From Roseomonas sp. CECT 9278 (GTDB lineage Bacteria > Pseudomonadota > Alphaproteobacteria > Acetobacterales > Acetobacteraceae): a DNA stretch of 64,000 nt. The stretch is taken from the NCBI RefSeq assembly GCF_918698155.1, contig NZ_CAKKLX010000005.1, positions 124,001 through 188,000 on the forward strand, in the 5' to 3' direction. Both the position numbers and the translations under genes were made by a program. Position 1 is the stretch's first letter, and each line of letters begins with the position of its first letter. This document shows, in pieces, positions 1 through 64,000 of the stretch. The notes below the pieces were generated by a model. It searched no databases. It saw nothing but the letters and a program-made list of their open reading frames with translations, and was not told the DNA's origin.

Positions 1-283
1 GGGCCCTCCGCACCGCCGCCAGTTCGGCCAGCAGGCGCTCATCCACCGGGCGGCTGGTGACGCGCGCGGCCTGGGCGACGGCGGACCAATAGCGGGCGGG
101 GATGCCGCGGCGCCGCCAGGCGCGGACGGTGACCGCCTCCACGTCCAGCACGACGGCGAGATCGTTGGCGCTCGGCCAGAGGTTGATGACCTCCGCGAAG
201 CTAGCAGGCGGCGGGGTGGCGGGACGGCGCGCGGGGGCGGGCTGTTCCACCGGTTTCGGCTGGGGGGAGATCCGGGCGGGCAT
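1..283 (-). CDS. Helix-turn-helix DNA-binding protein, 3' end outside window
   Basis: The reverse strand is open from an ATG at 283 to the window edge, giving at least 94 codons. The first 25 residues are proline/alanine-rich. A helix-turn-helix-like stretch follows (FAEVINLWPSANDLAVVL, then VRAWRRRGIPARYW near residues 50-62). This pattern is seen in small Cro-like or carph-isopro proteins that stand divergently to phage-type repressors. It diverges from the repressor at 382 and shares the intergenic operator region, so it is probably a partner regulator in the same switch. The C-terminus is missing and no exact family is assigned. Confidence 0.6.
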   Translation of the reverse strand, partial: MPARISPQPKPVEQPAPARRPATPPPASFAEVINLWPSANDLAVVLDVEAVTVRAWRRRGIPARYWSAVAQAARVTSRPVDERLLAELAAVRRA

Positions 284-342
284 GGGGGTAGATACGCAAT
301 GTCGCGGCACGGAAACAAGACTGTTTGTATTTGCAGAAACCT

Positions 343-374
343 GCTACACAATCGAGCCAGATGCGCTACATAAT
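343..374. promoter_or_regulatory. Operator pair upstream of the repressor gene
   Basis: Two near-identical 10-mers, GCTACACAAT (343-352) and GCTACATAAT (365-374), lie 22 bp apart, two helical turns, just before and over the start region of the repressor gene. The same 10-mer recurs downstream of the gene at 1168-1177. Spacing and placement fit autoregulation by the LexA-like repressor and control of the divergent gene at 283. Binding itself is inferred. Confidence 0.6.
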
Positions 375-381
375 GAAGCGT

Positions 382-1152
382 ATGGACACCTCAGCAGACC
401 GACTCCGCCGATTCCGTGAGGAAAAGGGCATCGGGAGTGGCGCCGAACTGGCCCGCCTCGCCGGCGTGCCGGAGGCGACCTATCGCGCTTACGAGAGCGG
501 GCGACGACCATTGACCGCGCGTGCCGCTCGCGAGCTCGCGGCACCGCTCGGGATCACCTGGCAGATGCTGCTGTTCGGGAAGGAGGCGTCCCCAACCGGG
601 ATCGCGATCAACACACCCGAGGAGGCAGCGGCGGCGCTTGGGCAGCGCGTGCGTCGCAAGCCCGTCGCAAAGGTTCCACAGACCTATTCCGGGCCGACCG
701 CGGCAGAGATCATCTCCATGGGTGGTGACACCTGGGCGCTGCTACCGGTCTACGACGCCACCGCCTCGGCCGGCCCGGGCCAGCTGATCGACGGCGAAGC
801 GGTCACCCACCGAATCGCGTTCCGGGAGGAGTGGATTCGGACGGTCACCACGGCGCCACTCGACCAGCTGGCCGTGATCAGTGTCGACGGCGATTCGATG
901 GAGCCCACCTTGCGGACCGGAGACACGGTGCTGATCGATTTCCGACAGAACCAGCCCGGCGATAAGGACGGCATCTACGCGATCCGCACCGGCAATGGGC
1001 TGCAGGTGAAGCGTGTGCAGGTCGAGCTGGGCAAACGATTGATCACCGTGATCTCGGACAACCCGGCCTATGCCGCGCAGCCGCACATCAATCCGGACGA
1101 TATCCATGTCATCGGGCGGGTGATCTGGCTGGGGCGCCAGGTCGGGGCCTAG
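382..1152 (+). CDS. XRE-family repressor with S24 (LexA-like) peptidase domain
   Basis: A cI/LexA-type transcriptional repressor of about 256 residues. Residues 1-65 form an XRE helix-turn-helix (AELARLAGVPEATYRAYESG). The C-terminal half is a LexA/signal-peptidase-like S24 domain with Ser172 in GDSMEPTL and Lys210 in QVKRV as the predicted Ser-Lys dyad, and an SAG sequence near the interdomain hinge as a possible self-cleavage site. Such repressors are inactivated during the SOS response in phage-like elements. The in-frame ATGs at 361 and 373 are alternative starts; 382 is preferred because it leaves both operator copies outside or at the edge of the coding region and starts right before the HTH. 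It probably governs the mobile-element operon that follows. Confidence 0.85.
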   Translation: MDTSADRLRRFREEKGIGSGAELARLAGVPEATYRAYESGRRPLTARAARELAAPLGITWQMLLFGKEASPTGIAINTPEEAAAALGQRVRRKPVAKVPQTYSGPTAAEIISMGGDTWALLPVYDATASAGPGQLIDGEAVTHRIAFREEWIRTVTTAPLDQLAVISVDGDSMEPTLRTGDTVLIDFRQNQPGDKDGIYAIRTGNGLQVKRVQVELGKRLITVISDNPAYAAQPHINPDDIHVIGRVIWLGRQVGA

Positions 1153-1160
1153 ATCAAAGA

Positions 1161-1177
1161 GTGTAGCGCTACACAAT
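1161..1177. promoter_or_regulatory. Perfect palindromic operator before the mobile-element operon
   Basis: GTGTAGCGCTACAC (1161-1174) is a perfect 14-bp palindrome, extended to GCTACACAAT at 1168-1177, identical to the operator upstream of the repressor gene. It lies between the repressor stop codon and the small gene at 1217. It is a likely binding site through which the repressor controls the recombinase operon. Confidence 0.6.
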
Positions 1178-1216
1178 CGCACTCCCCAAAGCGCTGGCGA
1201 TTCGTATTGTCACGAG

Positions 1217-1420
1217 ATGCAGCGTTCCGGACCCGTCAATTCCCACCTCCCGCCGCACCTCCGCGAGGTCTGCAGCATCTTGGCCGCGGGGCTGGTGCGG
1301 CTGCGCAGCCGCGCTGCCGAGGAAGCTGCGCGCGAGGAGGCCAACGAGGGAGAGTGTTGCCTCCACTTCCCGGCACCCGAGCGCCTCCATGCAACCCGGA
1401 CCAACCGGAGACCCGCATGA
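1217..1420 (+). CDS. Small conserved protein upstream of DUF2924
   Basis: A 67-residue basic protein (LREVCSILAAGLVRLRSR near the N-terminus, ending in an Arg/Pro-rich tail). Small proteins of this kind are regularly found directly before DUF2924 and recombinase genes in alphaproteobacterial integrated elements; their function is unknown. Its stop codon overlaps the start of the DUF2924 gene by four bases (ATGA), so the genes are translationally coupled. There is no signal peptide or membrane segment. It could be a DNA-associated accessory factor for the recombinase, but nothing in the sequence proves this. Confidence 0.65.
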   Translation: MQRSGPVNSHLPPHLREVCSILAAGLVRLRSRAAEEAAREEANEGECCLHFPAPERLHATRTNRRPA

Positions 1421-1923
1421 CACGCGCCACCAAATCCAAAGCCGGCACCCCGCCGGCGCCGACCATCCCCGCCATCCCGCCGGCCGACGTGCTGGGCCGG
1501 CTCGCGGCCCTCAAGACCACCGCCACGCCAGACCTGAAGCAGCAATGGCGGGACCTCTTCGCCGCCGAGCCGCCGCCCTACAATCGGCGCTTCCTGGAAA
1601 GCCGGCTAGCTTACCGCATACAAGAGCTCGCCTATGGCGGCCTGAAGCCCGAGACGATCCAGCGCCTCGAGGCCCTGGGTGAACAGCTCGACGGCGGAAA
1701 CCCCGTCCTCCGGCGCATCCGCGGCGACGACAAGCCGATCACCGGCACGCGGCTGATTCGTGAGTACCAGGGCGTCGAGCACTGCGTCACCGTGCTGCAC
1801 GACGGCTACGAGTATCAGGGCCGGCCCTACCAGTCGCTCTCCTCCATCGCGCGCGCCATCACCGGCACGCGCTGGAATGGCTGGCTGTTCTTCGGCCTGA
1901 AGAACCGGAGGGGCACAGCATGA
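1417..1923 (+). CDS. DUF2924 domain-containing protein
   Basis: A 168-residue protein. Residues 40-85 hold the DUF2924 pattern of aromatic and Leu-Arg residues (YNRRFLESRLAYRIQELAYG). The C-terminal part is a compact beta-rich segment reading GTRLIREYQG, then VLHDGYEYQGRPYQSLSSIA, then ITGTRWNGWLFFGL. That segment resembles the RAMA-type domain of restriction-associated proteins and also the C-terminus of the nuclease encoded at 10366. It overlaps its neighbours by 4 bases on both sides (ATGA at 1417 and at 1920). DUF2924 proteins nearly always accompany this class of serine recombinase. A role in element recognition or replication is an inference. Confidence 0.85.
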   Translation: MTRATKSKAGTPPAPTIPAIPPADVLGRLAALKTTATPDLKQQWRDLFAAEPPPYNRRFLESRLAYRIQELAYGGLKPETIQRLEALGEQLDGGNPVLRRIRGDDKPITGTRLIREYQGVEHCVTVLHDGYEYQGRPYQSLSSIARAITGTRWNGWLFFGLKNRRGTA

Positions 1924-3272
1924 AGCGCAAACCCACCGCTGAGGCCACGATGCCGGCCACGGTCAGGAAAATCCGCGCCGCCGTATACACGCGCAAGTCG
2001 AGCGAGGAAGGGCTCGACATGGAGTTTAACTCGCTCGACGCGCAGCGCGAGGCATGTGAGGCATACATCGCCAGCCAGCGGTCGGAGGGCTGGGTGCTGG
2101 TGCCGGACCGCTATGATGATGGCGGCGTCTCTGGCGGCACACTGGAGCGGCCGGCATTGCGCCGCATGCTGGCGGATATCGAGCGCGGCCGCCTCGATGT
2201 TATCGTCTGCTATAAACTGGACAGGCTATCCCGCGCGCTGATGGACTTCGCCAAGCTGGTTGAAGTATTCGATGCGAATAATGTGACATTCGTTTCAATT
2301 ACTCAATCTTTTAATACAACTACCAGCATGGGCCGGCTCACGCTGAATATATTGCTGAGCTTTGCACAGTTTGAGCGCGAATTAATTGGCGAGCGCATCC
2401 GCGACAAGGTTGCGGCGTCGCGGGCACGCGGGATCTGGATGGGCGGCTTCGTGCCCCTCGGCTACGACGCGCGGGACCGCAAGCTGCTGGTGAACGAGAC
2501 CGAGGCGGCGCTGGTGCGGCGCATCTTCGAGGGCTTCGTCGAGACGGAATCCGGCACCAGGCTGGTGCAGGCGCTGCGCGCCGAGGGCGCCACCACGAAG
2601 CGCGGCCGCGCCTTCACCAAGAGCGACGTCTATCGGGTGCTGAGCAACCGCACCTATCTCGGCGAAGCGATGCACAAGGGGAAGTCGCACCCGGGCGAGC
2701 ATGCCGCCATCGTGCCCCAGGCGATGTGGGACGCTGCCCACGCCCTGCTGACGATCAGCCCGCGGACCCGCGCCAACCGCACGCGCTGCCAGACGCCGTC
2801 TCTGCTGCGCGGGCTGATCTTCGGCAGCGACGGGCGTGCCATGTCGCCCACCCACGCGCGGGGGCGCCGTGGCCAGCAGTACCGCTACTATGTGAGCCAG
2901 TCCGTGCTGAAGGGCAGCGCCGCAGACGGGCCGGCCATCGCGCGCATTTCCGCCGCAGAGATCGAGGGCGTGGTCATCGCGCAGGTCCGCGGACTGCTGC
3001 GCCAGCCGGAGGTGGTGCTCGGGGCCTGGCGTGCAGCACGGGTGTCGGCGCCCGACATGACCGAGGACGAGGCCCGGCTGGCGCTGGAGCGGCTGGATCC
3101 CCTGTGGGAGGAACTCTTCCCCGCCGAGCAGGCGCGGATCATTCGCCTCCTGGTCGACCGAGTGGACATCGGGGTGGGCGGCGCCGACGTGCGGCTGAAG
3201 CTGGAGGGGCTGGCGAGCTTGGCGCGGGACCTTGCCGCGCCGTCGGCCGAACCACCGAGGGCTGCGGCATGA
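1920..3272 (+). CDS. Serine recombinase (resolvase/invertase family)
   Basis: A site-specific DNA recombinase of 450 residues. The N-terminal resolvase domain contains YTRKSS, with Ser27 as the likely nucleophile, then the conserved LDRLSRALMDF helix and the FAQFERELIGERIRD region. The recombinase domain follows (about 190-280, including VYRVLSNRTYLGEAMHKG), then a zinc-ribbon/coiled-coil region (RGLIFGSDGRAM onward). The gene is the core of the mobile-element operon and overlaps both neighbours by 4 bases. A segment around 2265-2395, coding the conserved catalytic core, is markedly A/T-richer than the rest of the gene. The protein is somewhat shorter than many large serine integrases. It may mobilise this island, but no attachment pair was found in the window. 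Confidence 0.93.
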   Translation: MKRKPTAEATMPATVRKIRAAVYTRKSSEEGLDMEFNSLDAQREACEAYIASQRSEGWVLVPDRYDDGGVSGGTLERPALRRMLADIERGRLDVIVCYKLDRLSRALMDFAKLVEVFDANNVTFVSITQSFNTTTSMGRLTLNILLSFAQFERELIGERIRDKVAASRARGIWMGGFVPLGYDARDRKLLVNETEAALVRRIFEGFVETESGTRLVQALRAEGATTKRGRAFTKSDVYRVLSNRTYLGEAMHKGKSHPGEHAAIVPQAMWDAAHALLTISPRTRANRTRCQTPSLLRGLIFGSDGRAMSPTHARGRRGQQYRYYVSQSVLKGSAADGPAIARISAAEIEGVVIAQVRGLLRQPEVVLGAWRAARVSAPDMTEDEARLALERLDPLWEELFPAEQARIIRLLVDRVDIGVGGADVRLKLEGLASLARDLAAPSAEPPRAAA

Positions 3273-3664
3273 CCGGCGCCGCGCAGATGCTGACCGTCCG
3301 GGTGCCGCTGGCGGTCCGGAAGCAGCGGGGCGGGCGGAAGCTGATGATCGCGCCGAGCAGCCCGGCGAACCGGGGCTTCTCGGCCGCGGACACCACGTTG
3401 GTCAAGGCGCTGGCCCGGGCGTTCCGGTGGCGGCGGATGCTGGAGAGCGGACGCTTCGGCACGATCGACGAGCTAGCTGCCGCCGAGAAGATCAACTCGT
3501 CCTATGTCTCGCGCCTGCTGCGGCTCACGCTGCTGGCGCCGGACATCGTCGAGGCGATCATGAACGGGCGGCTACAGGCAGGCGTCGAACTTACCTGTCT
3601 GATGGGCCCGCTACCAACTAGCTGGGAGACGCAGCAGCTCAGGCTTCGAGAGTGCGGCCCATGA
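3269..3664 (+). CDS. Small HTH protein of recombinase operon
   Basis: A 131-residue protein starting at an ATG that overlaps the recombinase stop. Residues 40-105 read as a ParB/LacI-like helix-turn-helix (FGTIDELAAAEKINSSYVSR, then LLRLTLLAPDIVEAIMNGR), a segment typical of the small gene that follows this recombinase class. In related proteins the tail is usually a Leu/Pro/Trp-rich motif; here GPLPTSWETQQLRL is recognisable but the very end (RECGP) looks altered, so the last codons may be a scar of the junction with the next module. It probably acts as a DNA-binding accessory factor. Regulation should follow the upstream operator. Confidence 0.75.
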   Translation: MTGAAQMLTVRVPLAVRKQRGGRKLMIAPSSPANRGFSAADTTLVKALARAFRWRRMLESGRFGTIDELAAAEKINSSYVSRLLRLTLLAPDIVEAIMNGRLQAGVELTCLMGPLPTSWETQQLRLRECGP

Positions 3665-3909
3665 CGCCGGCATTCTTGAATTGCTCCGCGGCCGCCGCGC
3701 CTCCCTGGCAAAGCAGTGACCCGAGCCGCCAGCGGATCGCCCGGGCTCGCCCGTTGGGGGAGCGTTCGGTCTCTGGCCCAACCTGTCAGCGCCAAACGAA
3801 GGAAATTTTGCTGGGGGGACCTGACGACTCTTTCGTGGCTGGATCGGGCATGGTACCCGTTTTCCCACAGAGATTGGTGTCCGCACCCGATCTTTCGGAC
3901 GGGAATGGG

Positions 3910-4455
3910 ATGAAGCTGGTTTCGACGCGCGAGGCGACGCGGCTTACAGGCCTCTCGACGGATCGGCTCCGCGAGTGGACGAGCCGACGTGCGATCATTC
4001 CCGCCGACGTCAGACCTAAGGGTCACGGCTCTCCTGCTCAGTTCACCTGGCAGACAATCCTCGTGATCCGCCTCGCCGCTGCGTTGCGCGCTCGGTTCCG
4101 TGTGGAGCTACACGCGCACCGCCCGCTTTTCGCGAGCCTGCGACGTGGCTTCCACGGCGTTTCCTTCATCGCCTTGTGGGATAAGCGACTGGCAATCCAC
4201 AGTAGCAGCCGCTGGCTTCTCCTCGACGCGTCGAGCGTCCCCCCCGAGCCGCAGGACGCCATCGTGCTTTGCCTGGCTCCGCACCTGGAGATTCTTTCGA
4301 CCGGCTTTGCACTCCCTCTCCCGTCTGTTGCAGACGGCCAACTCGATCTGTTCCCGGCACACGGGCTGCCTGCAAATTCGCCTGTCCCGCGGGCCGTGCC
4401 AGCGGTCCCGACCAGTCCCGCCGTCGCGCCGGGAAGGCGCCAGGCGACAGCATGA
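3910..4455 (+). CDS. MerR-like HTH protein of defence-like operon
   Basis: A 181-residue protein. The N-terminal 60 residues are a MerR-type helix-turn-helix (VSTREATRLTGLSTDRLREW, then a wing and ILVIRLAAALR). The rest has no family I recognise; the final 50 residues are Pro/Ala-rich. The start at 3910 is chosen because a purine-rich GGGAATGGG stretch lies just before it and the HTH begins there; an upstream in-frame extension to 3652 has no domain. The stop codon overlaps the methylase start (ATGA at 4452). It could regulate the operon or deliver the methylase/nuclease to DNA. Base composition is lower in G+C than the chromosome. Confidence 0.7.
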   Translation: MKLVSTREATRLTGLSTDRLREWTSRRAIIPADVRPKGHGSPAQFTWQTILVIRLAAALRARFRVELHAHRPLFASLRRGFHGVSFIALWDKRLAIHSSSRWLLLDASSVPPEPQDAIVLCLAPHLEILSTGFALPLPSVADGQLDLFPAHGLPANSPVPRAVPAVPTSPAVAPGRRQATA

Positions 4456-7400
4456 CGAGCGCCTCCTTCCGACAGGCTCTCGGCGCGACGGGCTACCTGA
4501 CGTCAAGTGGCAGGGCCGCGCCCGGGCTAACTCAAGCGGGGGACGCTGATGGCACCGCGCTTCGGTCCCTGTTCGTTGACGAGCGCGTCGGACTGAAGGC
4601 CGACGCGCTATTCCGCGCCCAGCGGACGCCGACGACGATATTCAAGGACGCGGGCTCGGAGACTCCGACCGAAGACCAGCTCCGGCGATGGCATGAAGCA
4701 GCCTGGAATATCGGCGTCGCTCCGCTGCTCTGGGTCGTGACGCCGACGGAGGTGAGACTTTACGACTGCTACGCCTCACCGCATCCCGCCGCCAGCGATA
4801 CGGCCGCGGGAGCGCCCATCGGCCGCTTCGTGCTCGGCTCCGAGGATCGCATGCGGGCACTTGACGCTGCGTGCGGGCGCCTCGCCACCGAGACCGGCGC
4901 CTTCTGGCGGAGCGAGGTAGGCGCACGCATCGACCGCCGCCATCGCGTGGACCGGGAACTTCTGGCCGAGATCAAGGCGCTTGAAGAGGCACTTGTGGCC
5001 GCGTCGACGGACAGTTCGAACAGGTCATTGCGTCCGCAGGCAGTCCAGGCCGACCGCAACTTCGCCCAGCGCCTCATCGGACGGTGCATCTTCACCTGGT
5101 ATCTGCTCGACAGAGAGATTGCGCAGCGGTTCCTTCCGCCGGCACTTCCACCGGACCTTGGGGAGATGTTCGCATCGCCCGACCGAGCGTTCGCCCTCTT
5201 CGACTGGCTGCGCGCGACCTTCAACGGCGACCTCTTCCCGATGGACGATCCAGGCGCCGAACGCCAGCAGCTTGCAGAGGCGCACCTTTCGCTAATGCGC
5301 GAGTTCGTCGCAGGTCGCAGCCTCGTTCCGGAACGGCGGGGCCAGGGGCGGCTCTTCCATTTCAGGTTCGACGCCATTCCGGTCGATCTGATCAGCTCGA
5401 TATACCAGCAGTTTGCGCGTTCTGGTGCGGCCGAGGAGGCGGCGTCTCAGGGCTTGCATTACACTCCGGTGGAATTGGTGCATCTCACTCTCGACCCAGT
5501 CTTTGAGGGGCTGCCGTCGACCGCGCGTGTCATCGATCCAACCTGCGGCTCTGGCGCCTTTCTGGTTGAGGCTTTCCGCCGTCTCGTATGGCGCGCGACC
5601 GGTGGCAAGCCGGCGACGCGGCAACTCGTGCGGCGCGTCCTGTACACCCAGCTCTTCGGCATCGACATCAATCGGTCCGCGCTCGGCATTGCTGCATTCA
5701 GCCTTTACCTAGCGGCGCTCGAACTTGATGACGAGCCGGTTGAGGACGTCCGAGACCTGAGGTTTGACCGGCTCATCGAGACCACGCTCTTCGAAGCGGA
5801 CGCCATCTCTGACGAACTTCCGACCGCTGTGTCCGCCGAACGCTTCGACGCCGTCGTCGGCAACCCGCCGTGGACGTTCGTGAGCCGCGAGGGTGGCTCC
5901 CGTAGGCGCATGACGGCCCAGCAGGACACACTCCGCCCGCGCCGCAGCCCTGATTGGCTGTTCCTTGCTGCCGCCGCTCGCCTTGCCGGTGACACCGGGC
6001 GGATTGGGATGGTGATGAAGGCCACCCCCTTCTTCTCAAAGGACAATCACGCCGTCGAGGCGAGGTCGGCGCTCCTCTCTAGGCTTGCTCCCGCCGCGCT
6101 GATCAATCTCTCGCTTCTGCGTAAGGAGGAGCTGTTCCCGGACGCCACTGGCCCAGCTCTTCTCTTCTTCGCCCGCTGCACGCTTGGACCCGCGGGCGAC
6201 CGACTGCTCGTCGGTTCGATGCCCTGGACGCCGGACTTCCGACGCACGGGCGTCTTCCACCTTAGCCCCGGTGAGATCAGGGCCCTGCCGCTGAAGCGGG
6301 TCTTGAGGACGCCTTCAATCCTTAAAGCGGTGGCATTCGGGACTGTGCGCGACGGCTGGCTCATCGAGCGCCTGGAACATGAATTCCCGACTCTCGATGA
6401 CCTCTTGCTCGATCTCGGCATCAGACCCCGCATCCACCGCGGCCAGGGATTCAAAGTCCGTGGCGCGGGTCAGACCACGACGCCCGCCAGCTACTTTGAT
6501 CTCCAGGTAGTAACGCCTGACGCATTTACGCCGTTCCGCATTGAGCAGTCGAAGCTGGGACGGTTCACCCACGAAACGCTGCACCGCATCCGCGGCCCAT
6601 TAATCTTCCGTGGGCCGCTACTGATTTGCCCGAAGGTTGGCTCCGAGGCCGGCGCCGAGAAGGGGCGCTACAGTGCAGCCGTTAGCTCTAGCGATGTGCT
6701 CTATAACCAAAGCTTCTTCGGCATCTCGTTCGCCGAGGCAGAGCACCGCAACGCTAAGGTGCTAAGCGGTGTCTTAAACGCAAGTCTGACCGCCTTCCAG
6801 TTCGCGTTCGGCGGGCCAACATGGGGGCTTGAGCGTCCGACCGTTGAGCCGCACGATCTTCTATCGCTTCGCGTGCCAGCATTGGCAGAGTGCGACGATG
6901 ATGTGCTCGACGCCGTCGTGCGAGCCGAGGCGAATGTCTCCACAAATCCTCACGACGCAGGCCTCCTGCTGGCGCTAGACGAAGCCGTCTTTGACCTATA
7001 CGGGCTGGAGCCCGATGAGCGCGTACTGGCTGGTGAGGCCGTTGCTCGCGCCCATCCGCTGGTGTTCGAGAATCGCGGCGTGCGGAGCACTCTGGTGGCT
7101 GCGCCTGCTACGAATGACGTCCGTGGCTATGCCGCGCAGGTCGCCCGAACTGTTGACGCTCACCTGCGCGCCCGCGGTCAGCGCCACCTAGAAGCGTTCA
7201 CGTACTCCCGTTCAGAAGGTTCGGGGAGTAACCTCGGTGTGCCAGGGATCACCACAGTCCGGTTCGTGATGTCCGCGGGCGCGCCCGGTGATCTACCGGT
7301 GGTCCGTGAGGGAGACCCGAGCGATCTGGATGCGCTTGCCGGCCTGCTGCGAGGCCGGCTCGAGGCGGATATGCCGCCATACCTCAACGAGCGCCGCCAA

Positions 7401-7541
7401 CTCCGCCTCTACGGCGCCGAAGACCTCTTCGTGCTGAAGCCAACGGAAGCCCGGTATTGGACCCGCACCGCCGGCCTCAACGACGCGGACGTGATCCTAG
7501 CCGATCACTGGCTTCGGAGGCGGGATGCTGCTGTCGCCTGA
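4452..7541 (+). CDS. N6-adenine DNA methylase, large (type IIG/Eco57I-like core)
   Basis: A 1029-residue predicted DNA adenine methyltransferase. Motif I (DPTCGSGAFLVEAF, Asp362) and motif IV (NPPW, Asn471) are intact, so S-adenosylmethionine binding and adenine-N6 methylation are expected. The N-terminal 340 residues are long, mixed alpha/beta and end in a helical segment typical of N6_Mtase proteins. The region after about 600 should hold target recognition. I see no clear PD-(D/E)XK motif inside it, unlike true type IIG enzymes; the nuclease appears to be the next gene. It overlaps the HTH gene by 4 bases and the nuclease gene by 17. The gene is less G+C-rich than flanking chromosome, which fits acquisition. 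A BREX- or DISARM-type methylase is an alternative, but no partner genes of those systems are seen. Confidence 0.85.
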   Translation: MTSASFRQALGATGYLTSSGRAAPGLTQAGDADGTALRSLFVDERVGLKADALFRAQRTPTTIFKDAGSETPTEDQLRRWHEAAWNIGVAPLLWVVTPTEVRLYDCYASPHPAASDTAAGAPIGRFVLGSEDRMRALDAACGRLATETGAFWRSEVGARIDRRHRVDRELLAEIKALEEALVAASTDSSNRSLRPQAVQADRNFAQRLIGRCIFTWYLLDREIAQRFLPPALPPDLGEMFASPDRAFALFDWLRATFNGDLFPMDDPGAERQQLAEAHLSLMREFVAGRSLVPERRGQGRLFHFRFDAIPVDLISSIYQQFARSGAAEEAASQGLHYTPVELVHLTLDPVFEGLPSTARVIDPTCGSGAFLVEAFRRLVWRATGGKPATRQLVRRVLYTQLFGIDINRSALGIAAFSLYLAALELDDEPVEDVRDLRFDRLIETTLFEADAISDELPTAVSAERFDAVVGNPPWTFVSREGGSRRRMTAQQDTLRPRRSPDWLFLAAAARLAGDTGRIGMVMKATPFFSKDNHAVEARSALLSRLAPAALINLSLLRKEELFPDATGPALLFFARCTLGPAGDRLLVGSMPWTPDFRRTGVFHLSPGEIRALPLKRVLRTPSILKAVAFGTVRDGWLIERLEHEFPTLDDLLLDLGIRPRIHRGQGFKVRGAGQTTTPASYFDLQVVTPDAFTPFRIEQSKLGRFTHETLHRIRGPLIFRGPLLICPKVGSEAGAEKGRYSAAVSSSDVLYNQSFFGISFAEAEHRNAKVLSGVLNASLTAFQFAFGGPTWGLERPTVEPHDLLSLRVPALAECDDDVLDAVVRAEANVSTNPHDAGLLLALDEAVFDLYGLEPDERVLAGEAVARAHPLVFENRGVRSTLVAAPATNDVRGYAAQVARTVDAHLRARGQRHLEAFTYSRSEGSGSNLGVPGITTVRFVMSAGAPGDLPVVREGDPSDLDALAGLLRGRLEADMPPYLNERRQLRLYGAEDLFVLKPTEARYWTRTAGLNDADVILADHWLRRRDAAVA

Positions 7542-8175
7542 TCGACCAGCCGGGCGCCCGCCGTTCTCGCTATACGATGACGAGGTGGCGACGGTAGTGG
7601 ACTTGGTCTGTCGGGGCGCCGCGGAGGCAAGGGGCCATTTGCAGGCTGGCATGATCGAGGTGCCTATCACCCGCCTCGTTCGAAAGGGCATCCGCAGGGT
7701 GAAGCAAGGCGCCAACCTCAGCAATGTGCAGCTTCGCGCGGGTGAGTTGGAACTGGATGACATGGCCAGCACCGATCCGACGGTCCTCGGCCGGATCGAT
7801 ATCACCCTCCAGTTCGTGCACCAATTTGGCGAGGAAGACGCGTACGTCGCCATTGAATGCAAGCGCGTGGGAGCCAGGCAGCACCAGCTAAATGCCCGCT
7901 ACGTGACCGACGGCGTGGAGCGGTTTGTCACCGGGCAGTACGCCTTGGGACATAGCGATTCGTTCATGCTCGGTTTTGTGCTCGTCTTGCCCGCCGAGGC
8001 AGCGGTCGCGTCCATCAGCGGCCGCGTCCGGTCCACCTACGGGGAGGAAGCGCAACTCATCCTCGAATCAGCTCACCCGGCGTCGCTAGCTGTGTTGAGC
8101 GGCCGACTCCTCCAGAAGGGCTCGCACGCCATGCGACTGCACCACATATTTGTCGACATGACTCCAGCCGCGTGA
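7525..8175 (+). CDS. Putative PD-(D/E)XK restriction nuclease paired with methylase
   Basis: A 216-residue protein starting inside the 3' end of the methylase gene. The middle contains RIDIT (Asp92) followed by AIECKR (Glu111, Lys113), a good match to the Asp...Glu-X-Lys catalytic triad of PD-(D/E)XK nucleases. The upstream helix (residues 10-45) could supply the first acidic residue. The remaining sequence does not match a family I can name. With the preceding methylase and HTH genes it makes a compact restriction-modification-like cassette. The start at 7525 overlaps the methylase stop by 17 bases, implying coupling. Cleavage activity is inferred from the motif only. Confidence 0.65.
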   Translation: MLLSPDRPAGRPPFSLYDDEVATVVDLVCRGAAEARGHLQAGMIEVPITRLVRKGIRRVKQGANLSNVQLRAGELELDDMASTDPTVLGRIDITLQFVHQFGEEDAYVAIECKRVGARQHQLNARYVTDGVERFVTGQYALGHSDSFMLGFVLVLPAEAAVASISGRVRSTYGEEAQLILESAHPASLAVLSGRLLQKGSHAMRLHHIFVDMTPAA

Positions 8176-8187
8176 CCTTGCCAGAAT

Positions 8188-10194
8188 TCATGGCGCCGTT
8201 CCCCATCGAATAGGCTCGACAGCGAGACCGGCGGTGGTCGCCATCTCCGCCTCCACCCAATCCGCCAATCGCCGTACGCGGCGCCCGAGATGCGCGCCCC
8301 GCATGACGAAGTGATCGCGGTCGTAGTCGGCCATGGCGTAGGCGATTGCCCATCGTAGTGTCGCCACGCTGAAAGCCTGGTCCTCGCGCTCGGTGAGAAT
8401 GGCGCGGAGGAACAGCAGGCGCCGATCCGTGGTGATGGCGCCATGGGAATGGATGCTGCGCCGCCGACGCAGCGGCGGGGCGGCCGCCTTGATTGCCTCA
8501 AGCAGGGCGCGACGCCTCGCCGTGCGGTCACGGCAGTCCGGCCTCGCGAGATCACGCGCCTCGATCAAAAGACGGCAGACCGCCTCCGGGCAGTCCGGAT
8601 CCAGCACCGCCTCAACCAAAGTCTCGATGATCAGCGACTGCATGAAGCGCCGCTTCGCGCGCGTGCCGAGGCCCGCGACATAGGCCGCGACCGGGACAAA
8701 GCGCTGCGGGGTCTCGTGCAACCCGGCCTCGAGCCTGATCGCCACCATTCGCAGGCGCTGAGGCAACGGCATTCCGCGCCCGCGCCGCTTGGGTGACAGC
8801 GCATCGCCGATGCCCTCCCGGGTGCGCGCAGGACGCCGCGGCTCGGGCACCTGCGCGCTGGCCGGATCGTGGTCCTCTTCTGGTGCTGGCGTCGCCCAGG
8901 CGAGGATCTCCTCCGCCTGGGCGACCGTCAGCCGTCCCCCATTCCGGTGGGCGATCGGCGATGCGCGCTCCAGGAATCGCCAGAGCAGACCGGGTGGCGA
9001 CGTTCCGAACCGGCGCTCCACATCCCAGGCCTCCGGCACCACGCGGGCGAGGTGCAGCAGAAGCTCTGCCCTGTTCCGCGCGATATGCGGAGGGTCGTCG
9101 CCGCGCAGGCAAATCTCGTAGGGCAGGCTGACATGGCCCTCGGCGGTTGCCTGTGGGCCGGGGTCGCGGGCGAAGATCGCGACCTCATAGCCTTCCCCGA
9201 TCAGGCGGGAGATGATCTCACCCGCCTGCCGCGGCAGCGTTCCCACCGCACGGTCATGCCGGTCCAGGACCAGCACAGTGTTGGGGCCGCGCGGGTCGTC
9301 GCGTGCCTGGCGCAGCTTGAGATATCGCAGCGCGTCCTTCGCCGCCTCGAGGCTGCGGCCAGGCGCCGGCAGCCAGCCGCGTAACAGAGGCCTCGGCCGC
9401 TCCGCCGGCTTGGCCAGCGCAGCCGGGGTGGGGGGCGCCAAGGCGGGCTCCAGCCCGGGCATGGCAATCCCGAGCCGCTTGGCCTCTGCCAGGGCGCGGG
9501 CTGTCTGGATCCGGGCCGCTTCGCCGCCGACCAGACGGTAGTCCTGCGCAACAACCTGCCAGGATGGCAACGGCAGGGCACCCGGCGGCACCCACTCGAC
9601 TTCCTTGGTCCGCTGCCAGCCGGCGCAGGGACCGGTCAGCATCACGGCGCGCCCGCCCGTGTCGGGTCCGCCGAACCGCTCCGCCATGAGCGGCTGGGCC
9701 TGGAGCAGATTCGCCACCTGATCCAGCGCGTCGGCTGGGCTGGCTGCCAAGGGTCCGGCATCCACCAGCGACAGGCGGGCGGCGATCCGCCAGTTCCCTG
9801 GCGTGGCCTCGAACGGATGGCCGTCCAGCATCTCGGCCTCGATCCGACCACCCGCGTCCAGGATCTCGGCAATGCGGCGGTTCTCGCCCCGGGGCAGGTA
9901 GCCAAGCCGATCACCCTCCGGCGTGTGGATGGCGACGGCCCAGGGATCCCGCGTATTCGCCGGTTCGCGCCGCAGCAGCAGGGCCTGCCCGGCCCGCAAC
10001 CGCGCGGCGACGCGAGGGGCGGCGTGGTACCGTGTGCCGACGACCGAGGCGTCCCCGAGGGGCAACGGTGCCCGCTTCGCGGCGGCGGCCAGAGGCGCTG
10101 CCACCATCGCTCGGGCCGGTGGCGCCGGCGCAACGGCGCCCACCCGCGCCGCCAGGGCCGAAACGGCGCTCAGAATGTCACGGCGACGGGGCAT
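8188..10194 (-). CDS. HIRAN-domain protein of unknown function
   Basis: A 668-residue protein convergent with the nuclease gene. Residues about 48-120 form a HIRAN domain (VVGTRYHAAPRVAARLRAGQ, LRREPANTRDPWAVAI, then GYLPRGENRRIAE), a module that in Rad5/HLTF-type proteins binds damaged or single-stranded DNA ends. The central part (300-370) has an alpha/beta stretch beginning NTVLVLDRHDRAVG. The C-terminal 250 residues are Arg-rich and helical, with no helicase, nuclease or ATPase motif seen. There is no signal peptide. Similar HIRAN proteins occur in islands with recombinases and restriction genes, so a DNA-repair or defence role is plausible but unproved. Confidence 0.7.
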   Translation of the reverse strand: MPRRRDILSAVSALAARVGAVAPAPPARAMVAAPLAAAAKRAPLPLGDASVVGTRYHAAPRVAARLRAGQALLLRREPANTRDPWAVAIHTPEGDRLGYLPRGENRRIAEILDAGGRIEAEMLDGHPFEATPGNWRIAARLSLVDAGPLAASPADALDQVANLLQAQPLMAERFGGPDTGGRAVMLTGPCAGWQRTKEVEWVPPGALPLPSWQVVAQDYRLVGGEAARIQTARALAEAKRLGIAMPGLEPALAPPTPAALAKPAERPRPLLRGWLPAPGRSLEAAKDALRYLKLRQARDDPRGPNTVLVLDRHDRAVGTLPRQAGEIISRLIGEGYEVAIFARDPGPQATAEGHVSLPYEICLRGDDPPHIARNRAELLLHLARVVPEAWDVERRFGTSPPGLLWRFLERASPIAHRNGGRLTVAQAEEILAWATPAPEEDHDPASAQVPEPRRPARTREGIGDALSPKRRGRGMPLPQRLRMVAIRLEAGLHETPQRFVPVAAYVAGLGTRAKRRFMQSLIIETLVEAVLDPDCPEAVCRLLIEARDLARPDCRDRTARRRALLEAIKAAAPPLRRRRSIHSHGAITTDRRLLFLRAILTEREDQAFSVATLRWAIAYAMADYDRDHFVMRGAHLGRRVRRLADWVEAEMATTAGLAVEPIRWGTAP

Positions 10195-10365
10195 GCTTGC
10201 GATGATGCAATGGGCGCGAATCAGCGGGAAGAGCCACGCCGACCGGCCTGAACTTCGCCCGGACCGACCGCGCGATGGATGACAGCGGGTTTATCCTTGG
10301 GCACAATGATCAATACTTGGACGTCTACGGCTGGCGCCGTGGCGCCGCCGGAGTCGATTGCCCAT

Positions 10366-11424
10366 ATGTCGCGTACCTCAACCCCTCCAGGCGCCGCCGG
10401 CCCTGGGCCACTGCATGCGGCGCTGCGCCAGGTCGCGGCCAGCATCGCCCGCCTGCGGGCCGATGGCGGTCAGGTATTGGAGGAAGACACCAAGCGAATT
10501 CTGATCACGCCCACAATCGAGGCGCTCGGTTGGGACCATATCGCAGAAATCCGCAATCAGTATCGGCATAACCGGCGCGACAATCCCGTAGATTACGCGC
10601 TCTTCCTCAATCGTTCGCCGGTGCTTTACGTCGAGGCCAAGCCGCTTGGCGGTTCGCTCGATGACCGGAAGTGGATCGTCCAGACGCTGAATTACGCCAA
10701 TGCGGCCGGCGTGGACTGGTGCGTCCTGACCAACGGCGCCGAGTGGCGCATCTACAAGGTCCACGCCCAGGTCGAGGCGGAGGAGAAGCGCTTCGCCACC
10801 GCGACGATCGACCAGCCCGAAGCCCTGGACGACGCCGCGCGCGTGCTTGGCCTCCTCAGCCGGGACAACATGCGGTCGCGGGCCATCGACGAGCTCTGGC
10901 AGGCTTGGCACGTCGATCGCCAGGTCCAACAGGCGTTGGAGCAAACCCTCCAGGACGATGCCTTCGCGACCCTGATCCGCAGGCGTGTCCCGCAACTCCC
11001 CCTGGGCGATATCCGGAAGTCGCTGCGCCGAGCCAACATCGCCATCAGCTACCCCGGTCTGATCGCGGATATTCAGAGCGCCCGACCCGTCCCACCGCCT
11101 GCCAGCACGCCAGCAGGAACCTCGACCAACGGCGCCGCACCCCCGGCGTCACGGCGGCGCATGCAATCCACCGACGACCTCTTCGCCCTTGGCCGGCTGC
11201 CGGCCGGGACCACCCTCACCATCCGCGGCCGCGAAGACTCCGCCGCCCGGGTGCTGGACGGGCAGAGCGTCGAGTTCAAAGGCGAACGCCTGTCCTTCAA
11301 CGATTGGGGCCAGCGTGTCACCGGCTGGACCTCGATCCGCATCTACACCATGGCCTGCCTGCCGGATGGCCGCACCCTCGACCAGCTCCGCGACAAAGCT
11401 GAAGCCGCGAGCACCACGCCATGA
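10366..11424 (+). CDS. HsdR-N-like PD-(D/E)XK protein with RAMA-like C-terminus
   Basis: A protein of about 352 residues opening the type I restriction operon. Residues 20-160 match the type I restriction enzyme R-subunit N-terminal nuclease fold, with VDYALF (Asp76) and LYVEAKP (Glu90, Lys92). After a disordered Pro/Ala linker the C-terminus reads LPAGTTLTIRGREDSAARVL, then VEFKGERLSFNDWGQRVTGW, resembling RAMA/DUF4357 domains thought to sense DNA modification. It lacks helicase motors, so it is not HsdR itself. The start at 10366 has a GGAG 12 bases upstream; starts at 10279 or 10306 are possible. It overlaps hsdM by 4 bases. It may be an extra nuclease or a modification sensor. Confidence 0.75.
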   Translation: MSRTSTPPGAAGPGPLHAALRQVAASIARLRADGGQVLEEDTKRILITPTIEALGWDHIAEIRNQYRHNRRDNPVDYALFLNRSPVLYVEAKPLGGSLDDRKWIVQTLNYANAAGVDWCVLTNGAEWRIYKVHAQVEAEEKRFATATIDQPEALDDAARVLGLLSRDNMRSRAIDELWQAWHVDRQVQQALEQTLQDDAFATLIRRRVPQLPLGDIRKSLRRANIAISYPGLIADIQSARPVPPPASTPAGTSTNGAAPPASRRRMQSTDDLFALGRLPAGTTLTIRGREDSAARVLDGQSVEFKGERLSFNDWGQRVTGWTSIRIYTMACLPDGRTLDQLRDKAEAASTTP

Positions 11425-13259
11425 GCCAATCCCAATCCCTCTCCGCCCTCATCTGGTCCGTCGCCGACCTGCTGCGCGGCGACTACAAGCCCTATGAATA
11501 CGGCAAGGTCATCCTGCCCTTCACCGTGCTGCGCCGGCTCGACTGCGTGCTGGCGCCCTCGAAAGCCGCTGTCCTCGCCGAGCAGGCCGCCCGGCAGGCG
11601 AAGGGCATCAACCCCGAGCCCTTCCTCCTGCGCCTCACCGGCGTGCCCTTCGCCAATACCTCGCCGCTCGATCTGAAGCTGCTGCTGGGCGACCAAGACA
11701 ACATCGCCATCAACCTCACCGCCTATCTGCAGGGCTTCTCGCCGGCGGTGCGCGACATCTTCGAGCGCTTCCTGTTCGCGGACCAGATCGAGCGGCTGAA
11801 GAAGGCCGGGCTGCTCTACCAGATCACCGAGAAATTCCTCGGCTTCGACCTCGGCCCCGACCGTGTCAGCAACCGCGACATGGGGCTGATGTTCGAGGAG
11901 CTGATCCGCAAATTCTCCGACTTCTCGAACGAGCAGGCGGCCGAGCAATTCACGCCGCGCGACGTCATCACCCTCATCGTCAATCTGCTGTTTATCGAGG
12001 ATAGCGACATCCTCAGCCCCGGCACCGCCGCAGTCCGCACCGTCTATGACCCCACCGCCGGCACGGGCGGCATGCTCTCGGAGGCGGAGCGGCATCTGCG
12101 CGCGCACAACTCCGCCGCCTCGCTCACGCTGTTTGGCCAGGAGCTGAATGACGAAGCCTATGCCATCTGCAAGGCGGACATGCTCATCAAGGGCCAGGAT
12201 GTCCGCAACATCCTGCCCGGCAATACGCTCTCCGCCGATGGGCACCCGACCCAGAAATTCGACTACATGCTCTCCAATCCGCCCTTCGGCGTGGAGTGGA
12301 AGAAGGTCGAGAAAGAAGTTCGGCGCGAGCATGAGCAGATGGGCCATGCCGGGCGCTTTGGGCCTGGGCTGCCGCGCATCTCGGATGGCTCGCTGCTGTT
12401 CCTGCTGCACCTGCTCTCGAAGATGCGCCCCGCGAAGGATGGCGGCAGCCGCATCGGCATCGTGCTGAACGGCTCGCCGCTGTTCACCGGCGGCGCGGGC
12501 TCGGGCGAGAGCGAAATCCGCCGCCATGTGCTGGAGAATGATCTGGTGGAGGCGATCATCGCGCTCCCCACCGACATGTTCTTCAACACCGGCATCGCCA
12601 CCTATGTCTGGGTACTGTCCAACCGCAAGCCGGAGCATCGCCGCGGCCTGGTGCAGCTGATAGACGCCTCCGCGCTGTGGCAGAAGATGCGCAAGAGCCT
12701 CGGTTCCAAGCGCCGTGAGATGGCAGAGGCGGATGTTGATGCCGTGACCCGGCTGTTCGGCGATTGCGTCGAGGCGCAGCTTGCGACCGTCACCACCGCG
12801 GACGGCCGCGTGAGCCGCGTGGTGGTGCGGGAGGGCGAAGCGCCGCCACCGACGCCGGATGGCGGCAGCGTGAAGCTGGCGCCGATGTCGCGCCTGTTCC
12901 GCACCGAGGCGTTCGGCTACCGCAGCATCACCGTGGAGCGGCCCTTGCGCGATGCGGCGGGGCAGGTGGTGCTTGGCCAGAAGGGCAAGGCCAAGGGCAA
13001 GCCGCAGCCCGACCCGGCGTTGCGCGACACCGAGAACGTGCCGCTGACGGAAGACGTGCAGACCTACTTTGCGCGGGAGGTGCTGCCGCATGCCGTGGAT
13101 GCGTGGATCGACCACGAGAAGACGCGGATCGGCTACGAAATCCCCTTCAACCGGCATTTCTACGTGTTCGAGCCGCCGCGCCCGCTGGCGGCGATCGATG
13201 CCGACCTCAAGCACGTCACCGACCGCATCCTGACCATGATCGCGGGGCTGGCCGCGTGA
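11421..13259 (+). CDS. hsdM: Type I restriction-modification methylase subunit HsdM
   Basis: A 612-residue methyltransferase subunit of a type I restriction-modification complex. The N-terminal helical domain (LSALIWSVADLLRGDYKPYE, then ILPFTVLRRLDCVL) is the HsdM_N signature. Motif I is DPTAGTGGML (Asp210) and motif IV is NPPFG (Asn286), giving adenine-N6 specificity. The segment EARLKKAG-like helices and the C-terminal region lead to the partner interface. Length is typical or slightly above (about 500-600). It overlaps the upstream nuclease gene (ATGA) and hsdS (GTGA). It should assemble with HsdS to methylate host sites and with HsdR to cut unmodified DNA. Confidence 0.95.
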   Translation: MSQSQSLSALIWSVADLLRGDYKPYEYGKVILPFTVLRRLDCVLAPSKAAVLAEQAARQAKGINPEPFLLRLTGVPFANTSPLDLKLLLGDQDNIAINLTAYLQGFSPAVRDIFERFLFADQIERLKKAGLLYQITEKFLGFDLGPDRVSNRDMGLMFEELIRKFSDFSNEQAAEQFTPRDVITLIVNLLFIEDSDILSPGTAAVRTVYDPTAGTGGMLSEAERHLRAHNSAASLTLFGQELNDEAYAICKADMLIKGQDVRNILPGNTLSADGHPTQKFDYMLSNPPFGVEWKKVEKEVRREHEQMGHAGRFGPGLPRISDGSLLFLLHLLSKMRPAKDGGSRIGIVLNGSPLFTGGAGSGESEIRRHVLENDLVEAIIALPTDMFFNTGIATYVWVLSNRKPEHRRGLVQLIDASALWQKMRKSLGSKRREMAEADVDAVTRLFGDCVEAQLATVTTADGRVSRVVVREGEAPPPTPDGGSVKLAPMSRLFRTEAFGYRSITVERPLRDAAGQVVLGQKGKAKGKPQPDPALRDTENVPLTEDVQTYFAREVLPHAVDAWIDHEKTRIGYEIPFNRHFYVFEPPRPLAAIDADLKHVTDRILTMIAGLAA

Positions 13260-14596
13260 GCTTTCCAGCTTACCCAACATATCAGGACAGCGGCATTTCC
13301 TGGATTGGCCCTGTGCCAGCCGGGTGGTCGGTCAAGCGGCTGCGGTTTCTCGCGCAGGTGCAAACAGGCATTGCGAAGGGCAAGGACGTCCAGGGCATCG
13401 AGACCATCCGCGTGCCCTACCTGCGCGTCGCCAATGTGCAGGATGGCTTCATCGACATCGACGATGTCAGCGAGATCGAGATTGCGGCCACCGACCTCGG
13501 CCGGTACCTGTTGCGCGCTGGTGACGTGCTGATGAATGAGGGCGGCGACTTCGACAAGCTGGGGCGCGGCCAGGTGTGGAACGGCGCCATCGACCCGTGC
13601 ATCCACCAGAACCACGTGTTTGCCGTCCGACCGCACGGGATCGAACCGGAGTGGCTGGCGCTGGTGACCAGCGCGGATTGCGGCCGCTTCTTCTTCATGA
13701 CGCGGGCGAAGCAGAGCACCAACCTTGCCTCGATCTCCTCGACCAACCTGCTTGAGCTGCCGGTGCCTTGCCCGCCACCCGCGGAGCGGCGCGCGATCAT
13801 GCGCTTCCTCGACCGCGAAGCCGGCAAGATTGACGCGCTGGTGGCGGAGCAGGAGCGGCTGATCGCGCTGCTGAAGCAGAAGCGGCAGGCCGTCATCTCC
13901 CAGGCCGTCACCAAGGGCCTCGACGCCAGCGTACCCATGAAGGACTCCGGGGTGGCGTGGCTGGGGCAGGTGCCGGCGCATTGGGAGGTACTGCGCCTTG
14001 GAGCGCTGTTCCGAGAAGCCATTGAGGAAGGCGAGCACGATCTTCCCGTGCTCAGCGTCTCGATCCATGACGGGGTGTCTGACCGCGAGCTTTCCGATAG
14101 CGAGATGGATCGCAAGGTCACGCGCAGTGAAGATCGAACGAAGTACAAGAAGGTCGCTGTGGGTGACCTCGTTTACAACATGATGCGTGCTTGGCAGGGC
14201 GGCTTCGGTACCGTTGCCGTCGCCGGCATGGTGAGCCCAGCCTATGTCGTGGCACGGCCCCGCGGCGACCTGCGAACGGCCTTCGTAGAGTTCGTTCTGC
14301 GGACGCCGCAGGCGATCGAGGAAATGCGCCGCTATTCAAAGGGCGTCACCGACTTCCGGCTTCGCCTCTATTGGGATGAATTCAAGCAAATCGTCCTTGC
14401 GGTGCCGCCGCTCACCGAGCAGGCGAGCATTCTGGCGGCTATCGACGACCAAGCGGCTCGCTTCGACACCCTCACCACCGAAGCCCACCGCGCCATCGCC
14501 CTCCTCCGCGAACGCCGCGCGGCCCTCATCTCCGCTGCCGTCACCGGAAAGATCGACGTGCGCGGACTGTGCCTCTCGGTGGACGAAGCCGCATGA
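13256..14596 (+). CDS. hsdS: Type I restriction-modification specificity subunit HsdS
   Basis: A 446-residue DNA-recognition subunit with the usual two target-recognition domains, each followed by a conserved spacer helix. The first repeat runs from ISWIGPVPAGW to PPPAERRAIMRFLDREAGKI and a long helix (ALVAEQERLIALLKQKR). The second runs from VAWLGQVPAHW to PPLTEQASILAAIDDQAARF and a matching helix ending in AVTGKIDVRG. The start is a GTG inside the hsdM stop (GTGA), immediately before SFPAYPTYQDSG. It overlaps the next gene by 4 bases. The recognised sequence cannot be read from the protein. Confidence 0.95.
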   Translation: MSFPAYPTYQDSGISWIGPVPAGWSVKRLRFLAQVQTGIAKGKDVQGIETIRVPYLRVANVQDGFIDIDDVSEIEIAATDLGRYLLRAGDVLMNEGGDFDKLGRGQVWNGAIDPCIHQNHVFAVRPHGIEPEWLALVTSADCGRFFFMTRAKQSTNLASISSTNLLELPVPCPPPAERRAIMRFLDREAGKIDALVAEQERLIALLKQKRQAVISQAVTKGLDASVPMKDSGVAWLGQVPAHWEVLRLGALFREAIEEGEHDLPVLSVSIHDGVSDRELSDSEMDRKVTRSEDRTKYKKVAVGDLVYNMMRAWQGGFGTVAVAGMVSPAYVVARPRGDLRTAFVEFVLRTPQAIEEMRRYSKGVTDFRLRLYWDEFKQIVLAVPPLTEQASILAAIDDQAARFDTLTTEAHRAIALLRERRAALISAAVTGKIDVRGLCLSVDEAA

Positions 14597-15285
14597 GCGT
14601 TTCAATGCGCAGCATCCTGGAGCAGATCGGCTTTGCCGAAGACTGGAACACGATCACCGATCAGGCGCCGGGCTATCGGTTCAACGCCGGCAATCTCCGC
14701 ATCCAGGCAACGCAGGTCACGAGCGAGTATCTCCGCCCTGAATTCCTGATCACGGGTATCGAGGATCAACGGCCCCGCGCCTTGGGCTCGATCCAGCTGT
14801 CGATGCCGATCGCTGTCGAGTCATTCGAACAGGGTGTCGCCTGGATTGCCTACGCCGTCAGCGCACGATTCCAGCCCAGCAAGCCAATCGCGTGGCTCGA
14901 ACAAGGCCGTCTCTGGAAGCATCATCTTCCGTGGGAGCAGAAGCAGGCGGCCTATCGCGCCCGGCCCCACTGCACTGTCGCGCGGGATTGGTTCCGGATG
15001 CCCGCCAAGACCCTCGTGGCGCTATCGCTCTCGGCGCCAGAGCAGGGGGCTGCGACCTTCACGTTCGATGGCAACATCCTGACCATTCTCGCGGGCGACG
15101 CACGGCTTCCCATGCCAGCCACGGGCACCGCCTGGACCCGCGACTACTCCGTGCGGCTCGCCAGCTTCAAGGACTTTCCAAAGCGCCTGATGCGGGCAGA
15201 TCTCGACATTGGCGTTTGGGAAGGAAAGCTGAACGTGGATCGGGCGAGATTCGATCTTTTGGAATCCCCGGAACCAAAGCCTTGA
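14593..15285 (+). CDS. Unknown protein embedded in type I restriction operon
   Basis: A 230-residue protein starting in the hsdS stop codon (ATGA), so it is part of the hsd operon. I do not recognise a family. It has no signal peptide, transmembrane segment or obvious nuclease triad. It has mixed alpha/beta character with many Trp residues (VAWIAYAVSARFQPSKPIAW, then GRLWKHHLPWEQKQAAY). Immediately after it lies a leftover fragment of an hsdR 5' end, which suggests it once directly preceded an hsdR gene. It could be an anti-restriction, assembly or accessory factor of this R-M subtype; this is inference from position. Confidence 0.7.
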   Translation: MSVSMRSILEQIGFAEDWNTITDQAPGYRFNAGNLRIQATQVTSEYLRPEFLITGIEDQRPRALGSIQLSMPIAVESFEQGVAWIAYAVSARFQPSKPIAWLEQGRLWKHHLPWEQKQAAYRARPHCTVARDWFRMPAKTLVALSLSAPEQGAATFTFDGNILTILAGDARLPMPATGTAWTRDYSVRLASFKDFPKRLMRADLDIGVWEGKLNVDRARFDLLESPEPKP

Positions 15286-15455
15286 GTTTGCACCGCGAGT
15301 CCCGGCTGGAAGACGCCATTTGCGCCCAGATCGCCGGCTATGGTTGGCTCTTCGAGCCTGACGCTGCCACCGGCCACGACCGCGCCGGCGGACTATGCGG
15401 AGGCCCCCGCATCATGAGCAGACCAACGCGGGGGTGCAGCTATGCCGATCTATGA
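15282..15455 (+). pseudogene. Truncated copy of the hsdR 5' end
   Basis: Starting at a TTG that overlaps the stop of the preceding gene, the frame reads LHRESRLEDAICAQIAGYGW followed by LFEPDAATGHDRAGGL. This parallels residues 4-38 of the intact HsdR encoded at 16536 (LHREARLEDAICAHLAAHGW, LYEPDAAARHDRARGL). Similarity covers roughly 105 bp and then stops abruptly; the frame ends at 15455, just inside the next gene. It is a relic of an hsdR whose body was replaced when the 15442-16539 gene and current hsdR arrived, or of a duplication. The two copies differ at several residues, so it is not recent or not a self-copy. Confidence 0.8.
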
Positions 15456-16539
15456 AGCCCGGCCTGAGGGCCTGCACCCCATCACCGCCACCAGCTTCGA
15501 GGCCGAAGGTTGGAAGGAACGCGGCGACATACAGCGCCTGCTGAAGGACCGCATCGCCACCTTGGAAGACGGCCTGTTGGTGCTGACCGATGAGTTCAGC
15601 GGCTGGTCCGACAGCGCAAGGCGGATCGATCTTCTTTGCCTCGACCGCGAGGCGAACCTGGTGGTCGTCGAGCTGAAGCGCGACGAGGATGGCGGCCACA
15701 TGGAGCTGCAGGCGCTGCGCTATGCCGCCATGGTCTCCGCGATGACCTTCGACCAGGCGGTCGAGACGCTGGCCCGCAGCCGCAATAAGGGTACCCCGGA
15801 TACGGATGCCGCCCGCACGGATATCCTCACCCATCTCGGCTGGACCGAGCCGGACGAGGACAGCTTCGCCGCCGAGACGCGCATCATCCTGGCCGCAGCC
15901 GATTTCGGGAAGGAATTGACCACCTGCGTGCTCTGGCTGCGCGATCGAGGCATCGACATCGGCTGTGTGCGCCTGAAGCCCTATCGCCTGGATGACGGCC
16001 GACTGCTGGTGGATATCCAGCCGCTGATCCCGCTTCCCGAAGCGGCCGAGTTTCAGACCCAGATCGGCGTCAAGCAGGCTGCCGGCCGTAAGGAGCGGGC
16101 GGAGCGGCATGAGCTGCGGTACCGCTTCTGGGCGGGGCTGCTGGATGCGGCGCGGCTGCGCACCACGCTGCACGCCAACCGTTCGCCGCATGATGGCAGC
16201 TGGATCGCCGGTGGCGTCGGTCGCAAGGGGTTTAGCCTCAACTACGTCATTCGGCAGCAGGATAGTCAGGTCGAGTTGAAGATCGACAGCGACGTTCCTG
16301 AGGGTGCGGCCACCTTCGCTGCCCTCAAGGCAGAGAGTGCAGCGGTGGAGCAGGCCTTTGGCGAACCCCTGGAATGGGAAGAGCCGCCGGCGATCGGCGG
16401 CTGGCGCATCTGCCAGAGGATCGAGGGGGGCTATCGGAACCCTGAGGCCGACTTGCCGGCGATCCAGGAACGCATGATCAAGGCGATGATCCGCCTGGAC
16501 GCGGCGCTACGCCCGCGGCTTGGCAAGGGCAAGCCATGA
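15442..16539 (+). CDS. DUF4268-type PD-(D/E)XK nuclease-like protein
   Basis: A 365-residue protein. The N-terminal domain contains RRIDLLCL (Asp63) and VVVELKRD (Glu77, Lys79), the core of an archaeal NucS/DUF91-like PD-(D/E)XK fold, followed by helices (ELQALRYAAMVS). The C-terminal 150 residues resemble DUF4268, which includes a RYRFWAGLLD motif and a final Tyr/Arg-rich strand (YRNPEADLPAIQERMIKAM). It sits between the hsdR fragment and the intact hsdR, overlapping the latter by 4 bases (ATGA at 16536). DUF4268 proteins are common in restriction islands. It may be an accessory nuclease or a stand-alone defence protein inserted in the operon. Confidence 0.8.
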   Translation: MPIYEARPEGLHPITATSFEAEGWKERGDIQRLLKDRIATLEDGLLVLTDEFSGWSDSARRIDLLCLDREANLVVVELKRDEDGGHMELQALRYAAMVSAMTFDQAVETLARSRNKGTPDTDAARTDILTHLGWTEPDEDSFAAETRIILAAADFGKELTTCVLWLRDRGIDIGCVRLKPYRLDDGRLLVDIQPLIPLPEAAEFQTQIGVKQAAGRKERAERHELRYRFWAGLLDAARLRTTLHANRSPHDGSWIAGGVGRKGFSLNYVIRQQDSQVELKIDSDVPEGAATFAALKAESAAVEQAFGEPLEWEEPPAIGGWRICQRIEGGYRNPEADLPAIQERMIKAMIRLDAALRPRLGKGKP

Positions 16540-19500
16540 CCGGCCTGCACCGCGAAGCCCGGCTGGAAGACGCTATCTGCGCCCATCTCGCCGCCCATGG
16601 CTGGCTCTACGAGCCTGACGCCGCCGCGCGCCACGACCGCGCCCGTGGCCTGTTCCTGGAAGACCTCGCCGCCTGGGTTCAGGCCACCCAGCCCGAGGCC
16701 TGGGAGGCTTTGACCAAGACGCATGGCGCCACGGCTGCCCTGGCGCTGGCCGACCGGCTGCGCGCCACGCTCGACCGGCAAGGCGCGCTGGAGGTGCTTC
16801 GCCAGGGGCTCGACATGGTCGGGCTGCGCCGGCCGATCGCGCTGGTGCAGTTCCGCCCGGCGCTGGCGATGAACCCGGCGCTGGCCGAACGCTACGCCGC
16901 CAATCGGCTGCGCGTGGTCCGGCAGGTACGGTATTCGGGCGCGCATGAGAACAGCCTCGACCTCGTGCTGTTCCTGAACGGTATTCCCGTCGCCACCGCC
17001 GAGCTGAAATCGGACTATACCCAATCCGTCCGCGATGCGGTGGACCAGTACCGCTACGATCGCCCGCCGCGCCTGCCCGGCCGCAACGCGCCGGAGCCCA
17101 TCCTGGCCTTCCCCGGCGGCGCGCTGGTGCATTTCGCGGTCAGCAACAGCGAGGTGCGGATGTGCACGCGCCTCGGTGGCGCCGACAGCCGCTTCCTGCC
17201 CTTCAACCAGGGCCATGATTTCGGCGCCGGCAATCCGAACAACCCGAATGGCACGGACACCGCCTATCTGTGGGACCAGGTATGGCAGCGGGATTCCTGG
17301 CTGGAGATCCTCGGCCGTTACCTGGTGCCGGTGAAGGATGGCAAGCAGCGCCTGACCGGCTGGATCTTCCCGAGATTCCACCAGCTCGACGCCACGCGGC
17401 GGCTCGTGGCGCAGGTGCTGACGGATGGCCCTGGCGGGCGCTACCTGATCGAGCACTCGGCAGGGTCGGGCAAGACGAACTCCATCGCCTGGACGGCGCA
17501 TTTCCTGGCCGATCTGCACGATGCCGAAAACCGAAAGGTGTTCGACACGGTGCTGGTGGTGTCGGATCGCACGGTGCTGGACCGGCAGTTGCGCGAGGCC
17601 CTGGAGGGGTTCGAGCGGACGCAAGGCGTGGTCGCCACCATCACCGGCGATGGCGGCAGCAAGAGCCAGGAGCTGGCGGAGGCGCTGGCAGCGGGGAAGA
17701 AGATCGTGGTCTGCACCATCCAGACCTTCCCCTTCGCCATCGAGCAGGTGCGCGCCCTGGCCCGCATGCAGGGCAAGCGCTTCTGCGTGATCGCGGATGA
17801 GGCGCATTCCTCGCAGACCGGCCAGGCCGCCCAGAAGCTCAAGCAGACATTGACGGCGGAGGAGGCGGCGGCGCTGGAGGATGGCGGCGAGTTCGACCTT
17901 GAGGACCTCCTGGCCGCCGAGATGAAGGGCCGCGCGGCGCAGGATGCCGCGATCAGCTACGTCGCCTTCACCGCGACGCCGAAGGCCAAGACGCTGGAAC
18001 TGTTCGGCCGGCGGCCGGACCCGTTGCGGCCGGCGGCGCAGGACAATCGGCCCGCAGCCTTCCACACCTATTCCATGCGCCAAGCGATCGAGGAGGAATT
18101 CATCCTCGATGTGCTGCGCAACTACACCGCCTATCGCATGGCCTTCCGCCTGACCCATGCCGGGCGGGAGATGGACGAGACGGAGGTGGATGCCAGCGAG
18201 GCGAAGAAGGGCATCATGGGATGGGTGCGGCTGCACCCGCACAACATCGCCGCCCGCGTGCAGATCGTGGTGGAGCATTTCCGGCAGAACGTGGCGCACC
18301 TGCTGGCCGGCCGCGCGAAGGCCATGGTTGTGACGGCCAGCCGGCGCGAGGCGGTGCGCTGGATGCGGGCGATGGAGGCCTATATCCGCCAGCGCCGCTA
18401 CAATCTCGGCGTGCTGGTGGCCTTCTCGGGCGAGGTGAACGATCCGGAGAGCGGCCCCGAGCCCTTCACCGAGGCCAACATGAACCCTGGGCTGCGCGGG
18501 CGCGACATGCGCGAGGCGTTTGCCACCGCAGAGTTCAGCCTGCTGATCGTGGCGAACAAGTTCCAGACCGGCTTCGACCAGCCGCTGCTCTGCGCGATGT
18601 ATGTGGACCGCCGGCTCGGCGGCATCCAGGCGGTACAGACTCTCTCGCGCCTGAACCGGGCGCATCCGGGGAAGGACACGACCTATGTCGTGGACTTCGT
18701 GAATGAGCCGGAGGAGGTGCTGGGCGCTTTCCGCCAGTACCACACCACCGCGCAGCTCGCTGATGTGAGCGACCCGAATGTGGTGCTGGACCTGCGCAGC
18801 AAGCTGGATGCGCTGGGGTTCTATGACCGCTTCGAGGTTGAGCGGGTGGCCAAGGTCGCGATGACCCCGGGCGCGACGCCGGGCGATCTCGATGCGGCGC
18901 TGGGCCAGGTGAGCAGTCGGTTGCTGACCCGCTTCAAGCACGCGCAGCAGGCCGTCCGCGGCGGCACCGATGGCTCCAAGGCGAGCGACGCGGCGAAGGA
19001 TGAGATGGAGGCGCTGCTGCTCTTCAAGCGCGACCTCGGCAGCTACGTGCGGGCCTATGAGTTCCTCGGGCAAATGTTCGACTACGGGAACACCGACTTC
19101 GAGAAGCTCTATCTGTTCGCCCGGCTGCTGCTGCCCCTGCTTGACTATGGGCGCGAGCGTGAGGGGATCGATCTTTCAGCGCTGCGCCTGACGCATCACA
19201 AGCTGCGCGACCTGGGGCAGCAGAAGCTGAACCTGGCGGGCGGGGAGCCGGCAGAGGGGCTGAAGCCGGTGACGGAGGTGGGCTCCGGGGAGATCCAGGA
19301 CCGGCAGAAGCAGCTTCTGGCCCAGATCATCCAGGCGCTGAATGACCTGTTCGAGGGGGAGCTCACGGACGGGGACCGGGTCGCCTTCGCGGAAAGCGTC
19401 CGGACCAAGCTGATGGAGAGCGAGACGCTGCGGGCCCAAGCCGCGGCGAACACGCGGGAGCAGTTCGTGAATTCGCCGAATCTGCGGGAGGAGCTGCTGA

Positions 19501-19658
19501 ACGCCATCATTTCGACAATGGAGGCGCATGGCAGCATGAGCCGGCAGGCGCTGAACTCGGAAGCGATTCAGGCCGGCCTGTTGTCGGTGCTGCTGGGGCC
19601 GGGCGCACTGTGGGAACGCTTGCGGCGTGGGGACGAGGCGCCACCTGCGCCGCCATGA
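16536..19658 (+). CDS. hsdR: Type I restriction enzyme subunit R
   Basis: The 1040-residue motor and nuclease subunit. The N-terminal nuclease domain has LDLVLF (Asp142) and TAELKSD (Glu156, Lys158). The helicase part follows: Walker A AGSGKT near 309-314, a DEAH box at 421-424, FTATPKAKTLELFG as motif III, and NKFQTGFDQP plus LSRLNRAHPGKD as later motor motifs. The C-terminal helical region (about 800-1000) binds the methylase core. Length agrees with the family. It is the last gene of the operon; a terminator-like hairpin follows at 19751. The gene looks intact and should be active with HsdM and HsdS. Confidence 0.96.
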   Translation: MTGLHREARLEDAICAHLAAHGWLYEPDAAARHDRARGLFLEDLAAWVQATQPEAWEALTKTHGATAALALADRLRATLDRQGALEVLRQGLDMVGLRRPIALVQFRPALAMNPALAERYAANRLRVVRQVRYSGAHENSLDLVLFLNGIPVATAELKSDYTQSVRDAVDQYRYDRPPRLPGRNAPEPILAFPGGALVHFAVSNSEVRMCTRLGGADSRFLPFNQGHDFGAGNPNNPNGTDTAYLWDQVWQRDSWLEILGRYLVPVKDGKQRLTGWIFPRFHQLDATRRLVAQVLTDGPGGRYLIEHSAGSGKTNSIAWTAHFLADLHDAENRKVFDTVLVVSDRTVLDRQLREALEGFERTQGVVATITGDGGSKSQELAEALAAGKKIVVCTIQTFPFAIEQVRALARMQGKRFCVIADEAHSSQTGQAAQKLKQTLTAEEAAALEDGGEFDLEDLLAAEMKGRAAQDAAISYVAFTATPKAKTLELFGRRPDPLRPAAQDNRPAAFHTYSMRQAIEEEFILDVLRNYTAYRMAFRLTHAGREMDETEVDASEAKKGIMGWVRLHPHNIAARVQIVVEHFRQNVAHLLAGRAKAMVVTASRREAVRWMRAMEAYIRQRRYNLGVLVAFSGEVNDPESGPEPFTEANMNPGLRGRDMREAFATAEFSLLIVANKFQTGFDQPLLCAMYVDRRLGGIQAVQTLSRLNRAHPGKDTTYVVDFVNEPEEVLGAFRQYHTTAQLADVSDPNVVLDLRSKLDALGFYDRFEVERVAKVAMTPGATPGDLDAALGQVSSRLLTRFKHAQQAVRGGTDGSKASDAAKDEMEALLLFKRDLGSYVRAYEFLGQMFDYGNTDFEKLYLFARLLLPLLDYGREREGIDLSALRLTHHKLRDLGQQKLNLAGGEPAEGLKPVTEVGSGEIQDRQKQLLAQIIQALNDLFEGELTDGDRVAFAESVRTKLMESETLRAQAAANTREQFVNSPNLREELLNAIISTMEAHGSMSRQALNSEAIQAGLLSVLLGPGALWERLRRGDEAPPAPP

Positions 19659-19738
19659 TCCCGAAACGGGCAGTGGCGAAGTCCGGCTTTCGAGAAGCGT
19701 ACTGAAGTGTTCGCTCTCGAAGTACGGATTTCAGGCAA

Positions 19739-19753
19739 GTGGGGTTCGAACCA
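19739..19753. other. T-arm-like scar next to tRNA-Ser (possible att remnant)
   Basis: GTGGGGTTCGAACCA matches GTGGGATTCGAACCC of the nearby tRNA-Ser gene (19984-19998) at 13 of 15 positions, in the same orientation. It is 245 bp away, on the island side of the tRNA 3' end. A CAGG just upstream also has a counterpart in the tRNA. This could be a decayed attachment site; chance similarity of a short T-loop sequence cannot be excluded. Confidence 0.35.
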
Positions 19754-19798
19754 GGGCAAGTGCCGGCCGCGCTGAAGCCGGCCTTTTACCTGGGTTTT
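19751..19798 (+). terminator. Hairpin terminator after hsdR
   Basis: Inverted GCCGGC arms (19762-19767 and 19777-19782) with flanking AAG/CTT and outer CCAGG/CCTGG pairing form an imperfect stem, followed by GGGTTTTTG. This has the form of an intrinsic terminator for the restriction operon. Confidence 0.6.
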
Positions 19799-19972
19799 TG
19801 TGTTCCGTACTAAAACGCCCCAGTCAGGAGGTCCGGAGAGAATTGGCCTCCGGAGAGCGATTTTCGCCCGTCTCCGCGCCGAGCCAGTCAACAGGTCTGC
19901 TCCGAAAACCCCAGGAAACCTGCCACTCAGCGCGACATCTGGTCTGGCGGAGAGCACGGCTCGTATGGGAAC

Positions 19973-20063
19973 TGGCGGACAGGGTGGGATTCGAACCCAC
20001 GATACGCTTTTGACGTATACGCACTTTCCAGGCGCGCGCCTTCGACCGCTCGGCCACCTGTCC
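19973..20063 (-). tRNA. tRNA-Ser (GGA anticodon)
   Basis: The reverse strand reads a complete class II tRNA. The acceptor stem GGACAGG pairs with CCTGTCC, with discriminator G and an encoded CCA. The D-arm is GGCCGAGCGGTCGAAGGC, the anticodon loop CTGGAAA gives anticodon GGA, there is a long variable arm typical of serine tRNAs, and the T-arm contains GGTTCGAATC. The 3' end faces the restriction island, the usual orientation for island integration at tRNA genes. Confidence 0.95.
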
Positions 20064-20127
20064 GGAGGGCGCGGAACATAGTCAGCGCGCGGCCGCCGCG
20101 CAACCCGCGGCCGCGCCGAAAACCGCC

Positions 20128-21117
20128 TCAGTCCGCGAACTGCCCCGCCGCCTGGATCAGCGGCCGCCACTTCGCGATATCCGCCTGCCAGAAATCGCGG
20201 TGCACCTGCGGCGTCGCACGCGCCACCGCCACCGGCGCGGTGCCCAGGTCGGCGAAGCGGCGGCCGATGCCCTCGTCCTGCAGCGCCTTCACCAGCGCCT
20301 GGTTCAGCCGCGCCACGATCGGCGCCGGCGTCGCCCGCGGCGCATACAGCCCGTGCCAGATGCTGACCTCGAGGCCCGGCAGGCCGCCCTGCGCGGCGGT
20401 CGGAAGGTCGCCAAGGGACGGCACGCGTTCATTCGTGGTGACCGCGAAGGCGCGGATGGTGCCGCCGCGGATGTGTTCGGTGGTGTTGGTGGTCTGGTCG
20501 CACATGATGTCGACCGTGCCGGCCACCAGGTCGTTCATCGCCGGGCCGGTGCCGCGATACGGCACGGTGGTCATGCGGGTGTCGACCGCCTTCATCAGCA
20601 GCAGCCCGCACAAGTGGCTGGCGGCGCCGATGCCGGCATTGGCGTAGTTCAGCGCCTCGCCCCGCTGGCGGATCAGCGCGACCAGCTCAGCCAGGTTGGT
20701 CGCCTCGATGTTGCGGCGCGCGACCAGGGTCATCGGCACCTCGGTCACCAGGCCGATGGTCTCGAAGCCGTTGATCGCATCGTAGGACAGCCGCCGATAC
20801 AGCGTCGGGATGGTCGCCATGCCGATATGGTGCAGCAGGATGGTGTGGCCATCCGGGCGTGCATTGGCCACGCGCTGCGCGCCCAGCGTGCCGCCGGCGC
20901 CGCCGACATTCTCGACCACCACGGGCTGGCCCAGGTCGGTGCTCATGGCCTGCGCGATCAGGCGGCCCACGGTGTCGGTCGGCCCGCCCGCGGCGAAGGG
21001 GATGACCATGCTGACGGGGCGGTTCGGGAAGGCGCCCTGCGCGAGCGCCGGCGCCGCCAGGCCGGTGGCCGATGCGGCGGCCGTGGCGGCGAAGATGCGG
21101 CGGGTGATGAGCGACAT
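20128..21117 (-). CDS. Bug-family (TctC-type) solute-binding protein
   Basis: A 329-residue periplasmic binding protein of the tripartite tricarboxylate transporter family. The N-terminus has a signal with a twin-arginine-like start (TRRIFAATAAASA) and an ALA-Q cleavage site near residue 27. The family motifs are present: FPNRPVSMVIPFAAGGPTD, VVENVGGAGGTLGAQRVA and the YRGTGPAMNDLVAG region. The ligand is probably a small carboxylate, but it cannot be predicted. No TctA/TctB membrane genes lie next to it, which is common for the very numerous orphan Bug proteins of this bacterial group. It is convergent with nothing and lies between the tRNA and lepA. Confidence 0.92.
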   Translation of the reverse strand: MSLITRRIFAATAAASATGLAAPALAQGAFPNRPVSMVIPFAAGGPTDTVGRLIAQAMSTDLGQPVVVENVGGAGGTLGAQRVANARPDGHTILLHHIGMATIPTLYRRLSYDAINGFETIGLVTEVPMTLVARRNIEATNLAELVALIRQRGEALNYANAGIGAASHLCGLLLMKAVDTRMTTVPYRGTGPAMNDLVAGTVDIMCDQTTNTTEHIRGGTIRAFAVTTNERVPSLGDLPTAAQGGLPGLEVSIWHGLYAPRATPAPIVARLNQALVKALQDEGIGRRFADLGTAPVAVARATPQVHRDFWQADIAKWRPLIQAAGQFAD

Positions 21118-21242
21118 GCGCGGTTCCTCCGGTGCGAGCCGTCACGCGGCCCGTTCAATACCAGTCGAGATCAGTGACGGATGGACGAAAGTCAATCCCC
21201 GGCGGCGGCGGCGGGCATCGGCGGCCCGCGCGGGCCGCGGTG

Positions 21243-23048
<1,806 letters not shown>

Positions 23049-23121
23049 GGGAATCCGGAGACGGGACGATGGCAGGGGCGCGCCCCGCGGTCTGCCCCGG
23101 GACATAGGGCAGACCGGCCGC

Positions 23122-24519
23122 TTGTCAAAGCATCTTGGCGCCCTGGCGCTGGTCCTGGCGCTGCTGGGCTGCGCCGCCAGCGACCGCGGCATCAACCCTC
23201 CGCTGGCCCCGGGCACCCGGAACGCGGGCTATGGGCTGGAGGATGTCAACGCCGCCGGCGGGCGGCCTGACCTGCTCATCTTCGTGGCCTTCTCGGGCGG
23301 CGGGAAGCGGTCGGCCGCCTTCGGCCACGGCGCGCTGCGCGGCATGCGGGACGTGCCGGTCCGCCGCGGCGCCGACACCTCGACCCTGCTGGAGGAGGTC
23401 GACCAGGTCGCCGGCGTCTCCGGCGGCAGCTTCACCGCGACGCACTACGCCCTGTATGGCGCCCGGTCCTTCGAAACCTTCCCGGCCGAGTTCCTGCACC
23501 AGGACATCGCCGCCTATGTCTGGGGCACCTACCTGCTGCCCTGGCAATGGGGCTGGCTGGTCGACCCCGATGTCGGCACCAATGACCGCATGGCGGGCGT
23601 CTATGACGCGCTGATGTTCCGCGGCGCCACCTTCCGCGACCTGCAGGCGCGCAGCCGGCCTCGGCTGTCGATCAACGCCACCGACCTCGCCACCGGATCG
23701 CCCTTCCCCTTCCTGCCGCATGCCTTCGACGTGATCTGCTCGGACCTGGCGGCCTTCCCGCTGGCGCGCGCGGTGGCGGCGTCGAACGGCTTCCCGCTGC
23801 TGTTCACGCCCATCACCCTGGCCAACCACCGCGGGCCGGATTGCGCGGCGCCGCTGCCCAGCAACCTCGCGACCATGCCGATGCTGGCCGAATTCAACCG
23901 CCGCCGCGTGATCGAGGTGGTCGCCCGCATGGCCGACCGCGAGCGCACGCCCTGGCTGCACCTGCTCGATGGCGGCATCTCCGACAACCTGGCCTTGCGC
24001 GTGACGGTGAACTTCGCACTGCTGGGCGGTGTCGATGAACCGCGCTTCGCCGCCGCCATGCTGCCGGTGCGCCGCATGCTCATGATCAGCGTGGACGGGC
24101 AATCCGCCACCGACCCCGCGCTGTCGCGCCAGCGCATGGTGAACGGGGTGATCCAGATCCTCGATGCCGTCTCGGGCGGGCAGATCGACAACTACAACCT
24201 CGAGACCCTGGCCGTCACAGCGGTCGAGGTCGAGCGCATGGTGGACCGCCAGCGCGCCAATCGCTGCGCCCATGCGCCGGTCATCGACGGCCACCGCTGC
24301 GACGATGTGGCAGGCCGCCTGGTGCATGTCTCGCTGGCCGATGTGCGCGACCCCGCGCTGCGCGACCGCCTGCGCCGCGTGCCGACGGGCCTGACCCTGC
24401 CGGCCGAGGATGTCGATGCGCTGGTCGCCGCCGGCGAAAGCGTGATCCGCGACAGCCGCGCGCTGGCGGAGTTCCTGGCCGAGCCGCCGCCGGCCGCCCG
24501 CCGCGCCGCGCGCCGCTGA
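23122..24519 (+). CDS. Patatin-like phospholipase, predicted lipoprotein
   Basis: A 465-residue serine-Asp dyad lipase. The oxyanion loop is GGGKR (residues 59-63), the nucleophile elbow GVSGG holds Ser100, and DGG holds Asp283. The N-terminus starting from a TTG at 23122 is a short basic n-region, a hydrophobic core and a lipobox LLGC, so the protein is probably acylated at the first cysteine and membrane-anchored. A longer start at ATG 23047 is possible but gives an unnatural signal. Substrate is likely membrane phospholipid; the gene is monocistronic and divergent to lepA. Confidence 0.85.
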
Positions 24520-24529
24520 CTCCGCCGAC

Positions 24530-25705
24530 CTACCGTGCGCGATCCAGCATCGGCGCCAGCCGCCACATGGCGATGGCGCCGATCAACGGTCCGATGCCCA
24601 GCAGCGCAAACGCCACGCCCACCCCCAGCGCCCCCATGACCCACGGCAGCACGCCGATCATCACCGCCGTCAGCAGGAACCCCATCGAGGTCTGCACCGT
24701 CAGCATCGTGCCGACGTAATCGGGTGGCGAAAGCCCCACCACGCAGGCCGAGAACTGCGCGCTATCCGCCACCACCGCGAAACCCCAGACGAACGCCAGG
24801 CCCAGCGCCAGCACCGGCCAGGCGGACACCGGGCCGATGAGCAGCGCGCAGCCGCCCGACACCACCATGCACAGCGCCGCCACGCGCGCGCGGTTCCACC
24901 GATCCGCCAGCAGCCCCGCCAGCACGCAGCCCGCCGCCCCCGCCGCCACCACGCCGAACACCCAGCCGCCCACATCCGGGCTGCCGAGCACGCCGGCCAG
25001 GAACACCCCGATCCAGGCCCACATGGCATAGAGCTCCCACATGTGCCCGAGGTAGCCGATATTCGCGAGCCGCAGCCCGCGGTGGCGCCACGCCTCCAGC
25101 ATCTGCGCCGGTCGGAACGGCGGCCGCGCACCCAGCAGCGGCCCGGCCCGGAACGGCAGCACCAGCACCCCGCCCAGCAACGCCAGCACCCCCGCCCCCG
25201 CATAGGCCACGCGCCAATCGACCGACCCAGCCAGCCCCGGCAACAGGTGCGGCAGCGCCGAGCCCAGCGTCACCGCCCCCACCACGATGCCGATCAGCAG
25301 CCCCAGGTCCCCCTTCGCCCAGGACGCCGCCAGCTTCATCCCGACCGGATAGACGCCCGCCATCGCCGCACCCGCCACGAAGCGCAGCGCCAGCGCCGCG
25401 CCCCCCGCCGGCGCCACCAGCACCTGCGCCAGCGTCGCCGCACCGGCCAGCACCGCGCAGCCGAGGAACAGCCGGCGCGCATCCGCGCGATCCGCCAGCG
25501 ACAGCACCGCGCTGACCAGCGTGCCGACCACGAAGCCCAGTTGCACGCAGGCCGTCAGCCAAGCCGCGCGCCCCGGCGTGACCAGGCCTTGCGCGATCAA
25601 TGACGGCACCGCCACCGTGCCGGCGAACCACACCGACAGCACCAGCACGATCGCCGCGGCCAGCAGCGCCATGTTGCGGCGCTTGCTGCCCGCGGGCGCG
25701 CTCAT
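24530..25705 (-). CDS. MFS transporter
   Basis: A 391-residue membrane protein with about twelve hydrophobic segments and an alternation of Gly/Ala-rich helices typical of the major facilitator superfamily. The loop between helices 2 and 3 has a degenerate MFS pattern (LSLADRADARRLFLG). The start codon overlaps the pheT stop by 4 bases, so the two are co-transcribed, although their functions appear unrelated. Substrate cannot be predicted; related proteins are annotated as cyanate- or nitrate-type permeases. Confidence 0.85.
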   Translation of the reverse strand: MSAPAGSKRRNMALLAAAIVLVLSVWFAGTVAVPSLIAQGLVTPGRAAWLTACVQLGFVVGTLVSAVLSLADRADARRLFLGCAVLAGAATLAQVLVAPAGGAALALRFVAGAAMAGVYPVGMKLAASWAKGDLGLLIGIVVGAVTLGSALPHLLPGLAGSVDWRVAYAGAGVLALLGGVLVLPFRAGPLLGARPPFRPAQMLEAWRHRGLRLANIGYLGHMWELYAMWAWIGVFLAGVLGSPDVGGWVFGVVAAGAAGCVLAGLLADRWNRARVAALCMVVSGGCALLIGPVSAWPVLALGLAFVWGFAVVADSAQFSACVVGLSPPDYVGTMLTVQTSMGFLLTAVMIGVLPWVMGALGVGVAFALLGIGPLIGAIAMWRLAPMLDRAR

Positions 25706-28197
25706 GCCCGCAGCGTGGCGCCCGTCGCCTTGGCCACGGCGGCCACGATCCGGTCGGCCACGGCTTCGATCTGCACGTCGGTCAGCGTCGCCTCGCGCGG
25801 CTGGATCGTCACCTGGATGGCCAGCGACGTCGACCCCTCCGGCACGCCCTTGCCGCGATAGACGTCGAACAGCGCGACATCCGTCACCAGCGCCTTGTCG
25901 GCCCCACGCGCGGCGCGCAGCAGCGCATCGGCGGCCACGCCATCCGGCACGATGAAGGCGAAGTCGCGCCGCAGCGGCTGGAAGGATGGCAGGTCGGGCG
26001 CGCCCTTCTTGCGCCGCTTGGGCTCCGGCACGGCATCGAGGAACACCTCGAAGGCCACCGCCGGGCCGGGCAGGTCGAGCGCGGCCAGCACGCTCGGATG
26101 CACCTCCCCGAAGGTCGCCAGCACGATCTTCGGTCCCTGCCGCACCACGCCCGAACGCCCCGGGTGGTAGAAGACCGGCGCGTCGGTCGTGACCTGCAAG
26201 GCCGCCATGGGCACGCCCAGCGCGACCAGCACCGCCAGCGCATCGCCCTTCGCGTCCATCGCATCGACGCCGCGCGCGGCTTCCGCCCAATGCCGCGCCG
26301 TGGCGCCATGCCGCACGCCGGCGGCGACCGCGGCCTGGCCGTCGGGCGTGACATCGCGATACGCCGCGCCGAGTTCGTGCAGCGCCACATCCGCAAACCC
26401 GCGCGCCGCATTGCGCTGCGCCGCCAGCAGCAGCGAGGCGACCGGTGTGGGCCGCATCTGATCCAGGTCCGCCGCGATCGGGTTGACCAACCGCAGCGCC
26501 TCGGGCGTGGCGCCGAACAGCGCGGCCGTCTTCGCCTCCATGAAGGCGAAGGTCACGGCTTCCTGCATCCCGCGCGCCGCCAGCACGCGCCGCGCCAGCG
26601 CCGCGCGCGCCTGCCTGGCCGTGAAGGCCGGCGGCGGGATCACCGCCAGCGCCGGCAGCGACACCGCCGGCACGGCATCAAGCCCACCCAGCCGCAGCAC
26701 TTCCTCCACCAGGTCGCATTCCGGTTCGATCACCGCCTGGCCCTCGGCGGCCTTGGCGGCGCGCGCCGGGTCCAGCCCCTCGAACTGCGCCAGCATGCCG
26801 CCGCCGGCCCGATAGGCCGACAGGTCGCCCGCCACGTCATTGCGCCAGGACGGCACGGCGACGGTCACGCGCGCCGCATCGCGCGAACGCACCGCGAAGC
26901 CGAGGCGCTCCAGCCGCGCCACCGACTCATCCGCCGGCAAGTCCAGCCCGCCATAATCGCGCACGCGGTCGAAGCGCAGCGTGGCGTTCCGCTGCCAAGC
27001 CGGTTCGGCGCCGGCCATCGAGACCTCGCTCGCCTCGCCGCCGCACAGCTCGAGGATCATGCGCGTCGCCGCTTCCAGCGCATCGGGCAGCAGCGCGGGA
27101 TCAAGCCCGCGTTCGAAGCGCGCCCGCGCATCTGTCCGCACATCATGCCGGCGGCCCGACAGCGCGATCCGCACCGGGTCGAACAGCGCGCATTCGATGA
27201 AACACTCCGTCGTCGTCTCGTCGCAGCCCGACGGCGCGCCGCCGATCACGCCACCCAGGGCCTCGGCGCCGCCGGCATCGGCGATCACGCCATCCTCGGA
27301 CGTCAGCGCATAGGTCTTGCCGTTCAGCGCGGCCAGCGTCTCGCCGTCCCGCGCCATGCGCATGACCAGGTTCGTGCCCTTCACCTTCGCCACGTCGAAG
27401 ACATGCAGCGGGCGGCCGATGTCGAAGGTGAAGTAGTTGGTGATGTCGACCAGCGTGCTGATCGGGCGCAGGCCGATCGCGACCAGGCGGTCCTGCAGCC
27501 ACTTCGGGCTCGGCCCGTTCTTCACGCCGCGCACCGCACGGCCGAGCGCGAACAGGCAGGCGCGCGGGTCCTCGATCTTCCAGTTCAGCGGCGACTTGTA
27601 GGCCGCGGGCACGGATGGCGCCGACCACGGCTTCAGCGCCCCCAGCCCCGCCGCCGCCAAATCCCGCGCGATGCCGCGCACCGACAGCGCATCGCCGCGG
27701 TTGGGCGTCACGCCGATCTCGATGACCGGATCATCCATGCCCGCCCAGGTCACGTAGGATGCGCCGATCGGCGCATCCGCCGGCAGATCCACGATCCCGG
27801 AATGGTCGTCGCCGAGCCCCATCTCGCGCGACGACAGCATCATCGCTTCGGACTTTACGCCGCGGATCTCGCCCGCCTTCAGCGTGATGCCGGTGCCGGG
27901 GATGAAGGCGCCGGGAAGCGCCGCAACACCGATCATGCCGGTGCGCGCATTGGGCGCGCCGCACACGACCGAACGCTCGACGCCATCGCCCACATCCACG
28001 CGCAGCTGGCGCAGCCGGTCGGCATTGGGGTGCTGCACCGCCTCGATCACGCGCGCGATGCGGAAGGAGGCGAGTGCGGCGCCGCGATCCTCGATGCCTT
28101 CGACCTCGAGGCCGATGGCGTTCAGCGTGCGCGCGATCTCATCGACGCCGGCCGTGGTGTCGAGGTGGTCGCGCAGCCAGGACAGAGAAAACTTCAC
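25702..28197 (-). CDS. pheT: Phenylalanine--tRNA ligase beta subunit
   Basis: An 831-residue subunit that with PheS charges tRNA-Phe. The N-terminal tRNA-binding domain (residues about 40-150, including ADRLRQLRVDVGDG), the B3/B4 editing region, the B5 domain and the C-terminal ferredoxin-fold anticodon-binding domain (PLRRDFAFIVPDGVAADALL) are all in order. The start is GTG at 28197 (KFSLSWLRDHLDTT), the usual beginning of the family. It lies 143 bp downstream of pheS and overlaps the MFS gene. Confidence 0.97.
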   Translation of the reverse strand: MKFSLSWLRDHLDTTAGVDEIARTLNAIGLEVEGIEDRGAALASFRIARVIEAVQHPNADRLRQLRVDVGDGVERSVVCGAPNARTGMIGVAALPGAFIPGTGITLKAGEIRGVKSEAMMLSSREMGLGDDHSGIVDLPADAPIGASYVTWAGMDDPVIEIGVTPNRGDALSVRGIARDLAAAGLGALKPWSAPSVPAAYKSPLNWKIEDPRACLFALGRAVRGVKNGPSPKWLQDRLVAIGLRPISTLVDITNYFTFDIGRPLHVFDVAKVKGTNLVMRMARDGETLAALNGKTYALTSEDGVIADAGGAEALGGVIGGAPSGCDETTTECFIECALFDPVRIALSGRRHDVRTDARARFERGLDPALLPDALEAATRMILELCGGEASEVSMAGAEPAWQRNATLRFDRVRDYGGLDLPADESVARLERLGFAVRSRDAARVTVAVPSWRNDVAGDLSAYRAGGGMLAQFEGLDPARAAKAAEGQAVIEPECDLVEEVLRLGGLDAVPAVSLPALAVIPPPAFTARQARAALARRVLAARGMQEAVTFAFMEAKTAALFGATPEALRLVNPIAADLDQMRPTPVASLLLAAQRNAARGFADVALHELGAAYRDVTPDGQAAVAAGVRHGATARHWAEAARGVDAMDAKGDALAVLVALGVPMAALQVTTDAPVFYHPGRSGVVRQGPKIVLATFGEVHPSVLAALDLPGPAVAFEVFLDAVPEPKRRKKGAPDLPSFQPLRRDFAFIVPDGVAADALLRAARGADKALVTDVALFDVYRGKGVPEGSTSLAIQVTIQPREATLTDVQIEAVADRIVAAVAKATGATLRA

Positions 28198-28340
28198 AGG
28201 ATCAGCTCCGCGCTGCGAGGATGCGGCCGCACAGCGGCCGCCGCCGCCCACTCGCCTTCACCCGCAGGCGCGACCGCGCCGCGGCGAAGCCAAGCCGCCG
28301 GAGGCGGCGCCCGGCGTTTGAGGGCATAGCAAAAACCATC

Positions 28341-29420
28341 TCACACCCCCTCGTGCAGCGTGGCCGGCGCCAGCGGATCGGCCGCGTAGTGGCGCAGCCA
28401 GCGGATATCGGCCTCGTAGAAGGGCCGCAAATCGGGAATGCCGTGCTTGAGCATGGTGATGCGCTCGATCCCCATGCCGAAGGCGAAGCCCTGCCATTCG
28501 CGCGGGTCGATGCCGCAATTGGCCAGCACCTTCGGGTGCACCATGCCGCTGCCCAGGATCTCCAGCCAGTCGCCGCCCTTGCCCAGTTCGCCGGTCTTCC
28601 TCGACCAGCCGATATCGACCTCCATGGAGGGCTCGGTGAACGGGAAATAGGACGACCGGAAGCGCACCGGCAGGTCGGAGATGTCGAAGAAGGCGCGCAG
28701 GAAATCGATCAGGCAGCCCTTGAGGTGACCCAGCGTGATGCCGCGGTCGATCACCAGCCCCTCGACCTGGTGGAACATCGGCGAATGGGTCGCGTCATGG
28801 TCGGCGCGATAGGTGCGGCCGGGCACGATCACGCGGATCGGGGGTTCCTGCGACATCATCGTGCGGATCTGCACGGGGCTGGTATGCGTGCGCAGCACCG
28901 GCCGCCGCCCGTTCACTTCCGGCAGGTAGAAGGTGTCGTGGTCCTGCCGCGCCGGATGATGGTCGGGGATGTTGAGCGCGCCGAAATTGAACCAGTCGCC
29001 CTCGATGTCCGGCCCTTCGGCCACGGCGAAGCCCATGGCGCCGAACAGGGCGGTCAGTTCCTCCATGGTGCGCGCGATCGGGTGGATGCCGCCCTCGGCG
29101 GCGGTGCCGGCGGCGAAGGGGCGCGGCGGCAGGGTGACATCCATCCGTTCGGCCGCCAGGCGCGCATCCAGCGCCGCGGCATCGAGCACCACGCGGCGAG
29201 CATCCAGCGCGGCCTCGATCGCGCCCTTCAGCCGGTTCAGCGCGGCGCCGCGCTCCTTGCGGCTCTCGGCGGGCACCGCGCCCAGGCCCTTGAGCAGCGC
29301 GGACAGGCTGCCGGACTTGCCGAGCACGCCCACGCGCACGGCATCGAGCGCGCGCAGGTCGGTGGCGGCAGCAAGGGCGGCCTCGGTCTCGGCCTGCAGG
29401 GAAGCGAGGTCGTCGGTCAT
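28341..29420 (-). CDS. pheS: Phenylalanine--tRNA ligase alpha subunit
   Basis: A 359-residue class II aminoacyl-tRNA synthetase subunit. Class II motif 2 appears around [18 protein letters not shown], and motif 3 as [16 protein letters not shown]. The N-terminal coiled coil ([15 protein letters not shown]) binds tRNA. The start at 29420 is preferred; an ATG three codons upstream is an alternative. It sits in the order rpmI-rplT-pheS-pheT, a common translation operon; a hairpin between rplT and pheS may modulate read-through. Confidence 0.97.
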
Positions 29421-29445
29421 TGGCACCATGTCCGGAACACGCAAA

Positions 29446-29477
29446 AGGGCCGCGCCCCGTCGCCGGGAAGCGGCCCT
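29446..29477 (-). terminator. Terminator/attenuator between rplT and pheS
   Basis: Read on the reverse strand, AGGGCCGC and GCGGCCCT form a perfect 8-bp stem with a 16-base loop, directly followed by TTTT. It lies 48 bp after rplT and 26 bp before pheS. It is a candidate intrinsic terminator or leader attenuator controlling pheST. Confidence 0.7.
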
Positions 29478-29524
29478 CTGCTAAACGCTGAACCGGCGCA
29501 GGGGAACCCCCGCGCCGAACGGCC

Positions 29525-29881
29525 TCAGGCGATCTTCGCCTTCGCCTGCTCGACCAGCGCCGCGAAGGCCGCCGGTTCGTCGAAGGCGAGTGCGGCCATC
29601 ACCTTGCGGTCCATCTCGATCCCCGCCGCCTTGATGCCGGCCATGAAGCGGGAATAGGTCAGGCCGTGCTCGCGCACCGCCGCGTTGATGCGCTGGATCC
29701 ACAGGCCGCGGAACTCGCGCTTCTTGTTGCGGCGGTCGCGGTAGGCGTATTGCAGCGCCTTCTCGACCCGCTCGAGCGCGGGGCGATAGGCGGTGCCGGA
29801 CCGGCCGACATAGCCCTCGGCGAGCTTGAGGACCTTCTTGTGACGGGCGTGCTTGGTGACGCCGCGCTTGACACGAGCCAT
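29525..29881 (-). CDS. rplT: 50S ribosomal protein L20
   Basis: A 118-residue basic ribosomal protein that binds 23S rRNA early in large-subunit assembly. The N-terminal basic extension ([20 protein letters not shown]) and the conserved [20 protein letters not shown] segment are intact. Length is typical (117-120). It follows rpmI with a 15-bp gap. In many bacteria L20 represses its own operon, but no leader structure for this is evident here. Confidence 0.98.
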
Positions 29882-29896
29882 GGTGCGTCCCCTCCC

Positions 29897-30103
29897 TTAC
29901 CGGTCCAGCCCATAGGGCAGCCACTGCTTCACGGTATCGCCGTCCTGCTTGTCCAGGACGTACATGCCGCGGTTCTGGCGCTTCATCTTGGTGGTCTTGG
30001 CGGTCAGCATGTGGCGCTTGTTGCCAGCGCCGGCCTTGACCTTGCCGGTCGCGGTCAGTCGGAAGCGCTTCTTCACGCTCGACTTCGTCTTCATCTTGGA
30101 CAT
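29897..30103 (-). CDS. rpmI: 50S ribosomal protein L35
   Basis: A 68-residue ribosomal protein with the typical [20 protein letters not shown] opening and the [12 protein letters not shown] middle. A strong AGGAGG ribosome-binding site precedes the ATG. It is the first gene of the rpmI-rplT unit; infC, which often precedes it, is not adjacent here. The C-terminus ([10 protein letters not shown]) agrees with alphaproteobacterial L35. Confidence 0.97.
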
Positions 30104-30272
30104 TTGGCCCTCCTGTGGGGTCGGGGCGTCCCTGGCCATCGCACCATGCGACGGGGACGCGTTCTCCCGGCCGGGCATGTCCATGGGGCCACGACGCGGG
30201 AGGCGGGCGTATAGCGGCGCCCTGCCCCCACCGCAAGGCCCGCCGATCGCAACGGAGCCTTCATCCCTGCTG

Positions 30273-30917
30273 GTGTTACCTGCGCCGATCGCCGACCGGA
30301 CAGAAGGCCGCCCTCCCTTGCAGACCGTCACCGACCGGCCCGACGAGGCCCTCGACCAGGCGCTCGCGCCCCATTTCGCATCGCTGCGGGCCTTCATGGA
30401 CCGCCGCATCGCCGAACTCAGCGCCGAGGTCGCCGCCTCCGTCCAGCTCATGGGCATGAGCGAGGACGCCATCACCGCCCGCATCACCGAGGTGCACACC
30501 CAGATCGCGCGCCTGATCGCCATCCCGGTCTCCGGCGCCCGCAATTCCGGCCTGGAACTGGAAGCCGTGGTGCAGGCCACCGAGGCCGCCGCCGACACCA
30601 TCATGGAAGCCGCCGAGGCCATCCAGACCTGGCTCGACAAGGGCGGCCGGGATGCGGACTCCATCGCCGCGCTGAACGACCGCGTCGCCACCATCTTCCA
30701 GGCCTGCTCCTTCCAGGACCTGACCGGCCAGCGCATCCGCCGCGCCATCAAGCAGCTCCAGCAGGTGGAAACCATGCTGGAAGGCCTGATGCCCGGCGGC
30801 ACGCCGACCGACACGCCGAAGCTCGAAGTGGTCGGCCACGCGCCCACCGTCGCGGAACCGGCGCTGGCCGGCCCGGACCTGGCGCAGGCCGAGATCGACC
30901 GGCTGCTGAACGGCTGA
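30273..30917 (+). CDS. CheZ-like protein phosphatase
   Basis: A protein of about 214 residues, mostly a long amphipathic helix bundle. The conserved C-terminal core [17 protein letters not shown] (Gln148 of this start being the likely catalytic glutamine) matches the active-site region of CheZ, which dephosphorylates the response regulator CheY. The tail [13 protein letters not shown] resembles the CheZ CheY-binding peptide. No chemotaxis genes are nearby. The start is uncertain: GTG 30273, TTG 30318 and ATG 30177 are all in frame. It is divergent from rpmI. It might act on a different receiver-domain protein. Confidence 0.75.
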
Positions 30918-30937
30918 GGGGCGGCGCCCGCGCCCGC

Positions 30938-31516
30938 TCAGTTCAACCGCCGCCCGCCGGACGCCGTGAAGCCGGTGCCCCCGGCGGCGCTGGGCGTGAA
31001 GCGCATCGGCACCGCCACCAGCGCGCCGCAGGCCTCGAAGACCCAGGTCTCGGCCCAGGGCCGGGTGCGCCGGGTCGCGGTCGGCTCGCTGTCGGTGCCC
31101 TCGAGATCGGCGGAGCCGGGCCGGACCTGCGGGCAATTCGGCGCCGCGACGCGCGCGGCCGCCACCGCGGCCTGCATGGCATCGCGCTGCAGCACGGGGT
31201 CGGTCACGGTGGTGCCGGCCAGCGTCTCGACCAGCCGCCCGCTCCCGTCCGGCAGCACCAACGCCAGGTAGTTCCGCTGCGACCGCCGGCCGCAGCCCTC
31301 GACCAGGATGCGGTGATAGGTCGCCTCGCGCACCGTCGCGTCGGTGAATACCGCGGGCGGCGCCGCCGGGCGCGCGGTCGCCGCCGGGCAATCGCCCTGC
31401 GCGATGAAGGCGCGGGCGCGCTGGAGCACCGCCGCCTCCGCAGGCGTCGGCGCTTGGGCGAGGGCCGGACTGGCGGCGACCAGCAGGGCAAGCACGCGGC
31501 AGGCGATGGCGTTCAT
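30938..31516 (-). CDS. Secreted protein of unknown function
   Basis: A 192-residue protein with an N-terminal signal peptide (residues 1-20, ending ALA-Q). The mature part has four cysteines (GDC, EGC, APNC, EAC), probably forming disulphides in the periplasm. I recognise no family. It converges on the CheZ-like gene with a 20-bp gap and diverges from dapF. It is relatively rich in Pro, Ala and Arg. Confidence 0.7.
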
Positions 31517-31665
31517 CTGGCATGTTCCGGCGAGGCGACACCGCCTCCATCCGCCCAGCATGCCAAACCGGCGCGCCTGGCGCAGCCACGTCCTGCCGTG
31601 CCGGGCAGCCCCGCGCGCGCCACGGGTTCCGGCGACGCCCCGCGCGTTCTATATGCGCTGCCAGA

Positions 31666-32496
31666 ATGCTCCCGTTCCGCAAGATGCACGGCCTGGGCAA
31701 CGACTTCGTCGTGCTGGATGCGCGCGCGCATGCGCTGCCCATCACGCCGGCCCGCGCCGCCGCCATCGCGGACCGCCGCTTCGGGATCGGCTGCGACCAG
31801 TTCATCGTGCTGGAACCGCCACCCGCCGGCGCGGACGTGTTCATGCGCATCCGCAACCCGGATGGCTCCGAGGCCGGCGCCTGCGGCAATGCCACGCGCT
31901 GCATCGCCTCCCTGGTGGCGGACGAACGCGGCGCCGACCGCGTGGTGGTGCGCACCATCGCTGGCGACCTGCCGGTGGAACGCCTGCCCGGCGGGCTATG
32001 GCGCGCCGACATGGGCCCGGCGCGGCTGCGCTGGAACGACGTGCCGCTGGCGCAGGAGGCCGACACGCTGCATGTGCCCCTCGCCCTCGGCCCGGTGAGC
32101 GATCCCGCCGCCTGCTCCATGGGCAATCCGCACGCGACCTTCTTCGTGCCGGACCTGGACGCGATCGACGTCGCGACACTTGGCCCCGCGCTGGAAAACG
32201 CCCCCATCTTCCCAGACCGCGCGAATATCGGCTTCGCGCAGGTGCTCTCGCCCGACCACATCCGCCTGGTCATGTGGGAACGCGGCGCGGGCATGACATT
32301 GGCCTGCGGGTCGGGCGCCTGCGCCACCATCGTCAACGCCGCGCGCCGCGGGCTGACCGGCCGGCGCGCCACCATCACCATGCCCGGCGGCGACCTGCTG
32401 CTGGAATGGCGCGAGGCCGACGGCCATGTCCTGATGACCGGCCCGGTCGCCACCGCCTTCACCGGCACGCTGGACCTGGACGCCTACGCGCCATGA
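31666..32496 (+). CDS. dapF: Diaminopimelate epimerase
   Basis: A 276-residue PLP-independent epimerase that converts LL- to meso-diaminopimelate for lysine and peptidoglycan synthesis. The two catalytic cysteines are present: Cys73 in ACGNATRC and Cys214 in ACGSGACAT. The N-terminus [15 protein letters not shown] is diagnostic. Start at 31666 is the family start. The stop overlaps mtaB (ATGA), and ftsY follows in turn, a gene order conserved in alphaproteobacteria. Confidence 0.97.
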
Positions 32497-33737
32497 GTGT
32501 CGAGGTGCTGACCTTCGGCTGCCGGCTGAACACCTATGAATCCGAGGCGATGCGCGACCTGGTGGCGAAGGCCGGCCACGCCGGCGCCATCGTGGTCAAC
32601 ACCTGCGCCGTCACCGCCGAGGCCGAGCGCCAGGCCCGCCAGGCCATCCGGAAGGCGCATCGCGACAACCCCGGCGCGCGCATCATCGTCACCGGCTGCG
32701 CCGCGCAGATCGCACCCGAGACGTGGTCCGCCATCCCCGGCGTCGATCGCGTCATCGGCAATGCCGACAAGCTCAAGCCGGAGACCTGGGCGGGCCTCGA
32801 CGCGCCCCCCGCCCCGGTCAGCGACATCATGGCCGCGACCGAAACGGCGGCGCATCTCGTCACCGAATTCGCCGGCCGCGCCCGCGCCTTCGTGCAGGTC
32901 CAGCAGGGCTGCGACCACCGCTGCACCTTCTGCGTCATCCCCTTCGGCCGCGGCCCGTCGCGATCCGTGCCGATCGGCGTCATCGTCGAACAGGTGCGCG
33001 CGCTGGTGGCCGCCGGATACCGCGAAGTGGTGCTGACCGGCGTGGACATCACCTCCTACGGCCCCGACCTGCCGGGGAAGCCGGCTCTCGGCCAGATGGT
33101 GCGCCGCCTGCTGGCGCTGGTGCCGGAATTGCCGCGGCTGCGGCTGTCCTCGCTGGACCCGGTCGAAGTCGATGACGACCTCTGGCGCCTGATCGCCGAG
33201 GAACCGCGGCTGATGCCGCACCTGCATCTCTCGCTCCAGCACGGCTCCGACCTGATCCTCAAGCGCATGAAGCGCCGGCACCTGCGCGCCGACGCCATCG
33301 CGCTCGCCGAGCGCGCCCGCCGCCTGCGCCCGGGCATCGTCTTCGGCGCCGACCTCATCGCCGGCTTCCCGACCGAGACGGACTCCCACTTCGCCGACAC
33401 CCTCTCCCTGGTCGAGGCGTGCAACCTCTCCTTCCTGCATGTGTTCCCCTATTCCGAACGTCCCGATACGCCCGCGGCCCGCATGCCGCAGCTGCCGGTG
33501 CCGGTCCGCCGCGAAAGGGCCGCGCGCCTGCGCATGGCCGGGGCGCAGGCAGCCGCGCGGCTGTTCACCGCGCGCATCGGCCAGGAGGAAGACGTGCTCT
33601 TCGAACACCCCGACCGTGGCCACACGCAGCATTTCGCGCCGCTGCGCCTGGCCAGCGGCACCGCCGCGCCCGGCGAGATCCGCCGCCTGCGCGTGACCGC
33701 CGCCGCCGCCGACACGCTGCTGGCTGAGGCCGCCTGA
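32493..33737 (+). CDS. mtaB: tRNA t6A37 methylthiotransferase MtaB
   Basis: A 414-residue radical-SAM enzyme that adds the 2-methylthio group to N6-threonylcarbamoyladenosine 37 in tRNA. The N-terminal methylthiotransferase domain carries three cysteines (FGCRLN, VNTCAVT, VTGCAAQ) for one Fe-S cluster. The radical-SAM motif is Cys140-X3-Cys144-X2-Cys147. A TRAM-like C-terminus ([15 protein letters not shown]) is present though short. It overlaps dapF by 4 bases and ftsY by 1 (TGATG). Confidence 0.95.
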
Positions 33738-34948
33738 TGGCGTTGCGCGCACTCTGGTCCCGCCTGCGCGGCAGCGACCCCGCCCAGCCCGGCCCGCCGC
33801 CCGAACCGCAGCGCGACGACACGCCCCCGCCGCCGGAGGCGCCCGCGCGCCCGCCGGAACCCCCCGCCGCACCGCCGCCGCCGATCGAGGACCCGACCCC
33901 CGATCGCCCGGCGGAATCCCCGCCGCCCGACCGGGACCCGCCCGCCGACGCCCCGCCGGTGGAACTGCCGCCCCCCGCGCAGCTTCCGCCCCTCGAAGCC
34001 CCGCCGGCCATCGCCGAGGAACCAGCCCGCCAGGGCTGGTTCTCGCGCCTCAAGGCCGGGTTGTCGCGCTCGACGGCGAAGCTCACCGAGAGCGTCACGG
34101 CGGTCTTCACCAAGCGCAAGCTGGACGATGCCGCGCTGGAGGAGCTCGAGGAAACGCTGATCGCCGCCGACCTCGGCGTTGCGGCGTCAGGCCGGATCGT
34201 CGAGGCCTTCCGCCGCACCCGCTTCGGCCGCGAAGTCACCGACGAGGAGGTGAAGGCGACGCTGGCCGAGGAAATCGCCGCGATCCTCACGCCCGTCGCC
34301 ACGCCGCTGCTGATCGAACGCGCGCGCGCCCCGCATGTCGTGCTGGTGGTCGGCGTGAACGGCACCGGCAAGACCACCACCATCGCCAAGCTCGCCCGCC
34401 AGTATCGCGACCAGGGGCTGCGCGCCGGCATGGTTGCCGGCGACACCTTCCGCGCCGCCGCGGTCGAGCAGCTCCAGGTCTGGGCCGATCGCACCGGCGC
34501 GCGCTTCTTCCCCCCCGCCAAGCCCGGCGCCGACGCCGCGGGCCTGGCCTTCGACGCACTCACCACCGCGCGCACCGAGGGCCTCGACGTCCTGCTGGTC
34601 GACACCGCCGGCCGCCTGCACAACAAATCCGCGCTGATGGAGGAACTCCGAAAGGTCGTCCGCATCATCCGCCGCGTGGACGACACCGCGCCGCATTCGG
34701 TGCTGCTGGTGCTGGATGCCACCACCGGCCAGAACGCCGTGCAGCAGGTGAAGGTGTTCAAGGAAATGGTCGACGTCACCGGCCTGGCGGTGACCAAGCT
34801 GGATGGCTCCGCCAAGGGCGGCGTGGTGGTGGCGCTGGCGCAGGAATTCGCGCTGCCGGTGCATGTGGTCGGCGTCGGCGAGAAGGCCGAGGATTTGCGC
34901 CCCTTCGAGGCGCGCGACTATGCGCGCGGGCTGCTGGGGCTGGACTGA
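33737..34948 (+). CDS. ftsY: Signal recognition particle receptor FtsY
   Basis: A 403-residue SRP receptor GTPase that docks ribosome-SRP complexes at the inner membrane. The N-terminal 95 residues are a low-complexity Pro/Glu/Asp-rich acidic region of the type found in proteobacterial FtsY. The N-domain follows (residues about 100-190), then the G domain with GVNGTGKTTT (from residue 206), the DTAGRLHNK G3 region and TKLDGSAKGG. The start overlaps the mtaB stop by one base. It is the third gene in the dapF-mtaB-ftsY operon. Confidence 0.97.
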   Translation: MALRALWSRLRGSDPAQPGPPPEPQRDDTPPPPEAPARPPEPPAAPPPPIEDPTPDRPAESPPPDRDPPADAPPVELPPPAQLPPLEAPPAIAEEPARQGWFSRLKAGLSRSTAKLTESVTAVFTKRKLDDAALEELEETLIAADLGVAASGRIVEAFRRTRFGREVTDEEVKATLAEEIAAILTPVATPLLIERARAPHVVLVVGVNGTGKTTTIAKLARQYRDQGLRAGMVAGDTFRAAAVEQLQVWADRTGARFFPPAKPGADAAGLAFDALTTARTEGLDVLLVDTAGRLHNKSALMEELRKVVRIIRRVDDTAPHSVLLVLDATTGQNAVQQVKVFKEMVDVTGLAVTKLDGSAKGGVVVALAQEFALPVHVVGVGEKAEDLRPFEARDYARGLLGLD

Positions 34949-34994
34949 TCCGCCCGACCGGCCGCATGGTCCGCGCACTCCGCGAGGACACGCC

Positions 34995-35564
34995 ATGACA
35001 AAGCCGATCGCCCGCACCCCCATCCCCGACATCGCCAGCCTGCCGGACGACATCCGGGATCGCATCCTGACGGTGCAGCAGAAATCCGGCTTCATCCCGA
35101 ACGTCTTCCTGATGCTGGCCCATCGCCCGGCCGAATTCCGCGCCTTCATGGCCTATCACGACACGCTGATGGACAAGTCCGAAGGCATCACCAAGGCCGA
35201 GCGCGAGATGATCGTCGTCGCCGTCTCCGCGCTGAACCAGTGCCAGTATTGCGTGGTGGCGCATGGCGCGATCCTGCGCATCCGCGCCAGGAACCCGCTG
35301 ATCGCCGATCAGGTCGCGGCCAATTGGCGCAAGGCCGACATCACCGACAAGCAGAAGGCGATGCTGGATTTCGCCATCAAGGTGACGCTGCGCGCCAACG
35401 AGGTGAACGACGCCGACCACGACGCCCTGCGCGCCGCCGGCTTCGACGACGAAGCCATCTGGGACATCGCCGCCATCGCCGCCTTCTTCGGCATGTCGAA
35501 CCGCCTGGCCAATGTCACCAGCCTGCGCCCGAACGACGAATTCTATGCCATGGGCCGCGCATGA
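34995..35564 (+). CDS. AhpD-like peroxidase-related protein
   Basis: A 189-residue all-helical carboxymuconolactone decarboxylase/AhpD-family protein. The CXXC-H motif is intact (Cys83, Cys86, His90 in CQYCVVAH), suggesting thiol peroxidase or redox-relay activity, as in the peroxidase-related enzyme subfamily. The first copy of a 26-bp repeat array runs over its last codons (35552 onward), so the C-terminus MGRA is partly derived from the repeat. It is 46 bp downstream of ftsY and could be co-transcribed with it. Confidence 0.9.
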   Translation: MTKPIARTPIPDIASLPDDIRDRILTVQQKSGFIPNVFLMLAHRPAEFRAFMAYHDTLMDKSEGITKAEREMIVVAVSALNQCQYCVVAHGAILRIRARNPLIADQVAANWRKADITDKQKAMLDFAIKVTLRANEVNDADHDALRAAGFDDEAIWDIAAIAAFFGMSNRLANVTSLRPNDEFYAMGRA

Positions 35565-35760
35565 GCGCGGAGGCGATGGGCCGCGCGTGAGCGCAGCTGC
35601 GATGGTCCGCGCCGGCGCGCCGACGCCACGGTTCGCGCCTGAACGCGGACGCCGCAGGCCGCGCCGGAGCGCGGACCCCACGGGCCGCGCGTGAGCGCGT
35701 AAGCAATCGGCCCCGCACGAGCGCGGGCACAACGGCCCGCGGCTGAGCGCGGATGCCATC
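35552..35760. repeat. Eight-copy 26-bp-period hairpin repeat array
   Basis: Eight consecutive units, starting at 35552, 35578, 35604, 35630, 35656, 35682, 35708 and 35734, recur with an exact period of 26 bp. The consensus is GGGCCGCGCGTGAGCGCGG followed by about 7 less-conserved bases. Most units contain an inverted repeat (CCGCGC and GCGCGG around a four-base loop, often GTGA), so each could fold as a small hairpin in RNA or DNA. Units differ by several substitutions but not in length. The array begins in the end of the upstream gene and stops exactly before the ribosome-binding site of the creatininase gene. It is not a CRISPR, since there are no unique spacers. Function unknown. Confidence 0.9.
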
Positions 35761-35773
35761 GGAAGGATACGCG

Positions 35774-36571
35774 ATGACCGAAACCCGCTGGGAACGCCTG
35801 ACCGCGCCGCAGCTGCGCGCGCTGGCGGACCGCAACGCCGTGGTGGTGGTGCCGGTCGCGAGCCTCGAACAGCACGGCCCGCACCTGCCGGTCTGGACCG
35901 ACAGCTTCATCGGCCATGCGGTGTCCGTCCGCGCGGCGGAGCTGTGCGAAGACCTGCCGGCGGTGGTCACGCCGCCGATGTGGCTCGGCCTGTCCGAGCA
36001 CCACTTCCCCTTCGGCGGCACGATCAGCCTGGACTACGCGACCTTCGCCGCGGTGCTGCGCTGCATCGTGAAGTCCCTGCTGGCGGATGGCTTCTCGCGC
36101 GTCATGCTGTTCAACAGCCATGGCGGCAACATCGACCCGCTGGCGGTGAGCGCGCGCGAACTGGCGCATGAATTCGGCATCCCGGTGCTGACCACGACGG
36201 TCACCAAGGTGGCACCCGCGGCCATCGCCGCCGCGCTCACCGCGCAGAAGGCCATGCACCACGCCTGCGAGGCCGAGACGAGCCTGTGGCTGCACCTCGA
36301 CCCGTCGCAGGTGCGCCAGGAGGAGATCGCGAATTCCGTCTCGCCCGGGAATTTCGATGCCGGGCAGCAGGTGTCCTCGCGCTTCTGGTCGTTCAGCGAA
36401 CGCGCGCCGGTCACCGGCGTGCGCGGCGATGCGCGCGCCGCGACCGCCGAGAAGGGCCGCGCGATCTTCGAGGCGATGGCCGAGGGCCTGGCGCGCGAAT
36501 TGCGCGATACCACCAACTGGTCGCCGCCGGACGACGTGTGGGCGCGCGGGCGGGCGCAAGGCAAGCGGTGA
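35774..36571 (+). CDS. Creatininase family amidohydrolase
   Basis: A 265-residue metal-dependent amidohydrolase of the creatininase/MftE family. The metal-binding pattern is present: SLEQHGPHLP (Glu, His), WTDSF (Asp), FNSHGGNID (His, Asn) and a Glu in the CEAETSLW segment. It may open a lactam or hydrolyse a small amide. A GGAAGGA ribosome-binding site sits right after the hairpin array. Its stop overlaps the next gene (GTGA), a C39-like peptidase, suggesting a joint role in cutting a cyclic or peptide substrate. Confidence 0.9.
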   Translation: MTETRWERLTAPQLRALADRNAVVVVPVASLEQHGPHLPVWTDSFIGHAVSVRAAELCEDLPAVVTPPMWLGLSEHHFPFGGTISLDYATFAAVLRCIVKSLLADGFSRVMLFNSHGGNIDPLAVSARELAHEFGIPVLTTTVTKVAPAAIAAALTAQKAMHHACEAETSLWLHLDPSQVRQEEIANSVSPGNFDAGQQVSSRFWSFSERAPVTGVRGDARAATAEKGRAIFEAMAEGLARELRDTTNWSPPDDVWARGRAQGKR

Positions 36572-37173
36572 TCCCGCCATTCTACGGCCAGTGGGAGTCC
36601 GCGCATCGCATCGGCGACATCCTCTCGGGCGCGCTGGCGGCGCAGGATGATCCGCTCTGGCCGCGCTCCGGCGCCGCCGGCGCCGCCGACTACGCGCGCT
36701 GGGCGGACCATCTGTGCGGCGTGGCCTGCCTGCGCATGGCGCTGGCCGCGCGCGGCATCGCCCCGCCGCGCGCCTTCGACCTGGCGCGGGAGCTCACGTA
36801 TCGCGGCGGCTACGTGCTGCAGCCGGATGGCGGCATCCGCGGGCTGATCTACGCGCCCACCGTGGCCTGGCTGCGCGAGGCGCACGGCATCGCCGCCGAG
36901 GTGCGGGTGGATGTGCCGGCACAGGACATCCCGGCGCTGGTGGCGGATGGGGGGCTGTTCATCGCCTCGGTCCATCCGGCGATCCGCTGGCCGGACCGCG
37001 ACCCGCCGGCGCGCGGCGGGCACCTGGTGCTGGTCTTCGGCGTGCAGGATGGCGCGCTGCGGCTGCACAACCCGTCGGGCGACAGCGCCGCGTCGCAGCG
37101 CGATGCGCGCGTGCGGCTGGACCGTTTCGCCCGCGGCTATGCCGGGCGGGGCATCCTGCTGGCCGCGGGCTGA
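36568..37173 (+). CDS. C39-like cysteine peptidase
   Basis: A 201-residue protein from a GTG start overlapping the creatininase stop. Cys50 in HLCGVACLRMAL, His152 in GGHLVLVFG and Asn168 in HNPSG form a papain-like Cys-His-Asn set in the spacing of C39_2 peptidases. There is no signal peptide, no ABC transporter domain and no leader-peptide substrate gene nearby. It is likely a stand-alone cytosolic peptidase acting with the creatininase-family partner. The exact substrate is unknown. Confidence 0.75.
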   Translation: MIPPFYGQWESAHRIGDILSGALAAQDDPLWPRSGAAGAADYARWADHLCGVACLRMALAARGIAPPRAFDLARELTYRGGYVLQPDGGIRGLIYAPTVAWLREAHGIAAEVRVDVPAQDIPALVADGGLFIASVHPAIRWPDRDPPARGGHLVLVFGVQDGALRLHNPSGDSAASQRDARVRLDRFARGYAGRGILLAAG

Positions 37174-37224
37174 GCCCCCCGCCGCACGCGGCGCGGCCCG
37201 ACGCCATGCTGGACAGCGGCAAAA

Positions 37225-37239
37225 GTTCCTGTTATGTTC
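37225..37239 (+). promoter_or_regulatory. Candidate alphaproteobacterial LexA (SOS) box
   Basis: GTTC at 37225-37228 and GTTC at 37236-37239 are separated by exactly 7 bases, the direct-repeat pattern used by LexA in many alphaproteobacteria. It lies in an A/T-rich pocket that looks like a promoter, but no damage-response gene follows; the next gene is fdhD. Chance occurrence or an orphan site is possible. Confidence 0.45.
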
Positions 37240-37440
37240 CTAACACCAAGGGGGAAGTGTGTCCGCCCGGCGGCCCAGGCCAGGGCGATGACGTCGCGTC
37301 ACCCTGGCGCCGGCATCCGCCGCCGATCCGTTCCGGGCTGCCCGCGGCGGCGTCCGCTCGCCGCTGCCCGCCGCAGCGCCCGCGCGGGCAGGCGCATCGG
37401 CTCGCCGATCGGGCGAGCCCGTCCGGTCGCGATCCGCGCC

Positions 37441-37467
37441 AAAATCCTAAAATCCTAAAATCCTAAA
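37441..37467. repeat. Triple AAAATCCT tandem repeat
   Basis: Three perfect head-to-tail copies of the octamer AAAATCCT (37441-37464), followed by AAA. This is an A/T-rich island in a very G+C-rich background, 65 bp upstream of the fdhD start. Octamer repeats of this kind can expand or shrink by slippage. Effects on fdhD expression are speculative. Confidence 0.85.
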
Positions 37468-37531
37468 GTGCCGAGGCGGCGTGCTGGCAGGCTCGGTTGC
37501 CGGCGCGCCCGTCCCCGCCCATCTTCCGCCC

Positions 37532-38425
37532 ATGCCCGACACGCTCCGCGTCCAGCCCGACCCGACCGACCCGCGGCTGACGCGCCGCGTCGCCGGGATC
37601 GACCACACCGGCCAGCCGATCGAGACCTCCGTCACCGTCGAACGCCCGCTCACCCTGTTCCTGAACGGGCAGGAGATCGTGACGATGATGACCATCCTCG
37701 ACCGGCCCGAGGACCTCGCGCTCGGCTACCTGCTGAACCAGGGCATGCTGAAGCCGGATGCGGTGGTGACCGGCGTGGACTACGACGACGACCTCGGCGT
37801 GGTCATCGTCCGCACGCCCGAGCGCACCGACTTCGAGGAGAAGCTGCGCAAGAAGACGCTGACCTCCGGCTGCGCGCAGGGCACGGCCTTCGGCGACCTG
37901 ATGGAAGGCTTCGCGCAGGTGCGCCTGGCGCGCGCGGAACTGCGCACATCCTGGCTGTACCGCCTGCTGCACCGGATCAACACGCTGCCCACGCTGTACC
38001 TGGAAGCCGGCGCCATCCATGGCTGCGCGCTGTGCCTGCGCGACGAACCGATCGTCTACATGGAGGATGTCGGCCGCCACAACGCGGTCGACAAGATCGC
38101 CGGCTGGATGTTCCGGGAACGCGAAACCCCCGACGACAAGATCTTCTACACCACCGGCCGCCTGACCTCCGAGATGGTCATCAAGACCGTCCGCATGGGC
38201 ATCCCCATCCTGGTCTCGCGATCCGGCTTCACCGCCTGGGGCGTGGAACTCGCGCGCGAGGCCGGCCTCACGCTGATCGGCCGCTGCAAGGGCAAGCGCT
38301 TCGTCGCGCTGGCCGGCCAGGACCGCATCGTCTTCGACGCCGACCTGGATTACGTGCCCGAGGAATCCGCGAAGCACTGGCGCAAGAACAGCGCCGAGGC
38401 CATGACGGCGTCCGATGCGGGCTGA
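37532..38425 (+). CDS. fdhD: Formate dehydrogenase accessory sulfurtransferase FdhD
   Basis: A 297-residue sulfurtransferase that transfers sulfur from a cysteine desulfurase to the molybdenum cofactor of formate dehydrogenase. The family segments are present: [26 protein letters not shown], the Cys in TSGCAQG, the [13 protein letters not shown] region and [18 protein letters not shown] 37532 is preferred because it starts near the conserved region; a GTG at 37481 is an alternative. It overlaps mobA by 11 bases. Confidence 0.95.
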
Positions 38426-39086
38426 CACCCTCGGCGTGGTGCTGGCCGGCGGCCTGGCGCGGCGCATGGGCGGCGGCGACAAGCCGCTGCGCCGGCTGGG
38501 CGGCGTGCCGATGCTCGACCACGTGCTGGCGCGCATCGCACCGCAGGTCGGCGCCGTGGTCCTGAACGCGAATGGCGACCCGGCGCGCTTCGCCGCGCAG
38601 GCGCTGCCGGTGGTGGCGGACGGGCTGCCCGACCATCCGGGGCCGCTGGCGGGCATCCTGGCCGCGCTCGACTGGGCGGCAGCGCATCGGCCGGAGCTGG
38701 CCTGGGTGGCCTCGGTGCCCGGCGATTCCCCCTTCATCCCGGCCGACCTGGTCGACCGCCTGCACGCCGCGCGCGCCGCGCAGGGGGTGCCGCTCGCCTG
38801 CGCGCGCTCCGGCGGCCAGGCGCATCCGCCGATCGGGCTGTGGCCGGTCGCGCTGCGCGACGCGCTGCGCGGCGCGATGCTGTCGGGCGAACGCAAGATC
38901 GACCGCTGGACCGCCCTGCATGGCTGCGCCCATGCCGACTGGCCCAACCAGCCCGTCGACCCCTTCTTCAACGCCAATGCGCCCGAGGACCTGCTGGCCG
39001 CCGAGGCGCTGCTGCCGATGTTGCAAACCACCCCGGCCGCCGCCATAGACACGCCACGGGCAGGATCGAGGGAGACGCCGCCATGA
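38415..39086 (+). CDS. mobA: Molybdenum cofactor guanylyltransferase MobA
   Basis: A 223-residue nucleotidyltransferase that converts Mo-molybdopterin to the MGD form needed by formate dehydrogenase. The N-terminal signature [18 protein letters not shown], then [13 protein letters not shown] and PIGLWPV are the expected motifs. It overlaps fdhD (start inside its 3' end) and the next small gene (ATGA), consistent with one formate dehydrogenase maturation operon. Length is typical. Confidence 0.95.
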
Positions 39087-39208
39087 AGGCCATCATCGCA
39101 GGGATCTGCTTCGCGATCGCCATCGCCGCGGGCGCCGCCTTCGTGCTCGACACCAGGGTGCAGCGCACCGCGGAGACCGCCTTCACCACCTCGGGCGTGC
39201 GGCTGTAG
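39083..39208 (+). CDS. Small membrane protein of fdh maturation operon
   Basis: A 41-residue protein with one hydrophobic helix (residues 3-21, [20 protein letters not shown]) and a short extracytoplasmic tail ending in TTSGVRL. It begins inside the mobA stop codon (ATGA). Similar mini-proteins occur beside formate dehydrogenase genes in alphaproteobacteria; their role is unknown. Translational coupling makes it a likely real product despite its size. Confidence 0.75.
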
Positions 39209-39215
39209 CAGCGCC

Positions 39216-40259
39216 ATGGCGCTGCGGCGCATCCCGGTCGTGGATGCGCGCGGGGCCGGCCATCCGTCCGCTGTCGCCGCGGCGGAACGGGCGGCGGAGA
39301 CGGCCGCCATCCTGCGCCACGCGCGCCACCACTACGGCGCGCCGGGCGTGGCCATCGGCGATGCGCTGTCGCGCCGCTGGCTGGCGCGCAACGCCTCGCC
39401 CCTGGCGCAGGAAGTCGCCGCCGTCGCGGCGGTGGTGCCGGGGCGCGGCGCGCATCTGCTGAACCTGTCCTTCGAATGGGGCTGCACCAGCGGCGTGCTG
39501 GACGCGCCCAACCCCACGCTGCTGCGCGTGCTGGACTGGGGCAGCCTGGCCGGGCTGGGCGATGCGCTCTGCGTCATCCGCCAGGCCGGCCCGGCGGGCG
39601 ACTGGCTGAACATCGGCTGGCCGGGGCTGGCCGGCGCCATCACCGCGCTGGCACCGGGGCGCTTCGCCATCGCCATCAACCAGCCGCCGCTGCCGCTGAC
39701 GCGGTTGGGCGCGTCGGCCCGCCGTCGCGGCTGGCGCACCACCGGGCTGCTGGCGGATTGGGTCGCCTCGCGCCCCGCCACCTGGCGCAGCCGCGCGCTG
39801 CCGCCGGCGCATCTCCTGCGGATCGCCTGCGACACCGCGCCGGACTATGCCGCGGCGCTGGCGCTGCTGCGCGATACCCCGGTGGCCGCGGCCGTGACCT
39901 TCACCATCGCCGGCACGCGACCGGGCGAGGCCGCCGTGGTCGAACGCGCGCGCGACCGCGCGGCGCTGCGCCATGGCCCCGGCCTGGCCGCGGCGAATCA
40001 CTGGGCCTCGGTGGGGTTGCCCGGTGCGGCGCGCTGGCGCGAGAGCGAATCGCGGATGGCCCGCATGGCCGAACTGGTGTCGCACGGCGTGGTGCCCGAT
40101 GGCTTCGCCTGGCTGGCGCCGCCGCTGCTGAACCACGGCACGCGGCTGGCGGCGGTGATGTGCCCGGCGCAGGGGCGGCTCGAACTCGTGGCACATGAAG
40201 GCGAGGAACGGGTGAGCGAAGTCCTGCGCCTCCCCCCGCCGGGCCCGATGGCAAGGTAG
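39216..40259 (+). CDS. C45/NAAA-like Ntn hydrolase
   Basis: A 347-residue protein resembling acid ceramidase/NAAA and C45 acyltransferases. The autocatalytic nucleophile pattern is Cys90 in WGCTSGV, followed by NPTLLRVLDWG, which matches the CTS...R-(N/D)-(W/L)-D layout of that family, and an AINQPPLP segment. Such enzymes cleave or transfer acyl groups from amides after self-processing before the Cys. The start is 7 bp after the small membrane gene. Its link to formate dehydrogenase maturation is only positional. Confidence 0.75.
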   Translation: MALRRIPVVDARGAGHPSAVAAAERAAETAAILRHARHHYGAPGVAIGDALSRRWLARNASPLAQEVAAVAAVVPGRGAHLLNLSFEWGCTSGVLDAPNPTLLRVLDWGSLAGLGDALCVIRQAGPAGDWLNIGWPGLAGAITALAPGRFAIAINQPPLPLTRLGASARRRGWRTTGLLADWVASRPATWRSRALPPAHLLRIACDTAPDYAAALALLRDTPVAAAVTFTIAGTRPGEAAVVERARDRAALRHGPGLAAANHWASVGLPGAARWRESESRMARMAELVSHGVVPDGFAWLAPPLLNHGTRLAAVMCPAQGRLELVAHEGEERVSEVLRLPPPGPMAR

Positions 40260-40282
40260 CGGCGCGCCGCCTGGCGAAATTT

Positions 40283-40307
40283 GCGAATGATTCGCATTAT
40301 CGTTATC
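40283..40307. promoter_or_regulatory. Fur-box-like palindrome upstream of RTX gene
   Basis: GCGAATGATTCGC (40283-40295) is a perfect 6-1-6 inverted repeat, followed by ATTATCGTTATC. On the reverse strand the start reads GATAACGATAATGCGAAT, close to three Fur hexamers. It lies about 31-55 bp upstream of the RTX gene start and at the end of the hydrolase gene. Iron regulation is inferred. Confidence 0.6.
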
Positions 40308-40337
40308 ATGGCACTCCCGGGTTGGAGAACGAGCGCC

Positions 40338-42362
40338 ATGACCATCGCAGCCACCGCCTTCGGACAGGACAACCTGATCAGCAGCCGCGGCGAGGACGGC
40401 GCCCTGCTGCTCGACCCGGCCTTCATCAATCCCTGGGGAACGGCGATCCGCCCGGCCGGCGCCGGCGGGCATTGGTGGATCGCCAATACCGACACGGCGC
40501 GCGTCACGCTCTATGTCGGCGACTCGCCCACTGTCGGCTTCACGCAGGACGGCCTCTCGGTGCTCGGCGTCCCCGGCGCCCCGGGCCCCGACGTCGCGAT
40601 CGACATCACCCCGCCGACGCGCGACGGCCTGCCCCTGCCGGCCGCCAACCCGACGCCCGACACCTCGATGCCGCCCTCCAACCCGACCGGCCAGGTGTTC
40701 AGCGGCAGCGCCACCGACTTCATGGTGGCCGGCACCAGCCTCACGGGCCTCGCCATCACCGCGCCGTCGCGATTCATCACGGTCAGCGAGGACGGCACCA
40801 TCGCCGCCTGGGGCGAGACCGGATCGACCCCCGCCCAGCGCATGGATGCCTTCACCGTCGTCGTCGACAATTCGGCGACCGGGGCGATCTACAAGGGCGT
40901 CACGGTCAGCGCGGAGACCGGCAGCGGCAACCTGCTCTATGCCGCGAATTTCTCGCAGAACATGATCGAGGTCTACGACGCCGACTGGGATCGCGTCTCC
41001 ACCACCAGCTTCGTCCACACCGCGCCCGGCGCGCGCGACGCGGACGACTACGCCCCCTTCAACATCGAGCGCGTGACCGACGCGACGCGCGGCGAGGAAG
41101 TGCTGATCGTCGCCTATGCCAAGGTCGCCAATGCGGCCGAGGGCGAGGAGGATTCGACCGACGGCTACATCGTGAAGTACGCCCTGGACGGCACCTTCAT
41201 CGCGGCCAGCGATGGCGACGGGCATTTCAACGCGCCCTGGGGCGTGGCCCTGGCACCGGACGAGTGGGGCGACCTTGATGGCGCGCTGCTGGTCGGCAAT
41301 TTCGGCGACGGGCGCATCCTCGGCCTCGACATCGACACGCTCGAATTCCGCGCCTTCCTGCGCGACGACCAGGGCGCGCCGGTCGAGATCGAGGGCCTGT
41401 GGGACATCATCTTCGGCAATGGCGCGAGCCTCGGCGCCACCGACAAGCTGTATTTCACCGCGGCGCCCGAGGAGGAATCGCAGGGCATCTTCGGCAGCCT
41501 GTCGATCCTCGACAGCGCGGCCCGGGCGCTGACCGGAACCGCCGCCGGCGAACTGCTCCAGGGTGGCCTCGGGGATGATCGCCTCGATGCCAGGGCGGGC
41601 CACGACCGGCTGAGCGGCTTTGCCGGGGCGGACTGGATGTCGGGCGGCGACGGGAACGATTCGGTGTCGGGCGGCGCGGGCGCCGACACGCTGGCGGGCG
41701 CCGCCGGCCGCGACACGGTCGATGGCGGCGAGGGCGATGACGCGCTGTCGGGGGATTTCGGCGCGGACAGGCTGGCAGGCCGGGAGGGCGACGACCTGCT
41801 CTCGGGCGGGTCGGGGACCGACAGCCTGGACGGCGGTGACGGGCACGACACGCTGCTGGGCGGCGTGCAGGCGGATACGCTGGCTGGCGCCGAGGGCGAT
41901 GATTCGCTGGAGGGCGGCTTCGGCGGCGACGACCTGGCCGGCGGGACCGGCGCCGACACCCTGCTGGGCGGCGCCGGCACCGACACGCTGGACGGCGGCA
42001 TGCAGGACGACATGCTGGACGGCGGCTTCGCCGACGACCTGCTCGCCGGCGGCGAGGGCGCGGACACGCTGCGCGGCGGATTCGGGGCGGACACCCTCAC
42101 GGGCGGCTCTGGCGACGACCTGCTGGACGGCGGGCTCGGGGCCGACATCTTCGTCTTCGGCGCCCAGGGCGGCAGCGATGCGATCGAGGGCTTCCGTCGT
42201 ACCGATGCGATCCGGATCGAGGACGGCATCACGGTCGCGAGCCACGAATGGGTCGATGCCGGCGGCGGCACGGCGCGCGACCTGGAGCTGGCATTCAGCG
42301 ACGGCGGCACGCTGGTGCTGCTGGATGCGCGCCTGGCCTACGCGGAGCTGGTCTTCATCTGA
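40338..42362 (+). CDS. TIGR03118-type beta-propeller with RTX repeats
   Basis: A 674-residue protein joining two parts. Residues 1-400 match the TIGR03118 propeller-like family (NPWGTAIR, DNSATGAIYKG, FNAPWGVALAPDEWG, LLVGNFGDGRI). From about 408 to 605 there are 22 uninterrupted glycine/aspartate nonapeptides of the GGXGXDXLX type, forming a calcium-binding RTX beta roll. A C-terminal domain without repeats would be the type I secretion signal; there is no N-terminal signal peptide. No secretion ATPase genes are in the window. A Fur-box-like element precedes it. It is an extracellular, iron-responsive candidate of unknown substrate. Start at 40338 follows a GGAG; the frame is open further upstream to 40281. 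Confidence 0.85.
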   Translation: MTIAATAFGQDNLISSRGEDGALLLDPAFINPWGTAIRPAGAGGHWWIANTDTARVTLYVGDSPTVGFTQDGLSVLGVPGAPGPDVAIDITPPTRDGLPLPAANPTPDTSMPPSNPTGQVFSGSATDFMVAGTSLTGLAITAPSRFITVSEDGTIAAWGETGSTPAQRMDAFTVVVDNSATGAIYKGVTVSAETGSGNLLYAANFSQNMIEVYDADWDRVSTTSFVHTAPGARDADDYAPFNIERVTDATRGEEVLIVAYAKVANAAEGEEDSTDGYIVKYALDGTFIAASDGDGHFNAPWGVALAPDEWGDLDGALLVGNFGDGRILGLDIDTLEFRAFLRDDQGAPVEIEGLWDIIFGNGASLGATDKLYFTAAPEEESQGIFGSLSILDSAARALTGTAAGELLQGGLGDDRLDARAGHDRLSGFAGADWMSGGDGNDSVSGGAGADTLAGAAGRDTVDGGEGDDALSGDFGADRLAGREGDDLLSGGSGTDSLDGGDGHDTLLGGVQADTLAGAEGDDSLEGGFGGDDLAGGTGADTLLGGAGTDTLDGGMQDDMLDGGFADDLLAGGEGADTLRGGFGADTLTGGSGDDLLDGGLGADIFVFGAQGGSDAIEGFRRTDAIRIEDGITVASHEWVDAGGGTARDLELAFSDGGTLVLLDARLAYAELVFI

Positions 42363-42391
42363 TACCGCCGACGACACCGCCCGCCATGGCC

Positions 42392-42459
42392 GCCCGCCGG
42401 TTCGGCGGGCACGCCGCGCAGCACCGCGCGATGCGTGCCCGCCCCGGCGTCGCGCCGGG
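42392..42459. terminator. Two GC hairpins between convergent genes
   Basis: GCCCGCCG/CGGCGGGC (42392-42410, 3-base loop) and CCCGGCG/CGCCGGG (42443-42459, 3-base loop) lie between the convergent RTX and moeA genes. They lack U-tracts but could end transcription from both sides. Confidence 0.45.
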
Positions 42460-42470
42460 CGGTGGCGCGG

Positions 42471-43748
42471 CTACAGCATGCCCGCGAAGGGCAGCACCGT
42501 CACCGCATCGCCGGGCGCCACGCGCGTGACGTGCTCGGGCAATTCTGCGAAGCCGTCCGATTGCGTGAGCGAGGACAACAGCCCCGCACCCTCGCGCGGG
42601 AATTTATGCGCGCGCGTGATCGTGCCTTCGGTGCGCAGCGTGACGCGCACGTATTCGCGCCGCCCGGCCTTCTTGCGGTAGTCGAAGCCGGCGACCGCCG
42701 CATAGCGTGGCAGCGGCCGGTCCGTCGCGCCGGCAAGCCGCAGCAGCAGCGGCCGCGCCAGGTGCAGGAAGCACACCACCGCCGCGACCGGATTGCCGGG
42801 CAGGCCCACCACCGGCGTGCCCCCGGCGGTGAAATCCCCGCCCGCCTTCGGCAGCATCCCCATCGCCGCCGGCCGCCCCGGCTTCACCGCAAGGCGCCAG
42901 AACACCAGCGACCCGCCGGCCTCGATCGCGGCGCGCACATGGTCCTCCTCGCCGGTCGAGACGCCGCCGCTGGTCAGCAGCAAGTCGTGGTCGCGCGCCG
43001 CACTCGCCAGCGCCGCCGCGGTGCGCGCCGCATCGTCGGGCAGGATGCCGAGGTCGCTGGCCACGCAGGGCAGCCCCGCCAGCAGCGCCAGCAGCGTGAA
43101 GCGGTTGCTGTCATGCGTCTGCGCCGCGCGCAGCGGCACGCCGGGTTCGGCCAGTTCGTCGCCGGTCGAGAAGACGCCCACGCGCGGCAGCGGCCGCACC
43201 GCGAGCCGCGCCTGGCCCAGCGCGGCGGCCAGGCCGATCTCCGCCGGCCCCAGCAGGCGCCCGGCGGCCAGCGCGACGGCGCCCTGCGCCACATCCTCGC
43301 CGGCGGGCCGCGCATTGGCGCCGCGCTTCAGGCCGGGCGGCACCAGGATGGCGTCGCCGTCGCGCTGGATGTCCTCCTGCATGACGCAGGTGTCGGTGCC
43401 GTCGGGCATCGGCGCGCCGGTGAAGATGCGCACCGCCTCCTGCGCGGCGACCTGGCGCGTGGCGCCGTGGCCGGCGGCGGCGCGGCCCGCTTCCACCAGG
43501 CGCGTCGGGGCATCCGCGTTCAGCGCTGCGTGGCGGAAGGCCCAGCCGTCCACGGCGGCATTGAAGAAGGGCGGCAGCGGGATGGGCGCCACCAGCGCAT
43601 GCGCCAGCACGCGGCCGCGCGCGGCCGCGAGCGGCACCACCTGCTCGTCTTCCGGCGCCGGGATGCGCGCGGCGATCAGCGCCTGCGCGTCGTCCACCGA
43701 CATCAGCGCGCCGCCGAAGGCGAAGCAGTCGTCGCTGAGCTGCGCCAC
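42471..43748 (-). CDS. moeA: Molybdopterin molybdotransferase MoeA
   Basis: A 425-residue enzyme inserting molybdate into adenylated molybdopterin. Typical segments are PPFFNAAVDGWAF, FTGAPMPDGTDTCVMQED, VGVFSTGDEL and LLTSGGVSTGEEDHV. The GTG start at 43748 begins with AQLSDDCFAFGG, matching alphaproteobacterial relatives; it directly abuts the mobB stop. It is the last gene of the fdh reverse arm. Confidence 0.95.
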   Translation of the reverse strand: MAQLSDDCFAFGGALMSVDDAQALIAARIPAPEDEQVVPLAAARGRVLAHALVAPIPLPPFFNAAVDGWAFRHAALNADAPTRLVEAGRAAAGHGATRQVAAQEAVRIFTGAPMPDGTDTCVMQEDIQRDGDAILVPPGLKRGANARPAGEDVAQGAVALAAGRLLGPAEIGLAAALGQARLAVRPLPRVGVFSTGDELAEPGVPLRAAQTHDSNRFTLLALLAGLPCVASDLGILPDDAARTAAALASAARDHDLLLTSGGVSTGEEDHVRAAIEAGGSLVFWRLAVKPGRPAAMGMLPKAGGDFTAGGTPVVGLPGNPVAAVVCFLHLARPLLLRLAGATDRPLPRYAAVAGFDYRKKAGRREYVRVTLRTEGTITRAHKFPREGAGLLSSLTQSDGFAELPEHVTRVAPGDAVTVLPFAGML

Positions 43749-44279
43749 TCAGGCCTCCTGCCGGATGGCCCAGTCGATGGCGTGGACCGGCACGGCATGC
43801 GCCAGCACCAGCGCCGCCACCGCGTCCACGTCGTCCAGCGCGGCGCGCGGCAGGTCGTAGGGGGGCGGAATGTCGGACGCGACCGCGACGATGCCCGGCA
43901 TCTCCGGGCGCATCCAGGGCTTGGCGTTGGCGGCGCGATGCACCTCGATCTTCGGGTGGGCGTCGCGCTTGAAGCCCTCGACGATCACGACATCCACCGG
44001 GTCCATGCGCGCCAGCAATTCCGGCAGCGCCGGTTCGCGCGCGGTCCGCAGTTCCGTCATCAGCGCCCAGCGCGCGCCCGAGGCCACCATCACCTGCTGC
44101 GCGCCGGCGCGGCGGTGTTCGTATGAATCCTTGCCCGGCACATCGACATCGAAGCGGTGATGCGCGTGCTTGAGCGTGGAGACCGCCAGCCCACGCCCGA
44201 TGAGGCACGGCAGCAGCTTCACCATGAGCGTGGTCTTGCCCGCCCCGCTCCAGCCGGCGAGGCCGATGATCCGGGTCAC
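43749..44279 (-). CDS. mobB: Molybdopterin-guanine dinucleotide adapter MobB
   Basis: A 176-residue P-loop GTPase that assists MobA. The Walker A is GWSGAGKTTL near the N-terminus; LKHAHHRFDVDVPGKDSYEH and DVVIVEGFKRD are the family motifs. The start is GTG 44279 after a GGGGAA ribosome-binding site; it ends exactly where moeA begins. It lies 79 bp after fdhC. Confidence 0.95.
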   Translation of the reverse strand: MTRIIGLAGWSGAGKTTLMVKLLPCLIGRGLAVSTLKHAHHRFDVDVPGKDSYEHRRAGAQQVMVASGARWALMTELRTAREPALPELLARMDPVDVVIVEGFKRDAHPKIEVHRAANAKPWMRPEMPGIVAVASDIPPPYDLPRAALDDVDAVAALVLAHAVPVHAIDWAIRQEA

Positions 44280-44358
44280 GTCGTTCTTCCCCGAAAACGC
44301 GATGGGCGCACGGTTCGCACCGCGCGCCCACCCGTCATGCGGCGCCGGGGGCGCCGGG

Positions 44359-45375
44359 TCAATCGCCGCCGGCGACCTTCGCATCGGCGGGCGCGCTGGC
44401 GCCGCGGCCCTTCGCCATTTCCTGCGCGACCCACAGGTTGTGGTGCTGCTTCGCCCAGTTGAGGTCGACCTGCCCGCTGGTCATGGCGTCCGACGCGCCC
44501 TCCATGCCCAGCGTGCCGATGTAGATATGCGCCAGCATCACCGCGATCATCACCACCGAGACGATGGAATGGATGATGTGGCTGAGCTGCATGCCCGCGA
44601 TGTCGGTGAAGAAGAACGGGAAGACCAGCACATAGCCGGTCACGGCCACCGCCGCGCCGCCCAGCACGGTGATCCAGAAGATGCCCTTCTGGCCGGCGTT
44701 GAAGCGGCCGGCATCGGGATGCGCATGGCCGACCAGGCCGCCGCCCTGCTTCAGCCAGGCCATGTCGCGCCCGTTCGGGATGTTGTCCTTCACCCACAGC
44801 AGCAGCATCACGACGATGCCGAGCGTGAAGGGGAAGGCCAGGAAGTTGTGCGCGTACTTGCCCCACTGGCTGATCGCGGTGAAGGCTTCCGGCCCCACCA
44901 GCGGCAGCAGCACGTGGCGCCCGAAGGTCAGGTTCAGCCCCGACAGCGCCAGGATGATGAAGGTGGATGCCACCATCCAGTGATTGGCGCGCTCCAGCAG
45001 GTTGAAGCGCTGGATGGTACGGCCGGACGCCCCGCCCTCGATCGGGATGCGCCCCTTGGACAGGCGAAACAGCACCAGGATGCCCACCATGCCCAGCACC
45101 GCGATGCCGCCGACCCAGGCCAGCGTCACGTTGTGGAAGTCGCGCCAGGACCGCCCGCCCGGCTGGATCAGGCTGGCCGCCTGCTGGTCCGGGATGGTGA
45201 TGCGCCCGGCCACGCGGCCGCCCTGCAGCGCCTTGATGACTTCCAGCTCATCGGCCACCGGCGGCAGCATCGAGGTCGGGTTGGTCGGCGTGCCGCTGAC
45301 ATTGGGGTTGGTCTGCGCCTGGCCAGCCACAGGCATGGCCAGGAGCAGCGCGGCGGCGAGGAAGATCGCGCGCAT
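44359..45375 (-). CDS. Formate dehydrogenase gamma subunit, cytochrome b
   Basis: A 338-residue membrane anchor with a signal peptide, a periplasmic N-terminal segment and four or five transmembrane helices. His residues in NHWMV, AHNFLAF, SHIIHS and LAHIYIG are the candidate haem and quinone ligands of FdnI/FdoI-type cytochrome b556. It passes electrons from the Fe-S subunit to quinone. Its start overlaps the beta subunit stop by one base. A periplasm-exposed N-terminal extension of about 100 residues is typical of the FDH3-type gamma subunit. Confidence 0.93.
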   Translation of the reverse strand: MRAIFLAAALLLAMPVAGQAQTNPNVSGTPTNPTSMLPPVADELEVIKALQGGRVAGRITIPDQQAASLIQPGGRSWRDFHNVTLAWVGGIAVLGMVGILVLFRLSKGRIPIEGGASGRTIQRFNLLERANHWMVASTFIILALSGLNLTFGRHVLLPLVGPEAFTAISQWGKYAHNFLAFPFTLGIVVMLLLWVKDNIPNGRDMAWLKQGGGLVGHAHPDAGRFNAGQKGIFWITVLGGAAVAVTGYVLVFPFFFTDIAGMQLSHIIHSIVSVVMIAVMLAHIYIGTLGMEGASDAMTSGQVDLNWAKQHHNLWVAQEMAKGRGASAPADAKVAGGD

Positions 45376-45971
45376 CAGATCGCCACCGTCTCGCGATAGG
45401 CGGTGCGCCAGCCCCAGGCGCCCGAGCCGTAGCCGCGCCGCTGCACGCGTTCGCGGTAGATCTGGGCGATCACCTCGCCATCGCCGGCCAGCAGTGCCTT
45501 CGTGCTGCACATCTCGGCACACAGCGGCAGGCTGCCTTCCGCCAGGCGGTTCGACCCGTACTGGATGTATTCGGCTTCGGTGTTGTCGGCCTGCGGGCCG
45601 CCGGCGCAGTAGGTGCACTTGTCCATCTTGCCGCGGCTGCCGAAATTGCCGACGCGCGGGTACTGCGGCGCGCCGAAGGGGCAGGCGTAGAAGCAGTAGC
45701 CGCAGCCGATGCACAGATCCTTGTCGTGCAGCACCACCGCATCCGCCGTGGTGTAGAAGCACGACACCGGACACACGGCCGCGCAGGGCGCATCCGTGCA
45801 GTGCATGCAGGCCATGCTGACCGAACGCTCGCCTGGCTTGCCGTCATTGATGGTGACGACGCGCCGGCGGTTGATGCCCCAGGGCACCTCGTGCTCGTTC
45901 TTGCACGCCGTGACGCAGGCGTTGCATTCGATGCAGCGCTCGGCGTCGAGCAGGAACTTCATGCGGGCCAT
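45375..45971 (-). CDS. Formate dehydrogenase beta subunit, 4Fe-4S protein
   Basis: A 198-residue electron-transfer subunit with four [4Fe-4S] cysteine clusters (CIECNACVTACKNEHE, CMHCTDAPCAAVCP, CIGCGYCFYACPFGAP, and a fourth split between CTYC and CAEMCS). It connects the FdhA active site to the cytochrome b. There is no C-terminal transmembrane helix, unlike FdnH, which points to the FDH3 form. It lies 15 bp after fdhA and overlaps the gamma gene by 1 base. Confidence 0.95.
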   Translation of the reverse strand: MARMKFLLDAERCIECNACVTACKNEHEVPWGINRRRVVTINDGKPGERSVSMACMHCTDAPCAAVCPVSCFYTTADAVVLHDKDLCIGCGYCFYACPFGAPQYPRVGNFGSRGKMDKCTYCAGGPQADNTEAEYIQYGSNRLAEGSLPLCAEMCSTKALLAGDGEVIAQIYRERVQRRGYGSGAWGWRTAYRETVAI

Positions 45972-45986
45972 TGTGCGTGCCCTCCC

Positions 45987-48923
45987 TTAAGCCGCGCGGA
46001 TCTGACAGAGGGTGACCTTGGTTTCCTGCATGAAGGTCACCGGGTCGTAGCCGTAGGTCGTGATGGTGTTCACCGATTCGCCGAGCACGATCGGGTCGGT
46101 GCCCTGCGGGTATTTGCCGCGCTGGTCCTCCTGCATGAACCAACCGGCGAAGTGGAAGGGCATCCAGGCCACGCCGGGCCCGACGCGTTCCGTCACCAGC
46201 GCCTTCATGCGGGTGGCCTTGCCGGCCGGCATCTCGGGGCCGTTCACCAGCACCCAGGCGCCGTCGCGGATGTTGCGCGCGGCGGCGTCCGTCGGGTTGA
46301 TCTCGACGAACATGTCCTGCTGCAGTTCGGCCAGCCACTTGTTCGACCGCGTCTCCTCGCCGCCGCCCTCGTATTCCACGAGGCGCCCGGACGACAGGAT
46401 GATCGGGAAGTTCGGCGCGAGGTCCTTCGCGCGGTTCTGCACCGACTGCCCCAGATGCGGCATGCGGAAGGCGCGCCGGTCGGGCAGCGTGGGGTATTGC
46501 GCGATCAGGTCGGTGCGCGGCGTGTAGATCGGTTCGCGGTGCACCGGGATCGGGTCGGGCAGGTTCCAGGCATTGGCCCGCGCCTTGGCGTTGCCATAGG
46601 CCATCACGCCGTGTTCCATGGTCACGCGGATGATGCCCATGGACAGGTCGGTCGCCCAGGATGCGGACCCACCCTGGCGCGCGATCGAGGCCTTCTCGGC
46701 CTCGGTCAGCTCGGCATCCCAGCCCAGGCGCGCCATCACCGCTGTGGTGAATTCCGGGTAGCCGTCGGTCAGTTCCGACCCCTGCGAGTAGGATCCTTCC
46801 GCCAGGAGCGAGACGCCGTTGCGCTCCACGCCGAAGCGCGCGCGGAAGGTGCCGCCGCCCTGCTTCACATGCAGGTTGGTATTGTACAGCAGGTGCGTGC
46901 CCGGATGGCGCATCTGCGGCGTGCCCCAGCACGGCCAGGGCAGGCCGTAGAAGTCGCCGGCGATCTCGGCGGGTGCATCGGGCTTGGCGCGCAGCGTGAC
47001 CAGGTCGAACTTGTCCTGGTTCGCCATGTGCAGCTTGAGCCGTTCCGGCGACTGGCCGGTATAGCCGGTGCTGATGCAGCCGCGGTTGATCTCGCGCAGC
47101 AGGCTCTCGGCGGTCGGCGCGTTGTTGACGATCTCCAGGTCCTTGAAGACCTCGGCCTGCATGCGGAAGGTCATGTTGCGCCGCGCCGCCGCGGCGTCGA
47201 TCGCACCCGCCAGGCGGTACAGCGCCTCGTAGTCGTCCTTGCTCTCGAAGATCGGCTTGACGACCTGCGCGCCCCACTGGACCGAGCGGTTGGACGCGGT
47301 GCGGCTGCCATTGCATTCGAACTGCGTGCAGATGGGCAGCAGGTAGGTGTTGTCGCGCCGGTTCGCCAGCACCGCGAAGGTGGTCGGGTGCGGGTCGGCC
47401 ACCACCAGCAGGTCCAGCTTCTCGAGGCCCTTCACCGCCTCGGGCATGCGGGTGACGGTGTTGCCGCCATGGCCGAACACCACCATGGCCTTGAGGTTGT
47501 CGCGCTGCGCCAGGCCGGTCTGCGCGTTCACCGGCATGGTCACGGCATCGAAGTAGCGCGTGGTCGGGATGCCCGGCGTGGTCATCATGGCGGTGCTGTC
47601 GAAGCGCGCGACCATGCTTTCGTAGGACACGCCCCACACCCGCGACCAATGCCGCCAGGCGTTCTCGTCCAGCCCGTAATAGGCCGGCAGCGTGGTCACA
47701 TCGAGGCCGAAATCCGTCGCACCCTGCACGTTGCAGTGCCCGCGGAAGATGTTGGCACCCGTGCCTTCCTTGCCGACATTGCCGGTGGCCAGCAGCAGGA
47801 TGGAATACGCACGCACATTCGCCGTGCCGACGGTCTTCTGCGTCGCCCCCATGCACCAGATCAGCGTGGAGGGCTTCTGCGTGGCGAACATCTCGGCCAC
47901 CTTGCGCAGCTGCGCTTCCGGCACGCCGGTCACGCGCAGCACCTCGGCGGGGGTCCACTTCGCGACCTCGGCGCGGACCTCGTCCATGCCATAGACGCGC
48001 TGGCGGATGAAGTCCTTGTCCTCCCAGTTGTTCTGGAAGATGTGCCAGAGCATGCCCCAGATGATCGGGATGTCGGTGCCCGGGCGGATGCGCACGTACT
48101 CGCTGGCATGCGCCGCGGTGCGCGTGAAGCGCGGGTCGATCACGATCAGGTTGGCGCGGTTGATCTCCTTGCCGGACAGCACGTGCTGCAGCGACACCGG
48201 ATGCGCCTCCGCCGGATTCCCGCCCATGATGATCATGGTCTTGGAATTGCGGATGTCGTTGTAGGAATTGGTCTGCGCGCCATAGCCCCAGGTGTTGGCA
48301 ACACCCGCCACCGTCGTGGAGTGGCAGATGCGCGCCTGGTGGTCGACGTTGTTGGTGCCCCAGAAGGCGGCGTATTTGCGGAACAGATACGCGCCCTCGT
48401 TCGAGAACTTGGCGCTGCCCAGCCAGAACACGCTGTCAGGCCCGGAGGCCTGGCGCACCGCCATCAGCTTGTCGCCGATCTCGGCCACCGCGGCGTCCCA
48501 GGTCATCCGCGTCCACTGGCCGTTCACCAGCTTCATCGGGTACTTGATGCGCCGGTCGCCGTGCACCAGCTCGCGCACCGAGGCACCCTTGGCGCAATGC
48601 GTGCCGCGGTTGATCGGGCTGTCCCAGGTGGGTTCCTGGCCGACCCAGACGCCGTTCTGCACCTCGGCGGTGACCGAACACCCGACCGAGCAATGCGTGC
48701 AGATGTTCTTCACCCGCGTGACGGGCTGCTGGTGGTTCATCGGGCCGGCCGCGGCGGGGCGCACCGTGGTCAGCGGGATCGCACCCAGCGCGGCGAGCCC
48801 CACGCCGGTGACGCCGGCCTGCTTCAGGAAGGCGCGGCGGTCGAGCCCGCCCGAGGACAGCCCGGCATGGGCGGCGGCCAGGCGCTGGCGGCCGGCACGC
48901 GCTTCGGAACGCTTGATCAGCAT
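45987..48923 (-). CDS. Formate dehydrogenase alpha subunit (Cys-type, Tat-exported)
   Basis: A 978-residue molybdopterin oxidoreductase that oxidises formate to CO2. A Tat signal (DRRAFLK, residues 28-34) precedes the first [4Fe-4S] set (Cys75, Cys78, Cys82, Cys110). The metal ligand position is Cys200 in ARICHSTTVAG, so it is a cysteine rather than selenocysteine enzyme; no in-frame TGA occurs. MGGNPAEAHPV and the C-terminal MGD-binding region are intact. It follows the TAT-target gene and precedes the beta subunit. It should work with FdhD, MobA/B and MoeA encoded in the same locus. Confidence 0.97.
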   Translation of the reverse strand: MLIKRSEARAGRQRLAAAHAGLSSGGLDRRAFLKQAGVTGVGLAALGAIPLTTVRPAAAGPMNHQQPVTRVKNICTHCSVGCSVTAEVQNGVWVGQEPTWDSPINRGTHCAKGASVRELVHGDRRIKYPMKLVNGQWTRMTWDAAVAEIGDKLMAVRQASGPDSVFWLGSAKFSNEGAYLFRKYAAFWGTNNVDHQARICHSTTVAGVANTWGYGAQTNSYNDIRNSKTMIIMGGNPAEAHPVSLQHVLSGKEINRANLIVIDPRFTRTAAHASEYVRIRPGTDIPIIWGMLWHIFQNNWEDKDFIRQRVYGMDEVRAEVAKWTPAEVLRVTGVPEAQLRKVAEMFATQKPSTLIWCMGATQKTVGTANVRAYSILLLATGNVGKEGTGANIFRGHCNVQGATDFGLDVTTLPAYYGLDENAWRHWSRVWGVSYESMVARFDSTAMMTTPGIPTTRYFDAVTMPVNAQTGLAQRDNLKAMVVFGHGGNTVTRMPEAVKGLEKLDLLVVADPHPTTFAVLANRRDNTYLLPICTQFECNGSRTASNRSVQWGAQVVKPIFESKDDYEALYRLAGAIDAAAARRNMTFRMQAEVFKDLEIVNNAPTAESLLREINRGCISTGYTGQSPERLKLHMANQDKFDLVTLRAKPDAPAEIAGDFYGLPWPCWGTPQMRHPGTHLLYNTNLHVKQGGGTFRARFGVERNGVSLLAEGSYSQGSELTDGYPEFTTAVMARLGWDAELTEAEKASIARQGGSASWATDLSMGIIRVTMEHGVMAYGNAKARANAWNLPDPIPVHREPIYTPRTDLIAQYPTLPDRRAFRMPHLGQSVQNRAKDLAPNFPIILSSGRLVEYEGGGEETRSNKWLAELQQDMFVEINPTDAAARNIRDGAWVLVNGPEMPAGKATRMKALVTERVGPGVAWMPFHFAGWFMQEDQRGKYPQGTDPIVLGESVNTITTYGYDPVTFMQETKVTLCQIRAA

Positions 48924-48937
48924 GTCGTCTCGCTCCC

Positions 48938-49174
48938 TCAGCCGCCGTAGCGATTGGTGCGGTAGAAGGCCTGCACGCCCGGGCTGTTCGCCTGGTAGCG
49001 GGCCTTGGTGCGGTCGGCCGCGTTTTCCTTGCGGGCGGTGCCGGCGGGCACCGCATCGGCGCGGATCGGCCCGGCGGCTTCGGCCACGCCCGCGGCAGCC
49101 GCGGCCGCGCCGCCGATACCCAGCGCCTTCAGGAAGCCGCGACGCTGCGATGCGTCGTTGTTGTTCGTGCTCAT
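48938..49174 (-). CDS. Formate dehydrogenase-region Tat-target protein
   Basis: A 78-residue protein beginning with a twin-arginine signal (QRRGFLKALG) followed by Ala-rich hydrophobic residues, then a short mature region ending FYRTNRYGG. It matches the small formate dehydrogenase-region TAT target family (TIGR02811 type). It sits between the chaperone gene and fdhA and may be an accessory chain of the complex; its role is not established. Confidence 0.88.
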   Translation of the reverse strand: MSTNNNDASQRRGFLKALGIGGAAAAAAGVAEAAGPIRADAVPAGTARKENAADRTKARYQANSPGVQAFYRTNRYGG

Positions 49175-49197
49175 GGCGTGGTTCTCCCCGATATGCG

Positions 49198-49800
49198 TCA
49201 TGGCGGCAGCCCGAGGGCCGCCTGCTCGATCTCGATCGCCACCCGCCCGAGCCGGCCGACGGCGCGGTAGAAGCGCGCCGCCTCGGCCTTCTCGAGATCC
49301 GCGAAGACTCGTCCGGCCCAGGGCCGCAGGTGCCTGATGAAGAAGGCCTCGGCCTCGGTCGCCCCGCCCTCGAAGCTGCCCGAGAGCAGGCCGGCATAGA
49401 CCTCGCAAACCGAGGCGATGTGGTCCTCGGGTTCGGCGATGCCCTCGGCGCGTTCGAGTCCGAGCCGCGCGAGGTCGCCGCGCAGTTCGGCCAGCGGCCG
49501 CTCATGCAGGAAGCCGGTCAGGTAGTAGGAGGCATAGGGCAGCAATTCGCCGCGCCCCAATCCGACGAACAGGTCGTGGAATTCACGCGCCGCCGAGACC
49601 GGGTCCGCCACGCGCGCGGCCGCCGCCAGCGCGCCATAACCGGCGCCCAGCGCCGTGCCGTCGCCGCGCAGTTCCGACAGCGCCGCCAGCAGCCCGTCAT
49701 CCGGCGCGGCCACGAGCAGCCGGCCCAGCAGCGCGAACAGGCGCGCACGCTCGGTCGTCATGCCGTCCGGCCGGATCTCCAGTGCGTCGTGGGCGGACAT
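49198..49800 (-). CDS. TorD/DmsD-type chaperone for molybdoenzyme
   Basis: A 200-residue all-helical protein of the TorD/DmsD family, which binds the Tat signal of molybdoenzymes until cofactor loading is finished. The family stretch LLPYASYYLTGFLHERPL, then EDHIASVCEVYAGLLSG, is clear. It is expected to guard FdhA and the Tat-target protein encoded just downstream. The start at ATG 49800 is favoured; a Fur-box-like palindrome lies about 90 bp upstream. Confidence 0.92.
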   Translation of the reverse strand: MSAHDALEIRPDGMTTERARLFALLGRLLVAAPDDGLLAALSELRGDGTALGAGYGALAAAARVADPVSAAREFHDLFVGLGRGELLPYASYYLTGFLHERPLAELRGDLARLGLERAEGIAEPEDHIASVCEVYAGLLSGSFEGGATEAEAFFIRHLRPWAGRVFADLEKAEAARFYRAVGRLGRVAIEIEQAALGLPP

Positions 49801-49886
49801 GCCGCGAAGCGTCTCCCGACTTCCCCTTGGGGCGACGATACACGGGAATTGGAGGCGCCTCAAAGCCTTGAAATCGTTGCGCCTTA

Positions 49887-49903
49887 TTGAGAATCGCTCT
49901 CAA
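49887..49903. promoter_or_regulatory. Fur-like palindrome before the fdh operon
   Basis: TTGAGAATCGCTCTCAA is a perfect 6-5-6 inverted repeat close to TGAGAATCATTCTCA Fur boxes. It overlaps the DUF3306 stop codon and lies about 90 bp upstream of the TorD-like gene, so it could control transcription of the chaperone-fdhABC part of the operon. Iron or another metal regulator is inferred. Confidence 0.5.
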
Positions 49904-50748
49904 CTCGGCAGGGCGGAACCGTGGCGCCGGGGGTGCGGTGCGGCGGGCGCGGCCTCGGCGGTCGGTCGGCGGGGGGCCGGAGCGGGCGCGTCGGCCAGCA
50001 GCGCGGGGGGCAGCATTGGCGCATCGTGCGGTTGGGGCAGTCGCGGCGAAGGGCGCGCTGGCACATCCGCGAGCACTCCATCCGGCGCATCGCCGGCGAC
50101 CTCGCGCGCCGCCGTGTCGGGGGCCAGCACGCGGTCCCGCGCGATCCGGGCCAGCGCGCCCTCCGGCGTGGCCTGGGCCAGCGCGCCCTCCGGCGTGGCC
50201 TGGGCCAGCGCGCCTGCCGGCACGCTCGCATCCCGCGCGCCTTCCGGCACGCTCGCATCCCGCGCGCCTTCCGGCGCGCTCGCATCCCGCGCGCCCTCCG
50301 GCGCGACAGCCCCCGAACCCTCCGACGCCCCGTCCTTCGCGTCAGGCTCGGGGCCGAAGACCTGCGCCAGCATCTCCCGCACATCGCCGACCAGTTCCAG
50401 CGAGCCGCCCGGCACGCCGTCCGGCGCGTTGTAGTCCCAGGCATAGTCGGCCGGACCCACGAAGTCGCGGATCGCGGGATCAAGCGACCAGGCGCGGCGC
50501 AGCGCCGCCCGTTGCAGCGCCGCCGGCACCTCCTTGCGCAGGAAGGCGGTGAAGTCGCTCGCCAGGGTCAGGCTGTCGATCGGCGGCAGGGTGGTGATGT
50601 CGAAGGGCGGTTCCTCGGGCACGGCGGCCGCCGGCGGCGGCGGCGCCGGCGGCGGTGCGGCGGCCTCCGGCTCGGGCAGCGGTCGCCCGGCCTCGATGGC
50701 GCGCTTGCGGCGCGACCAGCGCGACAGGAAGCCGTCCTCGCCGCTCAT
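49900..50748 (-). CDS. DUF3306 protein with octa/nonapeptide repeats
   Basis: A 282-residue protein of the DUF3306 family, regularly found beside DUF3305 in formate dehydrogenase loci. The conserved part is the N-terminal 110 residues (FLSRWSRRKRAIEAG, then PPIDSLTLASDFTAFL and DFVGPADYAWDYNAPDG). The middle carries six nonapeptide repeats of the PEGARDAS(A/V) or PEGALAQAT form from six 27-bp DNA repeats; the rest is Pro/Ala-rich. Its start overlaps the DUF3305 stop by 4 bases. Function unknown. Confidence 0.85.
   Translation of the reverse strand: MSGEDGFLSRWSRRKRAIEAGRPLPEPEAAAPPPAPPPPAAAVPEEPPFDITTLPPIDSLTLASDFTAFLRKEVPAALQRAALRRAWSLDPAIRDFVGPADYAWDYNAPDGVPGGSLELVGDVREMLAQVFGPEPDAKDGASEGSGAVAPEGARDASAPEGARDASVPEGARDASVPAGALAQATPEGALAQATPEGALARIARDRVLAPDTAAREVAGDAPDGVLADVPARPSPRLPQPHDAPMLPPALLADAPAPAPRRPTAEAAPAAPHPRRHGSALPS
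50156..50317. repeat. Six tandem 27-bp repeats within DUF3306 gene
   Basis: Units starting at 50156, 50183, 50210, 50237, 50264 and 50291 repeat every 27 bp, beginning GCGCC(C/T)(T/G)(C/C)CGG and encoding nonapeptides. The first two units and the last three are most alike within themselves, suggesting stepwise expansion. Length variants would stay in frame. Confidence 0.85.
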
Positions 50749-51257
50749 GCGTCGTCCACGCGCGACCGGCGGCCGAGCGATTCCGTATCCGCGCGGTCGC
50801 GCTTGCGCTTGTGGAATTCGCGCTGGCGGTGGTGCTCCGCGACGAAACGTTCGACCAGCAGGCGCAGCCCCGGCGGCATCGGCAGCGCCTCCAGCAGGTC
50901 GGCGCCGGATTCGGCGTAGAGCTGCGCCTCCCCGGCATCCACCGTCACGGCCTGCAGCGCGTAGCCCGGCGCGGCCGCGACCGGCCGCAGCACCACCCAC
51001 ACCCGCGGCGGGTCCTGCTCCAGGTTGTGGATGTAGTTGTCGGTGTCGGTGGGATACAGCGCCACCTCCGCGCTGCCGGCCAGGAACAGCGTGCGGCCGG
51101 CATCCTCGCGCAGCACGGTCCAGGGGGCGGCGGGCGGGAAATCCTCCAGCACCTCGCGCGGCTGCCAGGCGTAATCGGCCCAGGGCGTCACGCCGGGCCG
51201 GCGTTCCACCACCACGCCGATCTCGACCCGCAGGCTGCCCGGGACATCGAGGGTCAT
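50745..51257 (-). CDS. DUF3305 protein of formate dehydrogenase cluster
   Basis: A 170-residue DUF3305 protein with no signal or membrane segment. The conserved region runs through GVVVERRPGVTPWADYAWQP and ALYPTDTDNYIHNLEQDPPR, and the tail has a basic FVAEHHRQREFHKRKR helix. DUF3305 and DUF3306 genes form a pair in many molybdoenzyme loci. It overlaps both neighbours by 4 bases. Its mechanism is unknown; a role in formate dehydrogenase assembly is inferred from the conserved context. Confidence 0.85.
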   Translation of the reverse strand: MTLDVPGSLRVEIGVVVERRPGVTPWADYAWQPREVLEDFPPAAPWTVLREDAGRTLFLAGSAEVALYPTDTDNYIHNLEQDPPRVWVVLRPVAAAPGYALQAVTVDAGEAQLYAESGADLLEALPMPPGLRLLVERFVAEHHRQREFHKRKRDRADTESLGRRSRVDDA

Positions 51258-52294
51258 GCCGCCTCCCCCGCCGCCTTCAGCGGCAGGCCGGTCACCAGGT
51301 TCTGCGGCTTCATCCGCACACGCTGCGCCGCATCCATCGCCAGCGCCAGATAGACCGGCCGCCCCGCCACCCGCGCGATCACGCGCGAAGCGTCGCGGAA
51401 GTCCAGCACGCCCAGCCACAGGATCCGCGCGAGGCGTTCCTGCCGCACCTTCTTCGCGTTCCACAGATCATTGGCGATCGACGTCGCCTCGGCATCCAGC
51501 CCGACATGCCAGGTCCAGTCGCGGTCCTCGATCACCGGCACGGGGCGGATCGCGACCTCCTCGGCGAAGACATGGCGGATGAAGCGTTCCAGCATCCGCG
51601 CTATGCCCGCCTGCCCGGCGCGCCCCTCGGCGATGTCCAGCGCCAGGTCATGCGCGTCGGACCGGCCGCGATACAGATGCGCGTTGGTGTCGGACAGCAC
51701 GTCCAGCTCGACCTCGCGCGGCGGGGCGCCGGCCTCGACCAGCAATTGGCCGAGCGCGCCGAAGCCGCCGTCGCGGCCGCGCATCTCGACCACTTCCTCA
51801 TCCGCCAGCAGCGTCGCGCCCTGGTGGATGCCGGCGCGCTGCGTGCGGAACAGCACTTCGCCGGCGCGCAGCGCGAAGGGATCGCCCTCGCCCTCCAGCG
51901 CGGCGCGCGCGACCAGGTGGGTCAGCATCTGCAGCAGGATGGGCGGGATGCCCGCCACGCCGTCGCGATACAGCGCGACCCAGGCGGCCTCCAGCGTCGG
52001 GTGCGCCGCCACGCGGTCGCGGAACGCGAGGAACTGCGTGACATTCTCCCGCGCATCGGCATCCGCCAACGCGGCGACGCGCGCGGCCTCCACCGCCTGC
52101 AGGGGTGCGTCCATCAGCGCGGCATGCAGCGCGCGCTCGGCGTCGCAGGCTTCCGCGGGCGGGATCAGCTCGGGCCGCGCGAGGAAGGCGCGCCACAGAT
52201 CGTCGGTGGCGGCGAAGCGGCCGTGCTCGACCACGTCGCACAAATGATGGCCGGAGGCGACCCAGAAGTCGCCGGGGGAGAGCAGGCTGCTCAT
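51254..52294 (-). CDS. DUF6352 protein of formate dehydrogenase cluster
   Basis: A 346-residue soluble helical protein starting MSSLLSPGDFWVASGHHLCD and ending in RMKPQNLVTGLPL. I place it in DUF6352 from memory of this gene neighbourhood, without a domain search. No catalytic motif is evident. It is coupled to DUF3305 and DUF6505 by 4-base overlaps. It is probably a maturation or sensing factor of the formate dehydrogenase locus, but there is no direct evidence. Confidence 0.75.
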   Translation of the reverse strand: MSSLLSPGDFWVASGHHLCDVVEHGRFAATDDLWRAFLARPELIPPAEACDAERALHAALMDAPLQAVEAARVAALADADARENVTQFLAFRDRVAAHPTLEAAWVALYRDGVAGIPPILLQMLTHLVARAALEGEGDPFALRAGEVLFRTQRAGIHQGATLLADEEVVEMRGRDGGFGALGQLLVEAGAPPREVELDVLSDTNAHLYRGRSDAHDLALDIAEGRAGQAGIARMLERFIRHVFAEEVAIRPVPVIEDRDWTWHVGLDAEATSIANDLWNAKKVRQERLARILWLGVLDFRDASRVIARVAGRPVYLALAMDAAQRVRMKPQNLVTGLPLKAAGEAA

Positions 52295-52893
52295 GCGCTG
52301 TCCTTCGCGCGGCGCGTGGCGCCGGCGGATGTCGCGGCCGGCGTGCCGTCGGGTGCGCGTGCCATGCGCACCAGGTCGGGGCGGATCGGCGCTTCCTCCT
52401 CGCCATCGACCGCGATGGCGGCGAAGACCGGCAGCGTGTCGAAGCGGCGATGCTGCTCCGCGCGTTCGTGCAGGGTGCGGAAGCTTTCGCGCACCGCGCC
52501 GTCCTCGATGCCGCGGGCCAGCGCCACCAGCGTGCCGGGCGGGTGGTCGCACAGCGATTCCGCGAAGGCCACCTCGTCCTCTGCCGCCGCGCGCGCCGCG
52601 GCGTCGTCGGGCGCGCCATGCGCGGCGCGGATGTGAGCGGCGAGAGCGGCGACGGCCTCCTCGCGCTGCGCGGGCGTCGCGGTCACGACCTGCACCAGCG
52701 TGGACCAGCCGAAGGACGACAGCCCCAGGAAGCCGGCGCGGAAGGCCTGGCGCCGCTGGCCCTGCAGCGCCGCGACATCGTCGTCCCAGAAGCAGAAGCC
52801 GCCCGGCACCGCCCATTCGCCCGGCTCCGCCGCGAGCGGAAACACCAGCGCGTCGGAGGGGTCGAGCCGGATGGTCCGCAACAGCCGCGTCAT
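52291..52893 (-). CDS. DUF6505 protein of formate dehydrogenase cluster
   Basis: A 200-residue protein (LLRTIRLDPSDALVFPLAAE, then GEWAVPGGFCFWDDD and GLSSFGWSTLVQVV). The match to DUF6505 is by memory and context. There is no signal peptide. It overlaps DUF6352 and the ligase-like gene by 4 bases each, so the five genes form one translationally coupled chain. Function unknown. Confidence 0.72.
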   Translation of the reverse strand: MTRLLRTIRLDPSDALVFPLAAEPGEWAVPGGFCFWDDDVAALQGQRRQAFRAGFLGLSSFGWSTLVQVVTATPAQREEAVAALAAHIRAAHGAPDDAAARAAAEDEVAFAESLCDHPPGTLVALARGIEDGAVRESFRTLHERAEQHRRFDTLPVFAAIAVDGEEEAPIRPDLVRMARAPDGTPAATSAGATRRAKDSA

Positions 52894-53582
52894 GTCGGCA
52901 CCGCCTCGGCCAAGGTGTGGCGGTCGCGCGCGCCGGCACCTTCGACCACCAGGTCGCCGGTCGCGGGGTCGATGCCGCGGCGCGCCCCGGCGCCGATCGT
53001 GGGGTCGAGCCGCGCCAGGTAGCGTTCGGCCACCACGCGCAGACCGGCCGCCTGCCAATCCGCCAGGTTCGCCATCAGGTGGCGCGCCCAGGCGGCGGTC
53101 ATCTCGGCCGGCGTGGTGTCGGTGTAGCCTTCCTCGAACAGGGTGGTGCGGCCGGGGTCGCGGCCGGGCTCGTGGTCCGGCGCCGCGAAGGCGACCTCGA
53201 TGCCGACGACCAGCCAGTCGGGCACTGCGTCCTCGGTGCAGCCGGGGGGCACGGCCAGCCGCGCCAGGCCGACCACGCCGCCATTGACGCGGATGGTCGC
53301 CGGCCAGTCGAAGGTCAGCGGCACCTCGGGCGGGCCCAGCGCGCCGGCGGCATCGGCGAAGGCGGCCAGCGCCGCCAGCAGCGCCGGGCGCGCGGCGGCC
53401 AGGGTCTGTTCCGGCTCCAGCACCACGGCGGCCTCGATGCGCGCCCAGGACCGCACCCAGGCCAGGGTGCCGGCGCCCTGGGCCGGGGCCTCGGCCACCG
53501 CGCGCGCCATCGCGTCGCCGCCCTCGCGCAGGGCGATGATGGGGGTGAAGACGCTCGGCAGGTCGGGCAGGCCCTCGGACAC
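52890..53582 (-). CDS. Biotin/lipoate ligase-like protein
   Basis: A 230-residue protein resembling the biotin/lipoate protein ligase fold (DFDWP-like strand TFDWPATIRVNGGVVGLARL, then PDWLVVGIEVAFA and a C-terminal LARLDPTIGAGARRGIDPAT). The usual catalytic Lys is not obvious, so ligase activity is uncertain. The start is GTG 53582 with a GAGGGAG ribosome-binding site; ATG codons upstream are out of frame. It is the first gene of the long reverse operon and divergent from the ferredoxin-like gene at 53670. Confidence 0.75.
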   Translation of the reverse strand: MSEGLPDLPSVFTPIIALREGGDAMARAVAEAPAQGAGTLAWVRSWARIEAAVVLEPEQTLAAARPALLAALAAFADAAGALGPPEVPLTFDWPATIRVNGGVVGLARLAVPPGCTEDAVPDWLVVGIEVAFAAPDHEPGRDPGRTTLFEEGYTDTTPAEMTAAWARHLMANLADWQAAGLRVVAERYLARLDPTIGAGARRGIDPATGDLVVEGAGARDRHTLAEAVPT

Positions 53583-53669
53583 GCGCTCCCTCGCATCGCG
53601 ATGTTGGCCGGCATATATGCGCCCCACCCCGAAGCACCAAACGGGGCGGGGCGGGGGGGCGGGCTTGGC

Positions 53670-55715
53670 ATGGCCGGAACGGACGGGCGGATCGCCCTGG
53701 TATGCAGTTGCGAGGACACCATGCGCCTCGATGAGCGCGCCATCGCGCGCGGCTGCGGCAGCGAGGTGCGGACCGCCGAACAGCTCTGCATGGCGCAGCT
53801 CGATCGCTTCATGGCCGCACTTGCCACCGGGCGGCCGCTGAGCGTCGCCTGCACCGCGCAGGCGCCGCTGTTTGCCCAGGAAGCCACCGAGGCCGGCGCC
53901 GGCACCCCGACCTTCGTGAACATCCGCGAGCACGCCGGCTGGGCCACCGAGGGCCGCGCCGCCGGCCCCAAGATGGCCGCGCTGCTGGCCGCCGCGGCGG
54001 AACCGATGCCCGCGACGCCGCTGGTCACGCTGGAAAGCCAGGGCGTGGCGCTGGTGCTGGGGCGCGACGGCGTGGCGCTGGAGGCGGCCGCGCGGCTGGC
54101 CGACCGGCTGGACCTGACCGTGCTGCTGGATGGCGTGCAGCCGGTGGCGCCGCCGCGCAGCACGCCCTTCCCGGTGATGAAGGGGCGCGCGCGCGCCGCG
54201 ACGGGCTGGCTCGGCGCCTTCGCGGTCACGGTGGATGGCGCGGCGATGCCCCGCCCGTCCTCGCGCGATCGCTACGACTGGGGGCCGGGCAAGGATGGCG
54301 CCACCAGCCGCGCCGACGTGGTGCTGGACCTGTCCGGCGGCGCGCCGCTGTTCCCCGCGCATGAGGTCCGGCAGGGCTACCTGCGCGCCGACCCGGCCGA
54401 TGCCGCGGCGGTGGAGCGCGCCATCGCCGCCGCCGCCGAACTTTCCGGCACCTTCGACAAGCCGCGCTTCATCGCCTTCGACGGCGCGCTGTGCGCCCAT
54501 GCGCGCAACAAGCGCAACGGCTGCACGCGCTGCATCGACCTGTGCCCGACCGGCGCCATCACGCCCGGCACTGGGCCGCTGAAGGACCAGGTGGTCATCA
54601 GCGCCGAGATCTGCGCGGGCTGCGGCGCCTGCGCGGCAGTCTGCCCGACCGGCGCGGCCACCTACACGCTGCCGCCGCCCGCCGCGATGGCGCGGCGCAT
54701 CCGCACGCTGCTGCTGGCGTATCGGGAGGCCGGCGGCGAGGCCCCCGTGCTGCTGCTGCACGACGAGGCGCAGGGCGAGGCGCTGCTCGATGCGCTGTCG
54801 CGCCATGGCGATGGCCTGCCGGCGCGCGTCCTGCCGCTGCTGGTGAACGAGGTTTCCGCGATCGACCTGTCGCTGATCGCCGGCGCCTTCGCCTGGGGGG
54901 CCAGCGCGGTGCGCCTGCTGCTGCCCGGCCGCGGCGGGCATGGCGCCGAGGGCGTGCACCGCAACATCGAGACGGCGAACGCGGCGCTGGCCGGCATGGG
55001 CCTGGGGCACGCGGTGCCGCGCGCCGCCGCGATCGAGACCGACGATCCCTTCACCCTGGGCGAGGCGCTGACCGCCCTGCCCCGCGCGCCCTTCGCCTTC
55101 GCGCCGTCCACCCACCAGGCGATCGGCTCGCCGCGCGAGATGGCGCTGCAGGGGTTGCGCGCGCTGCGCACGGCGGCGGGGGCCGCGGCGACGACCGTGG
55201 CGCTGCCGGCGCTGGCGCCCTTCGGCGCGGCGCATGTGGATGTCGCGGGCTGCACGCTGTGCCTGGCCTGCACGAGCGTCTGCCCGACCTCGGCGTTCAG
55301 CGCGAACCCGCAGACGCCGCAGTTGCGCTTCCTGGAAGACGCCTGCGTGCAGTGCGGGCTGTGCGCGGCGACCTGCCCGGAGAAGGTCATCACGCTGTCG
55401 CCGCGGCTGAATTTTTCCGAAGCCGCGGCGAGCCCGCAGGTGGTGAAGGAGGAAGAACCGGCGGCCTGCCCGCGCTGTTCGAAGCTGTTCGGGACGAAGG
55501 CCTCGATCGCGCGGGTGAAGGCGAAGCTGTCGGCACATTGGATGTTCGCCGACCCGGCGCGCCAGGCGATCCTGGAGCTGTGCGACGATTGCCGGATCAC
55601 CGAGGCGACGATGGGCCGGCTCGACCCCTATGCCGGGCCGGCGCGGCCGGTCACCAAGACGACGGAGGACTGGCTGCGGGAAGCGGAGCGGGCGAAGAAG
55701 GACCAGGAAGGCTGA
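53670..55715 (+). CDS. Four-cluster ferredoxin-like protein of fdh locus
   Basis: A 681-residue soluble iron-sulfur protein. Four cysteine groups (CTRCIDLCPTG, CAGCGACAAVCPTG, CTLCLACTSVCPTS, CVQCGLCAATCPEK) could bind four [4Fe-4S] clusters in two pairs. The N-terminal 270 residues have further Cys (VCSCEDTM) and a mixed alpha/beta fold. Such proteins are often found divergent to DUF3305/DUF3306 and fdhA. It may supply electrons or help build the Fe-S subunit. It shares an 87-bp divergent promoter region with the ligase-like gene. Confidence 0.85.
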   Translation: MAGTDGRIALVCSCEDTMRLDERAIARGCGSEVRTAEQLCMAQLDRFMAALATGRPLSVACTAQAPLFAQEATEAGAGTPTFVNIREHAGWATEGRAAGPKMAALLAAAAEPMPATPLVTLESQGVALVLGRDGVALEAAARLADRLDLTVLLDGVQPVAPPRSTPFPVMKGRARAATGWLGAFAVTVDGAAMPRPSSRDRYDWGPGKDGATSRADVVLDLSGGAPLFPAHEVRQGYLRADPADAAAVERAIAAAAELSGTFDKPRFIAFDGALCAHARNKRNGCTRCIDLCPTGAITPGTGPLKDQVVISAEICAGCGACAAVCPTGAATYTLPPPAAMARRIRTLLLAYREAGGEAPVLLLHDEAQGEALLDALSRHGDGLPARVLPLLVNEVSAIDLSLIAGAFAWGASAVRLLLPGRGGHGAEGVHRNIETANAALAGMGLGHAVPRAAAIETDDPFTLGEALTALPRAPFAFAPSTHQAIGSPREMALQGLRALRTAAGAAATTVALPALAPFGAAHVDVAGCTLCLACTSVCPTSAFSANPQTPQLRFLEDACVQCGLCAATCPEKVITLSPRLNFSEAAASPQVVKEEEPAACPRCSKLFGTKASIARVKAKLSAHWMFADPARQAILELCDDCRITEATMGRLDPYAGPARPVTKTTEDWLREAERAKKDQEG

Positions 55716-55772
55716 CGCCGCCGCGACCACCTGGGATTGCGCCTCCCGGCGGCGGCGGCGGCCGGCCGCCGG

Positions 55773-56879
55773 TCAGTTCCGCGGCAGCCGCGCCACCATC
55801 GGCGCATCCGGGTTCTGCGCCCGGTGCCGCAGCAGGTGGTCGGCCAGCACGATCGCCAGCATCGCCTCGCCCACCGGCACCGCGCGGATGCCCACGCAGG
55901 GGTCGTGGCGGCCCTTGGTCAGCACCTCGACCTCGCGCCCCTGGCGGTCCACCGAGGCGCGCGGCGTCAGGATCGAGCTGGTCGGCTTCACCGCGAAGCG
56001 CGCCAACACCGGCTGGCCGGTGCTGATGCCGCCCAGCACGCCGCCCGCGCGGTTCGACTGGAAGGCGACCGTGCCGTCGGGGTTCATGCGCATCTCGTCG
56101 GCATTGGCACTGCCGGTCAGCGTGGCGGCGGCGAAACCGTCGCCGATCTCGATGCCCTTCACGGCGTTGATCGACATCAGGGCCGCGGCGATGTCGGCAT
56201 CAAGCTTGCCGTAGATCGGCGCGCCCAGGCCAGGCGGCAGGCCGTCCGCCACCACCTCGATCACCGCGCCCACGGAATCGCCGGACTTTCGCAGCTCCAG
56301 CAGCCGTTCCTCCCAGCGCGCGGCGGCGGCGCGGTCGGGGCAGAAGAAGGCGTTCTCCTCCACCGCCGCCCAGTCCCAGGCGGCCGGGTCCACCGGGTCC
56401 CCGCCCATCGCGACCAGCGCACCGCGCACGCGCACATCGGGGCCGAGCACCTTGCGGGCGATGGCGCCGGCGGCCACGCGCATGGCGGTCTCGCGCGCGC
56501 TCGAACGCCCGCCGCCGCGATAGTCGCGGATGCCGTATTTCAGGTCGTAGGTGATGTCGGCATGGCCGGGGCGGTAGCGCTCGGCGATCTCGGCATAGTC
56601 CTTCGATCGCTGGTCGGTGTTGTCGATGTGCAGCGCGATCGGCGTGCCCGTCGTCAGCCCGTCCATCACGCCCGACAGGATGCGGACCTGGTCGGCTTCC
56701 TGGCGCTGGGTGACGAATTTCGACTGGCCGGGGCGGCGGCGGTCGAGGAAGGGCTGGATGTCGGCCTCGGTCAGCGCCAGGCGCGGCGGGACGCCATCGA
56801 CCACGCAGCCGATGGCCGGGCCGTGGCTCTCGCCCCAGGTGGTGACGCGGAACAGGTGGCCGAAGGTGTTGTGGGACAT
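55773..56879 (-). CDS. aroC: Chorismate synthase
   Basis: A 368-residue FMN-dependent enzyme that makes chorismate from EPSP, the last step of the shikimate pathway. The signatures [30 protein letters not shown] and [11 protein letters not shown] are intact, as is the C-terminal RPRAS-like element (TPRASVDRQ). The ATG at 56879 starts [10 protein letters not shown], the family start. It is a single-gene unit. Confidence 0.97.
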
Positions 56880-56923
56880 GGCCGCGGGGGTTAGCGCGGA
56901 CCGGCCGGCGCCTCAATGGCGCA

Positions 56924-57295
56924 TCAGGGGTCGCGGCAGAGCAGGATCTCGACCGCGACATCCTCCGGCCCGGTATTCTCGAAGGCGATGGTGTGGATGG
57001 GGCCGCCGCCCACCAGGTCGAGCATGGCGCCGCTCATCACCTCGGGCCCGGTGATCGGGCGCGACGGCGCCGCCCCGTTCAGGCCCAGCGCCAGGCTGCG
57101 GTAGTCATTGGCGGCGATGGCGAGCAGCCGGAGCCGCGCCGGCGGCACCGGCAGGAAGGCGAAGCTGCGCGTCGTGTTGGCCGCGACGGTGTCGGCCAGG
57201 CGCTCGGCGCTGTCGACTTGCAGCGTGCCGCCGAGCGACGCCGCCGTGCCCGGCCCGATATCGCCGGCGACGGTCCAGGTGATGGCGAAGGTCAT
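56924..57295 (-). CDS. Unknown protein, paralogue A of a tandem pair
   Basis: A 123-residue protein without signal peptide or membrane helix. It aligns end to end with the product of the next upstream gene at 57320 (both 123 residues): shared landmarks are GD(I/L)GPG, RLLAI, the LGLNGAAPS or FGLNGAAPS stretch, P-x3-SGAML and a closing (L/F)RD. The predicted fold is beta-rich. No family is recognised; it could be a small structural or adhesin-like protein. Both lie in a row on the reverse strand after aroC. Confidence 0.75.
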   Translation of the reverse strand: MTFAITWTVAGDIGPGTAASLGGTLQVDSAERLADTVAANTTRSFAFLPVPPARLRLLAIAANDYRSLALGLNGAAPSRPITGPEVMSGAMLDLVGGGPIHTIAFENTGPEDVAVEILLCRDP

Positions 57296-57319
57296 GGGCG
57301 CGGGCTCCGGTCCCGGCGG

Positions 57320-57691
57320 TCACGCATCGCGGAACAGCAGCACATGGACCAGGGCCTCGCCCTCACCGGCATTGGTCACGGTGAGGGAGGTGATGTCCTG
57401 CCCCATCGCGCCGGCGAGCATGGCGCCCGAGCAGAAGAAGGGTGCGGTCAGCGGCGTGGAGGGCGCCGCGCCGTTCAGCCCGAAGGTCAGCCCCGGCGCG
57501 GTCCCGGCACCGATGGCGAGCAGGCGCATGGTCGGGTCGGCCTTGGCGAGCATGGTCACGCTGCGGGTGTCGCCGGCGGGCACCGGCAGGGCGATGCGCT
57601 CGACCGCATGGGCCGTCATGGGCGGATTGAAGGGGTCGACCCCGCCCGGCCCGAGATCGCCACTGAGCGCCGCGACGATGGAGAACGACAT
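57320..57691 (-). CDS. Unknown protein, paralogue B of a tandem pair
   Basis: The 123-residue sister of the protein encoded at 56924, sharing GDLGPG, RLLAI, FGLNGAAPSTPLTAP, CSGAML and a final LFRDA. The two genes are 24 bp apart and probably arose by tandem duplication with later divergence. There is no signal sequence and no enzymatic motif. The conserved alternation of short hydrophobic strands suggests a beta sandwich. Confidence 0.75.
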   Translation of the reverse strand: MSFSIVAALSGDLGPGGVDPFNPPMTAHAVERIALPVPAGDTRSVTMLAKADPTMRLLAIGAGTAPGLTFGLNGAAPSTPLTAPFFCSGAMLAGAMGQDITSLTVTNAGEGEALVHVLLFRDA

Positions 57692-57770
57692 GGCGTGCTG
57701 GCCCCCCCTGTGGTGTCCGCAGGGTGAGGCCGTTGGCTGATCGAAATCAAGTGCCGCGTGGCGGGGTGGG

Positions 57771-58151
57771 TCAGCGCGCGGCGATGGTGCAGGTCACGCC
57801 CAGCCCGCGCGACCCATCGGCGGTGGTGCGGGACATGGTGCGGAAGCCTTCGCGCTCGCAGGTGCCGGAGTGCTGCAGCACGATGGCCTGGCCGGCGATG
57901 GTCATGATCGCGCGCAGGCGGCTGCCGGCGGGGCAGCGCTGGCGGTCGACCTCGGCGATGACCTCGGCCGCGGTGCGCGGGCTGTCCGAGGATGCGGCGC
58001 AGAGCGCGGCAGGCTGCGCCAGCGCCGCGCCGGCCGGTGCCAGCGCGGCGATCACCACGCCGGCGAAGGCCCGCTGGCGGCCGAACCGCGAAGCACCGCA
58101 GACACGCTTCGGTCGTCGCGGCATCAGGGGATCGGCGGGGGTGTGCGGCAT
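57771..58151 (-). CDS. Small secreted protein of unknown function
   Basis: A 126-residue protein whose N-terminal region includes a positively charged stretch and a hydrophobic core ([15 protein letters not shown]), a signal peptide. The mature part of about 80 residues has three or four Cys (LCAAS, QRCPAG, GTCEREG, VTCTI), likely in two disulphides. ATG 58124 would give a tidier signal than ATG 58151. Function unknown. Confidence 0.65.
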
Positions 58152-58204
58152 GGCGAAACGCCATTAGCCTGTCGCGCCGGAGACCTCAACGCGCAGGGAA
58201 CGCC

Positions 58205-58636
58205 ATGCTCGCGGGACAATTGGCGCTGGCCGTCGCGGCGGCCTTCGCCGGGGCGGCCATCTACATCAACGTCGCGGAGCAGCCGGCGCGGCTGACGCTG
58301 GACGACCGGGCGCTGCTCGCGCAGTGGAAGCCGGCCTACAAGCGCGGCTTCGCCATGCAGGCCTCGCTCGCGGTGGCAGGCGGCGTGCTGGGCCTGGTGG
58401 CCTGGTGGCAGGCCGGGGGGCTGCTGTGGGGGTTGGGCGCCGCGGTGCTGCTGGCGAACTGGCCCTACACGCTGTTCGGCATCATGCCCACCAACCATCG
58501 GCTGCAGGCGATCGCGCCGGATGCGGCCGGGGCGCAGAGCCGGGCGCTGATCGAACACTGGGGCCTGCTGCATGCGGTGCGCAGCGCGCTGGGACTGGCG
58601 GCGACGATCCTGTTCCTGCTGGCGTCGCTGGGATGA
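58205..58636 (+). CDS. DUF1772-like membrane protein
   Basis: A 143-residue protein with four hydrophobic helices and the conserved [11 protein letters not shown] and IMPTNHRL elements of the DUF1772 family (anthrone oxygenase-like). It sits in a divergent position to the small secreted gene. The enzyme role in this family is not well defined; a membrane location is clear from the sequence. Confidence 0.85.
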
Positions 58637-58663
58637 CGCCGCGCCGGGCCGCGGCGCGCGAGC

Positions 58664-59041
58664 CTACCGGTCCTGCCGCGGCGCCCCGCGATAGGTGCAG
58701 GTGATGATGGTGACCGTTGCGCGCCCGCCGGGAGCGCCGGAGGTGACTTCCTGGAGCTCCTGCACGCGCTCGACCAGGAAGGGCCGCGACAGGTCGCAAT
58801 ACCGCGCGGCGGTCGCTCCGCCGGGCTGGCCGGTATCGATCAGGAAGACCAGCGCATCGCCGGCGCGGCAGCGCAGGCGCAGGCGCTGCTCGGCATCGTG
58901 CTCGCTCACGCGCATGCCCTCGGGGCCGGTCACGCGGATGGCGGTCCAGCAGCGGGCGTCGTCCATCTGGGCGCGCGCCGGCGCGGCGGCGGCCAGCAGC
59001 GCGATCCCCCCGGCGCAGGCCGCGGCGGCCAGGATCCTCAT
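58664..59041 (-). CDS. Secreted protein, coupled to fabI
   Basis: A 125-residue secreted protein with an N-terminal signal peptide (ARA-Q near residue 24) and four cysteines in the mature part. Its start overlaps the fabI stop by 4 bases, so it is translated from the fabI message. I recognise no family. A link to lipid synthesis is only positional. Confidence 0.7.
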   Translation of the reverse strand: MRILAAAACAGGIALLAAAAPARAQMDDARCWTAIRVTGPEGMRVSEHDAEQRLRLRCRAGDALVFLIDTGQPGGATAARYCDLSRPFLVERVQELQEVTSGAPGGRATVTIITCTYRGAPRQDR

Positions 59042-59880
59042 GACTTTTCCACCGTGATGTCCGGCGCGTCCGGGTTCTTCATGCCGACCACATGGTAGCC
59101 GCTGTCGACGTGATGGACCTCCCCGGTCACGCCCTGCGAGAGGTCGGACAGCAGGTACAGGCCCGACCCGCCGACTTCCTCGATGGTGACATTGCGGCGC
59201 AGCGGGGCGTTGTACTGGTTCCAGCGCAGGATGTAGCGGAAGTCGCCGATGCCGCTGGCGGCGAGCGTCTTGATCGGCCCGGCGCTGATCGCGTTCACCC
59301 GGATGCCGCGCTCGCCCAGGTCGGTCGCCATGTAGCGCACCGAGGCCTCCAGCGCCGCCTTGGCCACCCCCATCACGTTGTAGTGCGGCGTGACGCGCTC
59401 GGCGCCCAGGTAGGACAGGGTCAGCATCGACCCGCCCTCGCCCATCAGCGCCGCCGCCCGCTGGCCGACCGCCACGAAGGAAAAGCAGGAGATGTCCATG
59501 GCCTGCAGGAAGGCCGCGCGCGGCGTGTCCAGGTAGCGCCCGCGCAGGAACTGCTTGTCGGCATAGCCGATCGCATGAACCAGGAAGTCGATCTTCCCCC
59601 AGGCCTTGGCCACCGCGTCGAAGGCGGCATCCATGCTGGCGTCGTCCGCCACGTCGCAGGGCAGCACCAGGGAGGAACCCACGCTGTCGGCCAGCGGGCG
59701 GACCCGCTTCTCCAGCGCCTCGCCCTGGTAGGTGAAGGCCACCTCGGCCCCCTGGGCGGCCACCGCGCGGGCGATGCCCCAGGCGATCGAGCGGTCATTG
59801 GCCACGCCCATGACCAGCCCGCGCTTGCCCTGCATGAGGGTGCCGGTGGCGATCCGGGGCTCTGGCGTGGCGTCGTTCAT
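59038..59880 (-). CDS. fabI: Enoyl-[acyl-carrier-protein] reductase FabI
   Basis: A 280-residue NADH-dependent SDR enzyme, the last reductive step of fatty-acid elongation. The pattern [17 protein letters not shown] binds the cofactor; the catalytic Tyr-X6-Lys is in [10 protein letters not shown], and [13 protein letters not shown] is the substrate loop. The start at 59880 has a short N-terminal extension ([15 protein letters not shown]). It is divergent from pdxH. Confidence 0.97.
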
Positions 59881-60010
59881 CGCGTGGGGGCCCGTCCGGG
59901 TGGCTGGGAAGGCGGCGGTGGTGCCATGGCGGTGGGTGCGGGGCAAGTGCGTTCCGCCCCTTGCGGCCCCGGCCGGCACCCCGATACAGGCAGGAACCCA
60001 GGAGCACCCC

Positions 60011-60604
60011 ATGGACGGCACCGCCACCACCGACGACCCGATCGCCCTGTTCGAGGCCTGGATGGCCGAGGCCGCCGCCAGCGAACCGAACGACCCCAAC
60101 GCGGTGTGCCTGGCGACCGCGACGCCCGATGGCGCGCCCTCGGCCCGCATGGTGCTGCTGAAGGGCGTCGATGCGCGGGGCTTCGTGTTCTACACCAACC
60201 TCGAGAGCCGCAAGGGCGGCGAGCTCGCGGCCAACCCCCAGGCCGCGCTGTGCTTCCATTGGAAGACGCTGGCGCGCAGCGTGCGCGTCGAGGGCCAGGT
60301 GGAGCCGGTCTCCGAGGCCGAGGCCGATGCCTACTACGCCTCCCGCGCGCGGACCTCGCGCCTGGGCGCCTGGGCGTCGAAGCAGTCGCGGCCGCTGGAA
60401 TCGCGCTTCGCGCTCGAGAAGGCGGTCGCCGAATACGGGCTGAAATACGCCATCGGCGAGATCCCGCGCCCGCCCTTCTGGTCCGGCTTCCGGGTGCTGC
60501 CGCGGCGCATCGAGCTGTGGCGCGACATGCCCTTCCGCCTGCATGAACGCCGCGTCTTCCACCGCGACGGCGCCGGCTGGCGGATCGAGACGCTGTATCC
60601 GTGA
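60011..60604 (+). CDS. pdxH: Pyridoxamine 5'-phosphate oxidase
   Basis: A 197-residue FMN enzyme forming pyridoxal 5'-phosphate. Conserved pieces are [45 protein letters not shown] and the C-terminal [17 protein letters not shown]. The AGGAGC before ATG 60011 is a plausible ribosome-binding site. It overlaps the next gene by 4 bases (GTGA). Confidence 0.97.
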
Positions 60605-62079
60605 GCATCCCGGCGGCGCAGGCGCAGGCGGCCGCGCTGCTGGCGCGGCTGTCCGGCGCGGCGCCGGTGCAGACGCACATCTCGGCGGTCTTCGTCGGGC
60701 CGGACACCGCCTGGAAGATGAAGAAGGCGGTGGCGCTGGGTTTCCTGGACTTCACGCGGCTGGCCGATCGGGAACGCTTCTGCCGGCGCGAACTGGCGCT
60801 GAACGCGCCGCAGGCGCCGGGGCTGTATCGCGATGTCGTGCCGCTGACGCGCGGGCCGGATGGCGCGCTGCGCGAGGGCGGCGACGGGCCGGCGGTGGAA
60901 TGGGTGTTGCGCATGGCGGCAGTGCCGGCGGCGGATTTCCTCGATGCCGTGGCGGCACGCGGGGCTTTGGCGCCGGCCCTGCTGGATGCCGCGGCAGATG
61001 CCGTCGCGGCGATGCATGCGGCGGCGGAGGTTGCGACACTCGACGCCCCGGCCGCCATGGCGCGCATCCTGGAGGGCAATGTGCCGGCCGCGCGCCATGC
61101 CGGGCTCGACCCCGTGCGTGTGGCAGCCTGGGCTGACGCCGCGCGCGCGGAACTGGCGCGCATCGCGCCCATGCTGGCGGCGCGCGCCGCCGCGGGTTTC
61201 GTGCGGCGCGGCCATGGCGACCTCCATTTGGGCAATCTGTGCCTGCGCGATGGCCGCCCGGTGCTGTTCGACGCGCTGGAATTCGACGAGGCGCTGGCGC
61301 GCATCGATGTCGGCTACGACCTGGCCTTCCTGCTGATGGACCTGGATCTGCGGGTCGGGCGCGCGGCGGCGAACCGGGTGCTGAACCGCTATGTCGCGCG
61401 CACGGGCGATGCCGGGCTGGTGGCGGGGCTGCCCTTCTGGCTCTCGCTGCGCGCGATGATCCGCGCGCATGTGGAAGCGGCGCGCGGGCGCGACTGCGCC
61501 GCCTTGCTGGCGGCGGCGGGCGCGCATCTGCGGCGCCGCCCGGCGCGGCTGGTCGCGGTGGGCGGGCTGCAGGGCACCGGCAAGTCGACCCTGGCGCGGC
61601 GCCTGGCGCCGGTGCTGGGCCATGGCCCGGGCGCGCTGGTGCTGCGCTCGGACGAGGTGCGCAAGCGGCGCTTCGGCCTGGCGCCCGAACAGCGCCTGCC
61701 GCCGGAGGCCTATGCCGCCGACGCCAGCGCCGCGGTGCATGATGAGGTCTTCGCGATGGCCGCCACCGCGCTGCGCGGCGGGCATTGCGTGGTGGTCGAC
61801 GCGGTGTTCCTCGACCCAGCGCAGCGCGCCCGCGCGGCGGCGGTGGCGCTGGCCGCCGGCGTGGCCTTCGACGGGCTGTGGCTGGACGCGCCGATCGCGG
61901 AGCTGCGTGCGCGAATCGCCGCCCGGCGGAACGATGCCTCGGACGCCGACGAGGCGGTGCTGCTGCGCGCCGCGGCCGCCGATCCCGGGGCGATCGACTG
62001 GCATCGGATCGACGCGCGCATGGATGGCACGGCGGCCGCGTGCGCAGCCCTTGGCATGGAGGCGGGTTTCCTGTGCTAG
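60601..62079 (+). CDS. APH-like kinase fused to P-loop kinase
   Basis: A 492-residue two-domain protein. The first 330 residues look like an aminoglycoside phosphotransferase fold, with [11 protein letters not shown] as the catalytic loop and a following [20 protein letters not shown] metal-binding segment. The last 160 residues are a P-loop kinase-like domain ([16 protein letters not shown]). This fusion is widespread as a predicted kinase of unknown substrate. The GTG start overlaps the pdxH stop, so they are coupled; a role in cofactor or sugar phosphorylation is a guess. Confidence 0.85.
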
Positions 62080-62136
62080 GCTGCCTCCCGCAGGGAAGAA
62101 ACGATCAATGACCCGCGGTTGGGGAGACTCTACGCC

Positions 62137-63015
62137 ATGGCCTATCGCCGCCTGCTTCTGCCGCTGACCGGCACCGCTTCGGGCGAGGCGGCGCTTGCCA
62201 CCGCCTTGATCGCCGCGCGCGCCTGGGGCGCGCATGTCCATTGCCTGCATGTGCGCGTGGATGCGCGCGATGTGGCACCGCTCGCGGGCGAGGGCCTGTC
62301 GGGCGCCATGATCGAGGAGATGATGGCCGCCACCGAACGCGAGAGCGGCGAGCGCGCCGACCGCGTGAAGGCGCTGTTCGACCGCTTCACCGCCGGCCTG
62401 GGTGGCGTGACGCTGGCCGACAACCCGGACACCGCGCTCAAGACCGAGGGCCCGACCCTGTCCTTCGAATCCATCCCCGGGCGCGAGGAAGATGTCGTGG
62501 CGCAGCAGTCGCGCCTGTACGACATGGCGGTGGTGCCGCACCCCGAGGCCGGCGAGGACGTGTCGAGCAGCGACGCGCTGCACGCCATCCTGTTCGATTC
62601 CGGCCGGCCCGTGCTGATCGCCCCGCGCGTCGCGCCGGCCGATATCGGCACGCGGGTCTGTGTCGCGTGGAACGGCACCGCCGAGAGCGCCGCCGCGGTC
62701 GCCGCCGCCCTGCCCTGGCTGCACAAGGCATCCGCCGTGCGCATCCTGGCTTCCGACGAATACCAGCGGCGCGGACCCAAGGCCGAGGGCATCCAGGCCT
62801 ATCTGCGCTGGCACGGCATCCAGGCCGAGATCGTGCCCTTCAAGCCGGTCACGCGTGAAGTGGGCGCGGGGCTGCTGGGGGCGACGCGCGACTTCGGCGC
62901 CGACCTGCTGACCATGGGCGCCTATTCGCATTCGCGCCTGCGCCAGCTGATCCTGGGCGGGGTGACGCGCCACGTGCTGGAGAATGCCGAGATCCCCGTG
63001 ATGATGTGCCGCTGA
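62137..63015 (+). CDS. Tandem universal stress protein
   Basis: A 292-residue UspA-family protein with two repeats. The first begins YRRLLLPLTGTASGEAALATALIAA; the second ends in the nucleotide-binding motif GAYSHSRLRQLILGGVTRHVL. The ATG at 62137 is preferred over the TTG at 62119. Such proteins bind ATP or other nucleotides and are induced by stress or energy limits; the cue cannot be read here. It is 57 bp after the kinase gene. Confidence 0.92.
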   Translation: MAYRRLLLPLTGTASGEAALATALIAARAWGAHVHCLHVRVDARDVAPLAGEGLSGAMIEEMMAATERESGERADRVKALFDRFTAGLGGVTLADNPDTALKTEGPTLSFESIPGREEDVVAQQSRLYDMAVVPHPEAGEDVSSSDALHAILFDSGRPVLIAPRVAPADIGTRVCVAWNGTAESAAAVAAALPWLHKASAVRILASDEYQRRGPKAEGIQAYLRWHGIQAEIVPFKPVTREVGAGLLGATRDFGADLLTMGAYSHSRLRQLILGGVTRHVLENAEIPVMMCR

Positions 63016-63147
63016 CCAGGGCATCATCATCGCCCTGAATGGGCGCGATCAGGGCCGGGGCGTGGCGCGGGGCGCCGCGGCCGCCTATCTCCCGCTGCGA
63101 ACGGCAGGGACCCCGCCAGGGTCCCGCACAGCAGACGGAGCAGACCG

Positions 63148-63858
63148 ATGATCGACGTGCGCCCCTTCGCGAGCCTCGGCAAGGCCAAGTTCGGCTGGCT
63201 CGATGCCAACCACCATTTTTCCTTCGGCCACTACCGCAACCCCGACCGCGACCAGTGGGGCCGGCTGCGCGTGTGGAACGACGACGAGATCGCGCCAGGC
63301 ACCGGCTTCGACCCGCACCCGCATCGCGACATGGAGATCATCACCTATGTCCGCGAGGGGGCCATCACCCACAAGGACAACATGGGCAATGAAGGCCGCA
63401 CCGAGGCCGGCGACGTCCAGGTGATGAGCGCGGGCACCGGCGTGGTGCATGCCGAATACAACCTCGAACCCGGCAAGACGACGCTGTTCCAGATCTGGAT
63501 CGTGCCCGACACGCGCGGCGCCAAGCCGTCCTGGGGGGCGAAGCAGTTCCCCAAGGAAAAGCGTGAGGCCGGCTTCGACGTGCTGGCATCGGGCCGCCCG
63601 GCCGACGCGGGCAACGGCGCGCTGCCGATCAACGTGGACGGCGCGGTGCTGGCCACCACGCTGAAGAAGGGGCAGACGCTGGTGCAGCCGCTCGGCGAAG
63701 GCCGCGCCGCCTACCTGGTGCCGGCCAAGGGCGCGGTCACGGTGAACGGCGTCGCGGCGCAGGCGCGCGACGGCATCGCCATCCGCGACGAGCGCGACTT
63801 CACCATCACCGCGACCGAGGATGCGGAGCTGGTGATGGTGGAGGTCGCCGCTGATTGA
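63148..63858 (+). CDS. Pirin family protein
   Basis: A 236-residue bicupin. The N-terminal cupin has HPHRDMEIITYVREG and the second metal histidine in VVHAEYN, forming a mononuclear metal site; the C-terminal cupin is degenerate. Bacterial pirins include quercetin dioxygenases and YhhW-type enzymes; the substrate is unknown. A GACGGAGC ribosome-binding site precedes ATG 63148. Confidence 0.93.
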   Translation: MIDVRPFASLGKAKFGWLDANHHFSFGHYRNPDRDQWGRLRVWNDDEIAPGTGFDPHPHRDMEIITYVREGAITHKDNMGNEGRTEAGDVQVMSAGTGVVHAEYNLEPGKTTLFQIWIVPDTRGAKPSWGAKQFPKEKREAGFDVLASGRPADAGNGALPINVDGAVLATTLKKGQTLVQPLGEGRAAYLVPAKGAVTVNGVAAQARDGIAIRDERDFTITATEDAELVMVEVAAD

Positions 63859-63951
63859 CGCGGCTGTCATCGAACTGTCGTTGATGAACCCATCCGGCGC
63901 GGCGTAACTGCCGCGCCGGCGGTCCCGCCGGTTCGCCGCCGGGGGACGCCC

Positions 63952-64000
63952 ATGGAATATTCGCGCCGCTTCAAGTTCCTGCTGTGTGCCCCCGCCTTCG
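63952..64000 (+). CDS. Start of an unidentified gene, truncated by window
   Basis: An ATG at 63952 follows a GGGGGAC ribosome-binding site and reads MEYSRRFKFLLCAPAF to the window end. Only 16 codons are visible, so nothing can be said about the product. The N-terminal basic and hydrophobic content would fit a membrane or signal segment. Confidence 0.4.
   Translation, partial: MEYSRRFKFLLCAPAF

Follow-up and report, generated by a model that had tools for sequence, protein, structure and literature searches.

A probable type II-like restriction-modification operon in Roseomonas with a MerR-type protein as its likely controller and a proposed tie to the replication clamp

Type II restriction-modification (R-M) systems in which a single-chain gamma-class N6-adenine methylase is paired with a separate nuclease, e.g. 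BseCI and TaqI, are the described systems closest to the operon reported here. The classic controller (C) proteins are small XRE proteins. The operon is located in the window, i.e. the whole 64,000-nucleotide stretch of the Roseomonas sp. CECT 9278 genome that was analysed. It consists of three genes on one strand that, in the list of open reading frames, overlap one another: an HTH gene (positions 3910..4455, + strand) encoding a MerR-like protein of 181 amino acids, an N6-adenine DNA methylase gene (4452..7541, + strand; 1029 aa; Pfam assignment) and a PD-(D/E)XK nuclease gene (7525..8175, + strand; 216 aa). These coordinates bear out the first-pass annotation, which had described three overlapping genes of these kinds as one operon.

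Type II systems ordinarily consist of a methylase and a separate nuclease. As judged by sequence and fold, the two proteins are separate and there is no ATPase subunit; as judged by fold only, the methylase has its own target-recognition domain, placed at approximately residues 640–856 by the model and structure comparison. The lack of a specificity subunit or ATPase, which had earlier been taken to set the operon apart from types I and III, BREX and DISARM, was correctly observed, but a target-recognition domain built into the methylase makes the absence of a separate specificity subunit expected. Compared with the BseCI/TaqI type, the methylase is nearly twice the length of M.BseCI and its N- and C-terminal regions are little covered by matches, the nuclease forms one conserved family downstream of the methylase, and the proposed controller belongs to the MerR-like proteins and bears a clamp-type motif. 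The nuclease is a separate open reading frame in the window and in its relatives, in agreement with the earlier claim of a separate small subunit unlike type IIG; unlike the type IIG/IIL enzymes (MmeI, BpuSI, DrdV), the operon does not place nuclease and methylase on a single chain. A methylase with a separate nuclease and a controller is a known kind of system and is not categorically new. Of the first-pass proposal of a distinct restriction subtype with a dedicated HTH partner, the recurring partner stands (19 of 22 loci, see below), whereas the layout is that of ordinary type II.

Occurrence of the operon and its neighbours

A survey of a named genome collection, using a 35-row nuclease alignment as query, yielded 22 loci. 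The methylase gene is immediately upstream of the nuclease gene in all 22, although it is truncated by the contig start in two (L009 and L012). The HTH gene is present in 19; L009 and L012 stop short of it, and only an internally deleted remnant is left in L015. Among 289 genomes of the class, seven have the nuclease and six have the methylase (E <= 1e-30), and these are the identical six genomes. In the seventh (G095), a C-terminal stretch of the methylase is found directly before the nuclease (60 residues, 47%, E = 9e-8). Among 398 genomes of the phylum, seven have the nuclease and the methylase adjoins it in all seven, i.e. the window, G028 and five others, the latter five being outside the profile; in G461, one of the phylum hits, a stop interrupts the matched nuclease stretch. 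The first-pass annotation had proposed a neighbourhood survey of homologues as a check, and the co-occurrence seen in the named, class and phylum genomes passes it. The HTH/methylase/nuclease operon is a real, recurring unit. Bradyrhizobium and Mesorhizobium are among the genera with named relatives.

The methylase-nuclease order is also kept in distant operons, where methylase identity is 23%–27% and nuclease identity 15%–27%. In plasmid relatives (methylase identity 23%–27%) the order small open reading frame, methylase and an open reading frame of ~220–250 aa recurs. The profile scores of loci L037–L039, L041 and L043–L046 are not independent, as these loci were part of the profiles. One plasmid operon (L073) has a third gene with no recognisable relationship to the nuclease, and its methylase is only a weak profile match.

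The 5′ neighbours of the operon are a LexA-like protein (identified from a match to an S24-type regulator that scores below its cut-off), a DUF2924 protein and a serine recombinase; the operon had earlier been described as lying directly behind a mobile-element operon. The recombinase/DUF2924 operon was considered as a component of the system and was rejected, as it is missing next to the relatives. On the 3′ side there is a convergent gene for a HIRAN-domain protein, followed by a type I R-M locus (HsdM, HsdS and HsdR). The HIRAN-domain protein (positions 8188–10194, minus strand, 668 aa) displays a weak match to the PADLOC candidate PDC-M03B, in its HIRAN part only. The type I locus (positions 10279–19655) comprises an HSDR_N-only protein (10279–11421), HsdM, HsdS, a DUF4268 protein (15442–16536) that matches the PADLOC candidate PDC-S11, and HsdR (16536–19655). 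The additional HSDR_N-only protein before HsdM looks unusual.

The surroundings of the 22 operons, out to 5 kb, contain 146 open reading frames of at least 150 aa, of which 75, mostly the nearest, were scanned. They include seven phage integrases, one TIR protein and one PRTase-CE protein, and DISARM-type and other defence matches are found near relatives (among the first 25 of 113 families listed). Neither viral_contigs (156 pattern stretches, of which none was confirmed) nor a set of 50,697 phage records (E <= 0.01) yielded a relative.

The methylase and the nuclease

The model of the methylase is of moderate confidence (pLDDT 68). By structure comparison it covers the catalytic and target-recognition domains, and it aligns through the target-recognition domain of CamA, M.BseCI and MmeI, an alignment of fold only. 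The closest structural match is CamA, which is an orphan methylase. The fold and the motifs suggest that the methylase would mark an adenine at a recognition site of its own. Many arms-race R-M systems have a hypervariable target-recognition block, but no such block was seen in residues 651–775 of the methylase, where pairwise identity is 0.51–0.67 and gaps are at most 3%.

Residues 870–1029 of the methylase (window positions 7059–7538) are outside nearly all structural matches, and the divergence of this C-terminal region follows that of the nuclease most closely. Hence the region is a candidate docking domain. At the N terminus, as read from the alignment only, D51 and K65 are retained and the expected acid position mostly has isoleucine (I63). 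A comparison of this terminus, as a possible degenerate nuclease, with the HSDR_N-like protein at position 10279 gave no match.

The nuclease has no significant match to Pfam, NCBIfam or PADLOC models, the profile libraries being silent or at noise level, while 311 database proteins match it. E45, D92, E111 and K113, which are presumed to be catalytic, do not vary across 16 aligned members. In a wider set (n = 12), little or no variation is seen at T49, Y126, G130, R133, F134, Y139, M148 and G150 either. An AlphaFold2 model (pLDDT 83, pTM 0.83) gave no significant Foldseek match. The VIA-align list for this model is rich in PD-(D/E)XK nucleases: BamHI (Z = 7.5), McrBC (6.5, chain M, taken to be McrC), SwaI (5.9), PaqCI (5.1), HamA (4.7), EcoRI (4.7), EcoRV (4.4) and NucC (4.2). 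All Z values are below 8 and the unrelated Rep15 reaches 7.0, filling three of the top 12 rows; thus the assignment rests on fold and residues jointly. Both hallmarks of the PD-(D/E)XK superfamily, the fold and the D...(D/E)xK residues, are found in the nuclease. They are consistent with a small nuclease that would cut unmarked DNA.

The HTH protein, its operator and its clamp-type motif

The HTH proteins read from 26 loci are 148–181 aa long and MerR-like. The window's genome has a single HTH match of this kind. The possibility that this is a general MerR gene with other partners was considered and rejected. Of the 289 class genomes, eight have an HTH match. Four of these matches precede a methylase (G000, G028, G277 and G228). 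The other four (G182, G011, G143 and G141) are weak, three of them lying within the first 80 profile positions, and no methylase match is present in the 2–3.4 kb of sequence covered.

In 18 of the 22 regions extending 200 bp upstream of the HTH start there is a shared 9-mer (one mismatch allowed); five shuffles reach at most seven. The shared word is part of a 23-bp dyad with the consensus AGATCGGGTAT-N-ATACCCGATCT. The dyad was scanned for by leave-one-out, with a matrix made from the other 26 loci and a search of the whole left-out locus on both strands; the training sites had been picked beforehand by their fit to the consensus read off the upstream regions. L011 (its HTH protein is identical to that of L010), L009 and L012 (contig edge) and seven distant HTH loci were left out. 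The best-scoring site is located 26–71 bp before the HTH start in all 27 loci, and the second-best site is 27–32 bp from the best in 15 of them, the window included. In the window, operator copy 1 (positions 3841..3863, + strand; GGATCGGGCATGGTACCCGTTTT; 26.7 bits) and copy 2 (3871..3893, + strand; AGATTGGTGTCCGCACCCGATCT; 9.8 bits with the same leave-one-out matrix) are the best and second-best positions of the entire 64 kb. A degenerate pattern built from these two copies has exact matches in the 5.44-Mb genome at those two places only; with two mismatches allowed, a count of two in the window is not unusual, being reached in 15 of 100 shuffles. Counting complementary pairs was not by itself enough to set the dyads clearly apart from random stretches. 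A sigma-70 scan of positions 3600–8400 showed no promoter-like site.

The 27 loci include L059 and L069–L073, whose HTH proteins are 41%–56% identical to that of the window. The methylases of L059 and L069–L072 are only 26%–28% identical to the window's, and the operator is still present. The operators of L072 and L073, with their distant HTH proteins, score 12.2 and 9.5 bits, and L063 (HTH 39% identical) has a perfect dyad (11 of 11 pairs). The operator thus follows the HTH protein rather than the methylase, as an autoregulator predicts. The most likely role of the HTH protein is that of a controller, which would bind a conserved dyad before its own gene, and repression is the more likely sign of its regulation. 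A predicted operator precedes the HTH gene at all 27 loci, as is the case for R-M controllers, but the HTH protein is MerR-like and not XRE; it therefore appears to work like a C protein without being a member of that group.

In L015 (positions 6842–6937) an internal deletion has cut the HTH gene to about 32 codons; the methylase and nuclease are matched at full length and the operator is weakened. At 12.6 bits it is the weakest of the close family, compared with 17.6 for the next. L015 represents a natural test of the need for the HTH protein. In several distant operons the HTH protein is replaced by an RHH-like (L038, L041, L058), an XRE-like (L044, L045) or another HTH type (L057), names that are a reading of the sequences; none was recognised in L037. 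In L055 a perfect 22-bp palindrome, AATCCGGGGTTAACCCCGGATT, is found about 45 bp before a distant HTH start at 5094, and is possibly the operator of that HTH gene. The suggestion that the HTH protein provides target recognition is unlikely to hold: it is mostly deleted in L015 and replaced in distant operons.

Between its folded part and its variable tail, the HTH protein has the motif G-Q-[LF]-x-L-F-P. In the window this includes QLDLF at residues 144–148 (positions 4339..4353, + strand), a consensus beta-clamp-binding motif. The Q and the final F are the same in each of the 120 best of 397 HTH relatives, in contrast to most of the columns on either side. The strict form Q[LFMI]x[LFM]F is present in 117 of these 120, as against 1.1% of shuffles; the three exceptions are QPDLF (twice) and QYQLF (once). 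It is found in none of the 120 best nucleases (of 311), none of the 120 best methylases (of 1497) and none of the 75 flanking proteins. Of the 26 HTH proteins read from loci 25 have it, the miss being L020, which has an ambiguous base at the motif. As the HTH proteins are homologues, these counts are not independent events. HTH proteins that accompany other methylase subfamilies (L069–L073, L063 and L059) display QFDLF, QFDLF, QLPLF, QLTLF, QLPLF, QLSLF and QLDLF, respectively. A looser QxxLx[FL] is found near the C terminus of six of seven distant MerR-like HTH proteins, L039 having none, and in the last 60 residues of three of 75 control proteins. The strict motif is absent from L039 and from the distant operons with other DNA-binding proteins.

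According to a 2024 review (PMC11139829), the consensus motif for clamp binding is QL(S/D)LF, the pentamer in its general form is Q-phi-x-[L/M][F/L], and among peptides QLDLF bound most strongly in several studies. A peptide of the type Q-phi-x-[L/M]-[F/L] found in beta-clamp-binding proteins is thus present in the HTH protein, and the window's genome has a beta clamp gene. We read QLDLF as a probable link of the HTH protein to the replication clamp, in which the peptide would be exposed and bound.

Proposed working and significance

The operon is probably a type II-like R-M system with a MerR-type controller that is tied to replication through the clamp. The methylase would use its built-in target-recognition domain to recognise a site on DNA and would mark an adenine, and the small nuclease would cut unmarked DNA, either alone or docked on the methylase. 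The HTH protein would bind the dyad before its own start codon and so control the overlapping genes. An exposed QLDLF peptide would dock it on the DNA polymerase beta clamp, so that either the system's control or the methylase's delivery would be tied to replication. More tentatively, the controller may be a replication sensor, the HTH protein being shared between its own operators and beta clamps. If loaded clamps suddenly became abundant, for instance during replication of a phage or plasmid, they would draw the HTH protein away from the promoter and turn the system on; alternatively, it may carry the methylase to the fork, such that daughter strands are marked before cutting is possible.

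A working-subunit role for the HTH protein, which would bring the methylase and nuclease to DNA as a targeting or clamp adaptor with autoregulation as a side effect, is unlikely. It is a dedicated partner with a strongly conserved clamp-type motif and a basic RRRSA-like tail, and the HTH, methylase and nuclease distances correlate over 18 loci (r = 0.72–0.91), although shared descent alone would also give such a correlation. However, L015 has kept its methylase and nuclease with the HTH gene mostly deleted, RHH-like, XRE-like or other small DNA-binding proteins substitute in several distant operons, and the same HTH type fronts methylases of only 26%–28% identity.

It is quite improbable that the operon is a compact exclusion system of the PglX/BREX or MADS kind, with methylation as the mark of self and a nuclease that is not a site-specific cutter. 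As in MADS, where mad1 is an HTH protein and mad2 a methylase, the HTH gene adjoins the methylase gene, with weak mad1 and partial mad2 similarity. Unlike BREX with its PglX/BrxX methylase, however, the operon lacks PglZ, BrxC, a kinase or an ATPase, and PADLOC found no BREX part among the 10 neighbouring window genes scanned. The only MADS signal in those neighbours is a partial mad2 match of HsdM, and the nuclease has no mad match. Among 56 nuclease members none matches a BREX or MADS model; one matches QatB (E = 0.008) and one an effector (E = 0.049).

Least probable is a role mainly as a host epigenetic regulator with a CamA-like methylase, or as an addiction module of mobile DNA, rather than against phage: CamA is the best structural match, no variable target-recognition block is seen, and relatives occur on plasmids and beside integrases (seven of 75 flanking proteins), but a nuclease with the expected residues accompanies the methylase in every close locus seen, and the neighbours include type I R-M genes in the window and DISARM, TIR and SIR2-type genes elsewhere.

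No paper on the operon, or on a clamp motif in an R-M controller, was recognised in the literature covered, in which subscription papers and preprints are incompletely represented. As far as these searches show, the novelty lies in the family as such, in a proposed MerR-type controller that has a conserved operator, and in the clamp-binding-type peptide on it. The family fills an annotation gap, its nuclease being without a significant model despite the number of matching database proteins. It has long been asked how methylation stays ahead of cutting in R-M systems, both on arrival in a new host and at each round of replication. With a putative controller that has a defined operator and a clamp-binding-type peptide, a direct link to replication becomes testable.
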